Below, piece after piece: positions 1-64,000 of a stretch of DNA of 64,000 nucleotides (positions within the stretch are counted from its first letter, which is position 1; each line of letters starts with the position of its first letter). The position numbers and the translations under genes are program-made. This DNA comes from Erythrobacter dokdonensis DSW-74. GTDB lineage: Bacteria; Pseudomonadota; Alphaproteobacteria; Sphingomonadales; Sphingomonadaceae. A model generated the notes under the pieces. The model ran no database searches. It had not been told where the DNA came from and worked only from the letters and a program-made list of their open reading frames with translations. The stretch is taken from NCBI RefSeq assembly GCF_001677335.1, contig NZ_LZYB01000001.1:682001-746000 (forward strand). The letters are read 5' to 3'.

Positions 1-178
1 TATAGGTCAGCGCGCTTTCGCAGGACGCGGTCGAGGTGAAGCCGGGGTCAAAGGTGAACGCACCCGTCTGCGCGTAAAGCTTGCGGATGTCGATCACGTC
101 GGGGCCGGTGCTGCCTTCCAGCACGGGATACTCGTATGTCGTCCCGCCCAGTTCCAGTTTCGCCGACTTGTCTGCCAA
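1..178 (-). CDS. gltA: Citrate synthase, N-terminal part (runs off the window)
   Basis: Citrate synthase condenses acetyl-CoA with oxaloacetate in the first TCA-cycle step. Only the first 59 residues are visible. They read like the start of type II bacterial citrate synthase, with the stretch DVIDIRKLYAQTGAFTFDPG followed by FTSTASCES. The start is a TTG at 178, preceded by AGGAGA at 185-190 with 6 nt spacing. The catalytic His and Asp residues lie outside the window. It follows gltX on the same strand with a 55-bp gap and may be co-transcribed with it. The family assignment is secure from the N-terminus alone. Confidence 0.9.
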   Translation of the reverse strand, partial: MADKSAKLELGGTTYEYPVLEGSTGPDVIDIRKLYAQTGAFTFDPGFTSTASCESALTY

Positions 179-233
179 GGTGTGTCTCCTGTCCAAATAT
201 ACCGGTCCTGCCCTGCGCCCTCACGCAGCCTGC

Positions 234-1670
234 CTAAGCAGCCTGGGCGTCGAGCCGGGCAAGCGCCTCGTCCCGGCCCAGAAGGACCAGAACGTCGAAA
301 ATCCCGGGTGAAGTGGTCGTCCCGGTCAGCGCCGCGCGCATCGGCTGCGCCAGCTTGCCAAGACCCAATCCCAGTTCCTCGGCAAGTGCCTTCGTAGTGG
401 CTTCGAGCGTCTCGCTTGTCCAGTCGTTTTCGCCGCGCAGACGCTCGCAAATGGTGCGCAGGATGTTGCGTGCCTCGCCTTCGAGGATCTGGGCCGCCTT
501 GTCGGTCAAGGCGATCGGCCGCTTTGCGAAAAGAAAGGCAGACCCTTCAACAAGATCATTGAGATTCTTGGCGCGAACTTTGAGCTCGGGCATGGCCCGC
601 GCGAGCAAGGTCACGTCAGCCTCTTCGCCAATCCGGGCGGCCACCAGCGCGGCAAGCCGCATGTCATCGGCCTCGCGCAGGTAGTGACCGTTGAGATTTT
701 CGAGCTTTTTCATGTCGAAGCGCGAGGGGCTCTTGCCCACACCATCGAGATCGAACAGCTCCACTGCTTCCGCGCGGGTGATCTCCTCGCGGTCGCCGTG
801 CCCCCAGCCGAGGCGCAGCAGGTAGTTGAACAGCGCTTCGGGCAGGATGCCGAATTCGTCGCGATAGGCCTCCACGCCCAGCGCGCCGTGGCGCTTCGAC
901 AGCTTGGCTCCGTCCGACCCATGGATCAGCGGGATATGGGCATAGACCGGGTCGGGCCAGTTGCCCTCGATCTGGTTCATCGCCCGGATGATCGGCAGCT
1001 GGCGGAAGGCATTGTTCAAGTGATCGTCGCCGCGGATCACGTGGGTTACGCCCATGTCGTGATCATCGACTACGACCGCCAGCATATAGGTGGGCGTGCC
1101 GTCGGCGCGCAGGATGATGTAATCGTCGATTTCCTCGTTCTTCACGGTGACCGCACCCTGCACCCGATCATGGATCGTGGTCTCGCCCTCGTTGGGGGTC
1201 CTGAGGCGGATGGTGAAGGGCGCCCCCTCAGGCGCTTCGGCGGGGTCGCGGTCGCGCCAGCGCCCGTCATAGCGTAGCGGCTTTTTGTTGGCGCGCTGCT
1301 CCTCGCGCATCGCCTCGAGCTCTTCGGGCGTGGCAAAGCACTTGTAGGCATGGCCTGCGTTCAGAAGCTGCCAGGCAACCTCGGCATGACGCTCGGCGCG
1401 GTCGGACTGGAACAGCGGGGGCGCGTCATAATCGAGCCCGAGCCAGTCCAGACCTTCGATGATCGCGTCGATCGCCTCCTGCGTCGAACGCTTGCGGTCG
1501 GTATCCTCGATCCGCAGCAGCGTGCGGCCGCCGTGGTGGCGGGCGTAGAGCCAGTTGAATAGTGCCGTCCGCGCACCCCCGATATGCAGAAAACCGGTGG
1601 GCGAGGGGGCGAAGCGGGTCACCACGCCACCCGAAGCGGCTGCGTCCGCGCTGCTGCTTTCGCTTGCCAT
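234..1670 (-). CDS. gltX: Glutamate--tRNA ligase
   Basis: Class I aminoacyl-tRNA synthetase that charges tRNA-Glu in the cytoplasm. The protein has 478 residues, the usual length. The ATP-binding HIGH motif is HIGG at 29-32 (after [10 protein letters not shown]) and the KMSKS motif is KLSKR at 256-260. The N-terminal tail ([14 protein letters not shown]) is low in complexity and may be disordered. It is divergent from comEC across a short gap and lies upstream of gltA on the same strand. Some organisms carry a second GltX acting on tRNA-Gln; the sequence here does not settle whether this one is discriminating. Confidence 0.95.
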
Positions 1671-1736
1671 TTCGTGTCAATTCCTGTTCACTTTGAGCGG
1701 CTTGGCATGCGCCTGGCCGGTCGGGGGGGCGAGCCG

Positions 1737-3977
1737 ATGCGCGATGTGCCGATCATACCGATGGGAGACGGCCCCGGCAGCACCCCTGCCGGATCCGTCG
1801 TGTCGGCCCGGCCTTGGCAAAGCGGTGGACGATTGTCCAGCACCGGCGGCGGATGGACTGCCCGGGCAGCCGAAATGGCCGAGCGGTTTCTTGCAGGTGC
1901 CGGGTTCGACCGCGCGCCGTGGCTGGCAGTGCTGTTCATGGCCGGGATTCTCGCCTGGTTTGCCTTTCCGGGCCCGTGGTATTGGGTAGCCGCCATCGCC
2001 GCAGGTATCGGGATGGCCGGAGCCGCGATGCTGTTGTGGCCGAGCGGCACCGCGATCTGCGACCGGCGGCTCCACCTGCGCAATGCCATGATTGCGGGCG
2101 GACTGGTGTTTGCTGCCGGCCTCGCCGTGATCTGGGTGCGTTCCGGGATCGTCGGAGCCGAGCCGATCGCAGCGCCGCAGGTCGCATTGCTCGAAGGTTA
2201 TGTGCTCGAGCGGGAGGACCAGCCCGCCGAGCAGCGTATCCGCCTCACGCTGGCGATACGCGACGCGCAGAGCTCCGAGGCGCGCAAGGTGCGCATCAAT
2301 GTGCCGCTTTCCGCCTTGCCGACCGACGCGACGATTGCCGAGGGCGCGGTGGTGCGATCGCGAGCGCGCCTGATGCCGCCAGCCAGCCCGATGCTGCCCG
2401 GGTCCTACAATTTCGCGCGCGCCGCGTGGTTCAAGGGACTTGCCGCGACCGGCAGCGCGCTTGGCCCGGTCGAACTGGTTCGCGCCGCCCCGTCCCGCAC
2501 CGGGCTGGCGACGGTTCAGCGGACACTTTCCGCCCATGTCCGCGAGCGGGTCGACGGGTCGGCCGGGACTATCGCTGCCGCCTTTGCCAGCGGTGATCGC
2601 GGCGGTATCGCGCGTGCCGACGAGGAGGCGATGCGCGATGCGGGCCTGACCCACCTGCTCTCGATCAGCGGGCTGCACGTCAGTGCCGTGATAGCGGCGG
2701 CCTATTTCACCGTGCTGAAATTGCTGGCGCTGTGGCCTGCCCTTGCGCTGCGGGTGCGGCTGCCGGTGGTGGCGGCAGCGGGGGGCGCTCTGGCCGGGAT
2801 CGGCTACACCTTGCTGACCGGCGCCGAGGTGCCCACCGTACGCAGTTGCGTGGCTGCAATGCTGGTGCTCATCGCACTGGCGTTGGGGCGCGATGCGCTT
2901 TCAATGAGGATGGTAGCGGTCGCGGCGGGATTCGTCCTGCTGCTGTGGCCCGAAAGCGCGATCGGACCAAGCTTCCAGATGAGCTTTTCGGCGGTGCTGG
3001 CTATCATTGCGGTTTCGGGCAGCGGTCCTGTCCGTGCCTTTCTCGCCGCGCGCGAGGAGCCCTGGTGGGCGCGGGCCGGACGCCGGGTGGTGATGCTGTT
3101 CGTAACGGGCCTGGTGATCGAGCTTGCGCTGATGCCGGTGGTGCTGTTCCACTTCCACCGCGCCGGTCTTTACGGGGCCTTGGCGAACGTGGTGGCGATC
3201 CCGCTGGTGACCTTCGTCTCGATGCCTCTGATTGCGATTGCGCTGGTGCTCGATCTCGCCGGTGCGGGTGCCCCGGTGTGGTGGCTGGTGGAACATTCGC
3301 TCGACCTGTTGCTGGGGATCGCGCACCTGACCGCTGCCCAGCCGGGCGCGGTCAAGCTGATGCCCCAGATCGGGGGAATGGCGATTGGCCTGTTTGCTGC
3401 AGGCGGCCTCTGGCTGGCGCTATGGAGCGGGCGCGCCCGTTTGCTGGGGCTGGTTCCGGCAGCGGTGGCGAGCGTTCTGGCGATCATGACCCCGATCCCC
3501 GATCTGCTGGTCTCCGGTGACGGAAGGCAGGTCGGCATCACCATCGACGACGCGAGCGGCGAGCGGCAGCTGCTGTCCTTGCGCGACAGCCGCTCGGACT
3601 ATGCGAGGGACAATCTGATCGAGCTGGCCGGCGTCAAGGGAGAGCCGGTGCCGCTGGCACAATGGCCCGGTGCGCGCTGTTCAAGCGCGTTCTGTGTCCT
3701 TGTTGTCGAACGCGGCGGACGCGATTGGGCGATCCTGATGGCGCGTACCCGCGACCGGGTCGAGGAGCGCGCGCTGGCGAGCGCCTGCGAGCGGGCCGAC
3801 ATCGTGATTGCCGATCGCTACCTGCCGCGCTCGTGCCGCCCGCGCTGGCTCAAGGCGGACCGGCGGATGCTCGATCGCAGCGGCGGTCTCTCGATCAATC
3901 TCGCAAGCCAGACCGTCGCGAGTGTTGCGCAGCGGGAGGGGCAACACGGATGGTGGAAAGGCGCCGCTGCGCCGTAA
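1737..3977 (+). CDS. comEC: ComEC/Rec2-family DNA uptake channel protein
   Basis: Polytopic inner-membrane protein of the ComEC/Rec2 family, which carries single-stranded DNA into the cytoplasm during natural transformation. Hydrophobic segments begin near residue 65. A DUF4131-like N-terminal domain is followed by the competence domain with the signature SISGLH at 309-314 and many further membrane helices. The C-terminal part (about 590-746) occupies the place of the metallo-beta-lactamase domain but shows no HxHxDH metal motif. The start is uncertain: ATG at 1737 follows a G-rich stretch, ATG at 1707 is an in-frame alternative, and still earlier starts would overlap gltX. No other competence genes are in this window. 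Confidence 0.85.
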   Translation: MRDVPIIPMGDGPGSTPAGSVVSARPWQSGGRLSSTGGGWTARAAEMAERFLAGAGFDRAPWLAVLFMAGILAWFAFPGPWYWVAAIAAGIGMAGAAMLLWPSGTAICDRRLHLRNAMIAGGLVFAAGLAVIWVRSGIVGAEPIAAPQVALLEGYVLEREDQPAEQRIRLTLAIRDAQSSEARKVRINVPLSALPTDATIAEGAVVRSRARLMPPASPMLPGSYNFARAAWFKGLAATGSALGPVELVRAAPSRTGLATVQRTLSAHVRERVDGSAGTIAAAFASGDRGGIARADEEAMRDAGLTHLLSISGLHVSAVIAAAYFTVLKLLALWPALALRVRLPVVAAAGGALAGIGYTLLTGAEVPTVRSCVAAMLVLIALALGRDALSMRMVAVAAGFVLLLWPESAIGPSFQMSFSAVLAIIAVSGSGPVRAFLAAREEPWWARAGRRVVMLFVTGLVIELALMPVVLFHFHRAGLYGALANVVAIPLVTFVSMPLIAIALVLDLAGAGAPVWWLVEHSLDLLLGIAHLTAAQPGAVKLMPQIGGMAIGLFAAGGLWLALWSGRARLLGLVPAAVASVLAIMTPIPDLLVSGDGRQVGITIDDASGERQLLSLRDSRSDYARDNLIELAGVKGEPVPLAQWPGARCSSAFCVLVVERGGRDWAILMARTRDRVEERALASACERADIVIADRYLPRSCRPRWLKADRRMLDRSGGLSINLASQTVASVAQREGQHGWWKGAAAP

Positions 3978-3992
3978 GTCCGCCCCGAAGCC

Positions 3993-4055
3993 GGGTCTGG
4001 AGGGGTCTGGCAGGGGCCTAAATGGGGTCTAACGGGGGTCTAGCAGGGGTCTGAA
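3993..4055. repeat. Six degenerate 11-bp units with core GGGGTCT
   Basis: Just after the comEC stop, the core GGGTCT or GGGGTCT (once GGGGCCT) recurs six times. The position after the last G falls at 3996, 4006, 4017, 4028, 4039 and 4050, so spacing is 10 and then 11 bp throughout, about one helical turn. The rest of the 3978-4206 gap is AT-richer and holds a separated inverted pair, GTGAAAC at 4089-4095 and GTTTCAC at 4146-4152. The function is unknown. Confidence 0.7.
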
Positions 4056-4206
4056 CCACTGCGAAAACCCCCGCCGGATTGTCCGCCTGTGAAACTTTAG
4101 TCTATCAAGTATCTGAAATAAAGTTATAAAAGCACCGGTAGTAATGTTTCACGCCGTCGTGCGTTCATGCCGCTAGCGTGACACCCCGATCCCGGTGCCT
4201 TCCCGT

Positions 4207-4887
4207 TCAGTGATAGCGCCGCAGCAAGCCTGCCAGCTTGCCCTGCACCTGAACCTCTTCGGGCCGGTAGATCTGCGGTTCGTAGGCACCGTTGGCCGGA
4301 TCGAGCCGCACCATCCCGCTTTCCTTGCGCAGGTACTTGAGCGTTGCTTCCTCGCCGCGCACCAGCGCCACCACGATCTCGCCGTCGCGCGCGGTATCGG
4401 TGCGCCGCACCAGCGCGAAGTCGCCGTCGAAAATCCCGGCCTCGATCATGGAATCGCCCGACACCTCGAGCGCGTAATGCTCTCCAGGGCCAAGCAGCGC
4501 AGCGGGGACGGGCAGGGTGCTCTGCCCCTCGAGCGCTTCGATCGGCGCGCCCGCGGCGATCCGGCCGTGCAGCGGCAGTTCGATCACATCATTGGCCGGT
4601 TCGGGTGCGGCGCGCGCCGCCGCAGGGGCGAGCGGCACGACATTCCCCGCGATCCGTGCCGCCGGAGTGGCGTCTTCGGGCTGGCGGATCACTTCGAGCG
4701 CGCGCGCGCGGTTCGGCAATCGGCGCAGGAAGCCGCGTTCCTCCAAGGCGGAAATCAGCCGGTGCACGCCCGACTTGCTCTTGAGATCGAGCGCTTCCTT
4801 CATTTCCTCGAAACTGGGCGAGATGCCGGTCTCTTCCAGGCGTTGCTGGATGAAACGGATCAACTCGTGCTGCTTGGCTGTCAGCAT
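4207..4887 (-). CDS. lexA: LexA repressor (SOS response)
   Basis: Transcriptional repressor of DNA-damage genes that cleaves itself when stimulated by RecA filaments. It has 226 residues. Residues 1-65 form the winged helix ([11 protein letters not shown], then [21 protein letters not shown]). The cleavage site is Ala112-Gly113. The catalytic dyad is Ser146 (GDSM) and Lys184 (ATLKYL). All residues needed for self-cleavage are present. An SOS box lies about 135 bp upstream, so it probably represses itself. It converges with comEC. Confidence 0.97.
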
Positions 4888-5021
4888 TGATCAAATCTCC
4901 TGTGGTCGCACCCACGCCGCCCTGACGGGGCGAAGCGTGCCAATCCCTTGTGTGCGCCAAGAGGCACCTGCCCGTACGGGCACAGGGTGCGTTGCCTGCA
5001 CGTTCCGCCCGCCATTAAGGT

Positions 5022-5036
5022 GAACGAACGAGGAAC
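5022..5036 (-). promoter_or_regulatory. LexA-binding site (SOS box) of lexA
   Basis: The + strand reads GAAC, seven bases, GAAC, an exact match to the alphaproteobacterial direct-repeat LexA box. It lies in the 204-bp gap between the moeA stop and the lexA start, upstream of lexA. A further GAAC sits inside the spacer (5026-5029). This implies autorepression of lexA. Confidence 0.75.
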
Positions 5037-5091
5037 AATTAGGAAACTTTCGGAATCGAGTCAAGCGCCTCGCGCTGCAAACCCGCGCGAT

Positions 5092-6291
5092 TCAGCCATT
5101 CCCGAGGGCAAATACACAAACCGGCTCGCCGATTGATACGGCGGGCGATCCAGCGGGCCTATCGATCAGGCAATCGGCGGCGGCCAGCGCGCCGAGCGCG
5201 GAGGAGTCCTGTGATCCGGCAAGCCGCACCTCGCCGCCATTGCTCACCGCGCGCAGGAATTCGCGCCGCTTGCCCACCGCGGGCAGCGGTTCGGCCGCGC
5301 GCATTGTCACCGCACGGGGCAGGGGTGAGGCATCGCCCATCGCTGCGCGCACCAGCGGCAGCGCGAACAGGAACGCGGTGACAAAGCTCGACACCGGATT
5401 GCCCGGCAGGCCGAGAATGACCTGCCGGCCCCATGATGCCTCGCGGGTTGCCACCATCAGGGGTTTGCCCGGCTTGATCGCGACCTTCCAGAACGCGATC
5501 GTCGCGCCCCAGTCCTTGAGCGCCTGCTGGATGAGGTCATGATCGCCGACCGAAGCGCCGCCGGATGTGACGAGGATATGGCTGTCCTCGGCGCGTTTGA
5601 GCGCCGCGGCCAGTGCAGCGCGATCATCGGCGACCGGACCGAGCGCCTCGACCGCGCCGACAAGGGGATGGAGCATCGCGCCCAGCATTACCCCGTTGCT
5701 GGCGGGAATCTGGTGCGTGCCGCAAGGTTGGCCCGGGGGCACCAGCTCATCGCCGCTGTCCAGCACGGCGATCCTTGGAGGCTCTACCAGGGGCAGGTTC
5801 GCATGGCCTGCGGCAACCGCCAGAGCGAGCGTTGCCGGGGTACAGGCCGTACCGCGGGCCAGAATGCAATCGCCTTGCCGGAAATCGAAACCGGCCTTGC
5901 GCACATGGCGCCCGGGTGCGGGCAGTTCGCTGGCGGTCACCATGTCGCCATCGACCTGCGCATTTTCCTGTATCAGAACGCTTTCGCTGCCCGGCGGCAT
6001 ATGGGCGCCGGTCGAGATGCGCACGCATTGCCCCGGCTCCAGCGCGCCGCCAAAGGGCGCGCCCGCGCGGCTTTCGCCCACGCGGCGCCAGGGGCCGCGG
6101 CCCGGAGCGATGGCATAGCCGTCCATCGCCGACAGGTCGGCGGCCGGTTGGGTGCGCAGCGCCACCATGTCGCGCGCAAGGTAGCGATTGCCGGTGATCC
6201 GGGGATGGATATCCACCGGGGCCGTCCCTGTTTCGGGTGCCAGCGCCAGCAGACGCCGCTGTGCTTCTTCCAGCGTGAGCAGCGCGCTCAC
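5092..6291 (-). CDS. moeA: Molybdopterin molybdenumtransferase MoeA
   Basis: Inserts molybdate into adenylylated molybdopterin in the last step of basic molybdenum-cofactor synthesis. The 399 residues match the family. The N-terminal domain contains DLSAMDGYA, the central MoCF-binding domain has [11 protein letters not shown], and KPGKPLM and GLPGNPVSS follow. Its ATG overlaps the moaC stop by 4 bp, so the two are translationally coupled at the end of the trp-moa operon. Other Mo-cofactor genes (moaA, moaD, moaE, mogA) are not in the window. Confidence 0.95.
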
Positions 6292-6761
6292 GCGTCGGCC
6301 TTCCAGTCGCCCGACTTGCCGCCGGACTTGGCGATGAGGCGAACCTGCGAGATGACCATGCCCTTGTCGATCGCCTTTGCCATGTCGTAGATTGTAAGGA
6401 GTGCGATCGAAACAGCTGTCATCGCTTCCATTTCAACGCCCGTGCGTCCCGTCAGCGAGGCGGTGGCGGTGGCGCGGATGCCATCCGCCTCATAGGCGAA
6501 TTCGATGTTCACGGCCTCCAGCCCGAGCGGATGGCACAGCGGGATCAGGTCGCCGGTGCGCTTGGCGGCCATGATCCCTGCGATGCGGGCCGTGCCGAGC
6601 ACGTCACCCTTGGGCGCGTTGCCCGCGCGGATCGCTTCGAGCGCCTGCGCCGACATGGTGATCCGCCCGCTGGCCACCGCGCGGCGGGCCGTGGCAGGCT
6701 TGCCGCCGACATCGACCATGCGGGCAGCGCCGTCATCGCCAAGATGGGTGAGCTTGCTCAT
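6288..6761 (-). CDS. moaC: Cyclic pyranopterin monophosphate synthase MoaC
   Basis: Works after MoaA to form cyclic pyranopterin monophosphate from the GTP-derived intermediate in molybdenum-cofactor synthesis. It has 157 residues, a normal length. Visible family motifs are the LCHPL segment and the C-terminal pattern [10 protein letters not shown], which carries the catalytic Asp and Lys. The ATG overlaps the trpC stop (ATGA) and its own stop overlaps moeA, so it is embedded in a tightly coupled transcript that starts with tryptophan genes. Confidence 0.96.
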
Positions 6762-7558
6762 AGGTCCTGTTCTGCGCCGAGCAGGGCGCGGGTGGCACTC
6801 GCAATATCGTCAGCCCGCATCAGGCTTTCCCCGACAAGGAAAGTGCGCACGCCGGCCGCGTCAAGGCGGCGGATGTCGGCATGGGTGTTGATCCCGCTTT
6901 CGCCCACCAGCAGCGTGCCTTCGGGTGCGAGCGGGGCGAGCCGCTCGGTCACGGCAAGCGAGGTGGTGAAGGTTTTCAGGTCGCGGTTGTTGACCCCGAT
7001 CAGGCGCGATCGGAGCACTTTGACGGCGCGTTCCAGTTCGGCCTCGTCATGCACTTCGACCAGCACGTCCATGCCCCATTCGCGTGCGGCGGTTTCGATC
7101 TCGGCCATTGCGCTGTCTTCCAGCGCGGCCACGATGATCAGGATCGCGTCGGCCCCGATCGCGCGCGCTTCGAGGCATTGCCACGGATCGACCATGAAAT
7201 CCTTGCGCAGCACCGGAAGGGTGCAGGCGGCGCGGGCCTGCACCAGATAGTCTTCGTGACCCTGGAAATAGGGCGCATCGGTCAAGACCGAAAGGCACGC
7301 TGCGCCCCCGGTCTCATAGGCTGCGGCATGATCTGCGGGTCGGAAGTCGGCGCGGATCAAGCCCTTGGAAGGGCTGGCCTTCTTGATTTCGGCAATCAGC
7401 GCATAGCCCGTGGCCGCACGCGCGCGCAGGGCCGCTTCGAACCCCCTTCCAGGTGTCCGGGTGCGAGCGGCTTCCTCGAGCTGCGCCATGGTGATCGCCT
7501 GCTTTCGCGCGGCGACAATGGTGCGCTTGGCGGCGCAGATTTCCTCGAGCTTGTTCAT
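6758..7558 (-). CDS. trpC: Indole-3-glycerol phosphate synthase
   Basis: Forms indole-3-glycerol phosphate by decarboxylative ring closure in tryptophan synthesis. It is a 266-residue single-domain TIM barrel, without a fused TrpF. Family segments are [10 protein letters not shown] near residue 55, [10 protein letters not shown] and VGESGI. The start is the second of two adjacent ATG codons (7561 or 7558), just after the trpD stop at 7563. An open frame extends further upstream but would run through trpD, so it is not used. The stop overlaps moaC. Confidence 0.95.
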
Positions 7559-7562
7559 CATC

Positions 7563-8555
7563 TCACTTTGCCAGTGCGATCCATTGTTCCAGCAGGCCGA
7601 GCGCCCGCCCCGAATCCAGCGCTTCTGCCGCCATTGCGACCCGTTCATGCCAGTCGCCGCCGCGACCCGCCACCAGCAGGGCACCGGCCGCATTGAACAG
7701 CACCGCATCGCGATAGGGACCGGGCGCACCCATCAGCAGTGCCTTCAAAGCGGCGGCATTATGCTTCGCATCATCGCCGCGGATGGCTTCGATCGGAGCA
7801 TGGGCAAGGCCCGCCGCGCCGGCATCGAGCCGCTCCATCGTAAAGGCGTTGCCGGTCACCACCGCGACCTCGTTCCCGCCCGCCAGACTGAGCTCGTCGA
7901 GGCCTTCATCGCCGGACACGATCAGCGACTTTCCCGTGCCGAGCCGTGCCAACGCGCCCGCATAGATCGGCACATAGGCCGGACGGGCTATCCCGATAAG
8001 CTGGCTTTCGACCCGTGCAGGGTTCGACAGCGGACCCATCAGATTGAAGATGGTGCGTTGTCCGATGCGCACCCGGATGGGCTGGATGCGTGCCATCGCC
8101 GGATGGTGGTTTTTTGCAAACAGGAAACAGATTCCGATCTGCGCAAGCGTTTTTTCGGCCGTGCGTCCGGCTGCGTCCATATCGAGACCGAGGGCTTCCA
8201 GCGTATCCGCCGCGCCCGCCTTGGACGAGGCTGCGCGGTTGCCATGCTTGGCGACCGGCACGCCGCAGGCCGCGACCACCAGACTGACGGCGGTCGAGAC
8301 GTTCAAGGTGTGATGACCGTCGCCTCCCGTGCCGCAGACGTCGATCGCGCCGTCGGGCGCTTCAATCGGGATCAGGCGCGCCCTCAGCGCCCGTGCCGCG
8401 CCCGCGATTTCGTCCGCCGTCTCGCCGCGCGCGGAAAGCGCCACCAGAAAGTCGGCGATCTCCTGTTCCGAGGGCGCGCCGTCGAGCACCACGCCGAAGG
8501 CCGCCTCGGCCTCGGCTTCGGTCAGCGGAACGGTGACGTCGGGCAGGATGGTCAT
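7563..8555 (-). CDS. trpD: Anthranilate phosphoribosyltransferase
   Basis: Transfers phosphoribose from PRPP to anthranilate, the second step of tryptophan synthesis. It has 330 residues. The PRPP-binding loop [14 protein letters not shown] is clear, followed by [12 protein letters not shown]. The chosen start, ATG at 8555, overlaps the trpG stop as ATGA; upstream extension of the frame would run through trpG. It pairs functionally with the separate TrpE and TrpG subunits encoded just upstream. Confidence 0.96.
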
Positions 8556-9163
8556 GTGGTGAGCCTTTCGGGCAGCACCGGCTCCATGCCGCACAGGCGT
8601 ACGAAATTGGCAAGCAGGGCGTGACCGTGCTCGGTGGCGATGCTTTCGGGGTGAAACTGCACCGAATGGATCGGCAGGCTCTGGTGGCGGAAACCCATCA
8701 CGCTCGGATGATCCGTTCCCGGGGTCTCGGCATGGGCATTGGCGATGAGCGCAGGCGGCACATTCACCACTTCCAGACTGTGATAGCGCGTGGCGGTGAA
8801 GGGGGAAGGCAGTCCGGCGAACACGCCTGTCCCGTCGTGGGTGACAGGCGAGGTCTTGCCATGCATCAGCCCGCCGCGCTGGACTGTCCCGCCGAAATGC
8901 TGGCCGATCGCCTGATGGCCGAGGCACACGCCCATCAACGGCCGCTGTGCATCGGCACAGGCCGCGACCAGATCAAGGCTGATGCCTGCCTCGGTCGGAG
9001 TGCAGGGACCGGGCGAGATCAGGAAGCCGGCCGCGCCCGTTTGCAGCGCCTCGGCGGCGGTCAGTGCGTCATTGCGCTCGACCCGCACTTCAGCCCCCAG
9101 TTCCATGAGATAATGGACAAGATTGAAGGTGAAGCTGTCGTAGTTGTCGATGACGAGGATCAT
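8552..9163 (-). CDS. trpG: Anthranilate synthase glutamine amidotransferase subunit
   Basis: Class I glutamine amidotransferase that delivers ammonia to TrpE; homologues may also serve aminodeoxychorismate synthase. It has 203 residues. The N-terminus ILVIDNYDSFTFNLV is typical. The nucleophile is Cys80 in GVCLGHQ and the His-Glu pair lies in VQFHPES. ATG at 9163 overlaps the stop of the lipoprotein gene (ATGA). No separate pabA is visible, so a dual role in folate synthesis is possible. Confidence 0.95.
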   Translation of the reverse strand: MILVIDNYDSFTFNLVHYLMELGAEVRVERNDALTAAEALQTGAAGFLISPGPCTPTEAGISLDLVAACADAQRPLMGVCLGHQAIGQHFGGTVQRGGLMHGKTSPVTHDGTGVFAGLPSPFTATRYHSLEVVNVPPALIANAHAETPGTDHPSVMGFRHQSLPIHSVQFHPESIATEHGHALLANFVRLCGMEPVLPERLTT

Positions 9164-9999
9164 GCGCCTGCTGCCTTTTCGCGTTTCGTCACCACGATGA
9201 TCGGGCCGACGCGGGTCTGGTCCATTCGCCCGCCGGCCGGGTCCCACAGGCCCGAGACCAGCCCGTCAAGATAAAGCGCATTGGCGACCTTCACCTCGTC
9301 ACGGAAATAGCGGGCAAGCTGTCCGAAGCTGACCGGGGCATCGGCAATGACGAAATGGGCCTTGCCTTGCGCGTCCACCCCGACCCCGTTGCGGATCGCC
9401 CGCGACGGGCCGTTGTCCTGGATATCGGGATGCAGCTTGCCCTCGATCACCAGCATGGGGCCCGACTGGGTTCCGAATTCGGGGCGCTCGTCCACAGTGG
9501 CAAAGAAGGTCTCGCTGGCGATCACGCGCCATTGCCCGCCGGTGCCAAAGAACACCCCGTTGGGCTTCATGTAGAAATTGCCTTCTCCATCCCCGCGATC
9601 GAGTTCGGAAAGGCGCTCGCCGTTCTCGACGTAGTAGCCGATGGCTTTCAGGTCATCGCCATAAATGCCGCCGTTCATCGCGAAGGCGATTGCCTCCGGA
9701 TCGACGCTGGCCGCGAAGGCACTGAGCGAGGCGAAGGGCTGGCTGTCGGCGCCGGCATTGGCCATCGTGATACGGTGCGCGGCGGGATCGGCAGTGCAAT
9801 GGACCAGCGGCACCTCCTCGAAAACCACCTTGCGGCAGGCCGATGGGGCACTCGCTTGCGCCGGAGCGGGCGATGGGCCGGGCGTGTCGGCAATCGGGGT
9901 GCCGTCAAGATTGACGCGCGTCACGGGTTCGCCCGCCGGGGCTTCTGTGCAGGCGGCCAGCACCAGCGGCAGTGCAGCAACGGCAAGCATGCGCATCAT
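9160..9999 (-). CDS. DUF2233/phosphodiester-glycosidase-like lipoprotein inside the trp operon
   Basis: A 279-residue predicted lipoprotein. The N-terminal signal (MRMLAVAALPLVL) ends in the lipobox LAAC, so Cys18 would be lipidated. The mature part contains AFAMNGGIYG, FYMKPNGVFF, GTQSGPMLV, RNGVGVD and ALYLDGLVSGLW, the conserved strands of the NAGPA/DUF2233 family (phosphodiester glycosidase fold). Substrate unknown. It overlaps trpE by ATGA and trpG by ATGA, so it is translationally locked into the trp operon although it should act in the envelope. Longer starts would run through trpE. Confidence 0.8.
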   Translation of the reverse strand: MMRMLAVAALPLVLAACTEAPAGEPVTRVNLDGTPIADTPGPSPAPAQASAPSACRKVVFEEVPLVHCTADPAAHRITMANAGADSQPFASLSAFAASVDPEAIAFAMNGGIYGDDLKAIGYYVENGERLSELDRGDGEGNFYMKPNGVFFGTGGQWRVIASETFFATVDERPEFGTQSGPMLVIEGKLHPDIQDNGPSRAIRNGVGVDAQGKAHFVIADAPVSFGQLARYFRDEVKVANALYLDGLVSGLWDPAGGRMDQTRVGPIIVVTKREKAAGA

Positions 10000-11540
10000 T
10001 GGCCATATCCCGGCTCGCCCGCGACCCGCACCGCCTCGCGGGCGGCGGCGATCAGCGCACCGGCCTTGGCGCGGCATTCGGCGAGTTCGTAATCCGGATC
10101 GGAATCCGCAACGATCCCCGCGCCCGCCTGCACGTGCATTACCCCGTCCTTGACCACGGCAGTGCGCAGCACGATGCAGGAATCAAGGCTGCCGTCGGGC
10201 GCGAAATATCCGACTCCTCCGGCATAGGCACCGCGCGTTTCGGGTTCGAGTTCGGCGATGATCTCGCATGCACGGATCTTCGGCGCGCCGGAAACGGTGC
10301 CGGCCGGAAAGCCCGCGAATAGGGCATCGAGTGCATCTTTCGAAGCGTCCAGCTGCCCTACGACATTGCTGACAATGTGCATGACGTGGCTGTAGCGTTC
10401 GATCGTGAAGCTGTCGGTCACCTCGACCGTACCCGCCGCTGCCACCCGGCCCACATCGTTGCGGCCGAGATCGAGCAGCATCAGGTGCTCGGCGCGCTCC
10501 TTGGGATCGGCGAGCAGGCTGGCCTCGTTGGCGACGTCTTCCTCGCGGGTGGCGCCGCGGGGCCGCGTGCCGGCGATCGGGCGGATGGTTACCTCACCCT
10601 CTCGCACCCGCACCAGAATTTCCGGAGAAGAACCCACCAGCGCGAAGCCCGGCAGGTCGAGGAAATACAGGAAGGGAGACGGGTTCACCCGGCGCAAGGC
10701 GCGATAAAGCGCCAGCGGGGGCAGGGTAAAGGGGCAGGTGAAACGCTGGGCCAGCACGACCTGGAAGATATCGCCCGCAAGGATGTAGTCTTTGGCCCGC
10801 AGGGCCATTGCCTTGTAGTCATCCGGGGCGATCACGGGGGCGAGGTCGGGCAGGGCGTCGGGCACTGCATCGCCGGTGTCTGCGGGGAGCGCCGTGCCGA
10901 GCTGGCTCAACGTCGCATCGATCCGTTCACCCGCACGCTCCACTGCCGCAACCGGGTCGTCCGCCTCCCAGATCGGGGCGATGGCGAACAGGGCATTGGT
11001 CAGTCCGTCGAACACCAGGATGACGGTCGGACGCACGAACAGCATGTCGGGCAGGGCAAGCGAACTCTCGGCGGCGCGCGGCAGGCGTTCGACCAGGCCG
11101 ATCGTTTCGTAACCGAGATAACCGACGAGGCAGGCGAGCGCCGGGGGCAGGCCTTCGGGCATCGGCTCGATCCGGCAATCGGCCGCGAGCGCGCGCAGTT
11201 CGTTCAGCGCATCGCCCGCAAGCGGCTCGAAGCTCTCGCGGTCCATCTGCCATTTGCGGTTCACGGAGCCGGCACTGCCTTTGGCGCGGAACACCAGATC
11301 AGGATCGAGCCCGAGCAGGCTGTAACGCCCGCGCACCTCGCCGCCTTCGACCGATTCGAGCAGGAAATCGCCGCGGCCGGGTACCATCAACCTGCGGGCC
11401 GCACCCACCGGCGTGTCGCTGTCGGCGATGATGCGACGCCACACCAGCGCGGGCTTGCCGACCGCCAGTATGGCGGCGGCAGCGGCGGCGTTTTCGGGCA
11501 GGCCGGGCGGCAGTGCGGTCAGGTCAGGGCCTTTGGTCAC
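9996..11540 (-). CDS. trpE: Anthranilate synthase component I
   Basis: Converts chorismate and ammonia to anthranilate, the committed step to tryptophan. With a GTG start at 11540, about 20 nt after the ppiD stop, it has 514 residues, the usual length. The tryptophan-sensing LLES motif is present at 60-63, so feedback inhibition is likely. The chorismate-binding domain shows AGDIFQVVLAQRF, GTRPRGATREED and FAGFPAGTVSGAPK. An ATG start at 11705 would overlap ppiD by about 145 bp and is less likely. No leader peptide or attenuator was recognised because ppiD sits directly upstream. Confidence 0.93.
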   Translation of the reverse strand: MTKGPDLTALPPGLPENAAAAAAILAVGKPALVWRRIIADSDTPVGAARRLMVPGRGDFLLESVEGGEVRGRYSLLGLDPDLVFRAKGSAGSVNRKWQMDRESFEPLAGDALNELRALAADCRIEPMPEGLPPALACLVGYLGYETIGLVERLPRAAESSLALPDMLFVRPTVILVFDGLTNALFAIAPIWEADDPVAAVERAGERIDATLSQLGTALPADTGDAVPDALPDLAPVIAPDDYKAMALRAKDYILAGDIFQVVLAQRFTCPFTLPPLALYRALRRVNPSPFLYFLDLPGFALVGSSPEILVRVREGEVTIRPIAGTRPRGATREEDVANEASLLADPKERAEHLMLLDLGRNDVGRVAAAGTVEVTDSFTIERYSHVMHIVSNVVGQLDASKDALDALFAGFPAGTVSGAPKIRACEIIAELEPETRGAYAGGVGYFAPDGSLDSCIVLRTAVVKDGVMHVQAGAGIVADSDPDYELAECRAKAGALIAAAREAVRVAGEPGYGQ

Positions 11541-11559
11541 GAAGCGGCGGCACCCCGGA

Positions 11560-13491
11560 TCACGATTCGCCGGCAAGCTGCTTGCGCACCGCCTCGACCG
11601 CTGCATCATTGCGGGTCGTGCCCACTTCCTCGCGCATCGCCGAAGCCGCCTGGCGGCGATATTCTGCGGCGAGCGTCGGCGCGAGCTGGCTACGGGTCTG
11701 TTCAAGCAGTCCGGGCTCGTCCTCGACCGGATCGGTGGTGATCCTGTCCAGGCTGATCACATACCAGCCGATGTCGCGCGGCGCCTCAAGCAGCTTGACC
11801 GAACCTTCGGCCATGCTGAACATCAGCACCAGCGGCGGCGGGACATTGCCCTGCCGGCCGGCGAGCAGCTGGCGGCGCTCCAGATCGATCACCTCGCTTT
11901 GCAGACCGGGCGTATTCTCTGCCGCAAGCGCGGCGGCAAGTCCGGTCTCGCCGCGAACCTTGCCGATGATCCGGTCCGCCGAGGCCTTGGCGAGCCTGGC
12001 GCCCTGCGCCCGGCGCCATGCGGCTGCTGCCTGTTCCCTGACCTCGGCCAGCGGCGGGGCGGCGGATTCGTCCACCCGTGCAACTTCGAAGACCACGAAT
12101 TCCTCTGCCCCCACCTGCGCCAGCTGCGGCTCGCTTTCCTCCATCTGGAAGGCGGTTGCCAGCACCCGGGCAAGCTGCGGGACAATCTGGATATCGGGGC
12201 GGCCGAAAGCCTTTCCGTCGGCAAGCAGGGGCGGCGTGGTCTCGACAGTCAGTCCATAGGCCTTTGCTACCTCGGCGAGCGCGGTGCCGCTATCGATCTC
12301 GGCTTCGATCTCGGCGGTGAGATCGGCAACCGCCGCCGCACGCTTTTCGATCCCCAGTTGCTGCGCGATCTGGCCGCGGACGTCTGCGAGGCTACGGGCA
12401 GGGATCCGCTCGATCTGGTCGACTCGGGCAACATACCATCCGAGCGAGCCCTGCGCGGGGACAATCACCGCGCCCTTGTCCGCCTTGAAGGCATTCTCGG
12501 CAAAGGCAAAGCTGGTCGCGTTGGCGAGGTCCTCGCGGCTGCGCAATTCGGTCGCCGAGGCACTGAAACCCGCCTCGCGCGCGGCCGCTTCGAGCGACAT
12601 GCCTCCACGGATGCGGGCGGCAAGCGCCTTGGCGGCATCCTCGGTCGGCACCACGAAGGATGTGATCGCGCGACGCTCGCTCGCCTTGTACTGGTCGGCA
12701 TCGCGCTTGTAGCGGGCCTCGATCTCGGCCTCGGTCGGGGTTGCCGATACTTCGAGCGTGCCATCGCCGAAGACGGCAAAGCGCAGGGTGCGGCGCTCGG
12801 GGCGCAGGAACTGGCTGCGGTTTGCGCCGTACCATTCGGTCAGCTGCGTGTCGGTCGGCCCTTCGCTCGGCGCGAACGCGCTGCTGGGGATCAGCGCGAT
12901 CTCGCCCTTGCGGCGCTCCAGCACCAGCGCGGCATAGTGGCGCGCGACCTTTTCGGGCATCTGCGGCGCGGCAAGCGCCGGGCGCAGCAGCTGGTCTTCA
13001 AGCAGCCCGTCGGCCAGATCGCGGCGGAACACCGCATCGCTCAGCCCGCGCTGGCGCAGTGCGGCGAGGTAGGTTTGTTCGTCGAATTCCCCGGTCAGCG
13101 AACGAAACGCCTGGATCTTCAGGATCTCGCTGTTGACCAGGTTGGCGCCGGCGCGCAGCCCGTATTGCTCGGCATAGTTGCCGATTGCATAGCGATCCAC
13201 CAGCTGGCGCATCACCTCGTCGAGCCCACCGGCCTCGATGAACTCGGGCATGGCGAGGGTCGGGTTTTGCTGGCGCAACTGGTCGAGCGCGGTGTTCGCA
13301 GCGGTCGCCAACTCGGTGCTGGGGATCGGCTCGCCCCCCACGACCGCCACGCGGTCCCCGCCCGATACCCCTCCGAAAGTCGATCCGGTGATATCGGCCG
13401 CGGCAAAGGCCAGCGCCATCAGGACCAGAAAGCCCAGAAAGATCGGCAGGCCGATTTTCGACTGGAAGAAACGTCGGAAGAAGGAGAGCAT
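11560..13491 (-). CDS. ppiD: PpiD-like membrane-anchored peptidyl-prolyl isomerase/chaperone
   Basis: A 643-residue protein with one N-terminal membrane anchor (about 14-34, after FFRRFFQSKIG) and a large periplasmic part. The anchor plus SurA-N-like region (about 35-230) and a rotamase-like domain (about 230-370) match the PpiD/SurA_N_3 family, which helps newly exported proteins fold near SecYEG. The C-terminal third is less conserved. It is the first gene of the minus-strand trp run and is divergent from tpiA, with a 247-bp gap that should contain both promoters. Confidence 0.88.
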   Translation of the reverse strand: MLSFFRRFFQSKIGLPIFLGFLVLMALAFAAADITGSTFGGVSGGDRVAVVGGEPIPSTELATAANTALDQLRQQNPTLAMPEFIEAGGLDEVMRQLVDRYAIGNYAEQYGLRAGANLVNSEILKIQAFRSLTGEFDEQTYLAALRQRGLSDAVFRRDLADGLLEDQLLRPALAAPQMPEKVARHYAALVLERRKGEIALIPSSAFAPSEGPTDTQLTEWYGANRSQFLRPERRTLRFAVFGDGTLEVSATPTEAEIEARYKRDADQYKASERRAITSFVVPTEDAAKALAARIRGGMSLEAAAREAGFSASATELRSREDLANATSFAFAENAFKADKGAVIVPAQGSLGWYVARVDQIERIPARSLADVRGQIAQQLGIEKRAAAVADLTAEIEAEIDSGTALAEVAKAYGLTVETTPPLLADGKAFGRPDIQIVPQLARVLATAFQMEESEPQLAQVGAEEFVVFEVARVDESAAPPLAEVREQAAAAWRRAQGARLAKASADRIIGKVRGETGLAAALAAENTPGLQSEVIDLERRQLLAGRQGNVPPPLVLMFSMAEGSVKLLEAPRDIGWYVISLDRITTDPVEDEPGLLEQTRSQLAPTLAAEYRRQAASAMREEVGTTRNDAAVEAVRKQLAGES

Positions 13492-13642
13492 TGCTGGGAT
13501 GACCCTAAGCGAGAAGACCGGCAGATGTCGGGAACAGTCGCGGCGTCCCCGGCGCGCCGCAAATCAATCCGGCGTGGGGGCGCTTTATCGGTCCCGGAAG
13601 CGCGCCGCAACAGGTCTGCGGCCCTTTTGTTGAAAGGGTCTT

Positions 13643-13671
13643 TTGACTGTCCGGCCTTCCTCGGCTAGCGC
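13643..13671 (+). promoter_or_regulatory. Possible sigma-70-type promoter of tpiA
   Basis: TTGACT at 13643-13648 and TAGCGC at 13666-13671 are separated by 17 bp, in the ppiD/tpiA divergent gap. The -10 match is poor. A small hairpin (CCCTTT/AAAGGG) with a trailing TCTTTT sits just before it at 13622-13644. This is a guess from spacing. Confidence 0.25.
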
Positions 13672-13738
13672 ACGCGGCCCCATGGCCCTAAAGCCCCGGG
13701 GGAATCACCTTATCTCTCCAAAGGTTCAGGACACACTG

Positions 13739-14512
13739 ATGACTCGCCGGCCTTATATTGTCGGAAACTGGAAGATGCACGGTACCCGCGCGATGCTGTC
13801 CGAAGCACGGGCGATCGACCGCGCGGCCCAGCGGCACATGAAGGTCGAGGTGGCGCTCGCGCCGCCGTTCACGCTGATCCACCCGATCCATCGCGAGGCC
13901 GAGCAGATCTCGGTCGGTGCGCAGGATTGCCACCATGCCGAAGGCGGTGCCCACACCGGCGATATTTCCGCCGCGATGGTAGCCGATGCCGGAGCAAAAT
14001 TCGTCATCCTCGGCCATTCCGAGCGGCGCGAGGCCCATGGCGAGAGCGATTCCCTCGTTCGCGCCAAGGCCGGCGCCGCGCTGGCCGCGGGACTGAGGAT
14101 CATCATGTGTTGCGGGGAAAGCGCCAAGACGCGCGATTCGGGCCGGGCGGTGGCCTTCGTCAAAAAACAGCTCAAGGGCTCCTTGCCGTCTGCGGAAGAG
14201 GTCAATGGCGACATCGCCGAGCGCATTACGGTGGCCTACGAGCCGATCTGGGCGATCGGCACCGGCACCGCCGCCACGGTTGAGGACATTGCCCAGATGC
14301 ACGCGGAGATCCGCGGCCTGCTGGTCGAACTCTACGGCGAGGAGCAGGGCGGGGCGGTGCGCATTCTTTATGGCGGGTCGGTCAAGCCCGATAACGCCGC
14401 CGAAATCTTCGCAGTCCCCGATGTCGGCGGGGCACTGGTCGGCGGCGCCAGCCTGACAGCGGACAGCTTCATGGGCATTGCGCTTGCGGCAGGCGAACCC
14501 AGCGACCTCTAG
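13739..14512 (+). CDS. tpiA: Triose-phosphate isomerase
   Basis: Interconverts dihydroxyacetone phosphate and glyceraldehyde 3-phosphate. The 257 residues form a standard TIM barrel. Catalytic Lys12 is in GNWKM, the electrophilic His is in LGHSERR and the base Glu is in AYEPIWAIGTG. The phosphate-gripping YGGSVKPDNA segment is near the C-terminus. The start ATG at 13739 follows AAGGTTCAGG. It begins a plus-strand run tpiA-secG-pyrG. Confidence 0.97.
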   Translation: MTRRPYIVGNWKMHGTRAMLSEARAIDRAAQRHMKVEVALAPPFTLIHPIHREAEQISVGAQDCHHAEGGAHTGDISAAMVADAGAKFVILGHSERREAHGESDSLVRAKAGAALAAGLRIIMCCGESAKTRDSGRAVAFVKKQLKGSLPSAEEVNGDIAERITVAYEPIWAIGTGTAATVEDIAQMHAEIRGLLVELYGEEQGGAVRILYGGSVKPDNAAEIFAVPDVGGALVGGASLTADSFMGIALAAGEPSDL

Positions 14513-14608
14513 GTTCGGGCCAGCACCCTTGCCGAAGTGCCGCGCGCGGCCTACATGGCGCGCAGATTTATCCCCGGGCGCTGGCGCGCCCTTTGACGAG
14601 ATGGTTTC

Positions 14609-14983
14609 ATGTCCCTGTTCATCTTCATTACCGTCATTCAGGCACTGGTGGCCGCCGCGCTCGTGGGCGCGGTGCTGATGCAGCGTTCGGAAGGCGGCGG
14701 TCTCGGGATCGGCGGAAGCCCGTCGGGTGCCTTCGGCGCGCGCGGGGCTGCGGACTTCATGACCAAGGCGACCAAGTGGCTGGCGGTCATCTTCGTGGTG
14801 CTGTCGATCGTGCTGGCGGCGCTGGCGGTTCGTGAAAGCAGCGTCGGCACCATTTCGACCACGCTTGAGCGCGGCGCCAATGCCCCTGCGGGCGCGCCGG
14901 ATCTTCTGGCCGAGCCGTCGGCCGCTCCGGACGGGGCCGCGCCTGCCGCGGATGAACCGGCCGCCGATCCGCTGGCCGAATAG
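14609..14983 (+). CDS. secG: Protein translocase subunit SecG
   Basis: Small membrane subunit of the SecYEG export channel. It has 124 residues with two transmembrane helices (about 4-23 and 52-72). Between them lies the conserved loop LMQRSEGGGLGIGGSPSG, typical of SecG. The C-terminal tail from about residue 88 is rich in Ala, Pro, Asp and Glu, a low-complexity extension often seen in alphaproteobacteria. The tpiA-secG-pyrG order is common in this class. Confidence 0.93.
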   Translation: MSLFIFITVIQALVAAALVGAVLMQRSEGGGLGIGGSPSGAFGARGAADFMTKATKWLAVIFVVLSIVLAALAVRESSVGTISTTLERGANAPAGAPDLLAEPSAAPDGAAPAADEPAADPLAE

Positions 14984-15109
14984 TCCCGCACCACCGGACG
15001 CGGCCTGCCGCGATCTGTTCCCTCATTGGCGATTGCTGTGGATGGAGCCTCTCGCTCCGTCGCAATTCGCTTGCCCCGAATCCCTCATCTTGCTTAAGGC
15101 CCGACTCCC

Positions 15110-16747
15110 ATGGCGCGGTTCATTTTTATCACCGGCGGCGTGGTCTCCTCGCTCGGCAAAGGTCTCATGGCGGCATCGCTCGCGGCGCTGTTGCAAGCGC
15201 GCGGCTACAAGGTCCGCATCCGCAAGTTCGACCCGTATCTCAACGTCGATCCGGGCACGATGAGCCCGTATCAGCACGGCGAGGTCTATGTCACCGATGA
15301 CGGGGCGGAGACCGATCTCGATCTGGGGCATTACGAACGCTTTACCGGCGTGTCGGCGCGCCAGTCCGACAATATCACGTCGGGCCGCGTCTATCGCGAC
15401 ATCATCGCCAAGGAACGCCGCGGCGACTATCTCGGCGCGACGGTGCAGGTGATCCCCCACGTGACCGACGCGATCAAGGCTTTCGCGCTCGCCGACCAGG
15501 GCGACCATGATTTCATCCTGTGCGAGATCGGCGGGACGGTGGGCGATATCGAATCGCTTCCTTTCATGGAGGCGATCCGCCAGCTCCGGAACGAGCTTGA
15601 ACCGCTCCAGACGCTCAGCGTGCATGTCACACTGGTGCCCTACATCAAGGCGGCCGGCGAGTTGAAGACCAAGCCGACCCAGCACTCCGTGCGCGAACTG
15701 GCCAGCCTCGGCATCAAGCCCGACGTATTGCTGTGCCGTGCCGAGCACCCGATTCCCGATGGTGAACGCCAGAAAATCGCCAATTTCTGCAACGTCAGGA
15801 AAGAGGCGGTCATCCCGGCGCTTGATGCGCCTTCGATCTATTCGGTGCCGCTGCAATATCACGCCGAAGGGCTCGATGCCGAGGTTCTGCGGGGTTTCGG
15901 CATCACCGACGCGCCCGAGCCCGACCTTGCGGCCTGGCGCGACGTGACCGACCGCTATTTCAATCCCGAAGGCGAAGTCACCATCGCGGTGGTGGGCAAG
16001 TATGTCGGCCTGCCCGATGCGTACAAGAGCCTCAACGAGGCACTGGTGCACGGCGGGCTGGCCAACCGGGTCAAGGTCAACATCCGCTGGATCGACGCCG
16101 AGATTTTCGAGGGCGATGACGATTCCCAGATCGTGGCCGCGCTGGAGCCGATGCATGGCATCCTCGTTCCCGGCGGCTTCGGGGAGCGGGGCAGCGAGGG
16201 CAAGATCGCTGCAGTCAGATTTGCTCGGACGCGCAACGTGCCCTTCTTCGGGATCTGCCTCGGTATGCAGATGGCCTGTATCGAGGGAGCCCGCACCGCC
16301 GGCTTCCCCAAGGCCTCGTCAACCGAGTTCGGCCCGACCGATACGCCCGTGGTGGGGATCATCACCGAGTGGATGAGCAAGGAAGGGCTCCAGCAGCGCG
16401 AAACGGGCGGCGATCTGGGCGGTACCATGCGGCTCGGCGCCTATCCGGCCAAACTGAGTGCGAATAGTCATGCCTCGCGCATCTATGGCGGCGCCGAGCT
16501 GATTTCGGAACGTCACCGGCACCGCTACGAGGTCAACAGCGCCTTCATCGCGCCCTTGGAAAAGGACGGCCTGGTGTTTGCGGGCATGTCGCCCGACGGC
16601 CTTCTGCCCGAGATTGTCGAGCGTCCGGATCACCCCTGGTTTGTTGGCGTGCAGTTCCATCCGGAGCTGAAATCGCGTCCGTTCGATCCCCATCCCTTGT
16701 TCGCAGGGTTCATCGCGGCGGCGCTGGAACAGTCGCGGCTCGTGTGA
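15110..16747 (+). CDS. pyrG: CTP synthase
   Basis: Aminates UTP to CTP using glutamine. It has 545 residues. The N-terminal synthase domain begins with [15 protein letters not shown] (P-loop) and [15 protein letters not shown]. The C-terminal glutamine amidotransferase domain has the nucleophile Cys383 in GICLGMQ and the catalytic His-Glu in GVQFHPE. Start ATG at 15110 follows AAGG. The inverted repeat CCTGCC/GGCAGG at 16754-16771, just after the stop, lacks a T-run. Confidence 0.97.
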
Positions 16748-17133
16748 AGATTTCCTGCCGATTCGGGCAGGAGATGCCGTCCGCTCCGGCCCCGATTTTC
16801 GGCTTGTCGCCCCGTTTTGTTACAATACTTTGCGCGGCGATGTCGCATCCTTACAACTTTGTAAGTTTGCGCTTGCGTGAGTTTGCGTTTCCGCACTAAA
16901 CGCGAGGCCACGGAGAGGGTTTGGCAAGGCCGCGCTCCTAAATTGCAGTGCTCTCAGGATGCGCTGCAAGGCTGTTTGAGGTCTGGCCCGAGCGTTCTTC
17001 GTTCATTACGAGCTTGCCGGCTCTTGTCCGTCTTCTGCGACCCGGACGGACATTGGCTGACGAGGCGGCAGATGCCGCGGGGGCGGATTCAAAAATCCGC
17101 CCCCTTTTGATTCGGTATTCGTGAAGTGTTCGG
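16748..17133. other. 386-bp structured non-coding gap between pyrG and hsp20
   Basis: No convincing reading frame with a ribosome site was found here. The DNA contains a 7-bp palindrome, CTTACAA-CT-TTGTAAG (16850-16865), and a related TTGTTACAA (16817-16825). Near the 3' end three hairpins follow each other: GTCCGTC/GACGGAC (17026-17051), GCGGCA/TGCCGC (17065-17078) and a perfect 11-bp terminator stem (17079-17104). The terminator points away from pyrG and lies 330 bp beyond its stop. This could be a long pyrG 3' UTR or a separate small RNA. Confidence 0.5.
17079..17108 (+). terminator. Rho-independent terminator
   Basis: Perfect 11-bp stem GGGGGCGGATT / AATCCGCCCCC with loop CAAA, followed by TTTT at 17105-17108. 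The T-run is on the + strand only, so it ends transcription coming from the pyrG side, or a small RNA in the gap, before the convergent hsp20. Confidence 0.85.
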
Positions 17134-17616
17134 TCAGGCCGCGTTGGTCTGACTATTGTCATCGCCCTCCACCGGAACGGCGCTGAGGCGGGCCGCGCCG
17201 TTGATGGCGATCTTCTTGGGCTTCATCGCCTCCGGCACTTCGCGCACCAGATCGATGGTCAGCAGCCCGTCGGCCAGATCGGCGCTTTCAACGCGCACGA
17301 AATCGGCCAGTTCGAAGCGGCGCTCGAACCCGCGATTGGCAATCCCGACATGGATCAGTTCCGAGCCGTCGGCGGCTTCCTCGCGCTTGCGACCCTGCAC
17401 TACCAGAAGGTTCTGCTGCGCGGTGATGTCGATGTCCTGCGGGCGGAAACCGGCCACCGCAAGGGTGATGCGGTAATTGTCGTCGCCGCTACGCGAGATG
17501 TTAAAAGGGGGATAATTGTCGCCCGCGTTGAGCCGCGCCTGGTTCTCGAGCAGGTCGAACAGGCGATCGAAGCCCACGGTGCTGCGGCGATAGGGAGTGA
17601 AATCGAAACGTGACAT
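17134..17616 (-). CDS. Small heat-shock protein, Hsp20/IbpA family
   Basis: ATP-independent holdase that binds unfolding proteins. It has 160 residues. An N-terminal arm (FDFTPYRRSTVGFDRLFDLL) precedes the alpha-crystallin domain (about 40-130; YPPFNI, FRPQDIDI, GLLTIDL), and an IxI-type C-terminal motif is seen in KKIAI. The start ATG at 17616 follows AGAGGA at 17626-17631 with a 9-nt spacer. That ribosome site lies inside a hairpin resembling a ROSE thermometer, and a heat-shock-sigma-like promoter lies further up, so control by temperature is likely at two levels. Confidence 0.93.
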   Translation of the reverse strand: MSRFDFTPYRRSTVGFDRLFDLLENQARLNAGDNYPPFNISRSGDDNYRITLAVAGFRPQDIDITAQQNLLVVQGRKREEAADGSELIHVGIANRGFERRFELADFVRVESADLADGLLTIDLVREVPEAMKPKKIAINGAARLSAVPVEGDDNSQTNAA

Positions 17617-17724
17617 TGATGCAAATCCTCTTGTTCGAGCAATTTGTTTCCTGATGCAGGCCTGCCGGATGCAGCACCCGCCTTGCCGCCGTTGCGTTCC
17701 CCGAGACTGGCGGAACGCGGCGAC
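17617..17724 (-). ncRNA. ROSE-like RNA thermometer in the hsp20 leader
   Basis: The last hairpin before hsp20 (minus strand, 17643 to 17625) reads AUUGCUC, loop GAACAA, GAGGAU. The UUGCU strand pairs with the AGGA of the ribosome site, leaving one G bulged, which is the hallmark of ROSE elements that control small heat-shock genes in alphaproteobacteria. Further up the leader, GCGTTCC/GGAACGC (17694-17700 and 17712-17718) forms a strong hairpin. The 5' limit is inferred from the putative promoter. Confidence 0.7.
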
Positions 17725-17730
17725 AGGCAC

Positions 17731-17760
17731 TATCTGGTTTGCGACTTTTCCGCTTTCAAG
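17731..17760 (-). promoter_or_regulatory. Putative RpoH (sigma-32) promoter of hsp20
   Basis: On the minus strand CTTGAAA (17760-17754) is followed after 17 bp by CAGATA (17736-17731). The -35 matches the heat-shock sigma consensus well; the -10 is approximate. It lies between hsp20 and the divergent grxC, overlapping the grxC ribosome-site region. Confidence 0.45.
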
Positions 17761-17769
17761 AGGAACCCG

Positions 17770-18033
17770 ATGCCCGCCCCGCAGATCGACATCTACACCA
17801 AGTTCGGCTGTCCCTATTGCGTGCGCGCCAAGCGCCTGCTCGACCAGAAGGGCGCCAGCTATCAGGAATATGACATCACCATGGGCGGCCCGAAGCGTCA
17901 GGAGATGCTGGAGCGCGCACCCAACGCGATGACAGTGCCGCAGATCTTCATCGGCGAGGTTCACGTGGGCGGATCGGACGATCTTGCCGCGCTGGAACGC
18001 GAGGGCAAGCTCGACGCCTTGCTGGCGGGATAG
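17770..18033 (+). CDS. grxC: Glutaredoxin 3
   Basis: Small thiol-disulfide oxidoreductase that uses glutathione. It has 87 residues. The dithiol active site is Cys14-Pro-Tyr-Cys17, followed by the cis-Pro segment TVPQIFIG and the glutathione-binding VGGSDDL. ATG at 17770 follows AAGAGGAACCCG. It sits upstream of the nitrilase-family gene (14-bp gap) and a DUF1178 gene, a grxC-amidase-DUF1178 order frequent in alphaproteobacteria. Confidence 0.96.
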   Translation: MPAPQIDIYTKFGCPYCVRAKRLLDQKGASYQEYDITMGGPKRQEMLERAPNAMTVPQIFIGEVHVGGSDDLAALEREGKLDALLAG

Positions 18034-18047
18034 GAGCTGGCGGGCTG

Positions 18048-18869
18048 ATGACGAAAATCGCCCTTCTGCAGATGTGCTCGGGGATCGATCCCGAGGCTAA
18101 CCTCGAGGTCATAGAGCAGGCCGCGCGCAAGGCGGAGAAGCAGGGCGCGATGGTGCTGTTCACACCCGAAATGTCCGTGCTGCTCGATCGCAACCGCGAG
18201 CGTGCGGCGCAGCACATCAATTCATACGCGCCGGATGACTGGAGCGAACAGCTGCGTATCATCGCTGCCAAGAGCTTCATCGACATTGCCGTGGGATCGA
18301 TGCCGGTGCGCGCCCGCAATGGCAAATGGGCCAACCGCTCGTTCTTTTTCCGCGGGCAGGGTGCAGACCCTGTTACCTATGACAAGATCCACATGTTCGA
18401 CGTCCAGCTCGCGACCGGCGAGGCATGGCGCGAAAGCGCGGCCTATGAACCGGGGCGCGAGGTTGTCACGGTGGAGGATACACCGATCGGACGGCTCGGA
18501 CTGACGGTCTGCTACGATCTGCGCTTTCCTGCCCTGTTCGGCGCGCTGGGGGATCGCCGCTGCGATGCCATTGCCGTCCCCGCCGCCTTCACGAAGCCCA
18601 CCGGCGAGGCGCATTGGCATGTCATGCTGCGCGCCCGCGCGATCGAGGCGCAGGCCTTCGTCATCGCGGCGGCACAGGTCGGGCGCCACGAGGACGGGCG
18701 CGAAACCTATGGCCACAGCCTCGTGGTCGATCCCTGGGGCGAGGTTCTGCTCGACATGGGAGGGCAGGAACCGGGCCTTGCCCTGTGCGACATCGACTTC
18801 GGGCGCATTTCCGAAGTGCGCAGGCAAGTGCCGGCCCTTGCCAATCGCCGCGAAATTCCCAAGTCCTGA
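18048..18869 (+). CDS. Carbon-nitrogen hydrolase, Nit1/Nit2-like (probable deaminated-glutathione amidase)
   Basis: Nitrilase-superfamily amidase with 273 residues. The catalytic triad is visible as Glu41 (FTPEMS), Lys113 (YDKIHMFDV) and Cys155 (TVCYDLRFP). The segment after Lys113 and the neighbouring glutaredoxin fit the Nit1 branch, which repairs deaminated glutathione, but substrate choice is inferred from similarity and context. It lies 14 bp after grxC and 6 bp before the DUF1178 gene, so probably one operon. Confidence 0.88.
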   Translation: MTKIALLQMCSGIDPEANLEVIEQAARKAEKQGAMVLFTPEMSVLLDRNRERAAQHINSYAPDDWSEQLRIIAAKSFIDIAVGSMPVRARNGKWANRSFFFRGQGADPVTYDKIHMFDVQLATGEAWRESAAYEPGREVVTVEDTPIGRLGLTVCYDLRFPALFGALGDRRCDAIAVPAAFTKPTGEAHWHVMLRARAIEAQAFVIAAAQVGRHEDGRETYGHSLVVDPWGEVLLDMGGQEPGLALCDIDFGRISEVRRQVPALANRREIPKS

Positions 18870-18875
18870 CCTGTC

Positions 18876-19343
18876 ATGATCGTGTTTGACCTTTCCTGTG
18901 CCGATGGCCACCGGTTCGAGGGCTGGTTCGGCTCCTCTGCCGACTATGCCGACCAGCGTTCGCGCGGATTGCTGGCTTGCCCGCATTGCGGTTCGACCGA
19001 GGTTGCCAAGGCTCCGATGGCGCCGGCGGTGCCGGTCAAGGGCAATGTCCGGCAGGATCCCCTGCCGACCGAAGCCTCGCGGCCCGTCGCCAACACGCCG
19101 ATGCCGCTCGAAGTCCAGAAGGCGCTTGCCGCGCTTGCAAAGGCGCAGGCCGAGGCCCTCAGCAAAAGCACCTGGGTCGGCGAGAAGTTCGCTGAGGAAT
19201 CGCGCGCCATGCATTATGGCGAGCGCGACGAGGCACCGATCCACGGGCAGGCGACACTGGCCGAGGCCAAGGCCCTTATTGACGAGGGTGTTCCTGTCGC
19301 TCCGCTGCCCTTTCCGGTCGCGCCTCCGGACAAACTCAATTGA
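18876..19343 (+). CDS. DUF1178 family protein
   Basis: A 155-residue protein of unknown function, conserved in alphaproteobacteria. The N-terminus IVFDLSCADGHRFEGWF and the pair Cys35-Pro-His-Cys38, with Cys8, look like a small zinc ribbon. The remainder is charged and rich in Ala, with no signal peptide or membrane helix. It is the third gene after grxC and the amidase and ends 33 bp before tRNA-Arg. A redox- or metal-related role is only a guess from the neighbours. Confidence 0.88.
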   Translation: MIVFDLSCADGHRFEGWFGSSADYADQRSRGLLACPHCGSTEVAKAPMAPAVPVKGNVRQDPLPTEASRPVANTPMPLEVQKALAALAKAQAEALSKSTWVGEKFAEESRAMHYGERDEAPIHGQATLAEAKALIDEGVPVAPLPFPVAPPDKLN

Positions 19344-19376
19344 AAGGTAATTCCCGGCTGCTATGACGCTGCACGG

Positions 19377-19453
19377 GACCCCGTAGCTCAGCAGGATAGA
19401 GCATCAGATTCCTAATCTGAGGGCCGCGCGTTCGAATCGCGCCGGGGTCGCCA
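19377..19453 (+). tRNA. tRNA-Arg(CCT)
   Basis: A 77-nt cloverleaf. The acceptor stem GACCCCG pairs with CGGGGTC, followed by G and an encoded CCA (19451-19453). The anticodon stem TCAGA/TCTGA holds loop TTCCTAA with anticodon CCT at 19411-19413. The T-arm GCGCG-TTCGAAT-CGCGC is intact. It decodes AGG. Its 3' half overlaps the end of an MFS gene on the other strand. Confidence 0.96.
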
Positions 19454-20647
19454 TTCCCGTGCCGTTCGCCGCCATTTGCGCTCGGCCAGCACGGACAGGC
19501 TGACGACTGTTCCCGACATTGCCAGCAACATCGCGCAGGTCCCGGCCCAGCCTCCGACATCGTAGACGAAGGTGCCCAGCGCACTGCCGATCGCGCCGCC
19601 CACAAACATCACCACGATGTAGAAGGTTGTCAGCCGGGTGCGGATTTCAGGAGCAAGCGCGAGAAAGGTCATGCGGCCGGTCACGTCGATGGTCGGGCCG
19701 ACAATGTTGACCAGTACCAGCGGCACGACGAGGCCGGCGATGCTCGATCCAAGCGGATAGAACAGGGTCGTCCCTGCAAATTGGATCAGCGCTGCGGCAA
19801 CCCTTGCATGCCTTGCGCCCACCCGGTCAGCCCAGCGACCCAGCCGCGGGGTGGTGATGATGCTGATCGCGGCGATCCCGGCAAGATAGCCGACGCTGTC
19901 GGTGCCATACCCCAGTTCCCGACTGGTCAGATGCAACGCCAGCGCCAGCCAGCTGGCCGTGAACATGGCGAAGTTGAGCCCCTGGATAAGCGCCGAAAGC
20001 CGCATGTCGGGATGGCTCGCGGCAAGCGAGAATACCGATCTGACGAGCCCTGCATAGCTCGTCGCGGGTTGCTTGCGTGCGGCGGGATCGCTGCGCATCG
20101 CGACGGGCAGAAACAGCGTCACGCCCGCCATCAGCACCAGCGCGCAGACATAGACGATCGGCCATTCGGCATGTTCGGAAATGATCCCGGCCCCCATTCG
20201 TGCGACGAGGATGCCGAAGATCACCCCGGCCGTCAGCAGCGCGGTGACCTGCCCCAGTCGTTCGGGCGCGACCCGCTTCGATGCGAAGGCGGGGATCAGG
20301 TAGGGGGCAATGGTGAAGAACCCCAGCAGCGTCGATGCGGCAGTGAACACGGCAAGGTTGGCCGCCAGCACCATCCCCAGAAGGCAGATCGTCTGCGCAC
20401 TGACGAAGATGAGGCACAGGCCCCGGTTGGAATAGCGGTCACCGAGAGGCAGAAGCAGCAGGATGCCGAGCGCCAACGCCAGCTGGTTCAGCGCCGGAAC
20501 GATACCGATCTCGCCTTCGCCGATACCGAAGCTGCGCGCCACCTCGCCGATGATCGGGTGGATGTAATAGGCATTGGCCGTCACCACCGCGATCGTCACC
20601 GCCAGCGCATATTCCTGCGCGCGGGTGAGATAGGTGCAGGAGGCCAT
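19412..20647 (-). CDS. MFS transporter
   Basis: A 411-residue inner-membrane protein with about 12 hydrophobic segments and MFS loop features (LPLGDRYSNR after helix 2, RLGRWADRVGARHARV in the middle). It is most like the drug or metabolite exporters of the DHA1 type; the substrate is unknown. ATG at 20647 is preferred because CGGACAAG precedes it; a TTG at 20668 is an alternative. The frame runs 42 nt into the antisense of tRNA-Arg, and its stop codon lies in the tRNA anticodon arm. It follows the dehalogenase gene closely (17 bp) and is probably co-transcribed. Confidence 0.88.
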   Translation of the reverse strand: MASCTYLTRAQEYALAVTIAVVTANAYYIHPIIGEVARSFGIGEGEIGIVPALNQLALALGILLLLPLGDRYSNRGLCLIFVSAQTICLLGMVLAANLAVFTAASTLLGFFTIAPYLIPAFASKRVAPERLGQVTALLTAGVIFGILVARMGAGIISEHAEWPIVYVCALVLMAGVTLFLPVAMRSDPAARKQPATSYAGLVRSVFSLAASHPDMRLSALIQGLNFAMFTASWLALALHLTSRELGYGTDSVGYLAGIAAISIITTPRLGRWADRVGARHARVAAALIQFAGTTLFYPLGSSIAGLVVPLVLVNIVGPTIDVTGRMTFLALAPEIRTRLTTFYIVVMFVGGAIGSALGTFVYDVGGWAGTCAMLLAMSGTVVSLSVLAERKWRRTAREWRPRRDSNARPSD

Positions 20648-20664
20648 GTCTTGTCCGGTTTGGA

Positions 20665-21582
20665 TCAAACGGCAAAGCCCGCCTTGCGCGCCATGGCGAC
20701 CACGCCGTCGACAAGTTCCTGCGGGCGATCTTCCTGGCTGAAATGGCCGCAGCGCGAAAGCATAGCGTGGGGCTGGCCCTCGGCGCCCTTGATCCGTCCG
20801 GCCAATTGCGGGCCGGCGGCACCCAGAACCGGATCATCCTCGCCGAACAATGTCAGAAACGGCTTGTCGAATGCAGCCAGGCCCTTCCATGCGGCGATGT
20901 TGTCGGCAACGCCCGGCTTGTCGTCCTCGACCGGAACCAGCTGCGGAAAGGCGCGCGCGCCGGCCTTGCTAGGTTCGTCGGGGAAGGGGGCGTCATAGGC
21001 GGCCACTTCGGCGGGCGAGAGGACGCTCTGGCAGCCACGATCCATGATCCCGCCGATCCGGAAATCGGGCGAGGAACGGGCGAATTCCCGCCAGGCCAGA
21101 AAGCCGGGCGATGCCTTGCCGCCGCCTGCAGGAAGGAAAGTGTTGCTGGCAACCACGAAGGCGAAGCGGTCAGGTTCCTGCCCGACCAGCCTCAGCCCCA
21201 GCAGGCCGCCCCAGTCCTGACAGAACAGCCCCGCGACTTCAGGAACCACGGCATTGCGCCACTGCCTCAGCCAGTCGGCATGGCGGGCGTAGGTATAGAA
21301 GCTCTGATCATCCGGCTTGTCGCTCTTGCCGAAGCCGATGAGGTCGGGTGCAAGACAGCGAAAGCCTGCCTTGACCAGCAGCGGAATCATCTTGCGATAA
21401 AGGTAGCTCCAGCTCGGTTCGCCGTGAAACAGCAGCAGTGCAGGGCCATCCCTCGGGCCTTCGTCGAGGTAATGCATCCGCCCGGAAAACCCGTCGCCCA
21501 GATCGATCGTCAGCCAGTTTTCGGCAAAAGGATAATCGGGCAAGTCCGCAAAGCGGGCCGGATCATGCGTGATGACTTTCAA
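20665..21582 (-). CDS. Haloalkane dehalogenase (alpha/beta hydrolase)
   Basis: A 305-residue alpha/beta hydrolase with the haloalkane dehalogenase subfamily I layout. The oxyanion segment is HGEPSWSY (53-60). The nucleophile elbow QDWGG places Asp123 with the halide-binding Trp124, and Trp164 in the cap could be the second halide ligand. Acid Asp250 (GEDDP) and His280 (GCGHF) complete the triad. The TTG start at 21582 is chosen because GGGAG precedes it; an open frame further upstream lacks homology. It would hydrolyse carbon-halogen bonds, though some members act on epoxides or unknown esters. Confidence 0.85.
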   Translation of the reverse strand: MKVITHDPARFADLPDYPFAENWLTIDLGDGFSGRMHYLDEGPRDGPALLLFHGEPSWSYLYRKMIPLLVKAGFRCLAPDLIGFGKSDKPDDQSFYTYARHADWLRQWRNAVVPEVAGLFCQDWGGLLGLRLVGQEPDRFAFVVASNTFLPAGGGKASPGFLAWREFARSSPDFRIGGIMDRGCQSVLSPAEVAAYDAPFPDEPSKAGARAFPQLVPVEDDKPGVADNIAAWKGLAAFDKPFLTLFGEDDPVLGAAGPQLAGRIKGAEGQPHAMLSRCGHFSQEDRPQELVDGVVAMARKAGFAV

Positions 21583-21692
21583 GGCTTGTCTCCCGTCTGC
21601 GGCGCTGATTATCAGATCGAAGCGGGATTGCCAGCGCGCTTGTGTTACGGAAAAGGGCTGGCCTGCCCTGACAGGATAAGAGAGGATAGGGA

Positions 21693-22853
21693 ATGCCGCA
21701 GGAAGCCGAACAACTCGAGGATATCCGCCATGCCGTGCGTGGCCTGTGCGAGGGGTTTCCGGGCGAATACTGGCGCGCAAAGGACGCGGCTCGCGAATAT
21801 CCGGCCGAATTCGTCGATGCCCTGACCAGGGCTGGTTTCCTTGCCGCGTTGATCCCGGTCGAACATGGCGGCAGCGGTTTGAGCCTCGAGGCGGCCTGCG
21901 TCATCATGGAGGAAATCCAGGCAAGCGGGTGCAATGGCTCGTCGGCCCATGCGCAGATGTACATCATGAACACGCTGCTGCGTTACGGTTCCGAGGCGCA
22001 GAAGGCGGAATATCTTCCGCGCATTGCAAGCGGGGAGATGCGCTTGCAGGCTTTCGGCGTCTCCGAACCGACCAGCGGCACCGATACGCTCAGCCTCAAG
22101 ACCCGCGCCGTGCGGGACGGGGACACTTATGTGATCAACGGCCAGAAGATCTGGACCAGCCGGGCCGAACATTCCGACCTCATGCTGCTGCTCGCCCGCA
22201 CCACACCGCGCGACCAGGTGGAAAAGAAGACAGACGGTCTTTCGATCTTCCTCGTCGACATGCAGGCGGCGCTGAACAACGGCATGACGATAAAGCCGAT
22301 CCGCACGATGATGAACCATTCCTCCTGCGAGGTGTTCTTCGACGATCTGCGCATCCCCGCCAGCTGCCTTGTAGGGGAGGAAGGCAAGGGCTTCAGGTAT
22401 ATCCTTTCCGGCATGAACGCGGAGCGCATCCTCATCGCTGCCGAGTGCATCGGTGATGCCAAGTGGTTCATCGGAAAAGCCACCGGCTATGCGAAGGACC
22501 GCAGTGTCTTCTCGCGGCCCATCGGGCAGAACCAGGGCGTGCAGTTCCCGATCGCGCGGTGTTATGCGCAGATGCGGGCGGCCGAGCTGATGGTGCGCCA
22601 CGCCGCACGGGTCTATGACGAGGGCGGCAATCCGGGCGAGGAAGCCAATATGGCCAAGCTGCTCGCATCCGAGGCCAGCTGGGCGGCGGCCGACATGTGC
22701 GTGCAGACTTTCGGCGGCTTCGGCTTTGCCGACGAATATGATGTCGAGCGCAAATTCCGCGAGGCGCGGCTCTACACCGTCGCGCCGATTTCGACCAACC
22801 TTATCCTCTCCTATCTGGCCGAACACGTGCTGGGTTTGCCGCGCAGCTATTGA
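21693..22853 (+). CDS. Acyl-CoA dehydrogenase family flavoprotein
   Basis: A 386-residue FAD enzyme that introduces a double bond next to the thioester of acyl-CoA. FAD-contacting signatures are visible (FGVSEPTSGTDT at 121-132, INGQKIWTS at 148-156, TFGGFGFADEYDVER). The usual C-terminal catalytic Glu is missing: the YEGT position reads VAPI. A Glu is present instead at 244 in MNAERI, the isovaleryl-CoA type position. Start ATG at 21693 follows GAGAGGATAGGGA. It is divergent from the haloalkane dehalogenase across 110 bp. The substrate is unknown. Confidence 0.9.
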   Translation: MPQEAEQLEDIRHAVRGLCEGFPGEYWRAKDAAREYPAEFVDALTRAGFLAALIPVEHGGSGLSLEAACVIMEEIQASGCNGSSAHAQMYIMNTLLRYGSEAQKAEYLPRIASGEMRLQAFGVSEPTSGTDTLSLKTRAVRDGDTYVINGQKIWTSRAEHSDLMLLLARTTPRDQVEKKTDGLSIFLVDMQAALNNGMTIKPIRTMMNHSSCEVFFDDLRIPASCLVGEEGKGFRYILSGMNAERILIAAECIGDAKWFIGKATGYAKDRSVFSRPIGQNQGVQFPIARCYAQMRAAELMVRHAARVYDEGGNPGEEANMAKLLASEASWAAADMCVQTFGGFGFADEYDVERKFREARLYTVAPISTNLILSYLAEHVLGLPRSY

Positions 22854-22956
22854 TCGCCTTGTCGCAGACTTTATTGGCCGCGCGAGCGCATGGCCCTTGC
22901 GGTTGATGCGCAAGTGTGATTCTGTGTAGCGCAGGGGCAAGGGGAACAGACCAGAT

Positions 22957-23259
22957 ATGCGCAATCCAGTGACAGGCGAGCGGACAAGGCAGATTGCCGC
23001 GCTATTCGTTCTGCTGGCGCTTGCCGGTTTCGCGATTGCCGGGCCGACCGGCCTGCTCGCGTGGAGCGAGAACGCAACGGCACTCGAGCAGCGCGAGGCG
23101 GAAATTGCCGAGCTCAGCCAGAAGCGCGATGCATTGCGCAACCGGGTGACCCTGCTTGATCCGCAGGCCGCCGACTCCGATCTGGCGAGCGAACTGGTGC
23201 GCGATCAGCTCGGTGTCATTCACGAGGACGAGGTTGTCGTCACGCTCGGGGACGACTGA
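22957..23259 (+). CDS. ftsB: Cell division protein FtsB (septum formation initiator)
   Basis: A 100-residue bitopic divisome protein. One membrane helix (about 12-31) is followed by a coiled coil (about 38-65, ALEQREAEIAELSQKRDALR) and a short periplasmic tail (RDQLGVIHEDEVVV). FtsB bridges FtsL and FtsQ and helps activate septal wall synthesis. The family (DivIC/FtsB) is clear although identity is always low. A GATTC site, a GANTC-type CcrM methylation target, lies 35 nt upstream of the start (22918-22922). It sits before pdhA as in many alphaproteobacteria. Confidence 0.88.
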   Translation: MRNPVTGERTRQIAALFVLLALAGFAIAGPTGLLAWSENATALEQREAEIAELSQKRDALRNRVTLLDPQAADSDLASELVRDQLGVIHEDEVVVTLGDD

Positions 23260-23404
23260 AGCGCTTCCGCTCGACATCACGCTGATTTCGTATGCGGGCA
23301 GGCCGATCAGGCCCGCTTGACGTTGCGCGGCAGGCAAGTCCGCGCCTATAGCGAAAGCGTGCGCGTCTCCTCCCCCGAAGCGCACCTGAGAGAGGGAACC
23401 GATC

Positions 23405-24511
23405 TTGGCAAAACAGCCTTCCAAGTCCGCCTCGGCGGCAAAGAAACCCGCGACCCGTGCCCGCAAGGCCGCCGCTCCCGCAGATGATCCCGACTTCGTC
23501 CTGCGCTCGCTCCAGGAAGCCTTCGAGGCCAACAAGCGATATGCAGCCAGCGAGGCCGAGATGCTGGAATTCTACCGCCAGATGCTGCTGATCCGGCGGT
23601 TCGAGGAAAAGGCCGGGCAGCTCTATGGTCTCGGCCTTATCGGCGGTTTCTGCCATCTTTATATCGGTCAGGAAGCTGTCGCCATCGGCTTGCAGTCGGC
23701 GCTCGACAACGAACGCGACAGCGTCATCACCGGCTACCGTGACCATGGCCACATGCTGGCCTACGGCATTGATCCCAAGGTGATCATGGCCGAACTGACC
23801 GGCCGCGAGGCGGGCATTTCCAAGGGCAAGGGCGGGTCGATGCACATGTTCTCGACCGAGCACAAGTTCTACGGCGGCCACGGCATTGTCGGTGCACAGG
23901 TGGCGCTCGGCGGAGGTCTTGCGCTTGCGCACCAGTACAACGAGGACGGCGGCTTGTGCCTCGCCTATTTCGGCGACGGCGCAGCCAACCAGGGGCAGGT
24001 CTACGAGACCTTCAACATGGCCGCCCTGTGGAACCTGCCGATTGTCTTCGTGGTAGAGGACAACCAGTACGCGATGGGCACCGCGACCAAGCGTTCGTCG
24101 GCGGAAACCCGCTTCTACCGTCGCGGCACCGCGTTCCGCATTCCGGGCATGGAAGTGAACGGCATGGACGTGCTCGAGGTGCGCGCGGCGGCCGAAGTAG
24201 CCTTCGCCCATGTTCGCGCCGGCAAGGGTCCGGTGCTGATGGAGTGCAACACCTATCGCTACCGCGGACATTCCATGTCCGATCCGGCCAAGTACCGCAC
24301 CCGCGAGGAAGTGCAGGAACAGCGCGAACATCACGACCCGATCGAGGGCCTCAAGAAGACGCTGATCGCGGCAGGCAAGACCGAGGACGAGTTGAAGGCC
24401 ATCGACAAGGCCATCCGCACTGAAGTTGCAGCAGCGGCCGATTTTGCCGAAAGCTCGCCCGAGCCTGCGCCGGGCGAACTCTACACCGATGTTCTGGTGG
24501 AGGAGTACTGA
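23405..24511 (+). CDS. pdhA: Pyruvate dehydrogenase E1 component, alpha subunit
   Basis: Thiamine-diphosphate-binding subunit that decarboxylates pyruvate, together with PdhB. It has 368 residues with a basic Ala/Lys-rich N-terminal tail (about 1-25). The ThDP/Mg motif runs from GDGAANQG to VVEDN (about 190-222), and the RYRGHSMSDP active-site loop is near residue 285. The start is TTG at 23405 after AGAGAGGGAACC. It is followed 3 bp later by pdhB, so the pair is co-translated. The E2 and E3 genes are not adjacent but near 60-63.5 kb. Confidence 0.97.
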   Translation: MAKQPSKSASAAKKPATRARKAAAPADDPDFVLRSLQEAFEANKRYAASEAEMLEFYRQMLLIRRFEEKAGQLYGLGLIGGFCHLYIGQEAVAIGLQSALDNERDSVITGYRDHGHMLAYGIDPKVIMAELTGREAGISKGKGGSMHMFSTEHKFYGGHGIVGAQVALGGGLALAHQYNEDGGLCLAYFGDGAANQGQVYETFNMAALWNLPIVFVVEDNQYAMGTATKRSSAETRFYRRGTAFRIPGMEVNGMDVLEVRAAAEVAFAHVRAGKGPVLMECNTYRYRGHSMSDPAKYRTREEVQEQREHHDPIEGLKKTLIAAGKTEDELKAIDKAIRTEVAAAADFAESSPEPAPGELYTDVLVEEY

Positions 24512-24514
24512 GCC

Positions 24515-25882
24515 ATGGCGATCGAGTTGAAGATGCCGGCCCTCTCGCCGACGATGGAGCAGGGCACGCTTGCCAAGTGGCTCAAGCAGGAAGGCGACCG
24601 GATCGAGCCGGGCGATATCATCGCCGAGATCGAGACCGACAAGGCCACGATGGAATTCGAGGCGATAGACGAAGGGGTTCTCGAGAAGATTCTTGTCCCG
24701 GCCGGGACGGAGGATGTGGCCGTCGGCGCAGTGATCGCGCTGATTGCGGGGGAAGGGGAGGCGGCTGCGCCTGCACCGGTCGCCGCGCCTGAACCCGCTC
24801 CGGCCCCGCCGGCGCCCAAGGCGGAAAAGCCCGCTCCCGCTCCCGCTCCCGCTCCGGCAGCAGTAGCCATAGCCGATCCTGCCATTCCCGAAGGCACCGC
24901 ATTGGCCAGCACAACGGTGCGCGAGGCGCTGCGCGATGCCATGGCCGAGGAAATGCGCCGCGACCGCCGCGTTTTCGTCATGGGTGAGGAAGTCGCCGAA
25001 TACCAGGGCGCCTACAAGGTCACGCAAGGCCTGCTGGACGAATTCGGCCCGAAGCGCGTGATCGATACGCCAATCACCGAGTACGGCTTTGCCGGGATCG
25101 GCACAGGTGCGGCGATGGGCGGCCTGCGCCCGATCGTGGAATTCATGACGTTCAACTTCGCCATGCAGGCGATCGATCATATCATCAACTCGGCTGCCAA
25201 AACCAATTACATGAGCGGCGGACAGATGCGCTGTCCTGTCGTGTTTCGCGGTCCCAATGGCGCGGCGAGCCGTGTTGCCGCGCAGCACAGCCAGAACTTT
25301 GCTCCCTGGTATGCCAGCGTTCCCGGCCTGATCGTGATTGCGCCCTATGACAGCGCCGATGCCAAGGGCCTGATGAAGGCCGCGATCCGTTCGGAAGATC
25401 CGGTCGTATTCCTCGAGAACGAGCTGGTTTACGGTCGCAGCTTCGATGTGCCGCAGGTTGAAGACTACGTGCTCCCGATCGGCAAGGCGCGGATCGTGCG
25501 CGAAGGACGCGACGTGACCATTGTCAGCTATTCGATCGGGGTGGGGCTTGCGCTGGATGCAGCCCGGACGCTTGCGGACGAGGGGATCGAGGCCGAAGTC
25601 ATCGACCTGCGCACTCTGCGCCCGCTCGACCGGCAGGCCATCCTCGATAGCCTTGCGAAAACCAATCGTCTGGTCGTGGCCGAGGAAGGCTGGCCGACAT
25701 GCTCGATTGCCAGCGAAGTGATCGCGCTGTGCATGGAGGAGGGCTTCGACCACCTCGATGCGCCGGTGCTGAGGGTGTGCAACGAGGATGTGCCGCTGCC
25801 CTATGCGGCCAACCTCGAAAAGCTCGCGCTCATCGATGCGGAACGCATCGCCGATGCCGCTCGCAAGGTCTGTTACAGATAG
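24515..25882 (+). CDS. pdhB: Pyruvate dehydrogenase E1 beta subunit with N-terminal lipoyl domain
   Basis: The 455 residues comprise an N-terminal lipoyl domain (1-78, lipoyl-lysine Lys43 in ETDKATMEF), an Ala/Pro-rich linker (about 85-125) and the E1-beta transketolase-like domain (from about 130; [35 protein letters not shown]). Most E1-beta chains lack a lipoyl domain, but this fusion is known in alphaproteobacteria such as Zymomonas. Together with the E2 lipoyl domain it gives the complex two kinds of swinging arm. The gene converges with the Tad-like operon. Confidence 0.97.
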
Positions 25883-25890
25883 AACGGCAG

Positions 25891-25921
25891 GGCCGCCCGG
25901 TCAGGTTCAGGCCGGGCGGTC
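25891..25921. terminator. Inverted repeat between convergent pdhB and tadE, possible bidirectional terminator
   Basis: GGCCGCCCGG (25891-25900) pairs with CCGGGCGGTC (25912-25921) as a 10-bp stem with one G-T pair and an 11-nt loop. No T-run follows on either strand, so Rho-independent activity is doubtful. It spans the 3' end of the tadE-like frame. Confidence 0.35.
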
Positions 25922-26629
25922 CGCCGAATAGACATTGCAGTTCGCGACCGGATCGGGATTGTTCGGATCGCGCTGGAACAGTCCTGCCAGATTGCGGCTG
26001 TCGCGTACGTTGAAGGCTGCCGTGTAGGAGATCTCGCGATTGTCGAAGATGTCGAACGGCGTGAGCGATTGGTAATTGTACGAGATTTCGACGAAAATCA
26101 CCGCGGTTCCGTTCGCCGCCGTGATGATGTTGCCAGGGTCGCCCATGCCCTGGAACCCCGTTCCGGTCGCGCCGTCGCCCTGATCGCCATAGCTTGACGT
26201 ATGCACTTTCGCACCGCGGCACCGCTGCCAGGCAATCCACTGGCCGCCATCGGCATTGCGCTGCAGGCTGGAGATGATGATCCGGCCCTGGTCGTAGATG
26301 CCGAAAGTCTCGCCGAGCTTCTCGGCCCCGACAAAGGATTCGTTGATGTCGCTTTCGAACACGCGGCGCGCCGTGAGCACGTCCTGTTCGCCCACGCGCG
26401 AGACGTTGTCGGCCACCTGCATGGCAACCTGGCTCACCTGCATGTGGGTAATCACGAAATAGGCGGTCTCGGTTCCGAGCATCCCCATGGCGAGGATGAT
26501 CGGCGCGGTGAAAGCGAACTCGACAAAGGCCACGCCCGAGCTGTCGCCCGCCAGCTTCCGGCGGAAACGGCGGATCCGGTCGCCTACAGCAAAGATCGAT
26601 CCGGCGATTTTGCGCGGTGCAGAGATCAT
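25907..26629 (-). CDS. TadE-like pilus assembly protein (second)
   Basis: A 240-residue protein with a basic cytosolic N-terminus, one membrane helix (about 36-60) with the TadE-like start SSGVAFVEFAFTAPIILAMG, and a periplasmic remainder. TadE and TadF are pseudopilin-like accessory proteins of tight-adherence (Flp) pili. ATG at 26629 overlaps the stop of the upstream tadE (ATGA), so translation is coupled. The C-terminal part contains two Cys but no known domain. The core Tad machinery (CpaB to CpaF, Flp) is not in the window. Confidence 0.75.
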   Translation of the reverse strand: MISAPRKIAGSIFAVGDRIRRFRRKLAGDSSGVAFVEFAFTAPIILAMGMLGTETAYFVITHMQVSQVAMQVADNVSRVGEQDVLTARRVFESDINESFVGAEKLGETFGIYDQGRIIISSLQRNADGGQWIAWQRCRGAKVHTSSYGDQGDGATGTGFQGMGDPGNIITAANGTAVIFVEISYNYQSLTPFDIFDNREISYTAAFNVRDSRNLAGLFQRDPNNPDPVANCNVYSADRPA

Positions 26630-27249
26630 GTGCAATTTCCCGTTTCAACCGAGCGGTCCTGCTCGTCGTAGGGCTGGTTGCGCAGCACGGTCGATGCGCG
26701 CACGGTGACGTTCTCGGGCATTCCGATCAGGCCGGACATCGGGAACAGCCGCGGATAGGTTACGACAGCGGTGTAAAGCACGGCATCGCGCGCCCCGCCG
26801 ATCCCATCGCGGCCGCGGTTCGAATCCCACTGCCCGTTGCCGTTGGAATCGACGAACACCTCGTTATCGTTGCAGATGCCGTCGGCGTTATCGTCGCTGA
26901 ATTCCTCGGCTTCACCGATGTCGGAGAAGTCGAAGTGCGACAGCTTCCTGAACTCGATCGTGGTCGTGGCGGTGGCGGGAACCACGTTCAGGACCTCGTT
27001 GCGGACCTTGGCATCGATGCTGGTCTGCGTGGTCAACGCCCCTTCAAGCGTAAGGTCGCGTCCCGCCTTCTGCAGGGCGCCGTTCACTAGCGAGGTCGTG
27101 TACTGGGTGTGCGCCATGTCGAAGATGCCCATGATCATCAGGCACAGCACCGGCGCGACGAACCCGAATTCGGTCAGGGTCGCTCCCTGCCTGTCGCCGG
27201 CGAGGCGGTGCAGCAGGCCACGACGACGGATTGCGTTTGAACGGATCAT
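26626..27249 (-). CDS. TadE-like pilus assembly protein with acidic calcium-loop-like insert (first)
   Basis: A 207-residue protein with a membrane helix (about 25-46) headed by the TadE-like motif GATLTEFGFVAPVL. Unusually, residues 119-142 hold two acidic loops, DDNADGICNDNE and DSNGNGQWD, resembling calcium-binding loops of the EF-hand, dockerin or thrombospondin-3 kind. Start ATG at 27249 overlaps the tadG stop (ATGA) and its stop overlaps the next gene. Pseudopilin role inferred from the family; calcium binding inferred from the pattern. Confidence 0.75.
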   Translation of the reverse strand: MIRSNAIRRRGLLHRLAGDRQGATLTEFGFVAPVLCLMIMGIFDMAHTQYTTSLVNGALQKAGRDLTLEGALTTQTSIDAKVRNEVLNVVPATATTTIEFRKLSHFDFSDIGEAEEFSDDNADGICNDNEVFVDSNGNGQWDSNRGRDGIGGARDAVLYTAVVTYPRLFPMSGLIGMPENVTVRASTVLRNQPYDEQDRSVETGNCT

Positions 27250-29231
27250 GACGTGAGCCTCAATGCTGCGATCTTCTGGGCGATTTCCTGGAACCGCTCG
27301 TTCAGGGTGGCCGCATCATCGGCCTGGAACGCGCGGCCCGGGGAGGCGCAGTCGATCAGGTTTTGGCTTAGTGCGACACCGAAGGCGACCACCCAGACGG
27401 TGATGTTCTCCTGGCGTGCCGCCCGGCAGATGGCTTGCAGTCGGGCAGCGCGGCGATTGAATTCGCGTCCCGCATTGCCGTCACCGCTGATCCGCCGGTC
27501 CCACCATTCGATCCCGTGGGTCGAATAGTTCTCGATGTTGTTGACCTGGATACCGTCGGTCATGAACACGATGTGACGTGCGATGGCATCGCCGTTGGGC
27601 GCGGTCTCGTTGTCGGCGGCAAACAGGCCGCGCGGCGATATGAAGCGCGCCCCCCACAGCATGCCGATGTCATGATAGGTCTGGCCGCTGGGGTTGAGCG
27701 AGTTGACATAGGTCTGCAGGTCGGTCCGCGGAATTTCCGTCAGGCGGATTGCGGCACGCGGACAGGCGAAGCTCGGCCGCGATTCATTCCACGTCTGGTA
27801 CAGCCAGTCCAGCGTCCGGCCGCTACCGTCGGTGCGTTCCCACACGGCGCGGTTGAGGGAGGGCTTCCAGCGTTGTTCCTCGCTCGCCGGCACCAGATTG
27901 ATGTTGAGATCGTGCGCCGCGGGCGGGATCGGGCTGTAGTTGTCGGTCAGAACAGTCGTGGGTTCTTCGATACAACCGGTCCACGTATGGTTTTCCATCG
28001 CGCCCTCGTTGCCAGTCGGCAACTGGATCTGGTTGTCGTCGTAAAGCGTCGAGAGATCGACCGTCTCCCAGCCCGGAGGACTGTCAGCTGGGTTCTCGAC
28101 ATTGCACGGGGTCGCATCGTCGGTATCGACCGGACAATAGACATAGTCCTGCCAAACGACGTCGCGGATGGTCTGGTCTTCGATCACGTCGTCTTCGGTC
28201 GCGATCTTGGTCTTGCGGACGCGCCCGGCGCAGCCGCCGCGATTGTTCGAGTTACCGCCGCTCCAGACGCCCGTGTAATACTGTGTGCCCTCAAAGACCT
28301 TCCAGGTCACGCCGTCCACGGTGTAGGTGCCGGGCAAGGTGTCCCAGCAGAAGTCTTGCGCAGACTCCCGCGCCGACGAGCCGCTGGTTCTGAAGCGGTA
28401 ATGATTCGTGCTGCCCGATCCGAAGTTCGCTGTGGAGCGCGGCAGCCATTCCCACTGGTCGGAAATCACCAGTTCGTCGCCTACTTCCACCCCGTTGCCG
28501 GGAATGAAGGTGAACTGCTCCCGGAAGCGCGCCACCCGCGATTGGTAGGTGTGGCGCGTGGCCATGTATTCCTGCGGGATCGAGAAGCCGACATTGACCT
28601 GCTGCGAGTAAGGCACGATCCCGTAACGGATCTGCGCGGTCTCCGCGGTCGCGTCTTCCACCGTGTCGTAGAAGCCCATCACCGCTTCGCGCAGCGCGGC
28701 GATCTTGGAGCCGGGACCGCCACTGCAGCTTGAGCCGTCGGGGCATTCCGCCATCGATCCGGTGGTATCGAGCACGAACATGATGTCGGTGTTCGAGATG
28801 TTGATCTCGGCCGAGCAGCTCACCGAAATCTGGAAGTCATCGAAACCGAACGCGCCCATGATGCTGGTCGGCAGGGTGCCGCTGGCGGTGCCGTTGACTA
28901 CGCCCTCGCCGTCGCTGGTGTAGTCGCGCACGCCTTGCTGAAGGCCGAACATGCCCTGCGAGAAGTTCTGGTCGTAGAAGTCGAGCCCGATCTGCTTGTG
29001 TTCGGACGTAAATTCGTCCGTCAGCATCGCCCGCCGGGCAGCAAGGGCGCCCGCATCGCAGGCCGCCTGCATGCGCGCGGCTGTCATGTAATAGCGACTG
29101 GCATCCACGCCGCCGCCGACCATGGCCATCAGCGGAACCAGTGCAGCCGCAGAAATGACGATCGTGTTTGCCGTTCTGTCGTGCAGCAGCGCCCGTAGAA
29201 ACGACCTCCGCTCGTGATAGTCTCGCTCCAT
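27246..29231 (-). CDS. TadG-like protein with von Willebrand factor A domain
   Basis: A 661-residue envelope protein. One membrane helix lies at about 22-42 and is followed by the TadG-like pattern GGGVDASRYYMTAARMQAACDAGALAARRAM. A large VWA domain follows, with the metal-site motif DTTGSM at 155-160 and a long Cys- and Trp-rich insert before the second half (IVFMTDGIQVNN). The C-terminus (ENITVWVVAFG) closes the domain. ATG at 29231 is preceded by AAGGA. Likely function: adhesion or pilus biogenesis. It is the first gene of the three-gene operon. Confidence 0.82.
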   Translation of the reverse strand: MERDYHERRSFLRALLHDRTANTIVISAAALVPLMAMVGGGVDASRYYMTAARMQAACDAGALAARRAMLTDEFTSEHKQIGLDFYDQNFSQGMFGLQQGVRDYTSDGEGVVNGTASGTLPTSIMGAFGFDDFQISVSCSAEINISNTDIMFVLDTTGSMAECPDGSSCSGGPGSKIAALREAVMGFYDTVEDATAETAQIRYGIVPYSQQVNVGFSIPQEYMATRHTYQSRVARFREQFTFIPGNGVEVGDELVISDQWEWLPRSTANFGSGSTNHYRFRTSGSSARESAQDFCWDTLPGTYTVDGVTWKVFEGTQYYTGVWSGGNSNNRGGCAGRVRKTKIATEDDVIEDQTIRDVVWQDYVYCPVDTDDATPCNVENPADSPPGWETVDLSTLYDDNQIQLPTGNEGAMENHTWTGCIEEPTTVLTDNYSPIPPAAHDLNINLVPASEEQRWKPSLNRAVWERTDGSGRTLDWLYQTWNESRPSFACPRAAIRLTEIPRTDLQTYVNSLNPSGQTYHDIGMLWGARFISPRGLFAADNETAPNGDAIARHIVFMTDGIQVNNIENYSTHGIEWWDRRISGDGNAGREFNRRAARLQAICRAARQENITVWVVAFGVALSQNLIDCASPGRAFQADDAATLNERFQEIAQKIAALRLTS

Positions 29232-29337
29232 TGGATGCGCGTCCTTCCCCTGACCATCACCCTCGCAATGAGGGAAATTCCAGATACATCGGGCGGCCAT
29301 AACGGGGGTCTGGTAAGCGGATTGCGAAAGAGCGTGG

Positions 29338-29352
29338 TTAATGCGATCCTAA
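29338..29352 (-). promoter_or_regulatory. Near-consensus CtrA box
   Basis: On the minus strand TTAG, seven bases, TTAA, followed by CC, one mismatch from the CtrA site TTAA-N7-TTAA. It lies about 107 bp upstream of tadG and about 94 bp upstream of the divergent plus-strand gene. CtrA controls pilus genes in Caulobacter, which makes tadG the likelier target, but no experiment supports this here. Confidence 0.3.
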
Positions 29353-29445
29353 TGCTGTTCCAGAGGTTTCCGGCGTGTAGCCCTGTATCGCTATGATACG
29401 GAAATCTTGCCAATTCCTGCCAAGCCGGTTTACCGGCCGCGAGCC

Positions 29446-30108
29446 ATGGATACGACCGAACCTGCCGATGCACTGCCCGCCGAGGTCGACCTTGCAGTGG
29501 CGTGGAGCCCCGCGAGGGTTCGCGCGCCGTTAAGCACGTTTCTTCAGCTTGATCATCGTCTCGCCCGGATCGTCACGCGCACGACGGAACCCATGCTCGG
29601 ACAGATGCGGCTCGCCTGGTGGCGCGATGTTCTGCGGCAGCCGCCAGCGGAACGTCCCTTCGGCGATGTCGTGCTGGATGGTATCGGTCGGCATTGGCAA
29701 GGGCGGGAAGCGGGGTTGATTGCGCTGGTCGATGGCTGGGAGATTCTGATCGGGGCAGAGCGGCTTGGTGCCGATGAGGCTGAAAGCTTTGCCTCAGGCA
29801 GGGCGGCCCCGTTCGTCAGCCTTGTGGGCAAGGCGACGGTATCGGCTTGCGACCGGACCGGGCAGGCTGCGAAGCTGTGGGCACTGGCTGACGCTGCGGC
29901 GGGGATCTCGGATGTCGGTGAGCGCAGGGTCTTTCTCGATGCCGCCCGCAACATCGGGACGCCGCGCGGGCGCCTGCCCGCCGAAATGCGGGGCCTGGCC
30001 GTTCTCGAAGCCCTGGCGCGGCGTGCGCTGCGCAATGATGGCGCGCCGTTGATGGCCGGGCGCGGAGCCTCGCTGGCTGCGCTGCGAGCCGCTATCTTTT
30101 TGAGCTGA
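29446..30108 (+). CDS. Squalene/phytoene synthase-like protein, short form
   Basis: A 220-residue, all-helical protein that resembles one segment of squalene/phytoene synthases (PLSTFLQLDHRLARIV, then MLGQMRLAWWRDVL at 50-63). The two Asp-rich DxxxD motifs that bind prenyl diphosphate through Mg are absent and the length is well below the family norm of about 280-340. It may be a non-catalytic relative, like the NDUFAF6-type proteins of mitochondria. ATG at 29446 is the preferred start; one at 29407 is possible. Confidence 0.65.
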   Translation: MDTTEPADALPAEVDLAVAWSPARVRAPLSTFLQLDHRLARIVTRTTEPMLGQMRLAWWRDVLRQPPAERPFGDVVLDGIGRHWQGREAGLIALVDGWEILIGAERLGADEAESFASGRAAPFVSLVGKATVSACDRTGQAAKLWALADAAAGISDVGERRVFLDAARNIGTPRGRLPAEMRGLAVLEALARRALRNDGAPLMAGRGASLAALRAAIFLS

Positions 30109-30153
30109 TTGGGTATATTTACTGCTGCTCACCAGCGACAGGGGGGCAGACCG

Positions 30154-30618
30154 TTGCGGCAGGCAGTGTTGGGGGTATTCGCCGGACTGGCGCTGGCCGG
30201 TATAGGCCTGTTCTGGTGGCAGGGACGCGCCGCGATTGAATCCAGCGCCCCGCCGCCGCCAGCGCCCGAAGCGCTTGCGCCTGATCCAGAGGATCTTCCC
30301 GTAACCGATCCCGGTGACATGCAGGGTCCAAATCCGCCCGAAGTCAGCGAGCTTACCCGCGAGGAGCAACGCTTCTTCCGCTATGATCGCAATCGCGACC
30401 GGCTGATTACCCGCAACGAGATGCTTTCGACCCGCTCGGACGCCTTCCGTGCGCTCGATGTCGACGGGAACAACCTGCTGACCTTCGAGGAATGGGCCGT
30501 CACCACCGTCAATCGCTTCGAGAAGGCCGATGCCGACGGCGACGATCGCCTGACTCCGCGTGAATTTGCCACGACCGCGCCCAAGCCGGCGGCAAAGAAG
30601 CCCGCCTGCAAGTGCTGA
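30154..30618 (+). CDS. Membrane-anchored EF-hand protein
   Basis: The 154 residues begin with a signal anchor (AVLGVFAGLALAGIGLFWW, about 4-22) and a Pro-rich linker (32-62). Three calcium-binding EF-hand-type loops follow, starting at residues 78 (DRNRDRLITRNE), 102 (DVDGNNLLTFEE) and 126 (DADGDDRLTPRE). The tail is Lys/Pro-rich and ends KPACKC. Start TTG at 30154 follows AGGGGGG; a TTG at 30109 lacks a ribosome site. The stop codon abuts the trmFO stop on the other strand with no gap. Confidence 0.78.
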   Translation: MRQAVLGVFAGLALAGIGLFWWQGRAAIESSAPPPPAPEALAPDPEDLPVTDPGDMQGPNPPEVSELTREEQRFFRYDRNRDRLITRNEMLSTRSDAFRALDVDGNNLLTFEEWAVTTVNRFEKADADGDDRLTPREFATTAPKPAAKKPACKC

Positions 30619-32004
30619 TTAGGCCGGGACGGCCTCACGCGTTTCGCTTATCCAGCGGGCAAGGTCGGCCTTGGCACGGGCAGTATAGGCTTCCTTGCGC
30701 ACTTTCTTGCCAACATCATGCAGCGGCGGGAACAGGCCGAAATTGACATTCATGGGCTGGAACGTCTCGGCTTCGGCATCGCCGGTGATGTGGCCGAGCA
30801 GCGCGCCCAGAGCCGTGGTGGAGGGCAGGGGATGCCATGTGCGTCCCGCCAGTTCGGCGGCCGTCATAAGCCCGGCGACCAGCCCGATGGCCGCGCTTTC
30901 GACATAGCCCTCGCAGCCTGTCACTTGCCCGGCAAAGCGGATATGCGGTGCTGCCTTGAGGCGCAACTGGCGGTCGAGCACTTCAGGTGAATTGAGGAAG
31001 GTGTTGCGGTGCAGCCCCCCGAGACGCGCGAACTCCGCATTTTCCAGTCCCGGTATCGTGCGGAAAAGTTCGATCTGGGCGCCGTATTTCAGCTTGGTCT
31101 GGAAGCCGACCATGTTCCACAGCGTGCCCAGCTTGTTGTCCTGCCGCAGTTGCACCACGGCATAGGGCCAGCGTCCTTGCGGAAACTCCGGGGTCGTGTC
31201 GAAAGGATTGTCGAGCCCCACGCCCTTCATCGGGCCATAGCGCAGGGTATCCACGCCGCGCTCGGCCATGACCTCGATCGGCATGCAGCCGTCGAAATAG
31301 GGCGTGTTCTTCTCCCACTCCTTGAATTCGGTCTTTTCACCCTCGATCAGGCCGCGGTGGAAGGCGAGGTATTGCTCCTTCGTCATCGGGCAATTGATGT
31401 AGTCGCCGCCCTCGTTCGAAGCCTCGGTGCGCTTGTTCCAGCGCGACTGGATCCAGCACTTCGACATGTCGATGGATTCGTGGTGGACGATCGGGGCAAT
31501 CGCATCGAAGAAGGCGAGCCGCTCGGCGCCTGTCGCGCTCACGATACTTGCCGCCAGCGCCTCGGCAGTCAGCGGTCCCGTGGCGACGATGGTGAGGCCT
31601 GCGGTGGGCAGGGTGTCCACCCGTTCGCGCACGATGGTGATATTGGGGTGCTCGCTGAGTGCCTTTTGGACTTCGGCCGAAAACACGTCGCGGTCGACCG
31701 CCATGGCGGATCCGGCGGGAACCCGTGCGACTTCGCCCGCCCGCATCACGATACTGTCGAGCATCCGCATCTCGTGATGCAGCAGGCCGACGGCGTTCTT
31801 CGTGTCATCGTCGGAACGGAAGGAATTGGAGCAGACCAGCTCGGCAAGGCCATCCGTCTGGTGCGCCGCGGTCATGCTGCCGGAGCCACGCATCTCCGAC
31901 AGGCGCACCTTGACCCCGGCTCTCGCGAGTTGCCAGGCCGCCTCGCTCCCCGCGAGGCCGCCGCCAATTATGTGAACATCGTGAATAGTCGCATTTGCGC
32001 TCAT
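30619..32004 (-). CDS. trmFO: Methylenetetrahydrofolate--tRNA-(uracil-5)-methyltransferase TrmFO
   Basis: Folate- and FAD-dependent enzyme that makes m5U54 in the tRNA T-loop. It has 461 residues. The FAD-binding start is [21 protein letters not shown], followed by [11 protein letters not shown] near residue 55 and NFGLFPPL near the C-terminus. ATG at 32004 is chosen because the frame above it has no homology. It converges with the EF-hand gene and is divergent from the YhhN gene (67-bp gap). Confidence 0.95.
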
Positions 32005-32071
32005 GGCGGGGCAGGTAAATGCGTGATAGCCCGCCTGCAAGCCCCAAGGCGGGCCAACGGGAGGGCGTTGG

Positions 32072-32729
32072 ATGGCAAAGCAAGCGCTGATCGAGCAACG
32101 GCCATGGCTGCTCGCGAGCATCGCTGCGGCGACCGCCTTCTATTTCCTCAGCGACAATCCGGTGTTCGAAGGCACCTGGGGGTTGCTCGCCAAGGGGGCC
32201 TCGGTCGGCCTGCTGGCGATCTATGTCTGGCTGCGTGTGCCACATGACCGGCGCGGGCGCGACGGCGTTTTGCTGACACTCGCGCTGGCGTTGGCGGCGG
32301 CGGGGGACGTGGCGATCGAACTCTACTTCACCATCGGCGGCGCCTTCTTTGCCGCTGCGCATGGCGTGGCGGTGGCGCTGTATTTGACCAATCCGCGCAA
32401 ACGGCATTCGCCCAGCCAGCGAATGCTGAGCCTTGCGCTGCTGGTGGGCACCCCGCTGATCAGCTACCTTTTAAGCGGTTTGGTCGAGATCGCCATTTAT
32501 GCCGTCTTCCTCGGCGCGATGGCGGCGAGTGCCTGGTACAGCCGTTTCCCGCGCTACCGCGTCGGCACCGGCGCGGTCCTGTTCGTGGTCAGCGACTGGC
32601 TGATCTTCGCGCGCCTTGGTAGCTATGATCTCGGCATGGTGCCCGATCTGCTGATCTGGCCGCTCTACTACGCCGGGCAGGTCATGATCGCGACCGGCAT
32701 TGTCCAGTGTCTGCGAGGCGAACAACCCG

Positions 32730-32737
<8 letters not shown>
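32072..32737 (+). CDS. YhhN/TMEM86 family membrane protein (putative lysoplasmalogenase)
   Basis: A 221-residue protein with about seven or eight membrane helices and the YhhN pattern ([36 protein letters not shown]). Eukaryotic TMEM86B hydrolyses lysoplasmalogens; bacterial members are assigned by similarity only. ATG at 32072 follows GGAGGGCG. The last 8 bp overlap the 3' end of gyrA on the other strand. Confidence 0.82.
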
Positions 32738-35519
<2,782 letters not shown>

Positions 35520-35835
35520 GGTTGTGGGCCGTTTCTGCTAGAGTTCGTAAGGCCCCGGTCCGGGGCAATGGCCGTGGCGGGCCGTCGTGTGGCTAATGTA
35601 GGGCTGGCCTGCGGGTTTCGCCACCAGTGCACGGGAACGAAACAGAAACATATCTGTCTTTTTCCACACTTCGGCGGCCACCCGATGTGAAGCAGGACAC
35701 CATTCAAAAGCCATTCAGCACGGTTCGCCTAGCGGGAATTGCAAATTGCTCGCGAGCGGTCCAAAGGCTTCGGCATATGACACTTGGTCACTGGAATTTT
35801 TCCTTTCGGTGACCGCGCGACTTCTGGAGGACAAA
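35520..35835. other. 316-bp divergent gap between gyrA and the TPR protein gene
   Basis: The gap should carry both promoters. On the gyrA side there is a GC hairpin, GGCCCCGG/CCGGGGC (about 35551-35566). On the TPR side the stretch 35786-35814 forms a nested hairpin 11 nt before the ribosome site. A moderately AT-rich part (about 35636-35665) lies in the middle. No reading frame with a ribosome site was seen apart from upstream extension of the TPR frame. Confidence 0.5.
35786..35814 (+). promoter_or_regulatory. Leader hairpin before the TPR protein gene
   Basis: GGTCAC (35786-35791) pairs with GTGACC (35809-35814), and inside them GGAA pairs with TTCC around a TTT loop. The structure ends 11 nt before the GGAGG ribosome site at 35826-35830. 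No T-run follows, so it is not a terminator; it could be a binding site or affect translation. Confidence 0.4.
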
Positions 35836-37176
35836 TTGAACACCCAGTCTTCGATAAATCGGCGCAATTCCGGTCTGATGCGCCAGTTCGCCTTGGCTGT
35901 AGCGCTCGCCGCCGGCGCCTCCGTGGTGGCCGCACCCGGCCTTACCGATCCGGCATACGCGCAAAAGCGCGACAAGAAGAAAAACAAGGAAGAGGGCAAG
36001 GCCCAGTATTCCAAGGAATTTGTCGAGGCCTACCAGCCGCTTGATGCCGCGATCAAGGCCGAGGGTGCCGACATCGCCGCGCTGCGGCCGCAGTTGACGG
36101 CTCTGGCTCAGATTGCCGCATCGCCCGACGAAAGGGTTGCGACGGGCAGCATGCTCTACAATGCCGGCACCACGATAAATGATTACCAGATGGCGCTGCA
36201 GGGCATGGAAATGATGCTGGGCAGTGGCAAGGTTCCCGCAGAAGCGAACGGCCAGTACAATTTTGCTGCCTACACGCTCGCCAATGCGCTCAATGATTAC
36301 CCGAAGGCGCGGAGCTTTCTCCAAAAGGCGATCGACTACAATTACTCGACCGAGAAGGTTTCGACCGCCGATCTCGAGATCACCATGGCCGAAAGCTATT
36401 TCTCGGCCAATGAATTTGCAGCCGGGTTCGATTACCTCGGCAAGGCCATGGCCGCACGCAAGGCACAGGGCTTGCCGGTCGACGAGCAATGGTATCGTCG
36501 CGGTGTATCGGTAGCCTACTCGAACAAGGTCGTGCCGCAGCTTTACGACTTGGTTGCAGACTGGCTGACGGACTATCCGACCGAGCCGAACTGGCGCGAC
36601 GGCATCAACCTTGCTCGCAACCTCAACGACTATGAGGGGCCGGAGATTCTCGACCTGCTCAGGCTTTCGAAGTGGGCCGGCGTCCTGACCGAAAAGCAGG
36701 ATTACCTCTATTACATCGAAGCGGCAGACCCGCGGCGTCTGCCGAAGGAAGTCAAGGACCTGATCGATTCGGCTTACGCGTCAGGCTCGGTGAGCAAGGA
36801 CGATATCTTTGTTGCCGATTCGCTGGCGACGGCAAACAGTCGCATCAAGACCGACCAGGCCGAGCTGCCGGCTCTGGAAAGGGATGCGAGCGCTGCTTCG
36901 GCCGGCATGCGAACGGTTTTCGCCGCGGGCGATGCATTCCTGAGCTATGGCGAGTATTCCAAGGCTGCGGGCTTCTACCAGAAGAGCCTCGGCATGCCGG
37001 GGGTCGATCGCAATACCGCGCTGACCCGGCTCGGGATCGCGCAGGTCGGTATGGGCGATTACACCGCAGCGCAGGAGACTTTCGCCCAGGTTGAAGGGAT
37101 GCGGATGCCGATTGCGAAGCTGTGGGGTGTCTTTGCTGCCCAGAAGGGCGGGTCAGGAACCACTGCCGGCGGCTGA
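35836..37176 (+). CDS. Exported TPR-repeat protein
   Basis: A 446-residue protein with a signal peptide (hydrophobic core ALAVALAAGASVVAA, probable cleavage after AYA near residue 42) and a Lys-rich mature start (KRDKKKNKEEG). The rest is helical with tetratricopeptide-like units, for example YNFAAYTLANALNDYPKARS near 140 and LSYGEYSKAAGFYQKSLG near 375. No catalytic motif. It is likely a periplasmic scaffold. The TTG start at 35836 has a strong GGAGG 5 nt upstream; an ATG at 35878 is a weaker alternative. A strong terminator follows. Confidence 0.8.
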   Translation: MNTQSSINRRNSGLMRQFALAVALAAGASVVAAPGLTDPAYAQKRDKKKNKEEGKAQYSKEFVEAYQPLDAAIKAEGADIAALRPQLTALAQIAASPDERVATGSMLYNAGTTINDYQMALQGMEMMLGSGKVPAEANGQYNFAAYTLANALNDYPKARSFLQKAIDYNYSTEKVSTADLEITMAESYFSANEFAAGFDYLGKAMAARKAQGLPVDEQWYRRGVSVAYSNKVVPQLYDLVADWLTDYPTEPNWRDGINLARNLNDYEGPEILDLLRLSKWAGVLTEKQDYLYYIEAADPRRLPKEVKDLIDSAYASGSVSKDDIFVADSLATANSRIKTDQAELPALERDASAASAGMRTVFAAGDAFLSYGEYSKAAGFYQKSLGMPGVDRNTALTRLGIAQVGMGDYTAAQETFAQVEGMRMPIAKLWGVFAAQKGGSGTTAGG

Positions 37177-37200
37177 TTATTGGGCCCAAATCCAAGTTGA

Positions 37201-37233
37201 AGGGCGGCGGACCTAGGTTCGTCGCCCTTTTTT
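37201..37233 (+). terminator. Rho-independent terminator after the TPR protein gene
   Basis: A 12-bp stem, AGGGCGGCGGAC with GTTCGTCGCCCT (two G-T pairs), around the loop CTAG, followed by six T residues (37228-37233). It lies 24 bp after the stop codon and directly before the convergent NYN gene. Confidence 0.92.
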
Positions 37234-37250
37234 GGTTTCGAACCCCTGTC

Positions 37251-37964
37251 CTAGCGCAGCCGCTTGACCCAGACCTGATTGTCCTCGCGCCGTTCGAGTT
37301 CGAAATTGTCGAGCGATTTGAAGAGTTCCGAGAGGCTCGTGAAGCCGTAGTTGCGCACATCGAAGCTTGACCTGTTGCCGGCGATCTGGCCGACTTGCTG
37401 AAGTCGGGCAAAGCCTTTCTCGTCACGCTTGGCCTCACGATAGGCGGCGAGGATCAACTCCTGCAGATCGCCCATCACCGGCTTGCCCGACTGCCCGTTA
37501 TCAACCACCTCGTCGCGGCTGCTGGCGATCAGTTCGTCGATATACAGAAACCGGGTGCAGACTGACTGGAAGGCCTCCGGTGTCTTTTTCTCGCCGAAGC
37601 CATAGACCAGAATGCCATCCTGTCGCAGCCGGGTGACGAGCGGCGTGAAGTCGCTGTCCGAGGTCATGATCCCGAACCCGTCGACCTTGCCCTGGTACAG
37701 CAGGTCGATCGCATCGATGGTCATTGCCATGTCGGTCGCGTTCTTGCCTTTGGAGATGTCGAACTGCTGTTGCGGACGGATGCCGAACTTGTTGGTGATC
37801 TTGTCCCATCGCGCGAGGTTGTCCTTGGCGAAATTGCCATAGGCACGGCGGATGTTGACCTGACCGAGTTCGGCCATGACGGTGAGGACCGGGTCGATCG
37901 CCTGCGGGCTGGTGTTATCCGCATCGATCAGCAGGGCGATATTCTTGAGCGTGGTGTCCGACAT
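37251..37964 (-). CDS. NYN-domain (LabA/DUF88) protein with C-terminal LOTUS-like domain
   Basis: A 237-residue putative RNase or RNA-binding protein. The NYN domain (PIN-like fold) runs over about 8-145 with acidic metal-site candidates Asp14 and Asp16 (LLIDADNTS), Asp78 (GKNATDMA) and Asp103/Asp105 (TSDSDFTPL). The C-terminal part (about 165-237; [20 protein letters not shown]) looks like an OST-HTH/LOTUS domain. The two-domain layout is common in bacteria. RNA cleavage is inferred from the fold. It is divergent from lipA with a 103-bp gap. Confidence 0.85.
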
Positions 37965-38067
37965 GCCGCTGCTATGCAGCGCCCTGCCGTCATGGACAAG
38001 CGCGCTATCCAAAAGTCACAGCCGCCTGCGCTTGCGAGACTGGCCGTGCGGGCCTAAATGGCCACCT

Positions 38068-39030
38068 ATGAACGACCTCGCGAGCACGCCTCAGCCCGAC
38101 CATACCCCACCAGAGCGCCCCGCGCGCCAGCGCAAGCCGGACTGGATCCGCGTGCGCGCCCCAGTGAGCGAGGGCTATCACGAAACCCGCAAGCTGATGC
38201 GCGAGTTGAACCTCAACACCGTGTGCGAGGAAGCCGCCTGCCCGAACATCGGCGAATGCTGGACCAAGAAGCACGCCACGGTGATGATCCTCGGCGATGT
38301 CTGCACCCGCGCCTGCGCCTTCTGTAACGTCAAGACGGGAATGCCGCGCGCGGTAGATCCGATGGAGCCGGAAAACACCGCGATTGCGGCAGCCAAGATG
38401 GGGCTCGAGCATATCGTCATCACCAGCGTCGACCGCGACGACCTGCCCGACGGCGGCGCTAGCCAGTTCGTCAAGGTGATCGAGGCGCTGCGCCGCACCA
38501 CCCCCAAGACCACGATCGAGATCCTGACCCCCGATTTCCGCGGCAAGATGCGCCGCGCCGTCGAGATGATCTGCGAAGCGGGGCCGGACGTCTACAACCA
38601 CAATCTCGAAACCGTGCCGCGCCTCTATCCCACCATCCGTCCGGGCGCGCGCTACTATGCTTCCCTACGCCTGCTGGAAGAGGTGAAGTCGCACAATCCG
38701 CTGATCTTCACCAAGTCGGGCATCATGCTGGGGCTGGGCGAACAGCGTCTGGAAGTGCACCAGGTGATGGATGACATGCGCTCGGCCGAGGTCGATTTCA
38801 TCACCATGGGGCAATATCTCCAGCCCACGCCCAAGCACGCCGCGGTCGAGGAATTCGTCACCCCCAAGGCCTTTGCCGCCTATGGCGCGATTGCGCGGGC
38901 CAAGGGCTTCCTCCAGGTCGCCTCCAGCCCGCTGACCCGGTCGAGCTATCACGCGGGCGATGATTTCGCCAAGATGCGCGCCGCGCGAGAAGAAAAGCTC
39001 GCGCGGGAACAGGAACGCGCGAAGGCGTAA
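38068..39030 (+). CDS. lipA: Lipoyl synthase
   Basis: Radical-SAM enzyme that inserts two sulfurs into protein-bound octanoyl groups, producing the lipoyl arms used by PdhB and PdhC here. It has 320 residues. The auxiliary cluster is Cys53, Cys58 and Cys64 ([12 protein letters not shown]) and the radical-SAM cluster is Cys79-x3-Cys83-x2-Cys86 (CTRACAFC). A C-terminal RSSYHAGD segment supplies the conserved Ser. ATG at 38068 is preferred over upstream starts without homology. It overlaps ratA by 1 bp. Confidence 0.97.
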
Positions 39031-39491
39031 TGCCCGGGATCCGCGAAACCCGGCGCCTGCCTTACAGTGCCGAGCAGATGTTCGATCTGGTCGCGGATGT
39101 CGCGCGTTATGGCGAATTCCTGCCCTGGGTGATTGCCACGCGGGTTCGTTCAAACAGCGATACGGAAATGGTGGCCGATATGGTGGTCGGCTTCAAGGCG
39201 ATACGCGAAAGCTTTACGTCGCGCGTCACCAAGGAACGTCCGCGGGTGATCAAGGTGCATTACGTCGACGGGCCGCTCAGCGATCTCGACAATGTCTGGA
39301 CCTTCCGCGAAATCGACGCCCACACCTGCGAAATCGATTTTCTCGTCGAGTTTACCTTCCGAAACCGGTTGTTCGAGAAGATTGCAGGCCAATATTTCGA
39401 CAAGGCCTTCCGCAAGATGGTGGAAGCCTTCGAAAACCGGGCAGCCGAACTTTACGGCAAGAGCAATTCCAGCGCACAGAGTGTTGCCTGA
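39030..39491 (+). CDS. COQ10/RatA-type START-domain protein
   Basis: A 153-residue protein with the coenzyme Q-binding COQ10/RatA fold (YSAEQMFDLVADVARYGEFLPW at the start, FLVEFTFRNRLFEKIAG near 105-125). In alphaproteobacteria it commonly follows lipA and probably acts as a ubiquinone chaperone; in E. coli the RatA name refers to a reported ribosome effect. TAATG joins it to lipA. Its last 40 bp overlap the 3' end of cinA on the other strand. Confidence 0.88.
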   Translation: MPGIRETRRLPYSAEQMFDLVADVARYGEFLPWVIATRVRSNSDTEMVADMVVGFKAIRESFTSRVTKERPRVIKVHYVDGPLSDLDNVWTFREIDAHTCEIDFLVEFTFRNRLFEKIAGQYFDKAFRKMVEAFENRAAELYGKSNSSAQSVA

Positions 39492-39964
39492 CGGCGGATT
39501 TCCGCCCGGCCATCGGGGCCTTCGCCGCCCTCGAAAAACTTCAGTTCGCCCTCCGGCTCGCCACTCGCATCGCGGATGACGCGGGCGAAGACAACCGTGC
39601 CGACGGGCTTCAATGCGGTTCCGCCTCCGGGACCGGCGACCCCGCTGATCGCCACCGAGACATCGGCACCCGACCGTTCAAGCGCGCCTTTGGCCATTGC
39701 CCAGGCACAAGCGATGGAAACCGCACCGAAAGTCTCGATGATGTCGCTGGCGACCCCCAGCATCTCCATCTTGGCCTCGTTTGAATAGGTCACGAACCCG
39801 CGGTCGAGCACAGCCGATGAACCGCCGATCTCTGTTATTGCGCCTGCCACAAGTCCGCCGGTGCAGCTTTCGGCCAAGGTAACCTTGCGCCCTGCCGCAG
39901 CATTTTCGGTCACGACCCGGGCGGCAAGCGCGGTAATGTCATCGGGCAGGAGGTGAAGTGCCAT
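39452..39964 (-). CDS. CinA C-terminal domain protein (nicotinamide-nucleotide amidase, PncC-like)
   Basis: A 170-residue stand-alone CinA C-terminal domain. Family motifs are TLAESCTGGLV near 37-47 with the putative catalytic Ser, and AISGVAGPGGGT near 110. E. coli PncC of this type deamidates NMN to nicotinate mononucleotide in NAD recycling. It lacks the N-terminal MoCF-like domain of full CinA. The 3' end overlaps the ratA gene by 40 bp, and the last residues are encoded antisense to ratA. Confidence 0.87.
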   Translation of the reverse strand: MALHLLPDDITALAARVVTENAAAGRKVTLAESCTGGLVAGAITEIGGSSAVLDRGFVTYSNEAKMEMLGVASDIIETFGAVSIACAWAMAKGALERSGADVSVAISGVAGPGGGTALKPVGTVVFARVIRDASGEPEGELKFFEGGEGPDGRAEIRRQATLCALELLLP

Positions 39965-39971
39965 TTCGGAT

Positions 39972-40526
39972 CTACTTCCCGGTCGCTTCGATCGTCGCAC
40001 AGATCGGCGGATTCTTGATGTCCGCCAGCTCGGCGATGAAGGTCATCAGCCCCGCGACATTGTCCACCGGAAGCGGGCTGAGCAATTCGAGCCCGCGCTC
40101 GATCTTGCTGCAACTGTCGGGTTTGATTTCCTTCGCGATCATTTGGCCGACGAGCCCGTCTACGAAGGGGCGTAGCGATTCTTCGGGCAGGGCTGCGATC
40201 ATTGCCGTCATGTCGGCATCGCTTCCGCCTGCTTCGCTGCTCTCTCTCGCCATGAAGGTCTTGAGAAGCCGGAAGGCTCCCGGCCAGGCGCTGTCCTGCC
40301 GGGCGCGGAAATTGTTGATGAACGTGTCGCCGCCGCGGGCCATGAAGCCGTCTACCTTGAACTGCCGGGCGCAGCTTGTGCTGACCGCATCATAGGCAAT
40401 GGGCATGGCATACAGGACAGTATCGCCAAGGTCGGCGGCGGCCACGCAGGCCTGCTGCCGGGCCTGCGCGGTGTGCGAGGTTGCCAGTGCGACAAGGGCG
40501 AGGGCAGGGGCAACAAGCCTGGTCAT
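39972..40526 (-). CDS. Secreted hypothetical protein
   Basis: A 184-residue protein of unrecognised family. A signal peptide (TRLVAPALALVALATSHTAQA) with likely cleavage near residue 23 precedes a helical mature part with four Cys (near 28, 54, 139 and 177) that could form disulfides. ATG at 40526 is preceded by AGAGGA. It lies between ispDF (14-bp gap) and cinA (7-bp gap) on the same strand and so is probably co-transcribed. No function can be assigned. Confidence 0.7.
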   Translation of the reverse strand: MTRLVAPALALVALATSHTAQARQQACVAAADLGDTVLYAMPIAYDAVSTSCARQFKVDGFMARGGDTFINNFRARQDSAWPGAFRLLKTFMARESSEAGGSDADMTAMIAALPEESLRPFVDGLVGQMIAKEIKPDSCSKIERGLELLSPLPVDNVAGLMTFIAELADIKNPPICATIEATGK

Positions 40527-40540
40527 GGACAGAAATCCTC

Positions 40541-41698
40541 TCAAGCAAGAACAAGTGCGACGATGGCCTGTGCAGCGATCCCTTCGCCGCGGCCGGTGAA
40601 ACCCAGTCTTTCGGTGGTGGTGGCCTTGATGCTGACGGCGCCTTCGTCAAGCCCGGTCAGGCGGGCGACCTCGGCGCGCATCGCGGGGCGGTGGGGGCCG
40701 ATCTTGGGCGCTTCGCAGATCAGGGTAAGGTCGATGTTCGCGATTGCATAGCCCGCCGCGCGGGCAAGGCCGACAGCGTGTTCGAGGAACCGGCCCGAAC
40801 GTGCGCCGCGCCATTGCGGATCGCTGGGCGGAAAATGGGTGCCGATATCCCCGTCCCCGATCGCGCCGAGCACCGCATCGGTAATCGCGTGGAGCGCCAC
40901 ATCGGCGTCCGAATGCCCGGCAAGCCCCTTGTCGTGCGGGATCTGCACCCCGCACAGCCACAGCTCCTCGCCCGCTTCTAGGCGGTGAACGTCAAAGCCT
41001 TGACCAACCCGGAAAGCGGGCATGGTGGAAGTCGTCACGAAATCCTCCGCAAAGGTGATCTTCTTGAGGCGCTCGTCACCATCGACCAGCGCGACTGAAC
41101 CGGAGCTTGCCATCAACACCTGCGCATCGTCGCCCGCGTCGGTTGCGCCTTGCCATGCGCGGTGAGCAGCGAGGATATCGTCGAAGCGGAAGGCCTGCGG
41201 GGTCTGAACCCGGCGCAAGGTCTCGCGCTCCGCCTTGCCCGCCATCGTGCCGTCTTCGCCTGCGAGTGCGATACTGTCGACCACAGGCAGGACGGGGATG
41301 GCGCCGGAATGGCGATCGAGTGCTCTTAGCAGGCGGGCGATGACTACGCGCGGAAGATCGGGACGGGCGGCATCGTGGATCAGCACCCGTTCTGGCGCGT
41401 CCCCGGTGAGCTCTTCGAGACCGTTGCGGACCGAATCCTGCCTGCTCGCCCCGCCGGTGACCCACCGCAGGCCTTCAAGACCAGCCAGCGCAGCTTCGGC
41501 ATCGGCGCGGGCATCAGCGGCTATCACCACCACCAGAGGGCTCGCGCCGCTGGCCAGCAACGCCTCAACCGAATGCCGCACCAGCGGCTTTCCGCGCCAG
41601 TCGCGGAACTGCTTGGGCACCTCGCCGCCAACGCGCAGGCCCTTGCCCGCGGCGACCACGATGGCGGCAAAAGAGGGAAGGGGAGGCTCGCTTGCCAT
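40541..41698 (-). CDS. ispDF: Bifunctional IspD/IspF enzyme of the MEP pathway
   Basis: A 385-residue fusion that carries out steps 3 and 5 of the methylerythritol phosphate route to isoprenoids. The IspD half (1-225) begins with AAIVVAAGKGLRVGG, the CTP-binding loop, and contains LIHDAARPDLP. The IspF half (about 230-385) shows GFDVHRL and GLAGHSDADVALHAITDA, the zinc-binding and substrate residues, and KATTTERLGFTGRGEG. The fusion is typical of alphaproteobacteria. It is divergent from dusB (79-bp gap). Confidence 0.97.
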   Translation of the reverse strand: MASEPPLPSFAAIVVAAGKGLRVGGEVPKQFRDWRGKPLVRHSVEALLASGASPLVVVIAADARADAEAALAGLEGLRWVTGGASRQDSVRNGLEELTGDAPERVLIHDAARPDLPRVVIARLLRALDRHSGAIPVLPVVDSIALAGEDGTMAGKAERETLRRVQTPQAFRFDDILAAHRAWQGATDAGDDAQVLMASSGSVALVDGDERLKKITFAEDFVTTSTMPAFRVGQGFDVHRLEAGEELWLCGVQIPHDKGLAGHSDADVALHAITDAVLGAIGDGDIGTHFPPSDPQWRGARSGRFLEHAVGLARAAGYAIANIDLTLICEAPKIGPHRPAMRAEVARLTGLDEGAVSIKATTTERLGFTGRGEGIAAQAIVALVLA

Positions 41699-41777
41699 GC
41701 GGATGAGCGCTTAAGGTCTGGACGGGCTTTCGGCAATCCACTATGCGCCTGCCCAATAATTAGGCACCCCCTCGCAG

Positions 41778-42794
41778 ATGACCTCGCTCCCCACCCCTCC
41801 GGCGCTCAAGCCGATTGCGATCGGCCCCGTAACGGTTGCCGAGCCGGTGGTGCTCGCGCCGATGACCGGAGTGACGGACATGCCGTTTCGTACGCTGGTG
41901 CGGCGGTACGGTTCGGGCCTCAACGTTACCGAAATGGTAGCGAGCGAGGCGGCGATCCGTGAAACCCGCGTCAGTACGCAAAAGACCGCGTGGGACCGGA
42001 TCGAGGAGCCGGTCTCGATGCAGTTGGTCGGCTGTGATCCTGCCAGCATGGCCGAAGCGGCGAAGATCCAGGAAGGCAATGGCGCGGCAATCATCGACAT
42101 CAATTTCGGCTGCCCGGTCAGGAAGGTCGTCGGCCAGTTCGCCGGCAGCGCCCTCATGCGCGAGGTGCCGCTCGCCGTCCGGCTGATGGAAGCGACCGTG
42201 AAGGCGGTGAAGGTGCCGGTCACGGTCAAGATGCGGATGGGCTGGTGCCACGATAGTCTCAACGCGCCGGAAATGGCCCGTATTGCCGAGGATCTCGGCG
42301 TGCAGATGGTCACCGTCCACGGCCGCACCCGCAACCAGATGTACAAGGGGCACGCTGACTGGGCTTTCGTCAGCAAGGTCAAGGATGCGGTGAAGATTCC
42401 CGTTATCGTCAACGGTGACATCTGCGGTGTGGAAGATGCCGCAAAGGCGCTCGAGCAATCGGGCGCGGACGGTGTGATGATCGGACGCGGCGCTTACGGG
42501 AAGCCCTGGCTTCTTGGGCAGGTGATGCACTGGTGGCGCACAGGAGAGATGCTGCCAACGCCGGGCATGGCCGAACAATACGGCGTGGTGGTGGAGCATT
42601 ACAACCGGATGCTCGATCACTACGGGCGTGACACGGGAGTGAAAATGGCGCGCAAGCACCTGGGCTGGTATACTAAGGGACTGCACGGGTCCGCGGAATT
42701 CCGCAATCAGGCCAATTTCATCGACGATCCCGATCAGGTGCTCGGCGAGATCGAACGTTTCTACGAACCTTTCCTGCTGCAAAAGGCGGCCTGA
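41778..42794 (+). CDS. dusB: tRNA-dihydrouridine synthase DusB (NifR3 family)
   Basis: FMN-dependent enzyme that reduces uridine in the tRNA D-loop. It has 338 residues. The flavin-binding start is [14 protein letters not shown], and the catalytic Cys112 is in [10 protein letters not shown]. It opens the dusB-ntrB-ntrC-ntrY-ntrX block, with ntrB 3 bp after its stop, an arrangement known from Rhodobacter and Rhizobium where the gene was named nifR3. Role in nitrogen control is by position only. Confidence 0.95.
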
Positions 42795-42797
42795 GGC

Positions 42798-43916
42798 ATG
42801 CCGACGGGGGCCTTGACCGGAAGTCTTGATACACCCGATCCGGTTGATGGTCCGGCTCCCGATGCGAGGGCACAGCTTGCAGGCCTGATTTTCGCCGTTC
42901 TCCTGATCGACCGCGACGGACGGATCGCCGAAGTCAACCATGCCGCAGAGAGTCTTCTCGGCACCAGCGCAAGCCGGATAGTCGGGGCCGGTCTGGCCGA
43001 ACGCATCGGGCCGCTAGACGAACGCGTCGCCGCGCGTCTGCGGGAGACAGACGAGGCACTGGTGGCACGCGATCTGGCGATCATGGCAGGCGAGAGCGAG
43101 ATCCGCGTCAACATGACCGTCTCGCCGCTCGGAACCTTTCCCGGATGGCGCGTGGTGACGCTTAGCGAAATCGGTCACGAGGATCCGGTGCACAAACAGG
43201 GCGGCGATGCCATGCTGAGCGCCCCGACGGTGCTCGCGCACGAGATCAAGAATCCGCTCGCTGCCATTCGCGGCGCCGGCCAGCTCGTGGCGCGAAAGCT
43301 GCCTGATGGCGACAAGAAACTTGCGCGCATGATCACTGACGAGGTTGATCGTATCGCACGGCTGATCGATCGGATGCAGCAGCTCGGCAGCACCCGCACC
43401 GGACCGGTCGGGCCGTGCAATCCGCACGAGGCCATCCGCGCTGCAATTGCCACTATGCGGGCGGTGGATGCCGATCCGGAGGCTCTTGATATCCGTGAGG
43501 AATTCGACCCTTCCTTGCCACCGGTGCTCGTCAACCGGGACGCGCTGGAGCAGGTCCTCATCAATCTTGTCTCCAACGCGCGCGAAGCGGCGCGCGGGGG
43601 CACGGCATCGCCCTCAATCGTGGTCCAGACCCGCTTTGTTGGCGGCCTCGCTTTCAGTGCGATCCGCGAGGGCAAGGCGGTGCCGCTGCCGATCGAGATT
43701 ACCGTAACCGACAACGGTCCCGGCATTCCGCCCGAACTGCGCGATCATGTGTTCGAACCGTTCGTGTCCTCCAAGCCATCGGGGCAGGGTCTGGGCCTGT
43801 CGCTGGTGCGCAAGCTGGTGCGCGACATGAACGGCAACATCAGTCACGAACGCGATATCCGCGCGGGACTTACCCATTTCCGCCTGCATCTTCCGCAGGC
43901 ACGGCAAGCGAGCTGA
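42798..43916 (+). CDS. ntrB: Nitrogen regulation sensor kinase NtrB
   Basis: Cytosolic histidine kinase/phosphatase that controls NtrC, normally under PII protein signals. It has 372 residues: PAS domain (about 28-125), dimerisation domain with phospho-acceptor His148 in LAHEIKNPLAAIRG, and an ATPase domain with the N-box LVSNAREAARGG and the G-boxes DNGPGIPPEL and GQGLGLSLV. No membrane segments. It is followed by ntrC after 3 bp, so the two are co-translated. Confidence 0.95.
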   Translation: MPTGALTGSLDTPDPVDGPAPDARAQLAGLIFAVLLIDRDGRIAEVNHAAESLLGTSASRIVGAGLAERIGPLDERVAARLRETDEALVARDLAIMAGESEIRVNMTVSPLGTFPGWRVVTLSEIGHEDPVHKQGGDAMLSAPTVLAHEIKNPLAAIRGAGQLVARKLPDGDKKLARMITDEVDRIARLIDRMQQLGSTRTGPVGPCNPHEAIRAAIATMRAVDADPEALDIREEFDPSLPPVLVNRDALEQVLINLVSNAREAARGGTASPSIVVQTRFVGGLAFSAIREGKAVPLPIEITVTDNGPGIPPELRDHVFEPFVSSKPSGQGLGLSLVRKLVRDMNGNISHERDIRAGLTHFRLHLPQARQAS

Positions 43917-43919
43917 TAG

Positions 43920-45343
<1,424 letters not shown>

Positions 45344-45362
<19 letters not shown>

Positions 45363-45383
45363 CGGACCGGTTTTCCAACTGAG
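45344..45383. repeat. 20-bp tandem duplication across the ntrC stop codon
   Basis: Two adjacent 20-bp units (45344-45363 and 45364-45383) differ at only two positions. Both begin GGACCGG and contain TTCCAACTGA. The first unit encodes the end of NtrC including its stop codon; the second lies in the 93-bp ntrC-ntrY gap. The unit length is not a multiple of three. Confidence 0.85.
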
Positions 45384-45455
45384 ATGCACCTGTGATCGGG
45401 CGTTATACAGTTTCGCCTTGCACATTTGCCACACCACTGTTGTAAAGGCGCAACG

Positions 45456-47687
45456 ATGGACGCGCCCATATCTCAGGAACCGGGCCTCGTGCCGCGGCAG
45501 TCACCGCGCTGGTGGCGCCGGTTCGTCATCGCGTCGCGCCGGGCCAATATCTTCTTCTGGCTCGAAGTCATTTCGGCAATCGCGCTTCTGCTTGCCGTCG
45601 GGGCGACATGGCTGACCTACTCACGCGCAACCGCACCGGACACTCTGCTTCCGACCATGGAAGTCTCGCTATTGCTGATGGCGACGCTGGTCCCGGCGAT
45701 GGCCCTGCTGGTGCTGGTCGGCAGGCGGGTCGCGCTGCGGCGCGCGGCGGGCAGCACGGCGCGTCTGCATGTGCGACTCGTGTTCTTCTTCTCGATGGTG
45801 GCCGCACTGCCGACGCTGCTGGTTGCGGGTTTTGCCGCCTTCCTGTTCCAGACCGGCGTTGATTTCTGGTTCTCCGACGATTCTCGCGGGTTGATGGAGA
45901 ACGCCAACGCTCTGGCGCAGAACTATTACGACGCCAACCAGCGCGATGTGCAACAGGAGACGCTCGCGATGGCGAGCGACATGCGCTTCATTCTGGAGCG
46001 GGTAACGATCACCGACGGCGATTTCCCGGACTTCTACGCGTTGCAGGCCCAGGGGCGGAAGATATCCGAGAGCGCCATTCTCCAGCGTATGCCCGATGGC
46101 TCGCTGCGACGTGCGGCGATCCTGAATCTTACCGAGGACAACAGCCCGCTCGAGTTCAGTCGCAACGCCTTGCCACGGCTCGAACAGGGTGAATTCGTGG
46201 TGGTGGTGGGCGGTCCCGAGCGGATTGAGGCGCTGGCTCCGATCGATCCGGATGGCGGCATCTATCTGTATAATGCCCGCACCACCGAAGAGACGATGTT
46301 CAATTCCTGGTCACGCGCGCAGTCGATCGTGACGGCCTATGACAGGCTGACCGGAAGTGCGCGGATCCTGCAATTGCGCTTCAACATCGCACTGGTCGCG
46401 GTCAGTCTGCTGCTGGTTGGGCTCGCCATCTGGTTCGCGCTGAGATTTGCCGATCGTCAGGTCAAGCCGTTGACCGATCTGGTCGGCGCGGCGCGCAAGG
46501 TCGGGCAGGGCAATTTCGCGCTGCGGGTTGAAGGGCGCACCGGCGCGGATGAAATCGGGCTGCTCAACCGGGCCTTCAATCGCATGACCGCGCAGCTCGA
46601 AAAGCAGACCCAGGCACTGGTCAGCGCCAATCGCCAGATCGACGATCGCCGCGCCTTCATGGAAGCGGTGCTGGAATCGGTTACCGCAGGGGTCATTTCG
46701 GTCGATGCGGACATGCGCGTGATGCTAATGAACTCGTCGGCACAGGCACTGCTTTCGCCCCCCGGCGCCGAGGGCGACGGCATGATCGGACACGCACTAG
46801 AGGAACTCGCGCCCGAACTGACCCGGATGATCGCAGAGGGCAAGGAACGCGCGATCATCACCCATGCCAAGGGTAATGAATTGCTGACGCTCGCGGTAAA
46901 GGTCGCGCCGGGCACCAGCGGCCATGTGATCACCTTCGAGGATATTACCCGGCAGTTGCTCGACCAGCGGCAGGCGGCCTGGTCCGACGTGGCGCGGCGT
47001 ATCGCGCATGAGATCAAGAACCCTCTCACCCCGATCCAGCTTGCCACGGAACGGTTGAAACGCCGCTACCGCATGCAGGTCGGCGAGGAGGACCGCGAAT
47101 TGTTCGACGAGCTGACCAGCACGATTGTCCGGCAGGTCGGCGACCTCAGGAAGATGGTCGACGAGTTTTCCTCCTTTGCGCGGCTGCCCAAACCGGTGTT
47201 CCGCGATGAGGATGCGCTCGACCTTGTCCGGCAGGCTGTGTTTCTGCAGGAAGTGGCCCATTCCGGCATCGCCTTCAGCGTCGCCTCCGCCGATCTCGCA
47301 GACCGCGAAGTGCGCTGTGATCGTCACCAATTCGGTCAGGCCATGACCAATGTCCTCAAGAATGCGGTCGAGGCGGTCGAGGCACGTGCGGGCGAGGCAC
47401 GCGGCGAATATGCGGGCGAAATCTCGGTTGCCATCATAGACGCCAGTGAGGCGATCGTGGTGACGGTCGAAGACAACGGCATCGGCCTGCCTGCCGATCG
47501 TGAACGCATCACGGAACCCTATGTGACCACACGCGAGAAAGGCACCGGCCTCGGGCTCGCAATCGTCAACAAGATTGTCGACGAGCATGGCGGGGACATG
47601 AGCTTTGCCAGCACTGCTTCAGGGGGTACGCGCGTTACCTTGCGCTTCGCCCGCAATCCGCAACCGGTCGAGGGCCAGCCTCTATGA
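45456..47687 (+). CDS. ntrY: Nitrogen regulation sensor kinase NtrY
   Basis: Membrane histidine kinase, partner of NtrX. It has 743 residues: three membrane helices near the N-terminus (about 28-48, 65-85, 105-130), a periplasmic sensing region (to about 305), another helix (about 310-330), HAMP (RFADRQVKPLTDLV), PAS domain, a His-kinase motif (RRIAHEIKNPLTPIQLATER) and an ATPase domain (DNGIGLPADR, GTGLGLAIV). NtrYX has been linked to nitrogen use, redox and envelope control in alphaproteobacteria. ATG at 45456 is preferred over an upstream start with no ribosome site. Confidence 0.94.
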   Translation: MDAPISQEPGLVPRQSPRWWRRFVIASRRANIFFWLEVISAIALLLAVGATWLTYSRATAPDTLLPTMEVSLLLMATLVPAMALLVLVGRRVALRRAAGSTARLHVRLVFFFSMVAALPTLLVAGFAAFLFQTGVDFWFSDDSRGLMENANALAQNYYDANQRDVQQETLAMASDMRFILERVTITDGDFPDFYALQAQGRKISESAILQRMPDGSLRRAAILNLTEDNSPLEFSRNALPRLEQGEFVVVVGGPERIEALAPIDPDGGIYLYNARTTEETMFNSWSRAQSIVTAYDRLTGSARILQLRFNIALVAVSLLLVGLAIWFALRFADRQVKPLTDLVGAARKVGQGNFALRVEGRTGADEIGLLNRAFNRMTAQLEKQTQALVSANRQIDDRRAFMEAVLESVTAGVISVDADMRVMLMNSSAQALLSPPGAEGDGMIGHALEELAPELTRMIAEGKERAIITHAKGNELLTLAVKVAPGTSGHVITFEDITRQLLDQRQAAWSDVARRIAHEIKNPLTPIQLATERLKRRYRMQVGEEDRELFDELTSTIVRQVGDLRKMVDEFSSFARLPKPVFRDEDALDLVRQAVFLQEVAHSGIAFSVASADLADREVRCDRHQFGQAMTNVLKNAVEAVEARAGEARGEYAGEISVAIIDASEAIVVTVEDNGIGLPADRERITEPYVTTREKGTGLGLAIVNKIVDEHGGDMSFASTASGGTRVTLRFARNPQPVEGQPL

Positions 47688-47733
47688 TGCCCGGTCTGTT
47701 GCCACCCCAACCTATCACCAAAGGAACCTGCCG

Positions 47734-49122
47734 ATGGCGCTCGAAATCCTGATCGTCGATGACGAACGCGATATCCGCGAACTGGTCGCAGGCGTGCTTG
47801 GCGATGAGGGCTATGTCTGCCGCACCGCGGCAGATAGCACCGAGGCGCTGGCCGCGATCGATGAACGCCGCCCCAGTCTGGTTTTGCTCGATGTATGGCT
47901 GCACGGCAGCCAGATGGACGGGCTCGAACTGCTGGATGCGATCAAGGCGCGCGAGCCGGGCCTGCCGGTGATCATCTTCTCCGGCCACGGCAATATCGAT
48001 ACCGCGGTGGCCGCAGTGTCGCGTGGAGCGATGGATTTCATCGAAAAGCCCTTCGAGGCCGAGCGGCTGCTGCTGCTGGTCGAACGTGCAACCGAGACCG
48101 AAAGGCTGCGGCGCGAGAACAGCAGACTGCGCGAAGGCAGCTGGGGCAGTGCCGAGTTCACCGGAAACTCGCCGGCCATCAACGCCGTTCGCGCCACGCT
48201 CAAGCGGGTGGCCAATACCGGCAGCCGGGTACTTATTTCGGGCCCTCCGGGGGCCGGGAAGGAAGTCGCCGCGCGGTTGCTCCATGCATGGAGTGGACGG
48301 TCCCAGGGGGCTTTCGTGCTGGTCAATTCGGCGCGTATTACGCCCGAGCGCTTTGAGCACGAGCTTTTCGGAGAGGAAGTAAACGGCAAGCAAGTGCGTC
48401 CCGGGCTGCTTGAACTGGCCGACGGCGGCACTCTCTATCTTGATGAGATTGCCGACATGCCATTGTCCACGCAGGCGCGGATCCTGCGTGTCCTGACCGA
48501 TCAGAGCTTCGTTCGGGTTGGGGGCAGCCGGCAGATCGGGGTCGATGTGCGTGTCGTATCGTCAACCACCCGGGATCTGACGGTCGAAATGGCGGAAAAG
48601 CGTTTTCGCGAGGATCTGTTCTACCGTCTGAATGTGGTCCCGGTAGCCATTCCTTCCCTGGCCCACCGGCGCGAGGATATTCCGGTGCTGGCGGAGCACT
48701 TCTTTACCCGCTACTCGAATGATCAGGGTCTCGCTCCGCCGGAGCTTTCCCAGGAGGCGATGGCCGCATTGCAAGCCTATGACTGGCCCGGCAATGTGCG
48801 CCAACTGCGCAATGTGGTCGAACGGACCATCATCATGACGCCGCGCGAAAAGCTGACCAGAGTCGAACCCGACATGCTTCCGCCAGAAATCACCGGGGGG
48901 CAGATTGGCACGGCAGGCGACAGTCTTTCCGCGATCATGGGGGTGCCGCTGCGCGAGGCGCGCGAGAGTTTCGAGCGCGAATACCTCGCGATCCAGATCC
49001 GACGCTTTTCCGGCAATATCTCGAAAACCGCGAGCTTTATCGGCATGGAACGCTCGGCCCTGCATCGCAAACTCAAACTGCTCGGCATGGCCGACCGCAA
49101 GGACGACGGCGATCAGGACTGA
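47734..49122 (+). CDS. ntrX: Response regulator NtrX, lacking the GAFTGA motif
   Basis: A 462-residue NtrC-family regulator. The receiver has phospho-acceptor Asp53. The AAA+ domain keeps Walker A GPPGAGKE (170-177) and Walker B TLYLDE, but the loop that should read GAFTGA is replaced by ELFGEEVNGKQ (210-220), shorter and dissimilar. Sigma-54 contact is therefore unlikely. The C-terminal helix-turn-helix (SKTASFIGMERSALHRKLK) is intact. It follows ntrY by 46 bp, with AAAGGAA before the ATG at 47734. Confidence 0.94.
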   Translation: MALEILIVDDERDIRELVAGVLGDEGYVCRTAADSTEALAAIDERRPSLVLLDVWLHGSQMDGLELLDAIKAREPGLPVIIFSGHGNIDTAVAAVSRGAMDFIEKPFEAERLLLLVERATETERLRRENSRLREGSWGSAEFTGNSPAINAVRATLKRVANTGSRVLISGPPGAGKEVAARLLHAWSGRSQGAFVLVNSARITPERFEHELFGEEVNGKQVRPGLLELADGGTLYLDEIADMPLSTQARILRVLTDQSFVRVGGSRQIGVDVRVVSSTTRDLTVEMAEKRFREDLFYRLNVVPVAIPSLAHRREDIPVLAEHFFTRYSNDQGLAPPELSQEAMAALQAYDWPGNVRQLRNVVERTIIMTPREKLTRVEPDMLPPEITGGQIGTAGDSLSAIMGVPLREARESFEREYLAIQIRRFSGNISKTASFIGMERSALHRKLKLLGMADRKDDGDQD

Positions 49123-49159
49123 AAGACGCGAAGGCGGGGTCCTTCCGTCAAATGACACC

Positions 49160-49188
49160 TTGTCGCTGGCAGCGGCAATCGCCATTAT
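49160..49188 (+). promoter_or_regulatory. Putative promoter of hfq
   Basis: TTGTCG (49160-49165) and CATTAT (49183-49188) are 17 bp apart in the 154-bp ntrX-hfq gap. The match to sigma-70 is moderate. It would give hfq transcription independent of the ntr genes, with a 5' UTR of about 80 nt. Confidence 0.3.
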
Positions 49189-49276
49189 AAGTTGCGGGCA
49201 ATGAAAGTGTTGGCCCGGCGCATTGCGGCGAACATGCGGTCGACAAGAAGGGCCGCCAAGAACAGGAGGCAAACCC

Positions 49277-49855
49277 ATGTCCAGCGGACGAACGCTCTCA
49301 CCACGTCCTATCGTCCGTTCAACCGCCACGAGCGAGAGCCAATCCGGCGCTAGCGGCGGATCGGTGGGGCGTCAGGGCAATCTGCAGGACGCTTTCCTCA
49401 ACCTGCTGCGCAAGAACAAGATTCCCGTAACCATGTTCCTCGTGAAGGGGGTCAAGTTGCAGGGTATCGTTACCTGGTTCGACAATTTCTCGATCCTGCT
49501 GCGCCGTGACGGCCAGTCCCAGCTGGTCTACAAGCACGCAATTTCGACCATCATGCCCGGCCAATTGCTCGATCCGCAGCAGTTCGAGGCACGCCCGGGC
49601 GGCCGCAAGCAGAAGCAGTTGCAGGACATCTTCCTCAGCCGTGTCGCAGAGGCGGAGATCCAGGTGACGATGTTCCTCGTCAACGGGGTCATGTTGCAGG
49701 GGCGGATTGCCGCTTATGACCTGTTCTGCATGCTCCTCGAACGTGATGGTGCAGTGCAATTGGCCTACAAGCACGCGGTTTCCACCATCCAGCCAAGTGG
49801 TCCGGTCGATCTGAGTGTCGAGGACGACGATGCCGACGACAGGACAGAAGACTGA
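49277..49855 (+). CDS. hfq: Hfq with two tandem Sm domains
   Basis: RNA chaperone that pairs small RNAs with mRNAs. The 192 residues hold two Hfq units: unit 1 at about 36-95 ([25 protein letters not shown] at 85-91) and unit 2 at about 115-174 ([25 protein letters not shown] at 164-170). Standard Hfq has one. Unit 1 keeps the rim residues N42/R45/K46; unit 2 has lost them (S121/A124/E125) and the Lys of the VKLQG segment is Met. The N-terminal 35 residues and the acidic tail are probably disordered. AGGAGG precedes the ATG at 49277. Confidence 0.93.
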
Positions 49856-49881
49856 GCTTCGATAGCGAATTCGCCGAGGAG

Positions 49882-51177
49882 GTGACCCGCGGAGCGCGGG
49901 CGCTGGTGCTGTGTCCGGATATAAGGGCGCTGCGCTATGATCTTGACGCGCCTGAACGGCTCGCGGAGGCCGAAGGACTGGCGCTGGCGATCGGCATCGT
50001 GGTGGCACATTCGGCAATCCTGCCGATCCGGAAAATGCAGCCCAACACCCTGTTCGGTTCCGGACAGGTCGAAAATATCGCGGTCTGGTGCGAGCAGCAC
50101 GAGGCGGAACTTGTCATCGTTGACGGGGCGCTTACCCCGATCCAGCAGCGCAATCTCGAGGACCGGCTCAAACGCAAGGTTATCGATCGCACTGGTCTCA
50201 TCCTAGAGATCTTCGGCGAGCGGGCCGCCACCGCGGAAGGCCGCTTGCAGGTCGAACTGGCGCATCTCGATTACCAGCAGAGCCGCCTGGTGCGTAGCTG
50301 GACCCACCTCGAACGCCAGCGCGGCGGCTTTGGTTTCCTCGGCGGCCCTGGCGAAACCCAGATCGAAGCCGACCGGCGCATGATACGCCAGCGCATGGGA
50401 CGTTTGCGGCGCGAACTCGAACAGGTGCGCAAGACCCGTGCGTTGCATCGCGAGCGTCGGGGGAGGGCGCCCTGGCCGGTGATCGCGCTGGTTGGCTATA
50501 CCAATGCAGGCAAATCGACATTGTTCAACCGCCTGACCGGCGCGGAGGTGATGGCAGAGGACCTGCTGTTCGCCACTCTCGATCCGACCATGCGGGCAAT
50601 CCGCCTGCCGGGCGTGGAGAAGGCAATCCTGTCGGACACGGTGGGCTTCATTTCCGACCTGCCGACCCAGCTTGTCGCGGCCTTCCGGGCGACGCTGGAA
50701 GAAGTGACCGGTGCCGACGTCATTTGCCACGTGCGCGACATGTCCAATCCTAGCCATGCTGCCCAAGTCAAGCAGGTTATGGAAGTACTCGCGGATCTCG
50801 GCGTCGTCGACAAGGACACCGGCGAGAGCACCATCCCCATCCTCGAAGTCTGGAACAAGTGTGATCTCCTAGATTCCGGACTATTTGAGGAATTGTCGGA
50901 AGCGGCCGAAACTCAGGAGGCTGTCATGCTCTCCGCAGCCACAGGGGAGGGGGTGGCCGCACTTGAAGAGCGATTGGCCGCGCTTCTGACCGGAACGGCG
51001 CGCGAGGTCAGCTTTGTGCTGCCGGTCAGCGACGGGCGGCGCATGGCGTGGCTGCACGCGCATGGCGAGGTGTTGGGAGAAGAGGACGCAGGTCAAGGCG
51101 ACGCCGGCCCGCTGCGCCGGGTAACTGTCAGGCTCAATCCCAAGGAACTGGGGCAGTTTACGACCTTAGGTCAGTAA
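49882..51177 (+). CDS. hflX: GTPase HflX
   Basis: Ribosome-associated GTPase that splits stalled 70S ribosomes after stress. It has 431 residues from GTG at 49882 (preceded by GAGGAG). The HflX domain (about 25-195) includes NTLFGSGQVENI and GGFGFLGGPGETQIE. The G domain has the P-loop GYTNAGKST (205-213) and the switch DTVGFISDLP. The reading frame is open upstream through FDSEFAEE to a CTG that overlaps the hfq stop, so the true start may be earlier. The hfq-hflX pair is classic. Confidence 0.95.
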   Translation: MTRGARALVLCPDIRALRYDLDAPERLAEAEGLALAIGIVVAHSAILPIRKMQPNTLFGSGQVENIAVWCEQHEAELVIVDGALTPIQQRNLEDRLKRKVIDRTGLILEIFGERAATAEGRLQVELAHLDYQQSRLVRSWTHLERQRGGFGFLGGPGETQIEADRRMIRQRMGRLRRELEQVRKTRALHRERRGRAPWPVIALVGYTNAGKSTLFNRLTGAEVMAEDLLFATLDPTMRAIRLPGVEKAILSDTVGFISDLPTQLVAAFRATLEEVTGADVICHVRDMSNPSHAAQVKQVMEVLADLGVVDKDTGESTIPILEVWNKCDLLDSGLFEELSEAAETQEAVMLSAATGEGVAALEERLAALLTGTAREVSFVLPVSDGRRMAWLHAHGEVLGEEDAGQGDAGPLRRVTVRLNPKELGQFTTLGQ

Positions 51178-51186
51178 ATCAGTGAT

Positions 51187-51954
51187 CTATTCGGCTTTCT
51201 TCACCTTCTGCCAGAGTTCTTCCTGGGCTGCGAGGGGTAGTTTTGCAAAGTCATCCCTCGCAAGGCGCTCCATTGCCTGAAACCGCCGCTCGAATTTCGC
51301 ATTGGCGGCCCGCAAGGCATCCTCGGCGCTGATGCCATAGGCACGCACGAGATTGACGACCGCAAACAGCAGGTCACCTGCTTCCTCGAAGCGCTCCTGA
51401 TCGTCCGACGCCGCCTTGAGTTCCTCGATCTCCTCGGAAACCTTGGCTTCCGGCCCAGCAGGATCGGGCCAGTCGAAGCCCGTGCGCGCGGCGCGCTTCT
51501 GAAGCTTCTGGGCGCGCATCAGCGCGGGCAAGGCAAGTGCAACCCCGTCCAGCGCGCTGCTGACACCCTTGGCTGTCCTTTCGCTTTGCTTGATGTCTTC
51601 CCAGCGTGTTTCGTCCATCGAACCTGATTCGCCCCCGAAGATGTGCGGGTGACGGGCTTCCATCTTGTCGCTGATCGCCTGCGCGACATCGGCGAAACCA
51701 AAAAGGCCGGCTTCCTGCGCCATACGCGCATGAAAGACGACCTGAAGCAGCAGGTCGCCAAGTTCGTCGCGCAGATCGTCCATGTCGCGGCGGGCAATGG
51801 CATCCGCGACCTCGTAGGCTTCTTCGATCGTGTAAGGTGCGATGGTGGCGAAGGTCTGGGCGAGATCCCAGTCGCAGCCGTCGTGCGGGTCGCGCAGGCG
51901 GGCCATGATCGCGAGGAGGCGATCGATGGGGGATTGGTGGGGGGCTTCGCTCAT
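51187..51954 (-). CDS. mazG: Nucleoside triphosphate pyrophosphohydrolase MazG
   Basis: Hydrolyses (d)NTPs to monophosphates, housecleaning of the nucleotide pool. The 255 residues comprise two MazG repeats; the N-terminal one shows the metal-binding pattern EEAYEVADAI ... DDLRDELGDLLLQVVFHA, and the C-terminal one EEIEELKAA ... EEAGDLLFAVVNLVRA. It is the last gene of the minus-strand run and converges with hflX (9-bp gap). An AT-rich palindrome lies just upstream of its start. Confidence 0.94.
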   Translation of the reverse strand: MSEAPHQSPIDRLLAIMARLRDPHDGCDWDLAQTFATIAPYTIEEAYEVADAIARRDMDDLRDELGDLLLQVVFHARMAQEAGLFGFADVAQAISDKMEARHPHIFGGESGSMDETRWEDIKQSERTAKGVSSALDGVALALPALMRAQKLQKRAARTGFDWPDPAGPEAKVSEEIEELKAASDDQERFEEAGDLLFAVVNLVRAYGISAEDALRAANAKFERRFQAMERLARDDFAKLPLAAQEELWQKVKKAE

Positions 51955-51971
51955 GCCTGACCTTAAGATGG

Positions 51972-51985
51972 ATAATATATATTAT
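51972..51985. promoter_or_regulatory. AT-only 14-bp palindrome upstream of mazG
   Basis: ATAATATATATTAT is a perfect palindrome in an AT-rich island (about 51969-51996) within GC-rich DNA, 17 bp upstream of the mazG start. On the minus strand the island contains TATAAT and TATATT, suitable as -10 elements. It may be a promoter, an operator or both. Confidence 0.45.
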
Positions 51986-51991
51986 GTTAAA

Positions 51992-52189
51992 TTATAGGAG
52001 GGCGCTTGCGGCTCCCTGTGCCCGCAGGAACCACTCCACCATCACGAACAGGCCGACAAAGACGGCCAGCCAAACCAGCGCCATCCTGGCGATCCGGCTC
52101 CAGCCGAGCCGATAGGACGCAAGCGCCGACCCGGCGAGCACCAGCCAGCCGATCAGGCCGACAAGCGGAATGAGGCTATCCATCGTCAT
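51992..52189 (-). CDS. Small membrane protein of unknown function
   Basis: A 65-residue protein with two membrane helices (about 6-25 and 33-52, the second VWLAVFVGLFVMVEWFL). No known family recognised. Its ATG at 52189 overlaps the stop of the PhnP-like gene (ATGA), and an alternative ATG lies two codons later. Conservation of the coupling to the metallo-hydrolase gene would support a real gene. The stop lies in the AT-rich island before mazG. Confidence 0.65.
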   Translation of the reverse strand: MTMDSLIPLVGLIGWLVLAGSALASYRLGWSRIARMALVWLAVFVGLFVMVEWFLRAQGAASALL

Positions 52190-52968
52190 GCCGCGATCTC
52201 CAGCCCATCGTACCCAACGGTGACAAAATCGGGCACCTCACCGCACAGCGTGCGGTAGTCCATGCTCTTGTCGAGATGGCTCAGGACAACGCGCCTCGCG
52301 CCGCAGCGCTCGCCCAGTTCAATCGCCATTGCTAGGTGCGCATGGGTCGGATGCGGCTCACGCCGGAGACAATCGGAAACGAGAATGTCGACACCATCGA
52401 ACAGATCGATCATCTCATCCGAAATCTCACTGAAATCGGTGGCATAGGCGATGGACTTTCCATTGGCTTCGAAGCGGTAACCGGTCGTCTCGCCGCTGCC
52501 GTGCGCCATCTGGCACCATTCGACACCGAACCCTGCGATCATGCGCAGCCGGTCGAGCGTGTCGATGGTGCAGATCGTCGGATAGCCGTCCTGCCCGGCA
52601 AAGACATAGCCGAAGCGCTGGCGCAGGCGTCTCACTGTCTCGGTCGAGGCGAAGGACGGGATCGGTCCGGCGCGTCCGTAACGCAGCACCCTCAGATCAT
52701 CGATGCCATGGCAATGGTCGGCGTGATCATGCGTCCAGAATACCGCGTCGATGCTGCCGATCCGGTTCGCAAGCAATTGCGCCCGGCAGTCCGATGACGT
52801 GTCGACCAGCAGCCGCCGACCTTCAGCGCTTTCCACCAGGATCGAGACCCTCGTGCGACGATTGCGCGGCTCGAGAGGGTCGCAATCGCCCCAGTCGCCC
52901 GTGCCGTCAGCCCCACCCAGTCGTGGCACCCCGGTGGAAGTGCCAGAGCCGAGCATCACCAGCTTCAT
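52186..52968 (-). CDS. Metallo-beta-lactamase-fold phosphodiesterase, PhnP-like
   Basis: A 260-residue hydrolase of the lactamase_B_2 kind. The metal motif THDHADH (HxHxDH) is present, along with YATDFSEIS and VSDCLRREPHPTHAH. PhnP-type enzymes cleave cyclic ribosyl phosphates, but in Sphingomonadales this gene regularly sits beside tatD and metG and its natural substrate is unknown. The start overlaps the tatD stop (ATGA). No phosphonate genes are near, which argues against a dedicated phosphonate role. Confidence 0.85.
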   Translation of the reverse strand: MKLVMLGSGTSTGVPRLGGADGTGDWGDCDPLEPRNRRTRVSILVESAEGRRLLVDTSSDCRAQLLANRIGSIDAVFWTHDHADHCHGIDDLRVLRYGRAGPIPSFASTETVRRLRQRFGYVFAGQDGYPTICTIDTLDRLRMIAGFGVEWCQMAHGSGETTGYRFEANGKSIAYATDFSEISDEMIDLFDGVDILVSDCLRREPHPTHAHLAMAIELGERCGARRVVLSHLDKSMDYRTLCGEVPDFVTVGYDGLEIAA

Positions 52969-53741
52969 GCTTGCGCCTTACTGAAAAGCTTGAAGAAATT
53001 GGCTGTCGTAGTGGCCTTCAGTTGTTCCACTTCCGTTCCTCGCAACCCTGCGACGAAGGCGGCAGTATCGGCAACATAGGCAGGCTCGCACACTCTTCCC
53101 CGATGCGGCACGGGGGCGAGGAATGGACTGTCGGTCTCCACGAGCAGCCTGTCTTCAGGAACGATCTTCGCGACTTCCTGCAAGTCCTTGGCGTTCTTGA
53201 AGGTCACGATGCCGGAAAGCGAGATGGTCAGGCCCAGCGCCAGGACCTTTTCGGCGAAATCGAAGGATGCCGTGAAACAGTGGATCAGCGCCGGGAAGGC
53301 CCCCTTCCCCATCTCCTCGGCAAGGATCGCATAGGTGTCCTCCTCAGCATCGCGGGTGTGGATGATCAGCGGCAACTGCGTCTCGCGGGCGACATCGATA
53401 TGCATGCGGAACAAGCACTTCTGGGCGTCTCTGTCCGACTTGTCGTAATAATAGTCGAGCCCCGTCTCGCCGATCGCGATGACTTTGGGATGGCGGGTCG
53501 CTTCAAGCAGCGCGGCGCGACCGAGATCCTGATGCGCGTCCGCCTCGTGGGGATGGATGCCGACGCTGGCGAACACATCCGGCTCGCGCGCAGCGGTGCC
53601 GACGACCTGGTCCCATTCGCTCTGGCGGGTCGAGATGTTGAGGAAGGCTCCTACCCCTGCGGCGCGTGCGCGTGCCAGCACGCCCTCCCGGTCCTCGACG
53701 AGGCCCTTGTACTCGAGGTGGCAGTGGCTATCGACCAGCAT
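52965..53741 (-). CDS. tatD: TatD family metal-dependent deoxyribonuclease
   Basis: A 258-residue TIM-barrel hydrolase. The metal-binding start is LVDSHCHLEYKGL, followed by IGETGLDYYYDKSD, IHTRDAEEDT, IHCFTASFDFA and the C-terminal LLVETDSPFLAP. E. coli TatD is a 3'-5' exonuclease acting in DNA repair and turnover. TGATG couples it to metG, its usual neighbour. Confidence 0.94.
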   Translation of the reverse strand: MLVDSHCHLEYKGLVEDREGVLARARAAGVGAFLNISTRQSEWDQVVGTAAREPDVFASVGIHPHEADAHQDLGRAALLEATRHPKVIAIGETGLDYYYDKSDRDAQKCLFRMHIDVARETQLPLIIHTRDAEEDTYAILAEEMGKGAFPALIHCFTASFDFAEKVLALGLTISLSGIVTFKNAKDLQEVAKIVPEDRLLVETDSPFLAPVPHRGRVCEPAYVADTAAFVAGLRGTEVEQLKATTTANFFKLFSKAQA

Positions 53742-55318
53742 CAGGCGTTCGTAGCCTCTTCCGCTGGCAGTTCAAGGCGCGGGAACAGAGGGGTCGGCGG
53801 CGCAACGGTGTAGCCACTGGTGACGAGGCGATTGAACCATTCCCGATCATCCAGAACGGCATAAGATCGCGCGTCAGCGGGAATGCCAAGCTGATCGAGC
53901 AGCGCGCCTGCCTTTTCCGGTACCACGGGCTGGATCGCGATGGCGAGATCGCGCAGCGCCATGAACAGCGTCTGGAGTACCGCCTTCATCCGCTCCGGAT
54001 CGGTCTTTTTCAGCTTCCATGGTGCCTGCTCGTCGACATACTGGTTGCAGGCATATACCGTACGCAGCCAGGCCTCGATCCCGGTGGAGAAGTTCAGCGC
54101 GTTGAATTCGCGCGGGAGTTCCCTCTCACAGGCGATCCTCACCGTGGTCAGCAAATCGGCATCAGCATCAGCCATCTCAAAGGCTTCGAGCCTGCCGTCC
54201 ATATTCTTCGCGATCATCGACAGCGTGCGCTGAGCCAGGTTGCCAAAGCTGTTGGCCAGCTCCGCATTGGCTCGTAAAACAATGGCTTCAGGAGAATAGC
54301 TTCCGTCCTGTCCGAAGGCGACTTCGCGCATCAGGAAATAGCGCAAGGCGTCAACCCCGAAGCGCTCGGCCAGTTCAAGCGGATCGGTGACATTGCCGAG
54401 CGACTTCGATTCCTTCTGCCCGCGATTGAGCAGAAAGCCGTGGCCGAACACTTTGTCGGGCAGCGGCAGGCCTGCGCTCATCAGAAAGGCCGGCCAATAG
54501 ATCGTGTGAAAGCGCACGATATCCTTGCCGATCAGGTGAAGGCTCGCGGGCCAGAACTCGCTCATCAGCGCGGTATCGTCGGGATAGCCGAGGCCCGTGA
54601 GGTAATTGGTGAGCGCATCCACCCACACATACATCACGTGTCCTTCGCTGCCCGGCACCGGCACGCCCCAATCGAAGGATGTCCGGCTGACCGAAAGATC
54701 GCGCAGGCCCTGTTCAACGAAAGCGATCATCTCGTTGCGGCGGCTTGCGGGTTCGAGAAAGCCCGGTGTTCCCAGCAATTCAAGCAGTTGATCCTGATAT
54801 TTCGAAAGCCGGAAGAACCAGCTTTCCTCGATCGTCCACTCGACCGGCGTGCCTTGCGGGGAGAGCTTTTCGCCACCCTCGCCCAGGGACAGCTCGCTTT
54901 CGTCGTAATAGGCCTCGTCACGCACGGAGTACCAGCCCTCGTAGCGGTCGAGGTAGAGGTCGCCGGCCGCTGCCATGCGCTCCCAGATCGCCTGGCTGGC
55001 ACGATGGTGGTCGGGCTCAGACGTGCGGATGAACCGGTCATATGACACGTTGAGTGCATCGCACATCTCACGGAAATAAGCCGACATTTCATCCGCCAGA
55101 TCGCGCGGGCTGCGCCCCTGTTCTTCGGCCTTGCGGGCCATCTTGAGCCCGTGTTCGTCGGTGCCGGTCTGGAACCGTACCGGGCGGCCGCGCAGACGCT
55201 GGAAACGCGCGATCACATCCGCTGCAATCGCCTCGTAGGCATGTCCGATATGCGGTCGTCCGTTGGGGTAGGAGATCGCGGTGGTGATATAGAAGGGGGT
55301 GGTGTCGGTCTCAGCCAT
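53741..55318 (-). CDS. metG: Methionine--tRNA ligase
   Basis: Class I synthetase charging initiator and elongator tRNA-Met. It has 525 residues. The HIGH motif is HIGH at 23-26 (NGRPHIGHAYE). The KMSKS motif reads KESKS at 302-306, with Met replaced by Glu. The zinc-finger Cys cluster of the E. coli type is absent, placing it with the zinc-free form. No C-terminal tRNA-binding dimer domain is fused. It overlaps holB by 8 bp and tatD by 1 bp. Confidence 0.95.
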   Translation of the reverse strand: MAETDTTPFYITTAISYPNGRPHIGHAYEAIAADVIARFQRLRGRPVRFQTGTDEHGLKMARKAEEQGRSPRDLADEMSAYFREMCDALNVSYDRFIRTSEPDHHRASQAIWERMAAAGDLYLDRYEGWYSVRDEAYYDESELSLGEGGEKLSPQGTPVEWTIEESWFFRLSKYQDQLLELLGTPGFLEPASRRNEMIAFVEQGLRDLSVSRTSFDWGVPVPGSEGHVMYVWVDALTNYLTGLGYPDDTALMSEFWPASLHLIGKDIVRFHTIYWPAFLMSAGLPLPDKVFGHGFLLNRGQKESKSLGNVTDPLELAERFGVDALRYFLMREVAFGQDGSYSPEAIVLRANAELANSFGNLAQRTLSMIAKNMDGRLEAFEMADADADLLTTVRIACERELPREFNALNFSTGIEAWLRTVYACNQYVDEQAPWKLKKTDPERMKAVLQTLFMALRDLAIAIQPVVPEKAGALLDQLGIPADARSYAVLDDREWFNRLVTSGYTVAPPTPLFPRLELPAEEATNA

Positions 55319-56264
55319 GGGCCGGCTCGCTAGCGGGGGCGGCTCCGACAAGCAAGCCGCCGATCTCGAACAGCAGGATGCCTGCATCAAAATTGGCTGT
55401 CGGGGCTTCCGCAGCAAGCCGTGCCAGCGCGCCATGGGCATCGATCAGCCTGAGGCGCCGGGCGGAATCGTCGCTCTCGCGCGCTGCGCGTGCGGTCAGG
55501 GCCTGAGCAAGCTCGAGCACGGCCTGCATGCGCTCGCGGTCGGCCCGCGGCCCGATCAGTCTGGCAAGTTCGCCGCGCTGCCCGAAACCCTCCTCTCCGC
55601 CCTGCAGCATCTGCTCGATAATCCGCGCGATCGGGGCAAGGTCCTGTTCGGCAAAGCGCAGCGCTGCGCCGAAGGAGCCTTCCGCAGCGGCGATGGCATC
55701 CGGATCGGGCGATACTCCTGCCTCTTCCAGCATTGTTGCCAGCTGGCGGTCCGAAAGCGCTGGAAAACGCATGATCCGGCACCGCGAGCGGATGGTGGGA
55801 AGCAGCCTGGCCGGACGGTGGGTGACCAGAAGGAAGAATGTGCCGGCGGGCGGCTCTTCGAGGCTCTTGAGCAGCTTGTTGGCCGCATGCTGGTTCATGT
55901 CGTCAGCCGGCTCGATGATTATCGCCCGCCTTGAACCGAGTGTTGGACGGGTTCTGAGCCGCGCCTGCATCGCCCCGACGTCGCGCTCCCGGATGACTTT
56001 CGACAATTCGAACGGCTTGCCGTCCTGGCGCTTGCGCTCTTCCTTGTCGTCCTTGGCGCTGTAGGTCACGATGTGAATGTCGGGATGATCCTGCGGCTGA
56101 GGTATGCCGTCTTGCGCCACAAGCTCGCGCGCAGCCGCAAGGGCGAAATCGCGCTTGCCCAGCCCGGCCTTGCCCGCCAGCAGCCACCCGTGATGCATTC
56201 TGTCACCCGAGAGTGCCTCGCGCCATTGCCGCCAGGCATCGGCATGATTGGGCCAGCGCGTCAT
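55311..56264 (-). CDS. holB: DNA polymerase III delta' subunit
   Basis: Clamp-loader subunit that helps load the sliding clamp. It has 317 residues. The P-loop-like segment GKAGLGKR (31-38) ends in Arg where an ATP-binding subunit has Ser or Thr, as expected for delta', which does not hydrolyse ATP. The segments MNQHAANKLLKSLEEPPAGT and RSRC are typical; the extra Cys of the usual zinc finger are missing. The start overlaps the tmk stop (ATGA), a standard pairing. Confidence 0.93.
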   Translation of the reverse strand: MTRWPNHADAWRQWREALSGDRMHHGWLLAGKAGLGKRDFALAAARELVAQDGIPQPQDHPDIHIVTYSAKDDKEERKRQDGKPFELSKVIRERDVGAMQARLRTRPTLGSRRAIIIEPADDMNQHAANKLLKSLEEPPAGTFFLLVTHRPARLLPTIRSRCRIMRFPALSDRQLATMLEEAGVSPDPDAIAAAEGSFGAALRFAEQDLAPIARIIEQMLQGGEEGFGQRGELARLIGPRADRERMQAVLELAQALTARAARESDDSARRLRLIDAHGALARLAAEAPTANFDAGILLFEIGGLLVGAAPASEPAHG

Positions 56265-56905
56265 CCGGCAGCCCCTTCCAGCAGGTCGGAAAGGGCTGCC
56301 ATGATGCGGGCATGAACATCGTCGGGTGCGCCGATCCCGTCGATCCTCGCGAAGCCCGCTGGATCGGCTGCGGCGATGGCCCGAAAAGCTGCCGTCACAG
56401 CGCGGTGATAGCTTGCGGAACGCGCTTCGATGGCGTCGGTCTCGGCGCCCCGCCCGGCCAGTCTCGCAGCCAGCGCTGCCTCGTCGCCTTCGAGCAGGAT
56501 CACCCGGTCCGGCCTCAGCCCGTCGCTACCGAAGTCATGGAGCGCCAGGATGGCATCGTCTCCGAGCTTGCCAGCCCCGCCCTGGTAAGCACGGCTTGAG
56601 TCCACAAAGCGATCGCACACAACCCATTCGCCGCGAGCAAGCGCCGGCCGAACAAGATGAGCAACGTGGTCTGCGCGCGCAGCAGCAAACAGCAGCGCTT
56701 CGGCTTCCGGCGTCCAACCCTGCTCCCCTGGCGGGGCGAGCAGGAGGTTGCGGATCGCCTCGGCACCCGGAGTTCCGCCAGGCTCGCGGGTGGTGACCAC
56801 CGTCAGCCCTCTCGCCCTCAGCGCTTCGGCCAACAGCCGCGATTGCGTGGACTTGCCCGCCCCCTCTCCGCCTTCGAGGGCGATAAAGCGGCCCGGCGCG
56901 GTCAT
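56261..56905 (-). CDS. tmk: Thymidylate kinase
   Basis: Phosphorylates dTMP to dTDP. It has 214 residues. The P-loop is GGEGAGKST (12-20), the DRF-type motif is VCDRFVDSSRAYQG, and the LID contains RLAGRGAETDAIEAR. The gene overlaps dacA upstream and holB downstream by 4 bp each, so dacA, tmk and holB are translated as a coupled set. Confidence 0.96.
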   Translation of the reverse strand: MTAPGRFIALEGGEGAGKSTQSRLLAEALRARGLTVVTTREPGGTPGAEAIRNLLLAPPGEQGWTPEAEALLFAAARADHVAHLVRPALARGEWVVCDRFVDSSRAYQGGAGKLGDDAILALHDFGSDGLRPDRVILLEGDEAALAARLAGRGAETDAIEARSASYHRAVTAAFRAIAAADPAGFARIDGIGAPDDVHARIMAALSDLLEGAAG

Positions 56906-58077
56906 GTGAACAGTCCGACGATAGCATTGACGATACGGTCGAACGGTCCCGCCACGCCGACCGCATCGGCGGCATGGAGCGGAATGCGGGCCGGAGCAAC
57001 TCCGGGGGCCGTGACTTCAAGAACCGCAACTTCCTGTCCGGCCGTAATCGGTGCGCGCAGTGGCCCTTCGTAATGTATCGTTGCGGAAAGCGGCGCCTTG
57101 GCGGTCTTCGGCAGGTTAATCGCAACCAGCCCCCTCGCCACCAGGCTCACCTGACGGGCATCACCATCCTGCACCCGTGCCTTGCCCACGACCGCCCCTG
57201 CCGCGAACAGCAGGCGGCGATCGAAAGCTGAAAAGCCCCATTCGATGTAGGAGCGGGCCAGCTGTGCGCGCAGTCGCCCGTTTTCGACCCCCGCCAGCAC
57301 CATCACCAGCCGCTGCCCGTCGCGCTTCGCCGTACCCAGATAGGAGAAGCCCGATTCATTGGTGAACCCGGTCTTGATCCCGTCCGCACCCGGCACACGC
57401 CCGATCAGGGGATCGTGATTGACCTGTGCAATTCCTTTGTAATCGAACCCTGTGCGACCAATGTAGTAGCCGAACTTGTCGCGGTGACGGGTGACCAGCG
57501 CGCGGGCGAGTTTTACAAGGTCATTCGCCGTTGTGAAGGTGCGCCCTTCGTCGGGAAAGCCGTTGGGCGTGCCGAAATGGCTTCCGCTCATGCCGAGCTT
57601 GCGTGCCTCCTCGTTCATCCCCATCGTCCAGGCACTGACCGAACCTGCCTGGCCCTCGGCCAGCACCGCCGCGCCATCATTGGCTGAAACATTGGCGATG
57701 CCGAGCAGAAGGTCATGCACGCTCACCCGCTCGCCGGCATCAAGGAACATTGTCGAGCCCTTGCGACGCCACTCGCGCGCCACCGCCGGGCTCATGGCGA
57801 AAACCTGCGCCGGATCGAGCCGCCCTGCTTCGATCAATTCGAAGGCGTGATAAAGCGTCATCACCTTGGTCACCGATGCAGGCATGAAGCGCCGGTCGGC
57901 GTTGCGGGCATGCAGCACCTGCCCGCTGGTGATGTCGACCAGCAATGCAACAGGCGCCTGTGCGGCTGACGGCGGTGCGGCGATGTCGAGCGCCGACCTT
58001 GCCTCGGCACGCACAGGCATGGCCATGGCGCTCAGCAGCACAAGAAGGGCGGACAGGAAACGCATCAGGCTGTTCAC
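56902..58077 (-). CDS. D-alanyl-D-alanine carboxypeptidase (penicillin-binding protein 5/6 type)
   Basis: Removes the terminal D-Ala from peptidoglycan stem peptides. It has 391 residues, a signal peptide (LLVLLSAMAMPVRA, cleavage near 24-27), and all three active-site motifs: SVTK (Ser68, Lys71), SAND in place of SxN, and KTGFTNE. The C-terminal beta domain (about 285-390) ends in a weak amphipathic helix for membrane attachment (DRIVNAIVGLF). Translationally coupled to tmk. Confidence 0.94.
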   Translation of the reverse strand: MNSLMRFLSALLVLLSAMAMPVRAEARSALDIAAPPSAAQAPVALLVDITSGQVLHARNADRRFMPASVTKVMTLYHAFELIEAGRLDPAQVFAMSPAVAREWRRKGSTMFLDAGERVSVHDLLLGIANVSANDGAAVLAEGQAGSVSAWTMGMNEEARKLGMSGSHFGTPNGFPDEGRTFTTANDLVKLARALVTRHRDKFGYYIGRTGFDYKGIAQVNHDPLIGRVPGADGIKTGFTNESGFSYLGTAKRDGQRLVMVLAGVENGRLRAQLARSYIEWGFSAFDRRLLFAAGAVVGKARVQDGDARQVSLVARGLVAINLPKTAKAPLSATIHYEGPLRAPITAGQEVAVLEVTAPGVAPARIPLHAADAVGVAGPFDRIVNAIVGLFT

Positions 58078-58127
58078 ACGGCGAGCTATAGCCCTGCCCC
58101 CCGCGCTTGGCGAGGCAGGCCATCTCT

Positions 58128-59180
58128 TCAGTTCACGATTTCGTCGGCCAGCAGTCCCACGCTCATCGCATAGTAGTTGGAGCAGTTATATTCGAGAATT
58201 GCGCGGTAATTGCCCGTCAGCAACCATGCCGGTGCGCCCGGGCCATCGGGCTGAAACAGCGACACCATGACGTCATCGGGAAGACCTTGCTGGGCCACAA
58301 CTCCCAGCGCGCGCCATTCGGCAACGGTTTTCCAGACACTGTGACGTTCATGGACCCGCGGGCAAAGTGGCGCGGAAAGCCGGGTCTTGTAGGCGTCCAC
58401 GTCGAAGCCGGATGGCACATAGGCCTTCACGCCCCAAGGCTGTCCCGGACGCCATCCGGCGTCCCGGAAATAATTGGCGATCGAGGCAAAGGTATCCGCG
58501 CGGTTCGAGAATATGTCCGCCCGCCCGTCTCCGTCTCCGTCGGTGGCGAGCCGCAGGTACACGCTCGGCAGGAACTGCGGGTTACCGAAAGCGCCGGCAT
58601 AGCTGCCCACAAGTTCCGAACGGGCAAAGCCTTTATCCGCAATCTTGAGCAAGGCAATGAATTCGCCTTCGAACAATTCCCGTCGCCGCCCTTCCCAGGC
58701 CAAAGTGGCGAGGCTGCGAGCGAGATCGAAATCGCCCTTGATCCGGCCGTAGCTGGTCTCGTGGCCGAAGATGGCGATGATTATCGCGCCGGGTACGCCG
58801 GTCTCGCGTTCGATTCGGGCGAGCTGGTCGCGATGCCCGGCATAGACGCCGCGTCCCGTGGCGATCCGCTCACGGTTCACATGGGTCGCGATATAGGGCG
58901 CAAGCGGCGGATAGCCCTGCGACGTGGCACTGCCGGGCTGGTTGCGGTCCAGGCGGATCACCCGTTCGTTCGGCGTCAGGCCTGCCGTCATCCGATCGAT
59001 CGTCGCGCTGCTCACGCCCTCGGCGCGCGCGCGTGCCTTGAGCACTTCCAGATAGGCATCAAAGGGCAAGACCGCCTGTGGCTGCGACTGGGCCACGACC
59101 GGAGCAAGAGCAGGGGTCGCACCTGAAAGACAAAGGGCGGCAGGCAAAAGCCAGGCAACAGGACGCGAGCGGGGAATCAT
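58128..59180 (-). CDS. Lytic murein transglycosylase, MltB family
   Basis: Cleaves peptidoglycan glycan strands with formation of 1,6-anhydro ends. It has 350 residues. A signal peptide (WLLPAALCLSGATPALA) lacks a clear lipobox, so it is probably soluble in the periplasm. The catalytic Glu141 is in IFGHETSYGR. A calcium-loop-like DGDGDGRAD follows, as in E. coli MltB. The C-terminal 60 residues resemble the peptidoglycan-binding part (WLLTGNYRAILEYNCSNYYAMSVG). ATG at 59180 is chosen as the start of the signal peptide. Confidence 0.92.
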   Translation of the reverse strand: MIPRSRPVAWLLPAALCLSGATPALAPVVAQSQPQAVLPFDAYLEVLKARARAEGVSSATIDRMTAGLTPNERVIRLDRNQPGSATSQGYPPLAPYIATHVNRERIATGRGVYAGHRDQLARIERETGVPGAIIIAIFGHETSYGRIKGDFDLARSLATLAWEGRRRELFEGEFIALLKIADKGFARSELVGSYAGAFGNPQFLPSVYLRLATDGDGDGRADIFSNRADTFASIANYFRDAGWRPGQPWGVKAYVPSGFDVDAYKTRLSAPLCPRVHERHSVWKTVAEWRALGVVAQQGLPDDVMVSLFQPDGPGAPAWLLTGNYRAILEYNCSNYYAMSVGLLADEIVN

Positions 59181-59269
59181 TCTTTCCAGCGTGTCACATC
59201 TTGTCCGGATTCCCAACAGGTGAAGTCTGGTGACAGGACAAAGATGCTTGGCTAGAGGCAATCCGACGC

Positions 59270-59359
59270 GGACAGGTGGCCGAGTGGTTTAAGGCAGCGG
59301 TCTTGAAAACCGCCGTAGGTGCAAGCCTACCGTGGGTTCGAATCCCACCCTGTCCGCCA
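59270..59359 (+). tRNA. tRNA-Ser(TGA)
   Basis: A 90-nt cloverleaf with a long variable arm typical of serine tRNAs (GTAGGT-GCAA-GCCTAC). The acceptor stem GGACAGG pairs with CCTGTCC, followed by G and an encoded CCA (59357-59359). The anticodon stem GCGGT/ACCGC holds loop CTTGAAA with anticodon TGA at 59304-59306. It is divergent from mltB. Confidence 0.96.
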
Positions 59360-59371
59360 TCCGTCCCGCAG

Positions 59372-60226
59372 CTATGCCCTCGCTGTGACCAGCCACGCCT
59401 TAGAGCCCATCATCACCCCCTGCTCCGGGATGTGACGGTCGCGGAAGAGTTCGACCAGATCGCTGCGCGCTGCCTCCCGGATAACTGCTCCGGCTTCATC
59501 GAGCACCCGGCCCACGGCCATTGATGAGAGCACGAAATCGACAGCATCTTCCGGCGATGCGCCAGATCCTCCCACCGGCTGCTTGCCCTGATAGGCGACG
59601 GCTTCCATCCCCGAGAACCCTGCACCGGTCAGCACATCTTCAAGGTATGCAAGGTCCTCGAAGGCAAAAGGGCCGGGTGCGCGCGGCACGGCGGGGGGGA
59701 TTTCGACATGGCGGCGCACCACGCCCATGACTTCCATCATCCACAGGTTGTCGCGCGGGTTGGCCCAGACGGCGAGATCGATGCGGGCGGCCGGCTTCAG
59801 CATGGTCTTGATGTTCCGGAAGGCCGCCACCGGCGTTTCGAAGAACATCGACCCGAAGCGCGAAAACAGCCGGTCGAAGGGCGGTTCATCAAGCCTGACA
59901 GTGGCCGCATCGGCGCAGACAAAGCGCGCGTGGCTATCCGCGGATGCGGCGCGTTCGATGGCCTTGGCGACCAGCATCGGAGCAACATCGAGGCCCAGGG
60001 CAGCACCCTGAGGACCGACCGCTTCGGCAATCGCAAGCGTCGTCGCCCCGCCCCCACAGCCCAGATCGAGCACCCGCTCGCCGGTCTGGTAATCCGCCTG
60101 CGCCAGCAGCGCCGTGCCGATCGGGGCGATCATGCCCTCGAACCGGTCGAGAGAGGCGAGCCAGCGCGCGCCCATTTCGCCCGCCCAGTCTTCGCCCTTG
60201 AGCGCTTCGGTGCCGCCTTGTGTCAT
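59372..60226 (-). CDS. Class I SAM-dependent methyltransferase
   Basis: A 284-residue Rossmann-fold methyltransferase. Motif I is VLDLGCGGGATTL near 52-64, the acidic post-motif is LGLDVAP, and motif II includes FVCADAATVRLDEPPFDRLFSRFGSMFF. It resembles the UbiE-like/methyltransferase-11 group acting on small molecules. The substrate cannot be predicted. It lies 10 bp after the lpd stop on the same strand and could be the last gene of the pdhC-thioesterase-lpd transcript. Confidence 0.8.
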   Translation of the reverse strand: MTQGGTEALKGEDWAGEMGARWLASLDRFEGMIAPIGTALLAQADYQTGERVLDLGCGGGATTLAIAEAVGPQGAALGLDVAPMLVAKAIERAASADSHARFVCADAATVRLDEPPFDRLFSRFGSMFFETPVAAFRNIKTMLKPAARIDLAVWANPRDNLWMMEVMGVVRRHVEIPPAVPRAPGPFAFEDLAYLEDVLTGAGFSGMEAVAYQGKQPVGGSGASPEDAVDFVLSSMAVGRVLDEAGAVIREAARSDLVELFRDRHIPEQGVMMGSKAWLVTARA

Positions 60227-60236
60227 GCCGTGTTCC

Positions 60237-61649
60237 TCAGAAGTGCAGCGCCCGTCCGTAGGCGTCGAGCACGCTTTCGTGCATCATTTCCGACAGGGTC
60301 GGGTGCGGGAAGACGGTCTGCATCAGCTCGGCCTCGGTGGTCTCCAACGTCTTGCCGACGGTGTAGCCCTGAATCAGCTCGGTCACTTCCGCGCCGACCA
60401 TGTGCGCGCCCAGCAGCTCGCCGGTCTTGGCGTCGAACACGGTCTTGATGAAGCCCTCGGCCTCGCCCAGCGCGATCGCCTTGCCGTTGCCGATGAAGGG
60501 GAAGTTGCCGACCTTCACCTCGTAGCCCGCCTCTTTTGCCTTGGCTTCGGTGAGGCCGACAGAGGCGATCTGCGGGTGGCAATAGGTGCAGCCCGGGATG
60601 TTGTTGCGGTTCAAGGGGTGCGGGTGGACTTCGGTGTTGCCGAGTTCCTTGGCGATCGCCTCGGCGCAGGTTACGCCCTCGTGGCTTGCCTTGTGCGCCA
60701 GCCACGGGCCGGGCGTGCAGTCGCCGATTGCCCACAGGCCTTTGGTCTTGGTGCGTCCATAGGGATCGATCTGGATGAAGCCGCGGTCCATGTCCGCCAG
60801 ACCTTCGAGGCCGATGTTTTCGGTATTGGGCACAATCCCGATGGCGACGATGACGTGGGAGTATTCGCCGGTCGCGCTCTTGCCCGCCTTGTCCTTGATG
60901 GTGGCGGTGATGCCCTTGTCGGACACCTTGATGTCCTCCACGCCCGCGCCGGTCATGATGGTGATGCCCTGCTTCTTGAGGCTCTTTTCAAGGAAGGTCG
61001 AGACATCCGCATCCTCCACCGGCACGATCCGGTCGAGCATCTCCACCACGGTCACCTCGCTGCCGAGATCGTTGTAGAAGCTCGCGAATTCGATTCCGAT
61101 GGCGCCCGATCCGATCACCAGAAGCTTCTTCGGCAATTCGGCAGGTGTCATCGCGTGGCGATAGGTCCACACGCGCTTGCCATCGGCGGGGGCGAAAGGC
61201 AGGTCGCGGGCGCGCGCGCCGGTGGCGACGATGATGTGCCTGGCGGTGAGGGCTTCCTCGCCCTTCTCGCCGTTGACCGTCAGGCTGTTTGCGCCGGTCA
61301 GCGTGCCGGAGCCCATGTGGACTGTGATCTTGTTCTTCTTCATCAGGTGACCGATGCCCTGATTGAGCTGTTTGGCCACCCCGCGGCTGCGCTTGACGAT
61401 GGCGGCCAGGTCCGCCTCGATGCCTTGCGCGACGAGGCCATAGTCGCCCGCATGCTGCATGTAGTGGAAGATTTCGGCCGAGCGCAGCATCGCCTTGGTC
61501 GGGATGCAGCCCCAATTGAGGCAGATGCCGCCGAGGTTCTCGCGCTCGACGATCGCGGTCTTCAGGCCCAGCTGCGCGCAGCGGATTGCCGCGACATAGC
61601 CGCCGGGCCCGGAACCGAGCACGATCACGTCATATTGATTGTCAGCCAT
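60237..61649 (-). CDS. lpd: Dihydrolipoyl dehydrogenase (E3)
   Basis: FAD-dependent disulfide oxidoreductase that reoxidises the dihydrolipoyl arms of 2-oxoacid dehydrogenases with NAD. It has 470 residues. The FAD site is VIVLGSGPGGYVAA, the redox pair is Cys43 and Cys48 (GGICLNWGC), the second Rossmann motif is VIGSGAIGIEF, and the C-terminal His-Glu base is in FPHPTLSE. ATG at 61649 overlaps the thioesterase 3' end by 8 bp. It serves the complex with the nearby pdhC. Confidence 0.97.
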   Translation of the reverse strand: MADNQYDVIVLGSGPGGYVAAIRCAQLGLKTAIVERENLGGICLNWGCIPTKAMLRSAEIFHYMQHAGDYGLVAQGIEADLAAIVKRSRGVAKQLNQGIGHLMKKNKITVHMGSGTLTGANSLTVNGEKGEEALTARHIIVATGARARDLPFAPADGKRVWTYRHAMTPAELPKKLLVIGSGAIGIEFASFYNDLGSEVTVVEMLDRIVPVEDADVSTFLEKSLKKQGITIMTGAGVEDIKVSDKGITATIKDKAGKSATGEYSHVIVAIGIVPNTENIGLEGLADMDRGFIQIDPYGRTKTKGLWAIGDCTPGPWLAHKASHEGVTCAEAIAKELGNTEVHPHPLNRNNIPGCTYCHPQIASVGLTEAKAKEAGYEVKVGNFPFIGNGKAIALGEAEGFIKTVFDAKTGELLGAHMVGAEVTELIQGYTVGKTLETTEAELMQTVFPHPTLSEMMHESVLDAYGRALHF

Positions 61650-62049
61650 TGTCTTTATCCTTGGGGAGGAGAAGCGTTGCATTGGCGGCGATGGCGCGCG
61701 GGCGGCCGTCCTCGCCTATCAGCACGAATTTGAACGTGCCCTTGGCGACCATCGTGGTCGCCTCACCGTTGCGTTCGCGGGCTATCGCCTCGGCGGCGAT
61801 GGTGAGCGAGGTGGTGCCGGTGGCGAGAACGTCGCAATAGACGGAGAGTTCATCCCCCACGGCCATTGCGCCCGGAAAGGCGAAGTCGGTCGCGGAGACG
61901 ACCACCGCCTTGCCCTGCCCCACGCGGCTTGCAAGGCTGCCCGCGCCCAGCGCCATCTGCGCCATCAGCCATCCGCCGAACACCCCGCCATAGGGGTTGG
62001 TGTCGGCCGGCATGGCGGTGGCCCTGATCGTTAACTCGCCAACAGGCAT
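61642..62049 (-). CDS. Hotdog-fold acyl-CoA thioesterase (YciA-like)
   Basis: A 135-residue single hotdog domain. The pattern PADTNPYGGVFGGWLMAQMALGAG (with Asp and the following Gly-rich stretch) and the later FAFPGAMAVGDEL match acyl-CoA thioesterases of the YciA/cytosolic acyl-CoA hydrolase type. It hydrolyses acyl-CoA to free acid and CoA; chain-length choice is unknown. It sits between pdhC (4-bp gap) and lpd (8-bp overlap), so it is co-expressed with the E2/E3 subunits and may trim acyl-CoA pools. Confidence 0.85.
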   Translation of the reverse strand: MPVGELTIRATAMPADTNPYGGVFGGWLMAQMALGAGSLASRVGQGKAVVVSATDFAFPGAMAVGDELSVYCDVLATGTTSLTIAAEAIARERNGEATTMVAKGTFKFVLIGEDGRPRAIAANATLLLPKDKDNG

Positions 62050-62053
62050 GGCG

Positions 62054-63478
62054 TCAGACCACCAGCCCCATCGGGTTCTCGACCAACTGCTGGAACGCCT
62101 GCATCAGCTGCGCGCCGTCCGCGCCGTCGATGGCGCGGTGGTCGAAGCTGCCGGTGACGCTCATCACAGTGGCGACACCCAGCGTGCCGTCGATCACATG
62201 GGGCCGCTGCTCGCCCGCGCCGACCGCGAGGATCATCGCCTGCGGCGGGTTGATCACCGCGTCGAACTGCTTGGTGCCGAACATGCCGAGGTTGGACAAC
62301 GAGGCCGTGCCGCCCTGGTATTCCTGCGGCATCAGCTTGCCGTCGCGCGCCTTGTTCGCCAGTTCCTTCATCTCGGTGCTGATCTGCGCGAGGCCCTTGC
62401 GCCCCGCATCGCGGATCACCGGCGTGATGAGGCCTGAAGGAGCGGCCACCGCAACCGAGATATCCTGCCGCGAGAATTGCAGCAGCGTATCGCCCTGGAA
62501 GCTGACATTGCACTTGGGCACGCGCTGGAGCGCGCGGGCCAGCGCCTTGATCAGCAGATCATTGACCGACAGCTTCACGCCGTCAGCATCAAGCGACTTG
62601 TTGAGTTCTCCGCGCAGCTTGAGCAGCGCATCCAGACGCACATCGACGGTGAGGTAGATGTGCGGAATGGTCTGCTTGGCCTCGGTCAAGCGGCGCGCGA
62701 TGACCTTGCGAACATTGTTGAGCTTGATTGCCTCGTATGGCGCATCGAGATCGCCGCCGAGCGTGGGGACCGCCACCGGCGCGGGTGCTGCAGCGGGTGC
62801 GGATGCAGGCGCCGCCGCCGGAGCCTCAGGCGCGGCCGCAGCGGGGGTGAAGGCCTCCACATCGTCCTTGACGATGCGGCCATTGGGTCCGGTGCCCTTG
62901 ACCTGCGAAAGATCGATGCCCCTGTCCGCCGCGATCCGCTTGGCCAGCGGCGAGGCGATCACCCGCGCGCCCGGGGCTGCAGGGGCGGGTGCAGGAGCCG
63001 GAGCCGGAGCCGGAGCGGGGCTTGCCGCAGGCGCAGGCGAACCGCCGCCCGCCGCAATCGCGCTTTCCACGTCTTCCTTGGTGATCTTGCCCTTGGGGCC
63101 GGTGCCGGCAAGGCTGGAAAGGTCGATGCCGTTAGCCTCGGCCAGTTTGCGCGCGGTCGGCGTGGCGGCGGGGCCTTCGGCAGGCGCAGAAGGGACAGGC
63201 GCAGGCGCCGTAGCCGAGGCGGGCGCCGCCTCCTCGCCTTCCACCGCCAGCCGCGCGATCACCGCGCCGACCTTCACGCCCTCGGTACCTTCCGCAATCA
63301 GGATCTCGGCAATCACGCCTTCATCGACTGCCTCGAACTCCATCGTCGCCTTGTCGGTCTCGATCTCGGCCATGATGTCGCCCGAGGAAATCGTGTCTCC
63401 AACCTTGACCAGCCAGCGCGCAAGCGTGCCTTCTTCCATGGTGGGCGACAAAGCCGGCATCTTGATGTCCAAGGCCAT
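62054..63478 (-). CDS. pdhC: Pyruvate dehydrogenase E2 with two peripheral subunit-binding domains
   Basis: Dihydrolipoamide acetyltransferase core of the pyruvate dehydrogenase complex, 474 residues. The lipoyl domain is at 1-78 (Lys43 in ETDKATMEF). Two E3-binding-type domains follow: 106-140 ([20 protein letters not shown]) and 175-210 ([20 protein letters not shown]), separated by an Ala/Pro linker. The acetyltransferase domain (about 245-474) has the catalytic His447 and Asp451 in [11 protein letters not shown]. Standard E2 chains carry one subunit-binding domain. A start upstream of 63478 has no homology. Confidence 0.95.
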
Positions 63479-63616
63479 GATCCGCTGAAACTCCCGTGTT
63501 CGATCCTCGGTCATGTCTCTGGCCAATTCGGGCGCAGCGGGCAAGGGTCAGAAGTGGGGGGACTTGCCAATCCATACGAATGCATTGATACCTCGGCTCC
63601 TCACGGGGTTCGAGAC

Positions 63617-64000
63617 ATGCGCACATTTCTGGTCATCATCGACGAGAGCGAAGAGGCGCTGGCTGCTCTGCGTTACGCTGCGCGGCGGGCGGCAGCGGTC
63701 GGGGGAGCTGTGCATCTCCTCGCGTTGGTGCCGCAGCAGAACTTCTCCGCTTTCGGCGCGGTGCAGGCCACCATCGAGGCCGAGGCGCGCGACCGGGCGG
63801 AAATGCTCGCCCACGGTGTGGCAGGCAATCTTCTGGCAGAAAGCGGGATCATGCCGACCATTTCGGTCAAGATCGGCAACGGCCAGAAGATCGTCGGCGA
63901 ATTCCTGACCGAGCATCCCGAGGTGGCCGCTCTGGTGCTCGGCGCAGCCAGAGGAGCCGCGCCCGGTCCGCTGGTGACGCATTTCTCGGCCGCTGCTGGA
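63617..64000 (+). CDS. Universal stress protein family member, 5' part
   Basis: The first 128 residues of a UspA-fold protein. The N-terminal strand RTFLVIIDESEEALAALRYAARRAAAVGGAVHLLALVP is typical. A LVLGAARGAAPGPLV segment (about 107-121) occupies the place of the ATP-binding loop, where ATP-binding members usually show G-x2-G-x9-G-S/T. The frame is open to the end of the window. It is divergent from pdhC with a 138-bp gap. Function as a stress-responsive protein is by family only. Confidence 0.8.
   Translation, partial: MRTFLVIIDESEEALAALRYAARRAAAVGGAVHLLALVPQQNFSAFGAVQATIEAEARDRAEMLAHGVAGNLLAESGIMPTISVKIGNGQKIVGEFLTEHPEVAALVLGAARGAAPGPLVTHFSAAAG

Follow-up and report, generated by a model that had tools for sequence, protein, structure and literature searches.

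A ROSE-like leader and a heat-shock promoter upstream of hsp20 in Erythrobacter dokdonensis: a probable RNA thermometer on a diverged branch of the family

Whether the small heat-shock gene hsp20 of Erythrobacter dokdonensis DSW-74 is preceded by an RNA thermometer, and where among known thermometers such a leader would belong, is the question raised by this locus, which lies on the minus strand of the window (the whole stretch of 64,000 nucleotides that was analysed). A first-pass annotation made from the letters alone had proposed a ROSE-type thermometer behind a heat-shock-sigma promoter, and the sequence-level features of that proposal proved to be present, conserved, and covarying. The best explanation, to which a probability of roughly 0.92 is given, is that a ROSE-like RNA thermometer and an RpoH-type promoter control hsp20 at two levels; by analogy with characterized systems, the leader very probably covers the ribosome site at low temperature and exposes it in the heat. 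The coordinates of the features are collected in Table 1.

Table 1. Features of the hsp20 locus, in positions of the window
Feature	Positions	Strand	Basis or detail
hsp20 (IbpA/HspA-type small heat-shock protein, 160 aa)	17134..17616	-	Pfam PF00011, E 1.4e-17
Predicted 5' leader, three hairpins	17617..17724	-	fold, covariation, model R1
Hairpin 3, the ROSE hairpin	17622..17646	-	UUGCU 17642-17638 vs SD AGGA 17629-17626, bulged G 17640
Hairpin 2 (middle)	17656..17681	-	bulged G 17675 within YGCU/AGG
Hairpin 1, 5'-proximal, G+C-rich, GCGTTCC/GGAACGC	17685..17724	-	bulged G 17711, then CC/GG
-10-like ACCAGATA	17731..17738	-	read from sequence
-35 box CTTGAAA, heat-shock sigma type	17754..17760	-	conserved in related leaders
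Glutaredoxin gene, divergent neighbour	17770..18033	+	PF00462

The encoded protein is 50% identical to Escherichia coli IbpA over 140 aligned positions and is the sole PF00011 match in its own genome at E ≤ 0.001. Among the matches listed, its nearest named relatives belong to Erythrobacter and Porphyrobacter, the E. fulvus protein being 96% identical over residues 1-154. The start codon occupies 17616-17614 on the minus strand. The hsp20 frame remains open through the leader (17616-17964, minus strand) to a GTG at 17964 within the glutaredoxin gene, so that a gene caller might choose a start well ahead of the real one and so mask the leader.

Conservation was assessed on 80 loci from public genome records, which are the best 80 of at least 409 confirmed relatives and are close relatives, and on a further 30 loci from the same genus (114 genomes, with a match in 107). 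The CTTGAAA promoter proposed at the outset was located where it had been placed, at a distance that puts the predicted transcription start near 17724 and gives hsp20 a leader of 108 nt. Its CTTGA core was found between -162 and -124 in all 81 leaders formed by the window and the best 80 of at least 409 relatives, and the full CTTGAAA in 70 of the 81. At the place of the -10-like element, identical or similar letters were seen in many related leaders; the element presumably represents a weaker match to the alphaproteobacterial RpoH consensus. The genome carries an rpoH gene above the curated cut-off (371 bits). The window thus has the sigma-32-type promoter of ROSE-like thermometers, with a weaker -10 match and a start that is predicted.

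Folding of the leader gave -47.5 kcal/mol, compared with -38.1 ± 3.2 kcal/mol for shuffled sequences (z -2.97; 1 of 200 shuffles as good), and the fold of the plus strand of the same stretch was unremarkable (z -0.61). The start codon is unpaired in the predicted structure. The Shine-Dalgarno (SD) sequence lies on the minus strand in a hairpin of the ROSE layout, UUGCU opposite AGGA with one bulged G, just as the first-pass annotation had described, and the GCGTTCC/GGAACGC hairpin that it had noted ahead of this one is likewise present; the middle hairpin, overlooked there, completes the set, and in it the core of the ROSE motif recurs as YGCU/AGG. Taken by itself, the SD hairpin would be modest evidence for hiding of the SD, 40 of 1000 shuffles of its upstream arm hiding the SD equally well. 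That the hairpin is real beyond chance follows from conservation of its motif: AUYGCU..GAGGAU precedes the start in 111 of 111 leader sequences (the window, the best 80 of at least 409 relatives, and the 30 same-genus loci, with the window and several species counted twice).

Removal of G17640 in silico made the leader 3.8 kcal/mol more stable at 37°C (-48.3 kcal/mol with the base, -52.1 kcal/mol without it) and kept the SD closed at all five temperatures tried (25-48°C). In the native hairpin the calculated unpaired fraction of the SD rose slightly, from 0.04 at 25°C to 0.10 at 42°C, and the same calculation gave 0.01 to 0.03 for the validated E. coli ibpA hairpin. Because the latter looks even less labile than that of the window, the calculation neither supports nor refutes thermosensing, and melting curves, which fail even for a validated thermometer, were dropped as proof; the folding at two temperatures that had been suggested as a check is therefore not diagnostic.

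Comparative evidence was more informative. From 72 non-redundant leaders, the 43 with the longer, Erythrobacter-type middle hairpin were picked by eye (29 were omitted) and aligned by sequence alone, structure not being used. RNAalifold recovered the same three hairpins from this 43-row alignment, with pairing in 98.7% of cells, a figure that fell to 31-55% when partners were slid by one to three columns. The covariation score was 0.224, a value reached by none of 500 shuffles (0.157 ± 0.005), and this provides the structural support in related species whose absence the first-pass annotation had named as grounds for abandoning its reading. Cells changed on both sides numbered 42, against 11.6 in shuffles, none of the 500 reaching the real figure. 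Pairs carrying double changes were in only mild excess (6 vs 3.5; 28 of 500 shuffles as high), and a control in which partners were slid by +2 gave 8 such pairs, above the real 6. The double changes sit in hairpins 1 and 2. Hairpin 3 showed no double-sided change among the 43 rows, five of its nine pairs being invariant and four changed on one side only, which is expected since one arm is the SD; support for hairpin 3 consists of near-invariance and one-sided changes. A set of 90 matches aligned with the covariance model R1 described below scored 0.410 vs 0.163, with 17 pairs changed on both sides vs 11.9 in shuffles; this set comprises 88 leaders and two off-target matches and, being structure-fitted, is biased towards the fold. 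The three-hairpin fold, the hidden SD, and the promoter core are thus supported by comparison among related sequences.

The same evidence bears on the reading that conservation reflects a function of the DNA, with divergent hsp20 and glutaredoxin promoters packed into some 150 bp and the RNA fold incidental. The glutaredoxin gene is the divergent neighbour at 80 of 80 related loci (the best 80 of at least 409), where the two start codons lie approximately 148-217 nt apart; in the window its start codon is separated from the -35 box of hsp20 by 9 bp, and any glutaredoxin-proximal promoter would necessarily share its DNA with the promoter and leader of hsp20, so that the two transcripts may overlap antisense. 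Covariation, the retention of the bulged Gs while flanking pairs change, and the weak fold of the opposite strand noted above all argue against this account, which is considered very improbable.

Placement within the ROSE family was examined with Rfam and with a model built for the locus. The Rfam ROSE search that had been suggested found no match at the locus even at E 10: at the gathering score the whole window returned two tRNAs and no ROSE, and at E ≤ 10 the segment 17560-17810 returned four chance-level families, none of them ROSE. The gathering cut-off of RF00435 (45 bits) is an operational test, not a biological definition; none of 20 window-type relatives taken from the 80 exceeded it (best, 36.8 bits), and three of the 20, at 33-37 bits, appeared in the list at E ≤ 1. 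Across the order, a search of 147 genomes with RF00435 gave eight loci, five of them above the cut-off, each of the eight upstream of a gene whose product looks like an Hsp20 and begins with MR; RF00435 matches in sphingomonads reach 56.6 bits.

The covariance model R1 was built from window-type leaders only. It matched all 80 relatives (the best 80 of at least 409), with 38 of these outside its training set and three matches weak (E 0.006-0.014), and it recovered six of the eight order-level RF00435 loci in the same places at E ≤ 0.001; the remaining two were found at E 0.1 (L117) or missed (L118). Since off-target matches were obtained at L056 (E 0.005) and L037 (E 0.26), weak R1 E-values are not to be trusted. 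Sixteen of the 96 listed R1 matches, mostly short or second ones, were read by eye, and all 16 end at an hsp20 start. In the order, R1 matched 89 of 296 genomes at E ≤ 0.001, training genomes included. Class-wide searches, in which the stricter filters applied above 40 genomes were in force, gave few matches for either model (R1, 5 of 289 genomes including the window's own; RF00435, 8 of 289). Homology to the RF00435 loci was thus found by cross-detection through R1 and, RF00435 being blank at the window, membership rests on motif, architecture, and that cross-detection.

One genome of the same genus (G113) holds both kinds of ROSE leader, before two hsp20 paralogues: its window-type leader (L139) matches R1 at E 3e-11 and is absent from the Rfam listing at E ≤ 1, and its second leader (L164), before another hsp20 gene, scores 53.1 bits in Rfam. 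This second hsp20 gene (MRTAFDL...) thus has a ROSE leader of its own that Rfam places above its cut-off. In a quick tree of 65 proteins, which included 41 of the 81 window-type rows, six of the eight Rfam-found genes grouped with L162 and L164, apart from the window gene (SH-aLRT 96), and L118 and L119 remained unplaced on long branches, which weakens the case for Rfam-found and window-type leaders sorting cleanly by paralogue. Judged from R1 cross-detection, the pair in the one genome, and the Hsp20 tree, the window leader is a diverged branch of ROSE adjoining the branch that Rfam knows. To the ROSE family this adds, within Sphingomonadales, a branch with good support that escapes the standard Rfam model, and a model, R1, that is ready for use. 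In the literature consulted, ROSE leaders were described neither for Erythrobacter nor for other sphingomonads, and an earlier listing of sphingomonad ROSE may exist; in the available part of a paper on Hsp17 of Sphingomonas melonis (PMC10434288), ROSE-related terms appear in the reference list only.

For the thermometer and promoter favoured here, the following course of events is proposed. Upon heating, RpoH would transcribe hsp20 from 17760-17731, as the promoter sequence suggests. At normal temperature, UUGCU pairs with the SD, a pairing indicated by comparison, and would thereby keep ribosomes off. A U-G pair, the one bulged G, and A-U pairs would keep the helix weak enough for heat to open it, as in validated homologues. 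We infer heat opening and translation control partly from other species: the SD hairpin of Pseudomonas melts while the first hairpin does not (PMC3669281, available text), and deletion of the bulged G lowers heat induction (PMC11342760, available text). The two upstream G+C-rich hairpins would stay folded and either aid folding of the thermosensor or protect the mRNA, a role suggested by work in Pseudomonas, E. coli, and Bradyrhizobium.

What those upstream hairpins do is described as "not fully understood" in the part of PMC3669281 available. As a scaffold for folding or stability, with a G bulge that acts kinetically, sets the register, and frees the SD arm for UUGCU, they would form the upstream-hairpin part of the best explanation, so that the odds on this role, which we put at about even, are not exclusive of it. 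The same source reports that disruption of the first, unmelted Pseudomonas hairpin causes derepression and that the Bradyrhizobium japonicum ROSE1 element is less responsive when its first three hairpins are removed, both as a scaffold would predict; it also reports that the Pseudomonas SD hairpin alone, lacking hairpin I, is still heat-responsive (9.8- and 8.7-fold), which speaks against one. A scaffold does not by itself explain, moreover, why the bulged base is G, as it is in 220 of 229 single 5'-side bulges of the real leaders and in 178 of 1130 in shuffles.

This bulged G recurs with some regularity. In each hairpin (columns 14, 58, and 99) all 43 aligned leaders have G as the bulged base, followed in every one by a C-G pair and preceded by C-G or U-G. 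In unconstrained minimum-energy folds of the 81 leaders (the window and the best 80 of at least 409), 58 showed three G bulges before C-G, 22 showed two, and one showed a single such bulge; among 1620 dinucleotide shuffles (20 per leader) it occurred not at all in 1516, once in 100, twice in four, and never three times. Two upstream G bulges were present in 69 of the 81, and the bulge of the SD hairpin was folded in 70 of 81, its motif letters being present in all; hairpin 1 of one leader (L116) folds differently. Other alphaproteobacterial ROSE leaders had at least one upstream G bulge in 28 of 32 cases and two such bulges in seven. RF00435 (E ≤ 0.001, with many scores below the cut-off) supplied 35, and R1 two, of the 37 loci from which these 32 derive; five were dropped (four lacking a recognised hsp20 leader and one cut off); starts in this set were chosen by script, some of them upstream of the likely start. 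Outside the class, 30 loci were read and two dropped (start not found), leaving 28 with the motif by a permissive pattern. Two of the 28 (L224 and L229) belong by kinship to the window's class. An upstream G bulge was folded in 12 of the 28 and in 11 of the 26 that remain without those two, which we take for gammaproteobacterial from their likeness to IbpA; most of the leaders had been truncated at -100, an arbitrary limit. An upstream bulged G is thus not supported as universal there. The bulge is not unseen, since the Rfam structure line shows one in the first hairpin, and no paper discussing an upstream bulged G was found in the literature consulted. The new element is a small one: each of the three hairpins carries a G bulge with a C-G pair after it.

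A repeated bulged-G hairpin is a plausible protein site, and in a second reading the leader is both a thermometer and a binding site for Hsp20, which would repress its own translation until drawn off by aggregates. E. coli IbpA binds its own leader and represses its own translation, R93 being essential for binding to the ibpA leader, and both R93 and Y34 show good conservation among alphaproteobacterial IbpAs (PMC10474464, available text); Arg95 and Tyr35 of the window protein align with these residues. The occurrence of three bulges in most window-type leaders and never in shuffles, and their extension to other alphaproteobacterial ROSE leaders, point the same way. The counts come, however, from minimum-energy folds of homologous, non-independent leaders, an upstream bulge was folded in only 11 of the 26 leaders outside the class although self-repression is reported in three gammaproteobacteria, and an SD hairpin alone is fully heat-inducible in Pseudomonas (PMC3669281) and suffices as the SD stem of P. 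stuartii oppF P2 (PMC11342760), as far as the available text of each goes. Autoregulation of this kind is considered unlikely, and slightly less likely still is the specific proposal that a Y-G(bulge)-C-Y / R-G-G hairpin is the repeated element bound by the encoded Hsp20. That element is found once upstream in most of the alphaproteobacterial ROSE leaders examined and twice in the Erythrobacteraceae branch. If Hsp20 did bind there, one leader would sense both temperature, through melting of hairpin 3, and free chaperone, through binding to hairpins 1-3, and the 5'-proximal ROSE hairpins would gain a function.

Variation within hairpin 3 was examined in 101 distinct hairpins from 157 sequences (one, L096, was dropped). 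UCGCU, in which the U-G pair gives way to a stronger C-G pair, was confined to hairpins whose lower stem is weakened (13 of 13, vs 27 of 88 for UUGCU; Fisher 1.5e-6), and the spread of hairpin energies was below that of 5000 of 5000 permutations. On the hsp20 tree of 81, the C of UCGCU changed at least five times, with three supported independent pairs; the partner trait changed the same way in 2.4 pairs on average and never the opposite way, too few for significance. Compensation was incomplete (mean -6.9 vs -5.4 kcal/mol), and four CAG+C hairpins ranged from -8.0 to -9.2 kcal/mol. The pattern is suggestive of tuning of the melting point; because related sequences inflate the association and independent changes are too few, set-point tuning was dropped to a lead.

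Comparison with known systems places the window leader among ROSE-like thermometers, in which U(U/C)GCU and the SD form an imperfect helix with a bulged G (PMC11342760) and leaders of about 60 to more than 100 nt form two to four hairpins (PMC10474464), in the available text of these papers. The window has UUGCU opposite AGGA with a bulged G and, as in classical ROSE members, a small heat-shock gene (PF00011) downstream, and its leader, 108 nt as predicted with three hairpins supported by covariation, falls within that size range. The view of the first-pass annotation that ROSE elements are known mainly from rhizobia is dated: more than 40 candidates in alpha- and gamma-proteobacteria, with Caulobacter, Salmonella, and E. 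coli named, are reported in the available text of PMC3669281. A fourU thermometer, in which four uridines face the SD, is ruled out by the anti-SD sequence UUGCU. ROSE-G also has a UGCU core and, facing the SD arm, a bulged G, but its motif is CUGCU with opposing bulged Gs and it precedes ABC transporter genes (PMC12857270, available text); the UUGCU and lone bulged G of the window likewise rule out ROSE-G identity. The short ROSE-like leader of Pseudomonas ibpA resembles that of the window in pairing U(U/C)GCU with the SD, in its sigma-32 promoter, and in its G+C-rich first hairpin, and differs in having two hairpins in about 60 nt rather than three in 108 nt (PMC3669281, available text). E. 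coli ibpA (L177) resembles the window in its three hairpins and in the bulged G of the pairing with AGGA, where it has UCGCU; hairpin 1 of the K-12 leader, when folded, also shows a bulged G before CC/GG, whereas the bulged G of its hairpin 2 precedes U-A and that of the window C-G. The rhizobial hspA type, RF00435, is likewise the leader of a small heat-shock gene behind a CTTGA promoter, with a bulged G before CC/GG in the first hairpin and UUGCU opposite AGGA with a bulged G in the last; its middle hairpin is an unbulged stem, whereas that of the window carries Y-G-CU/AG-G.
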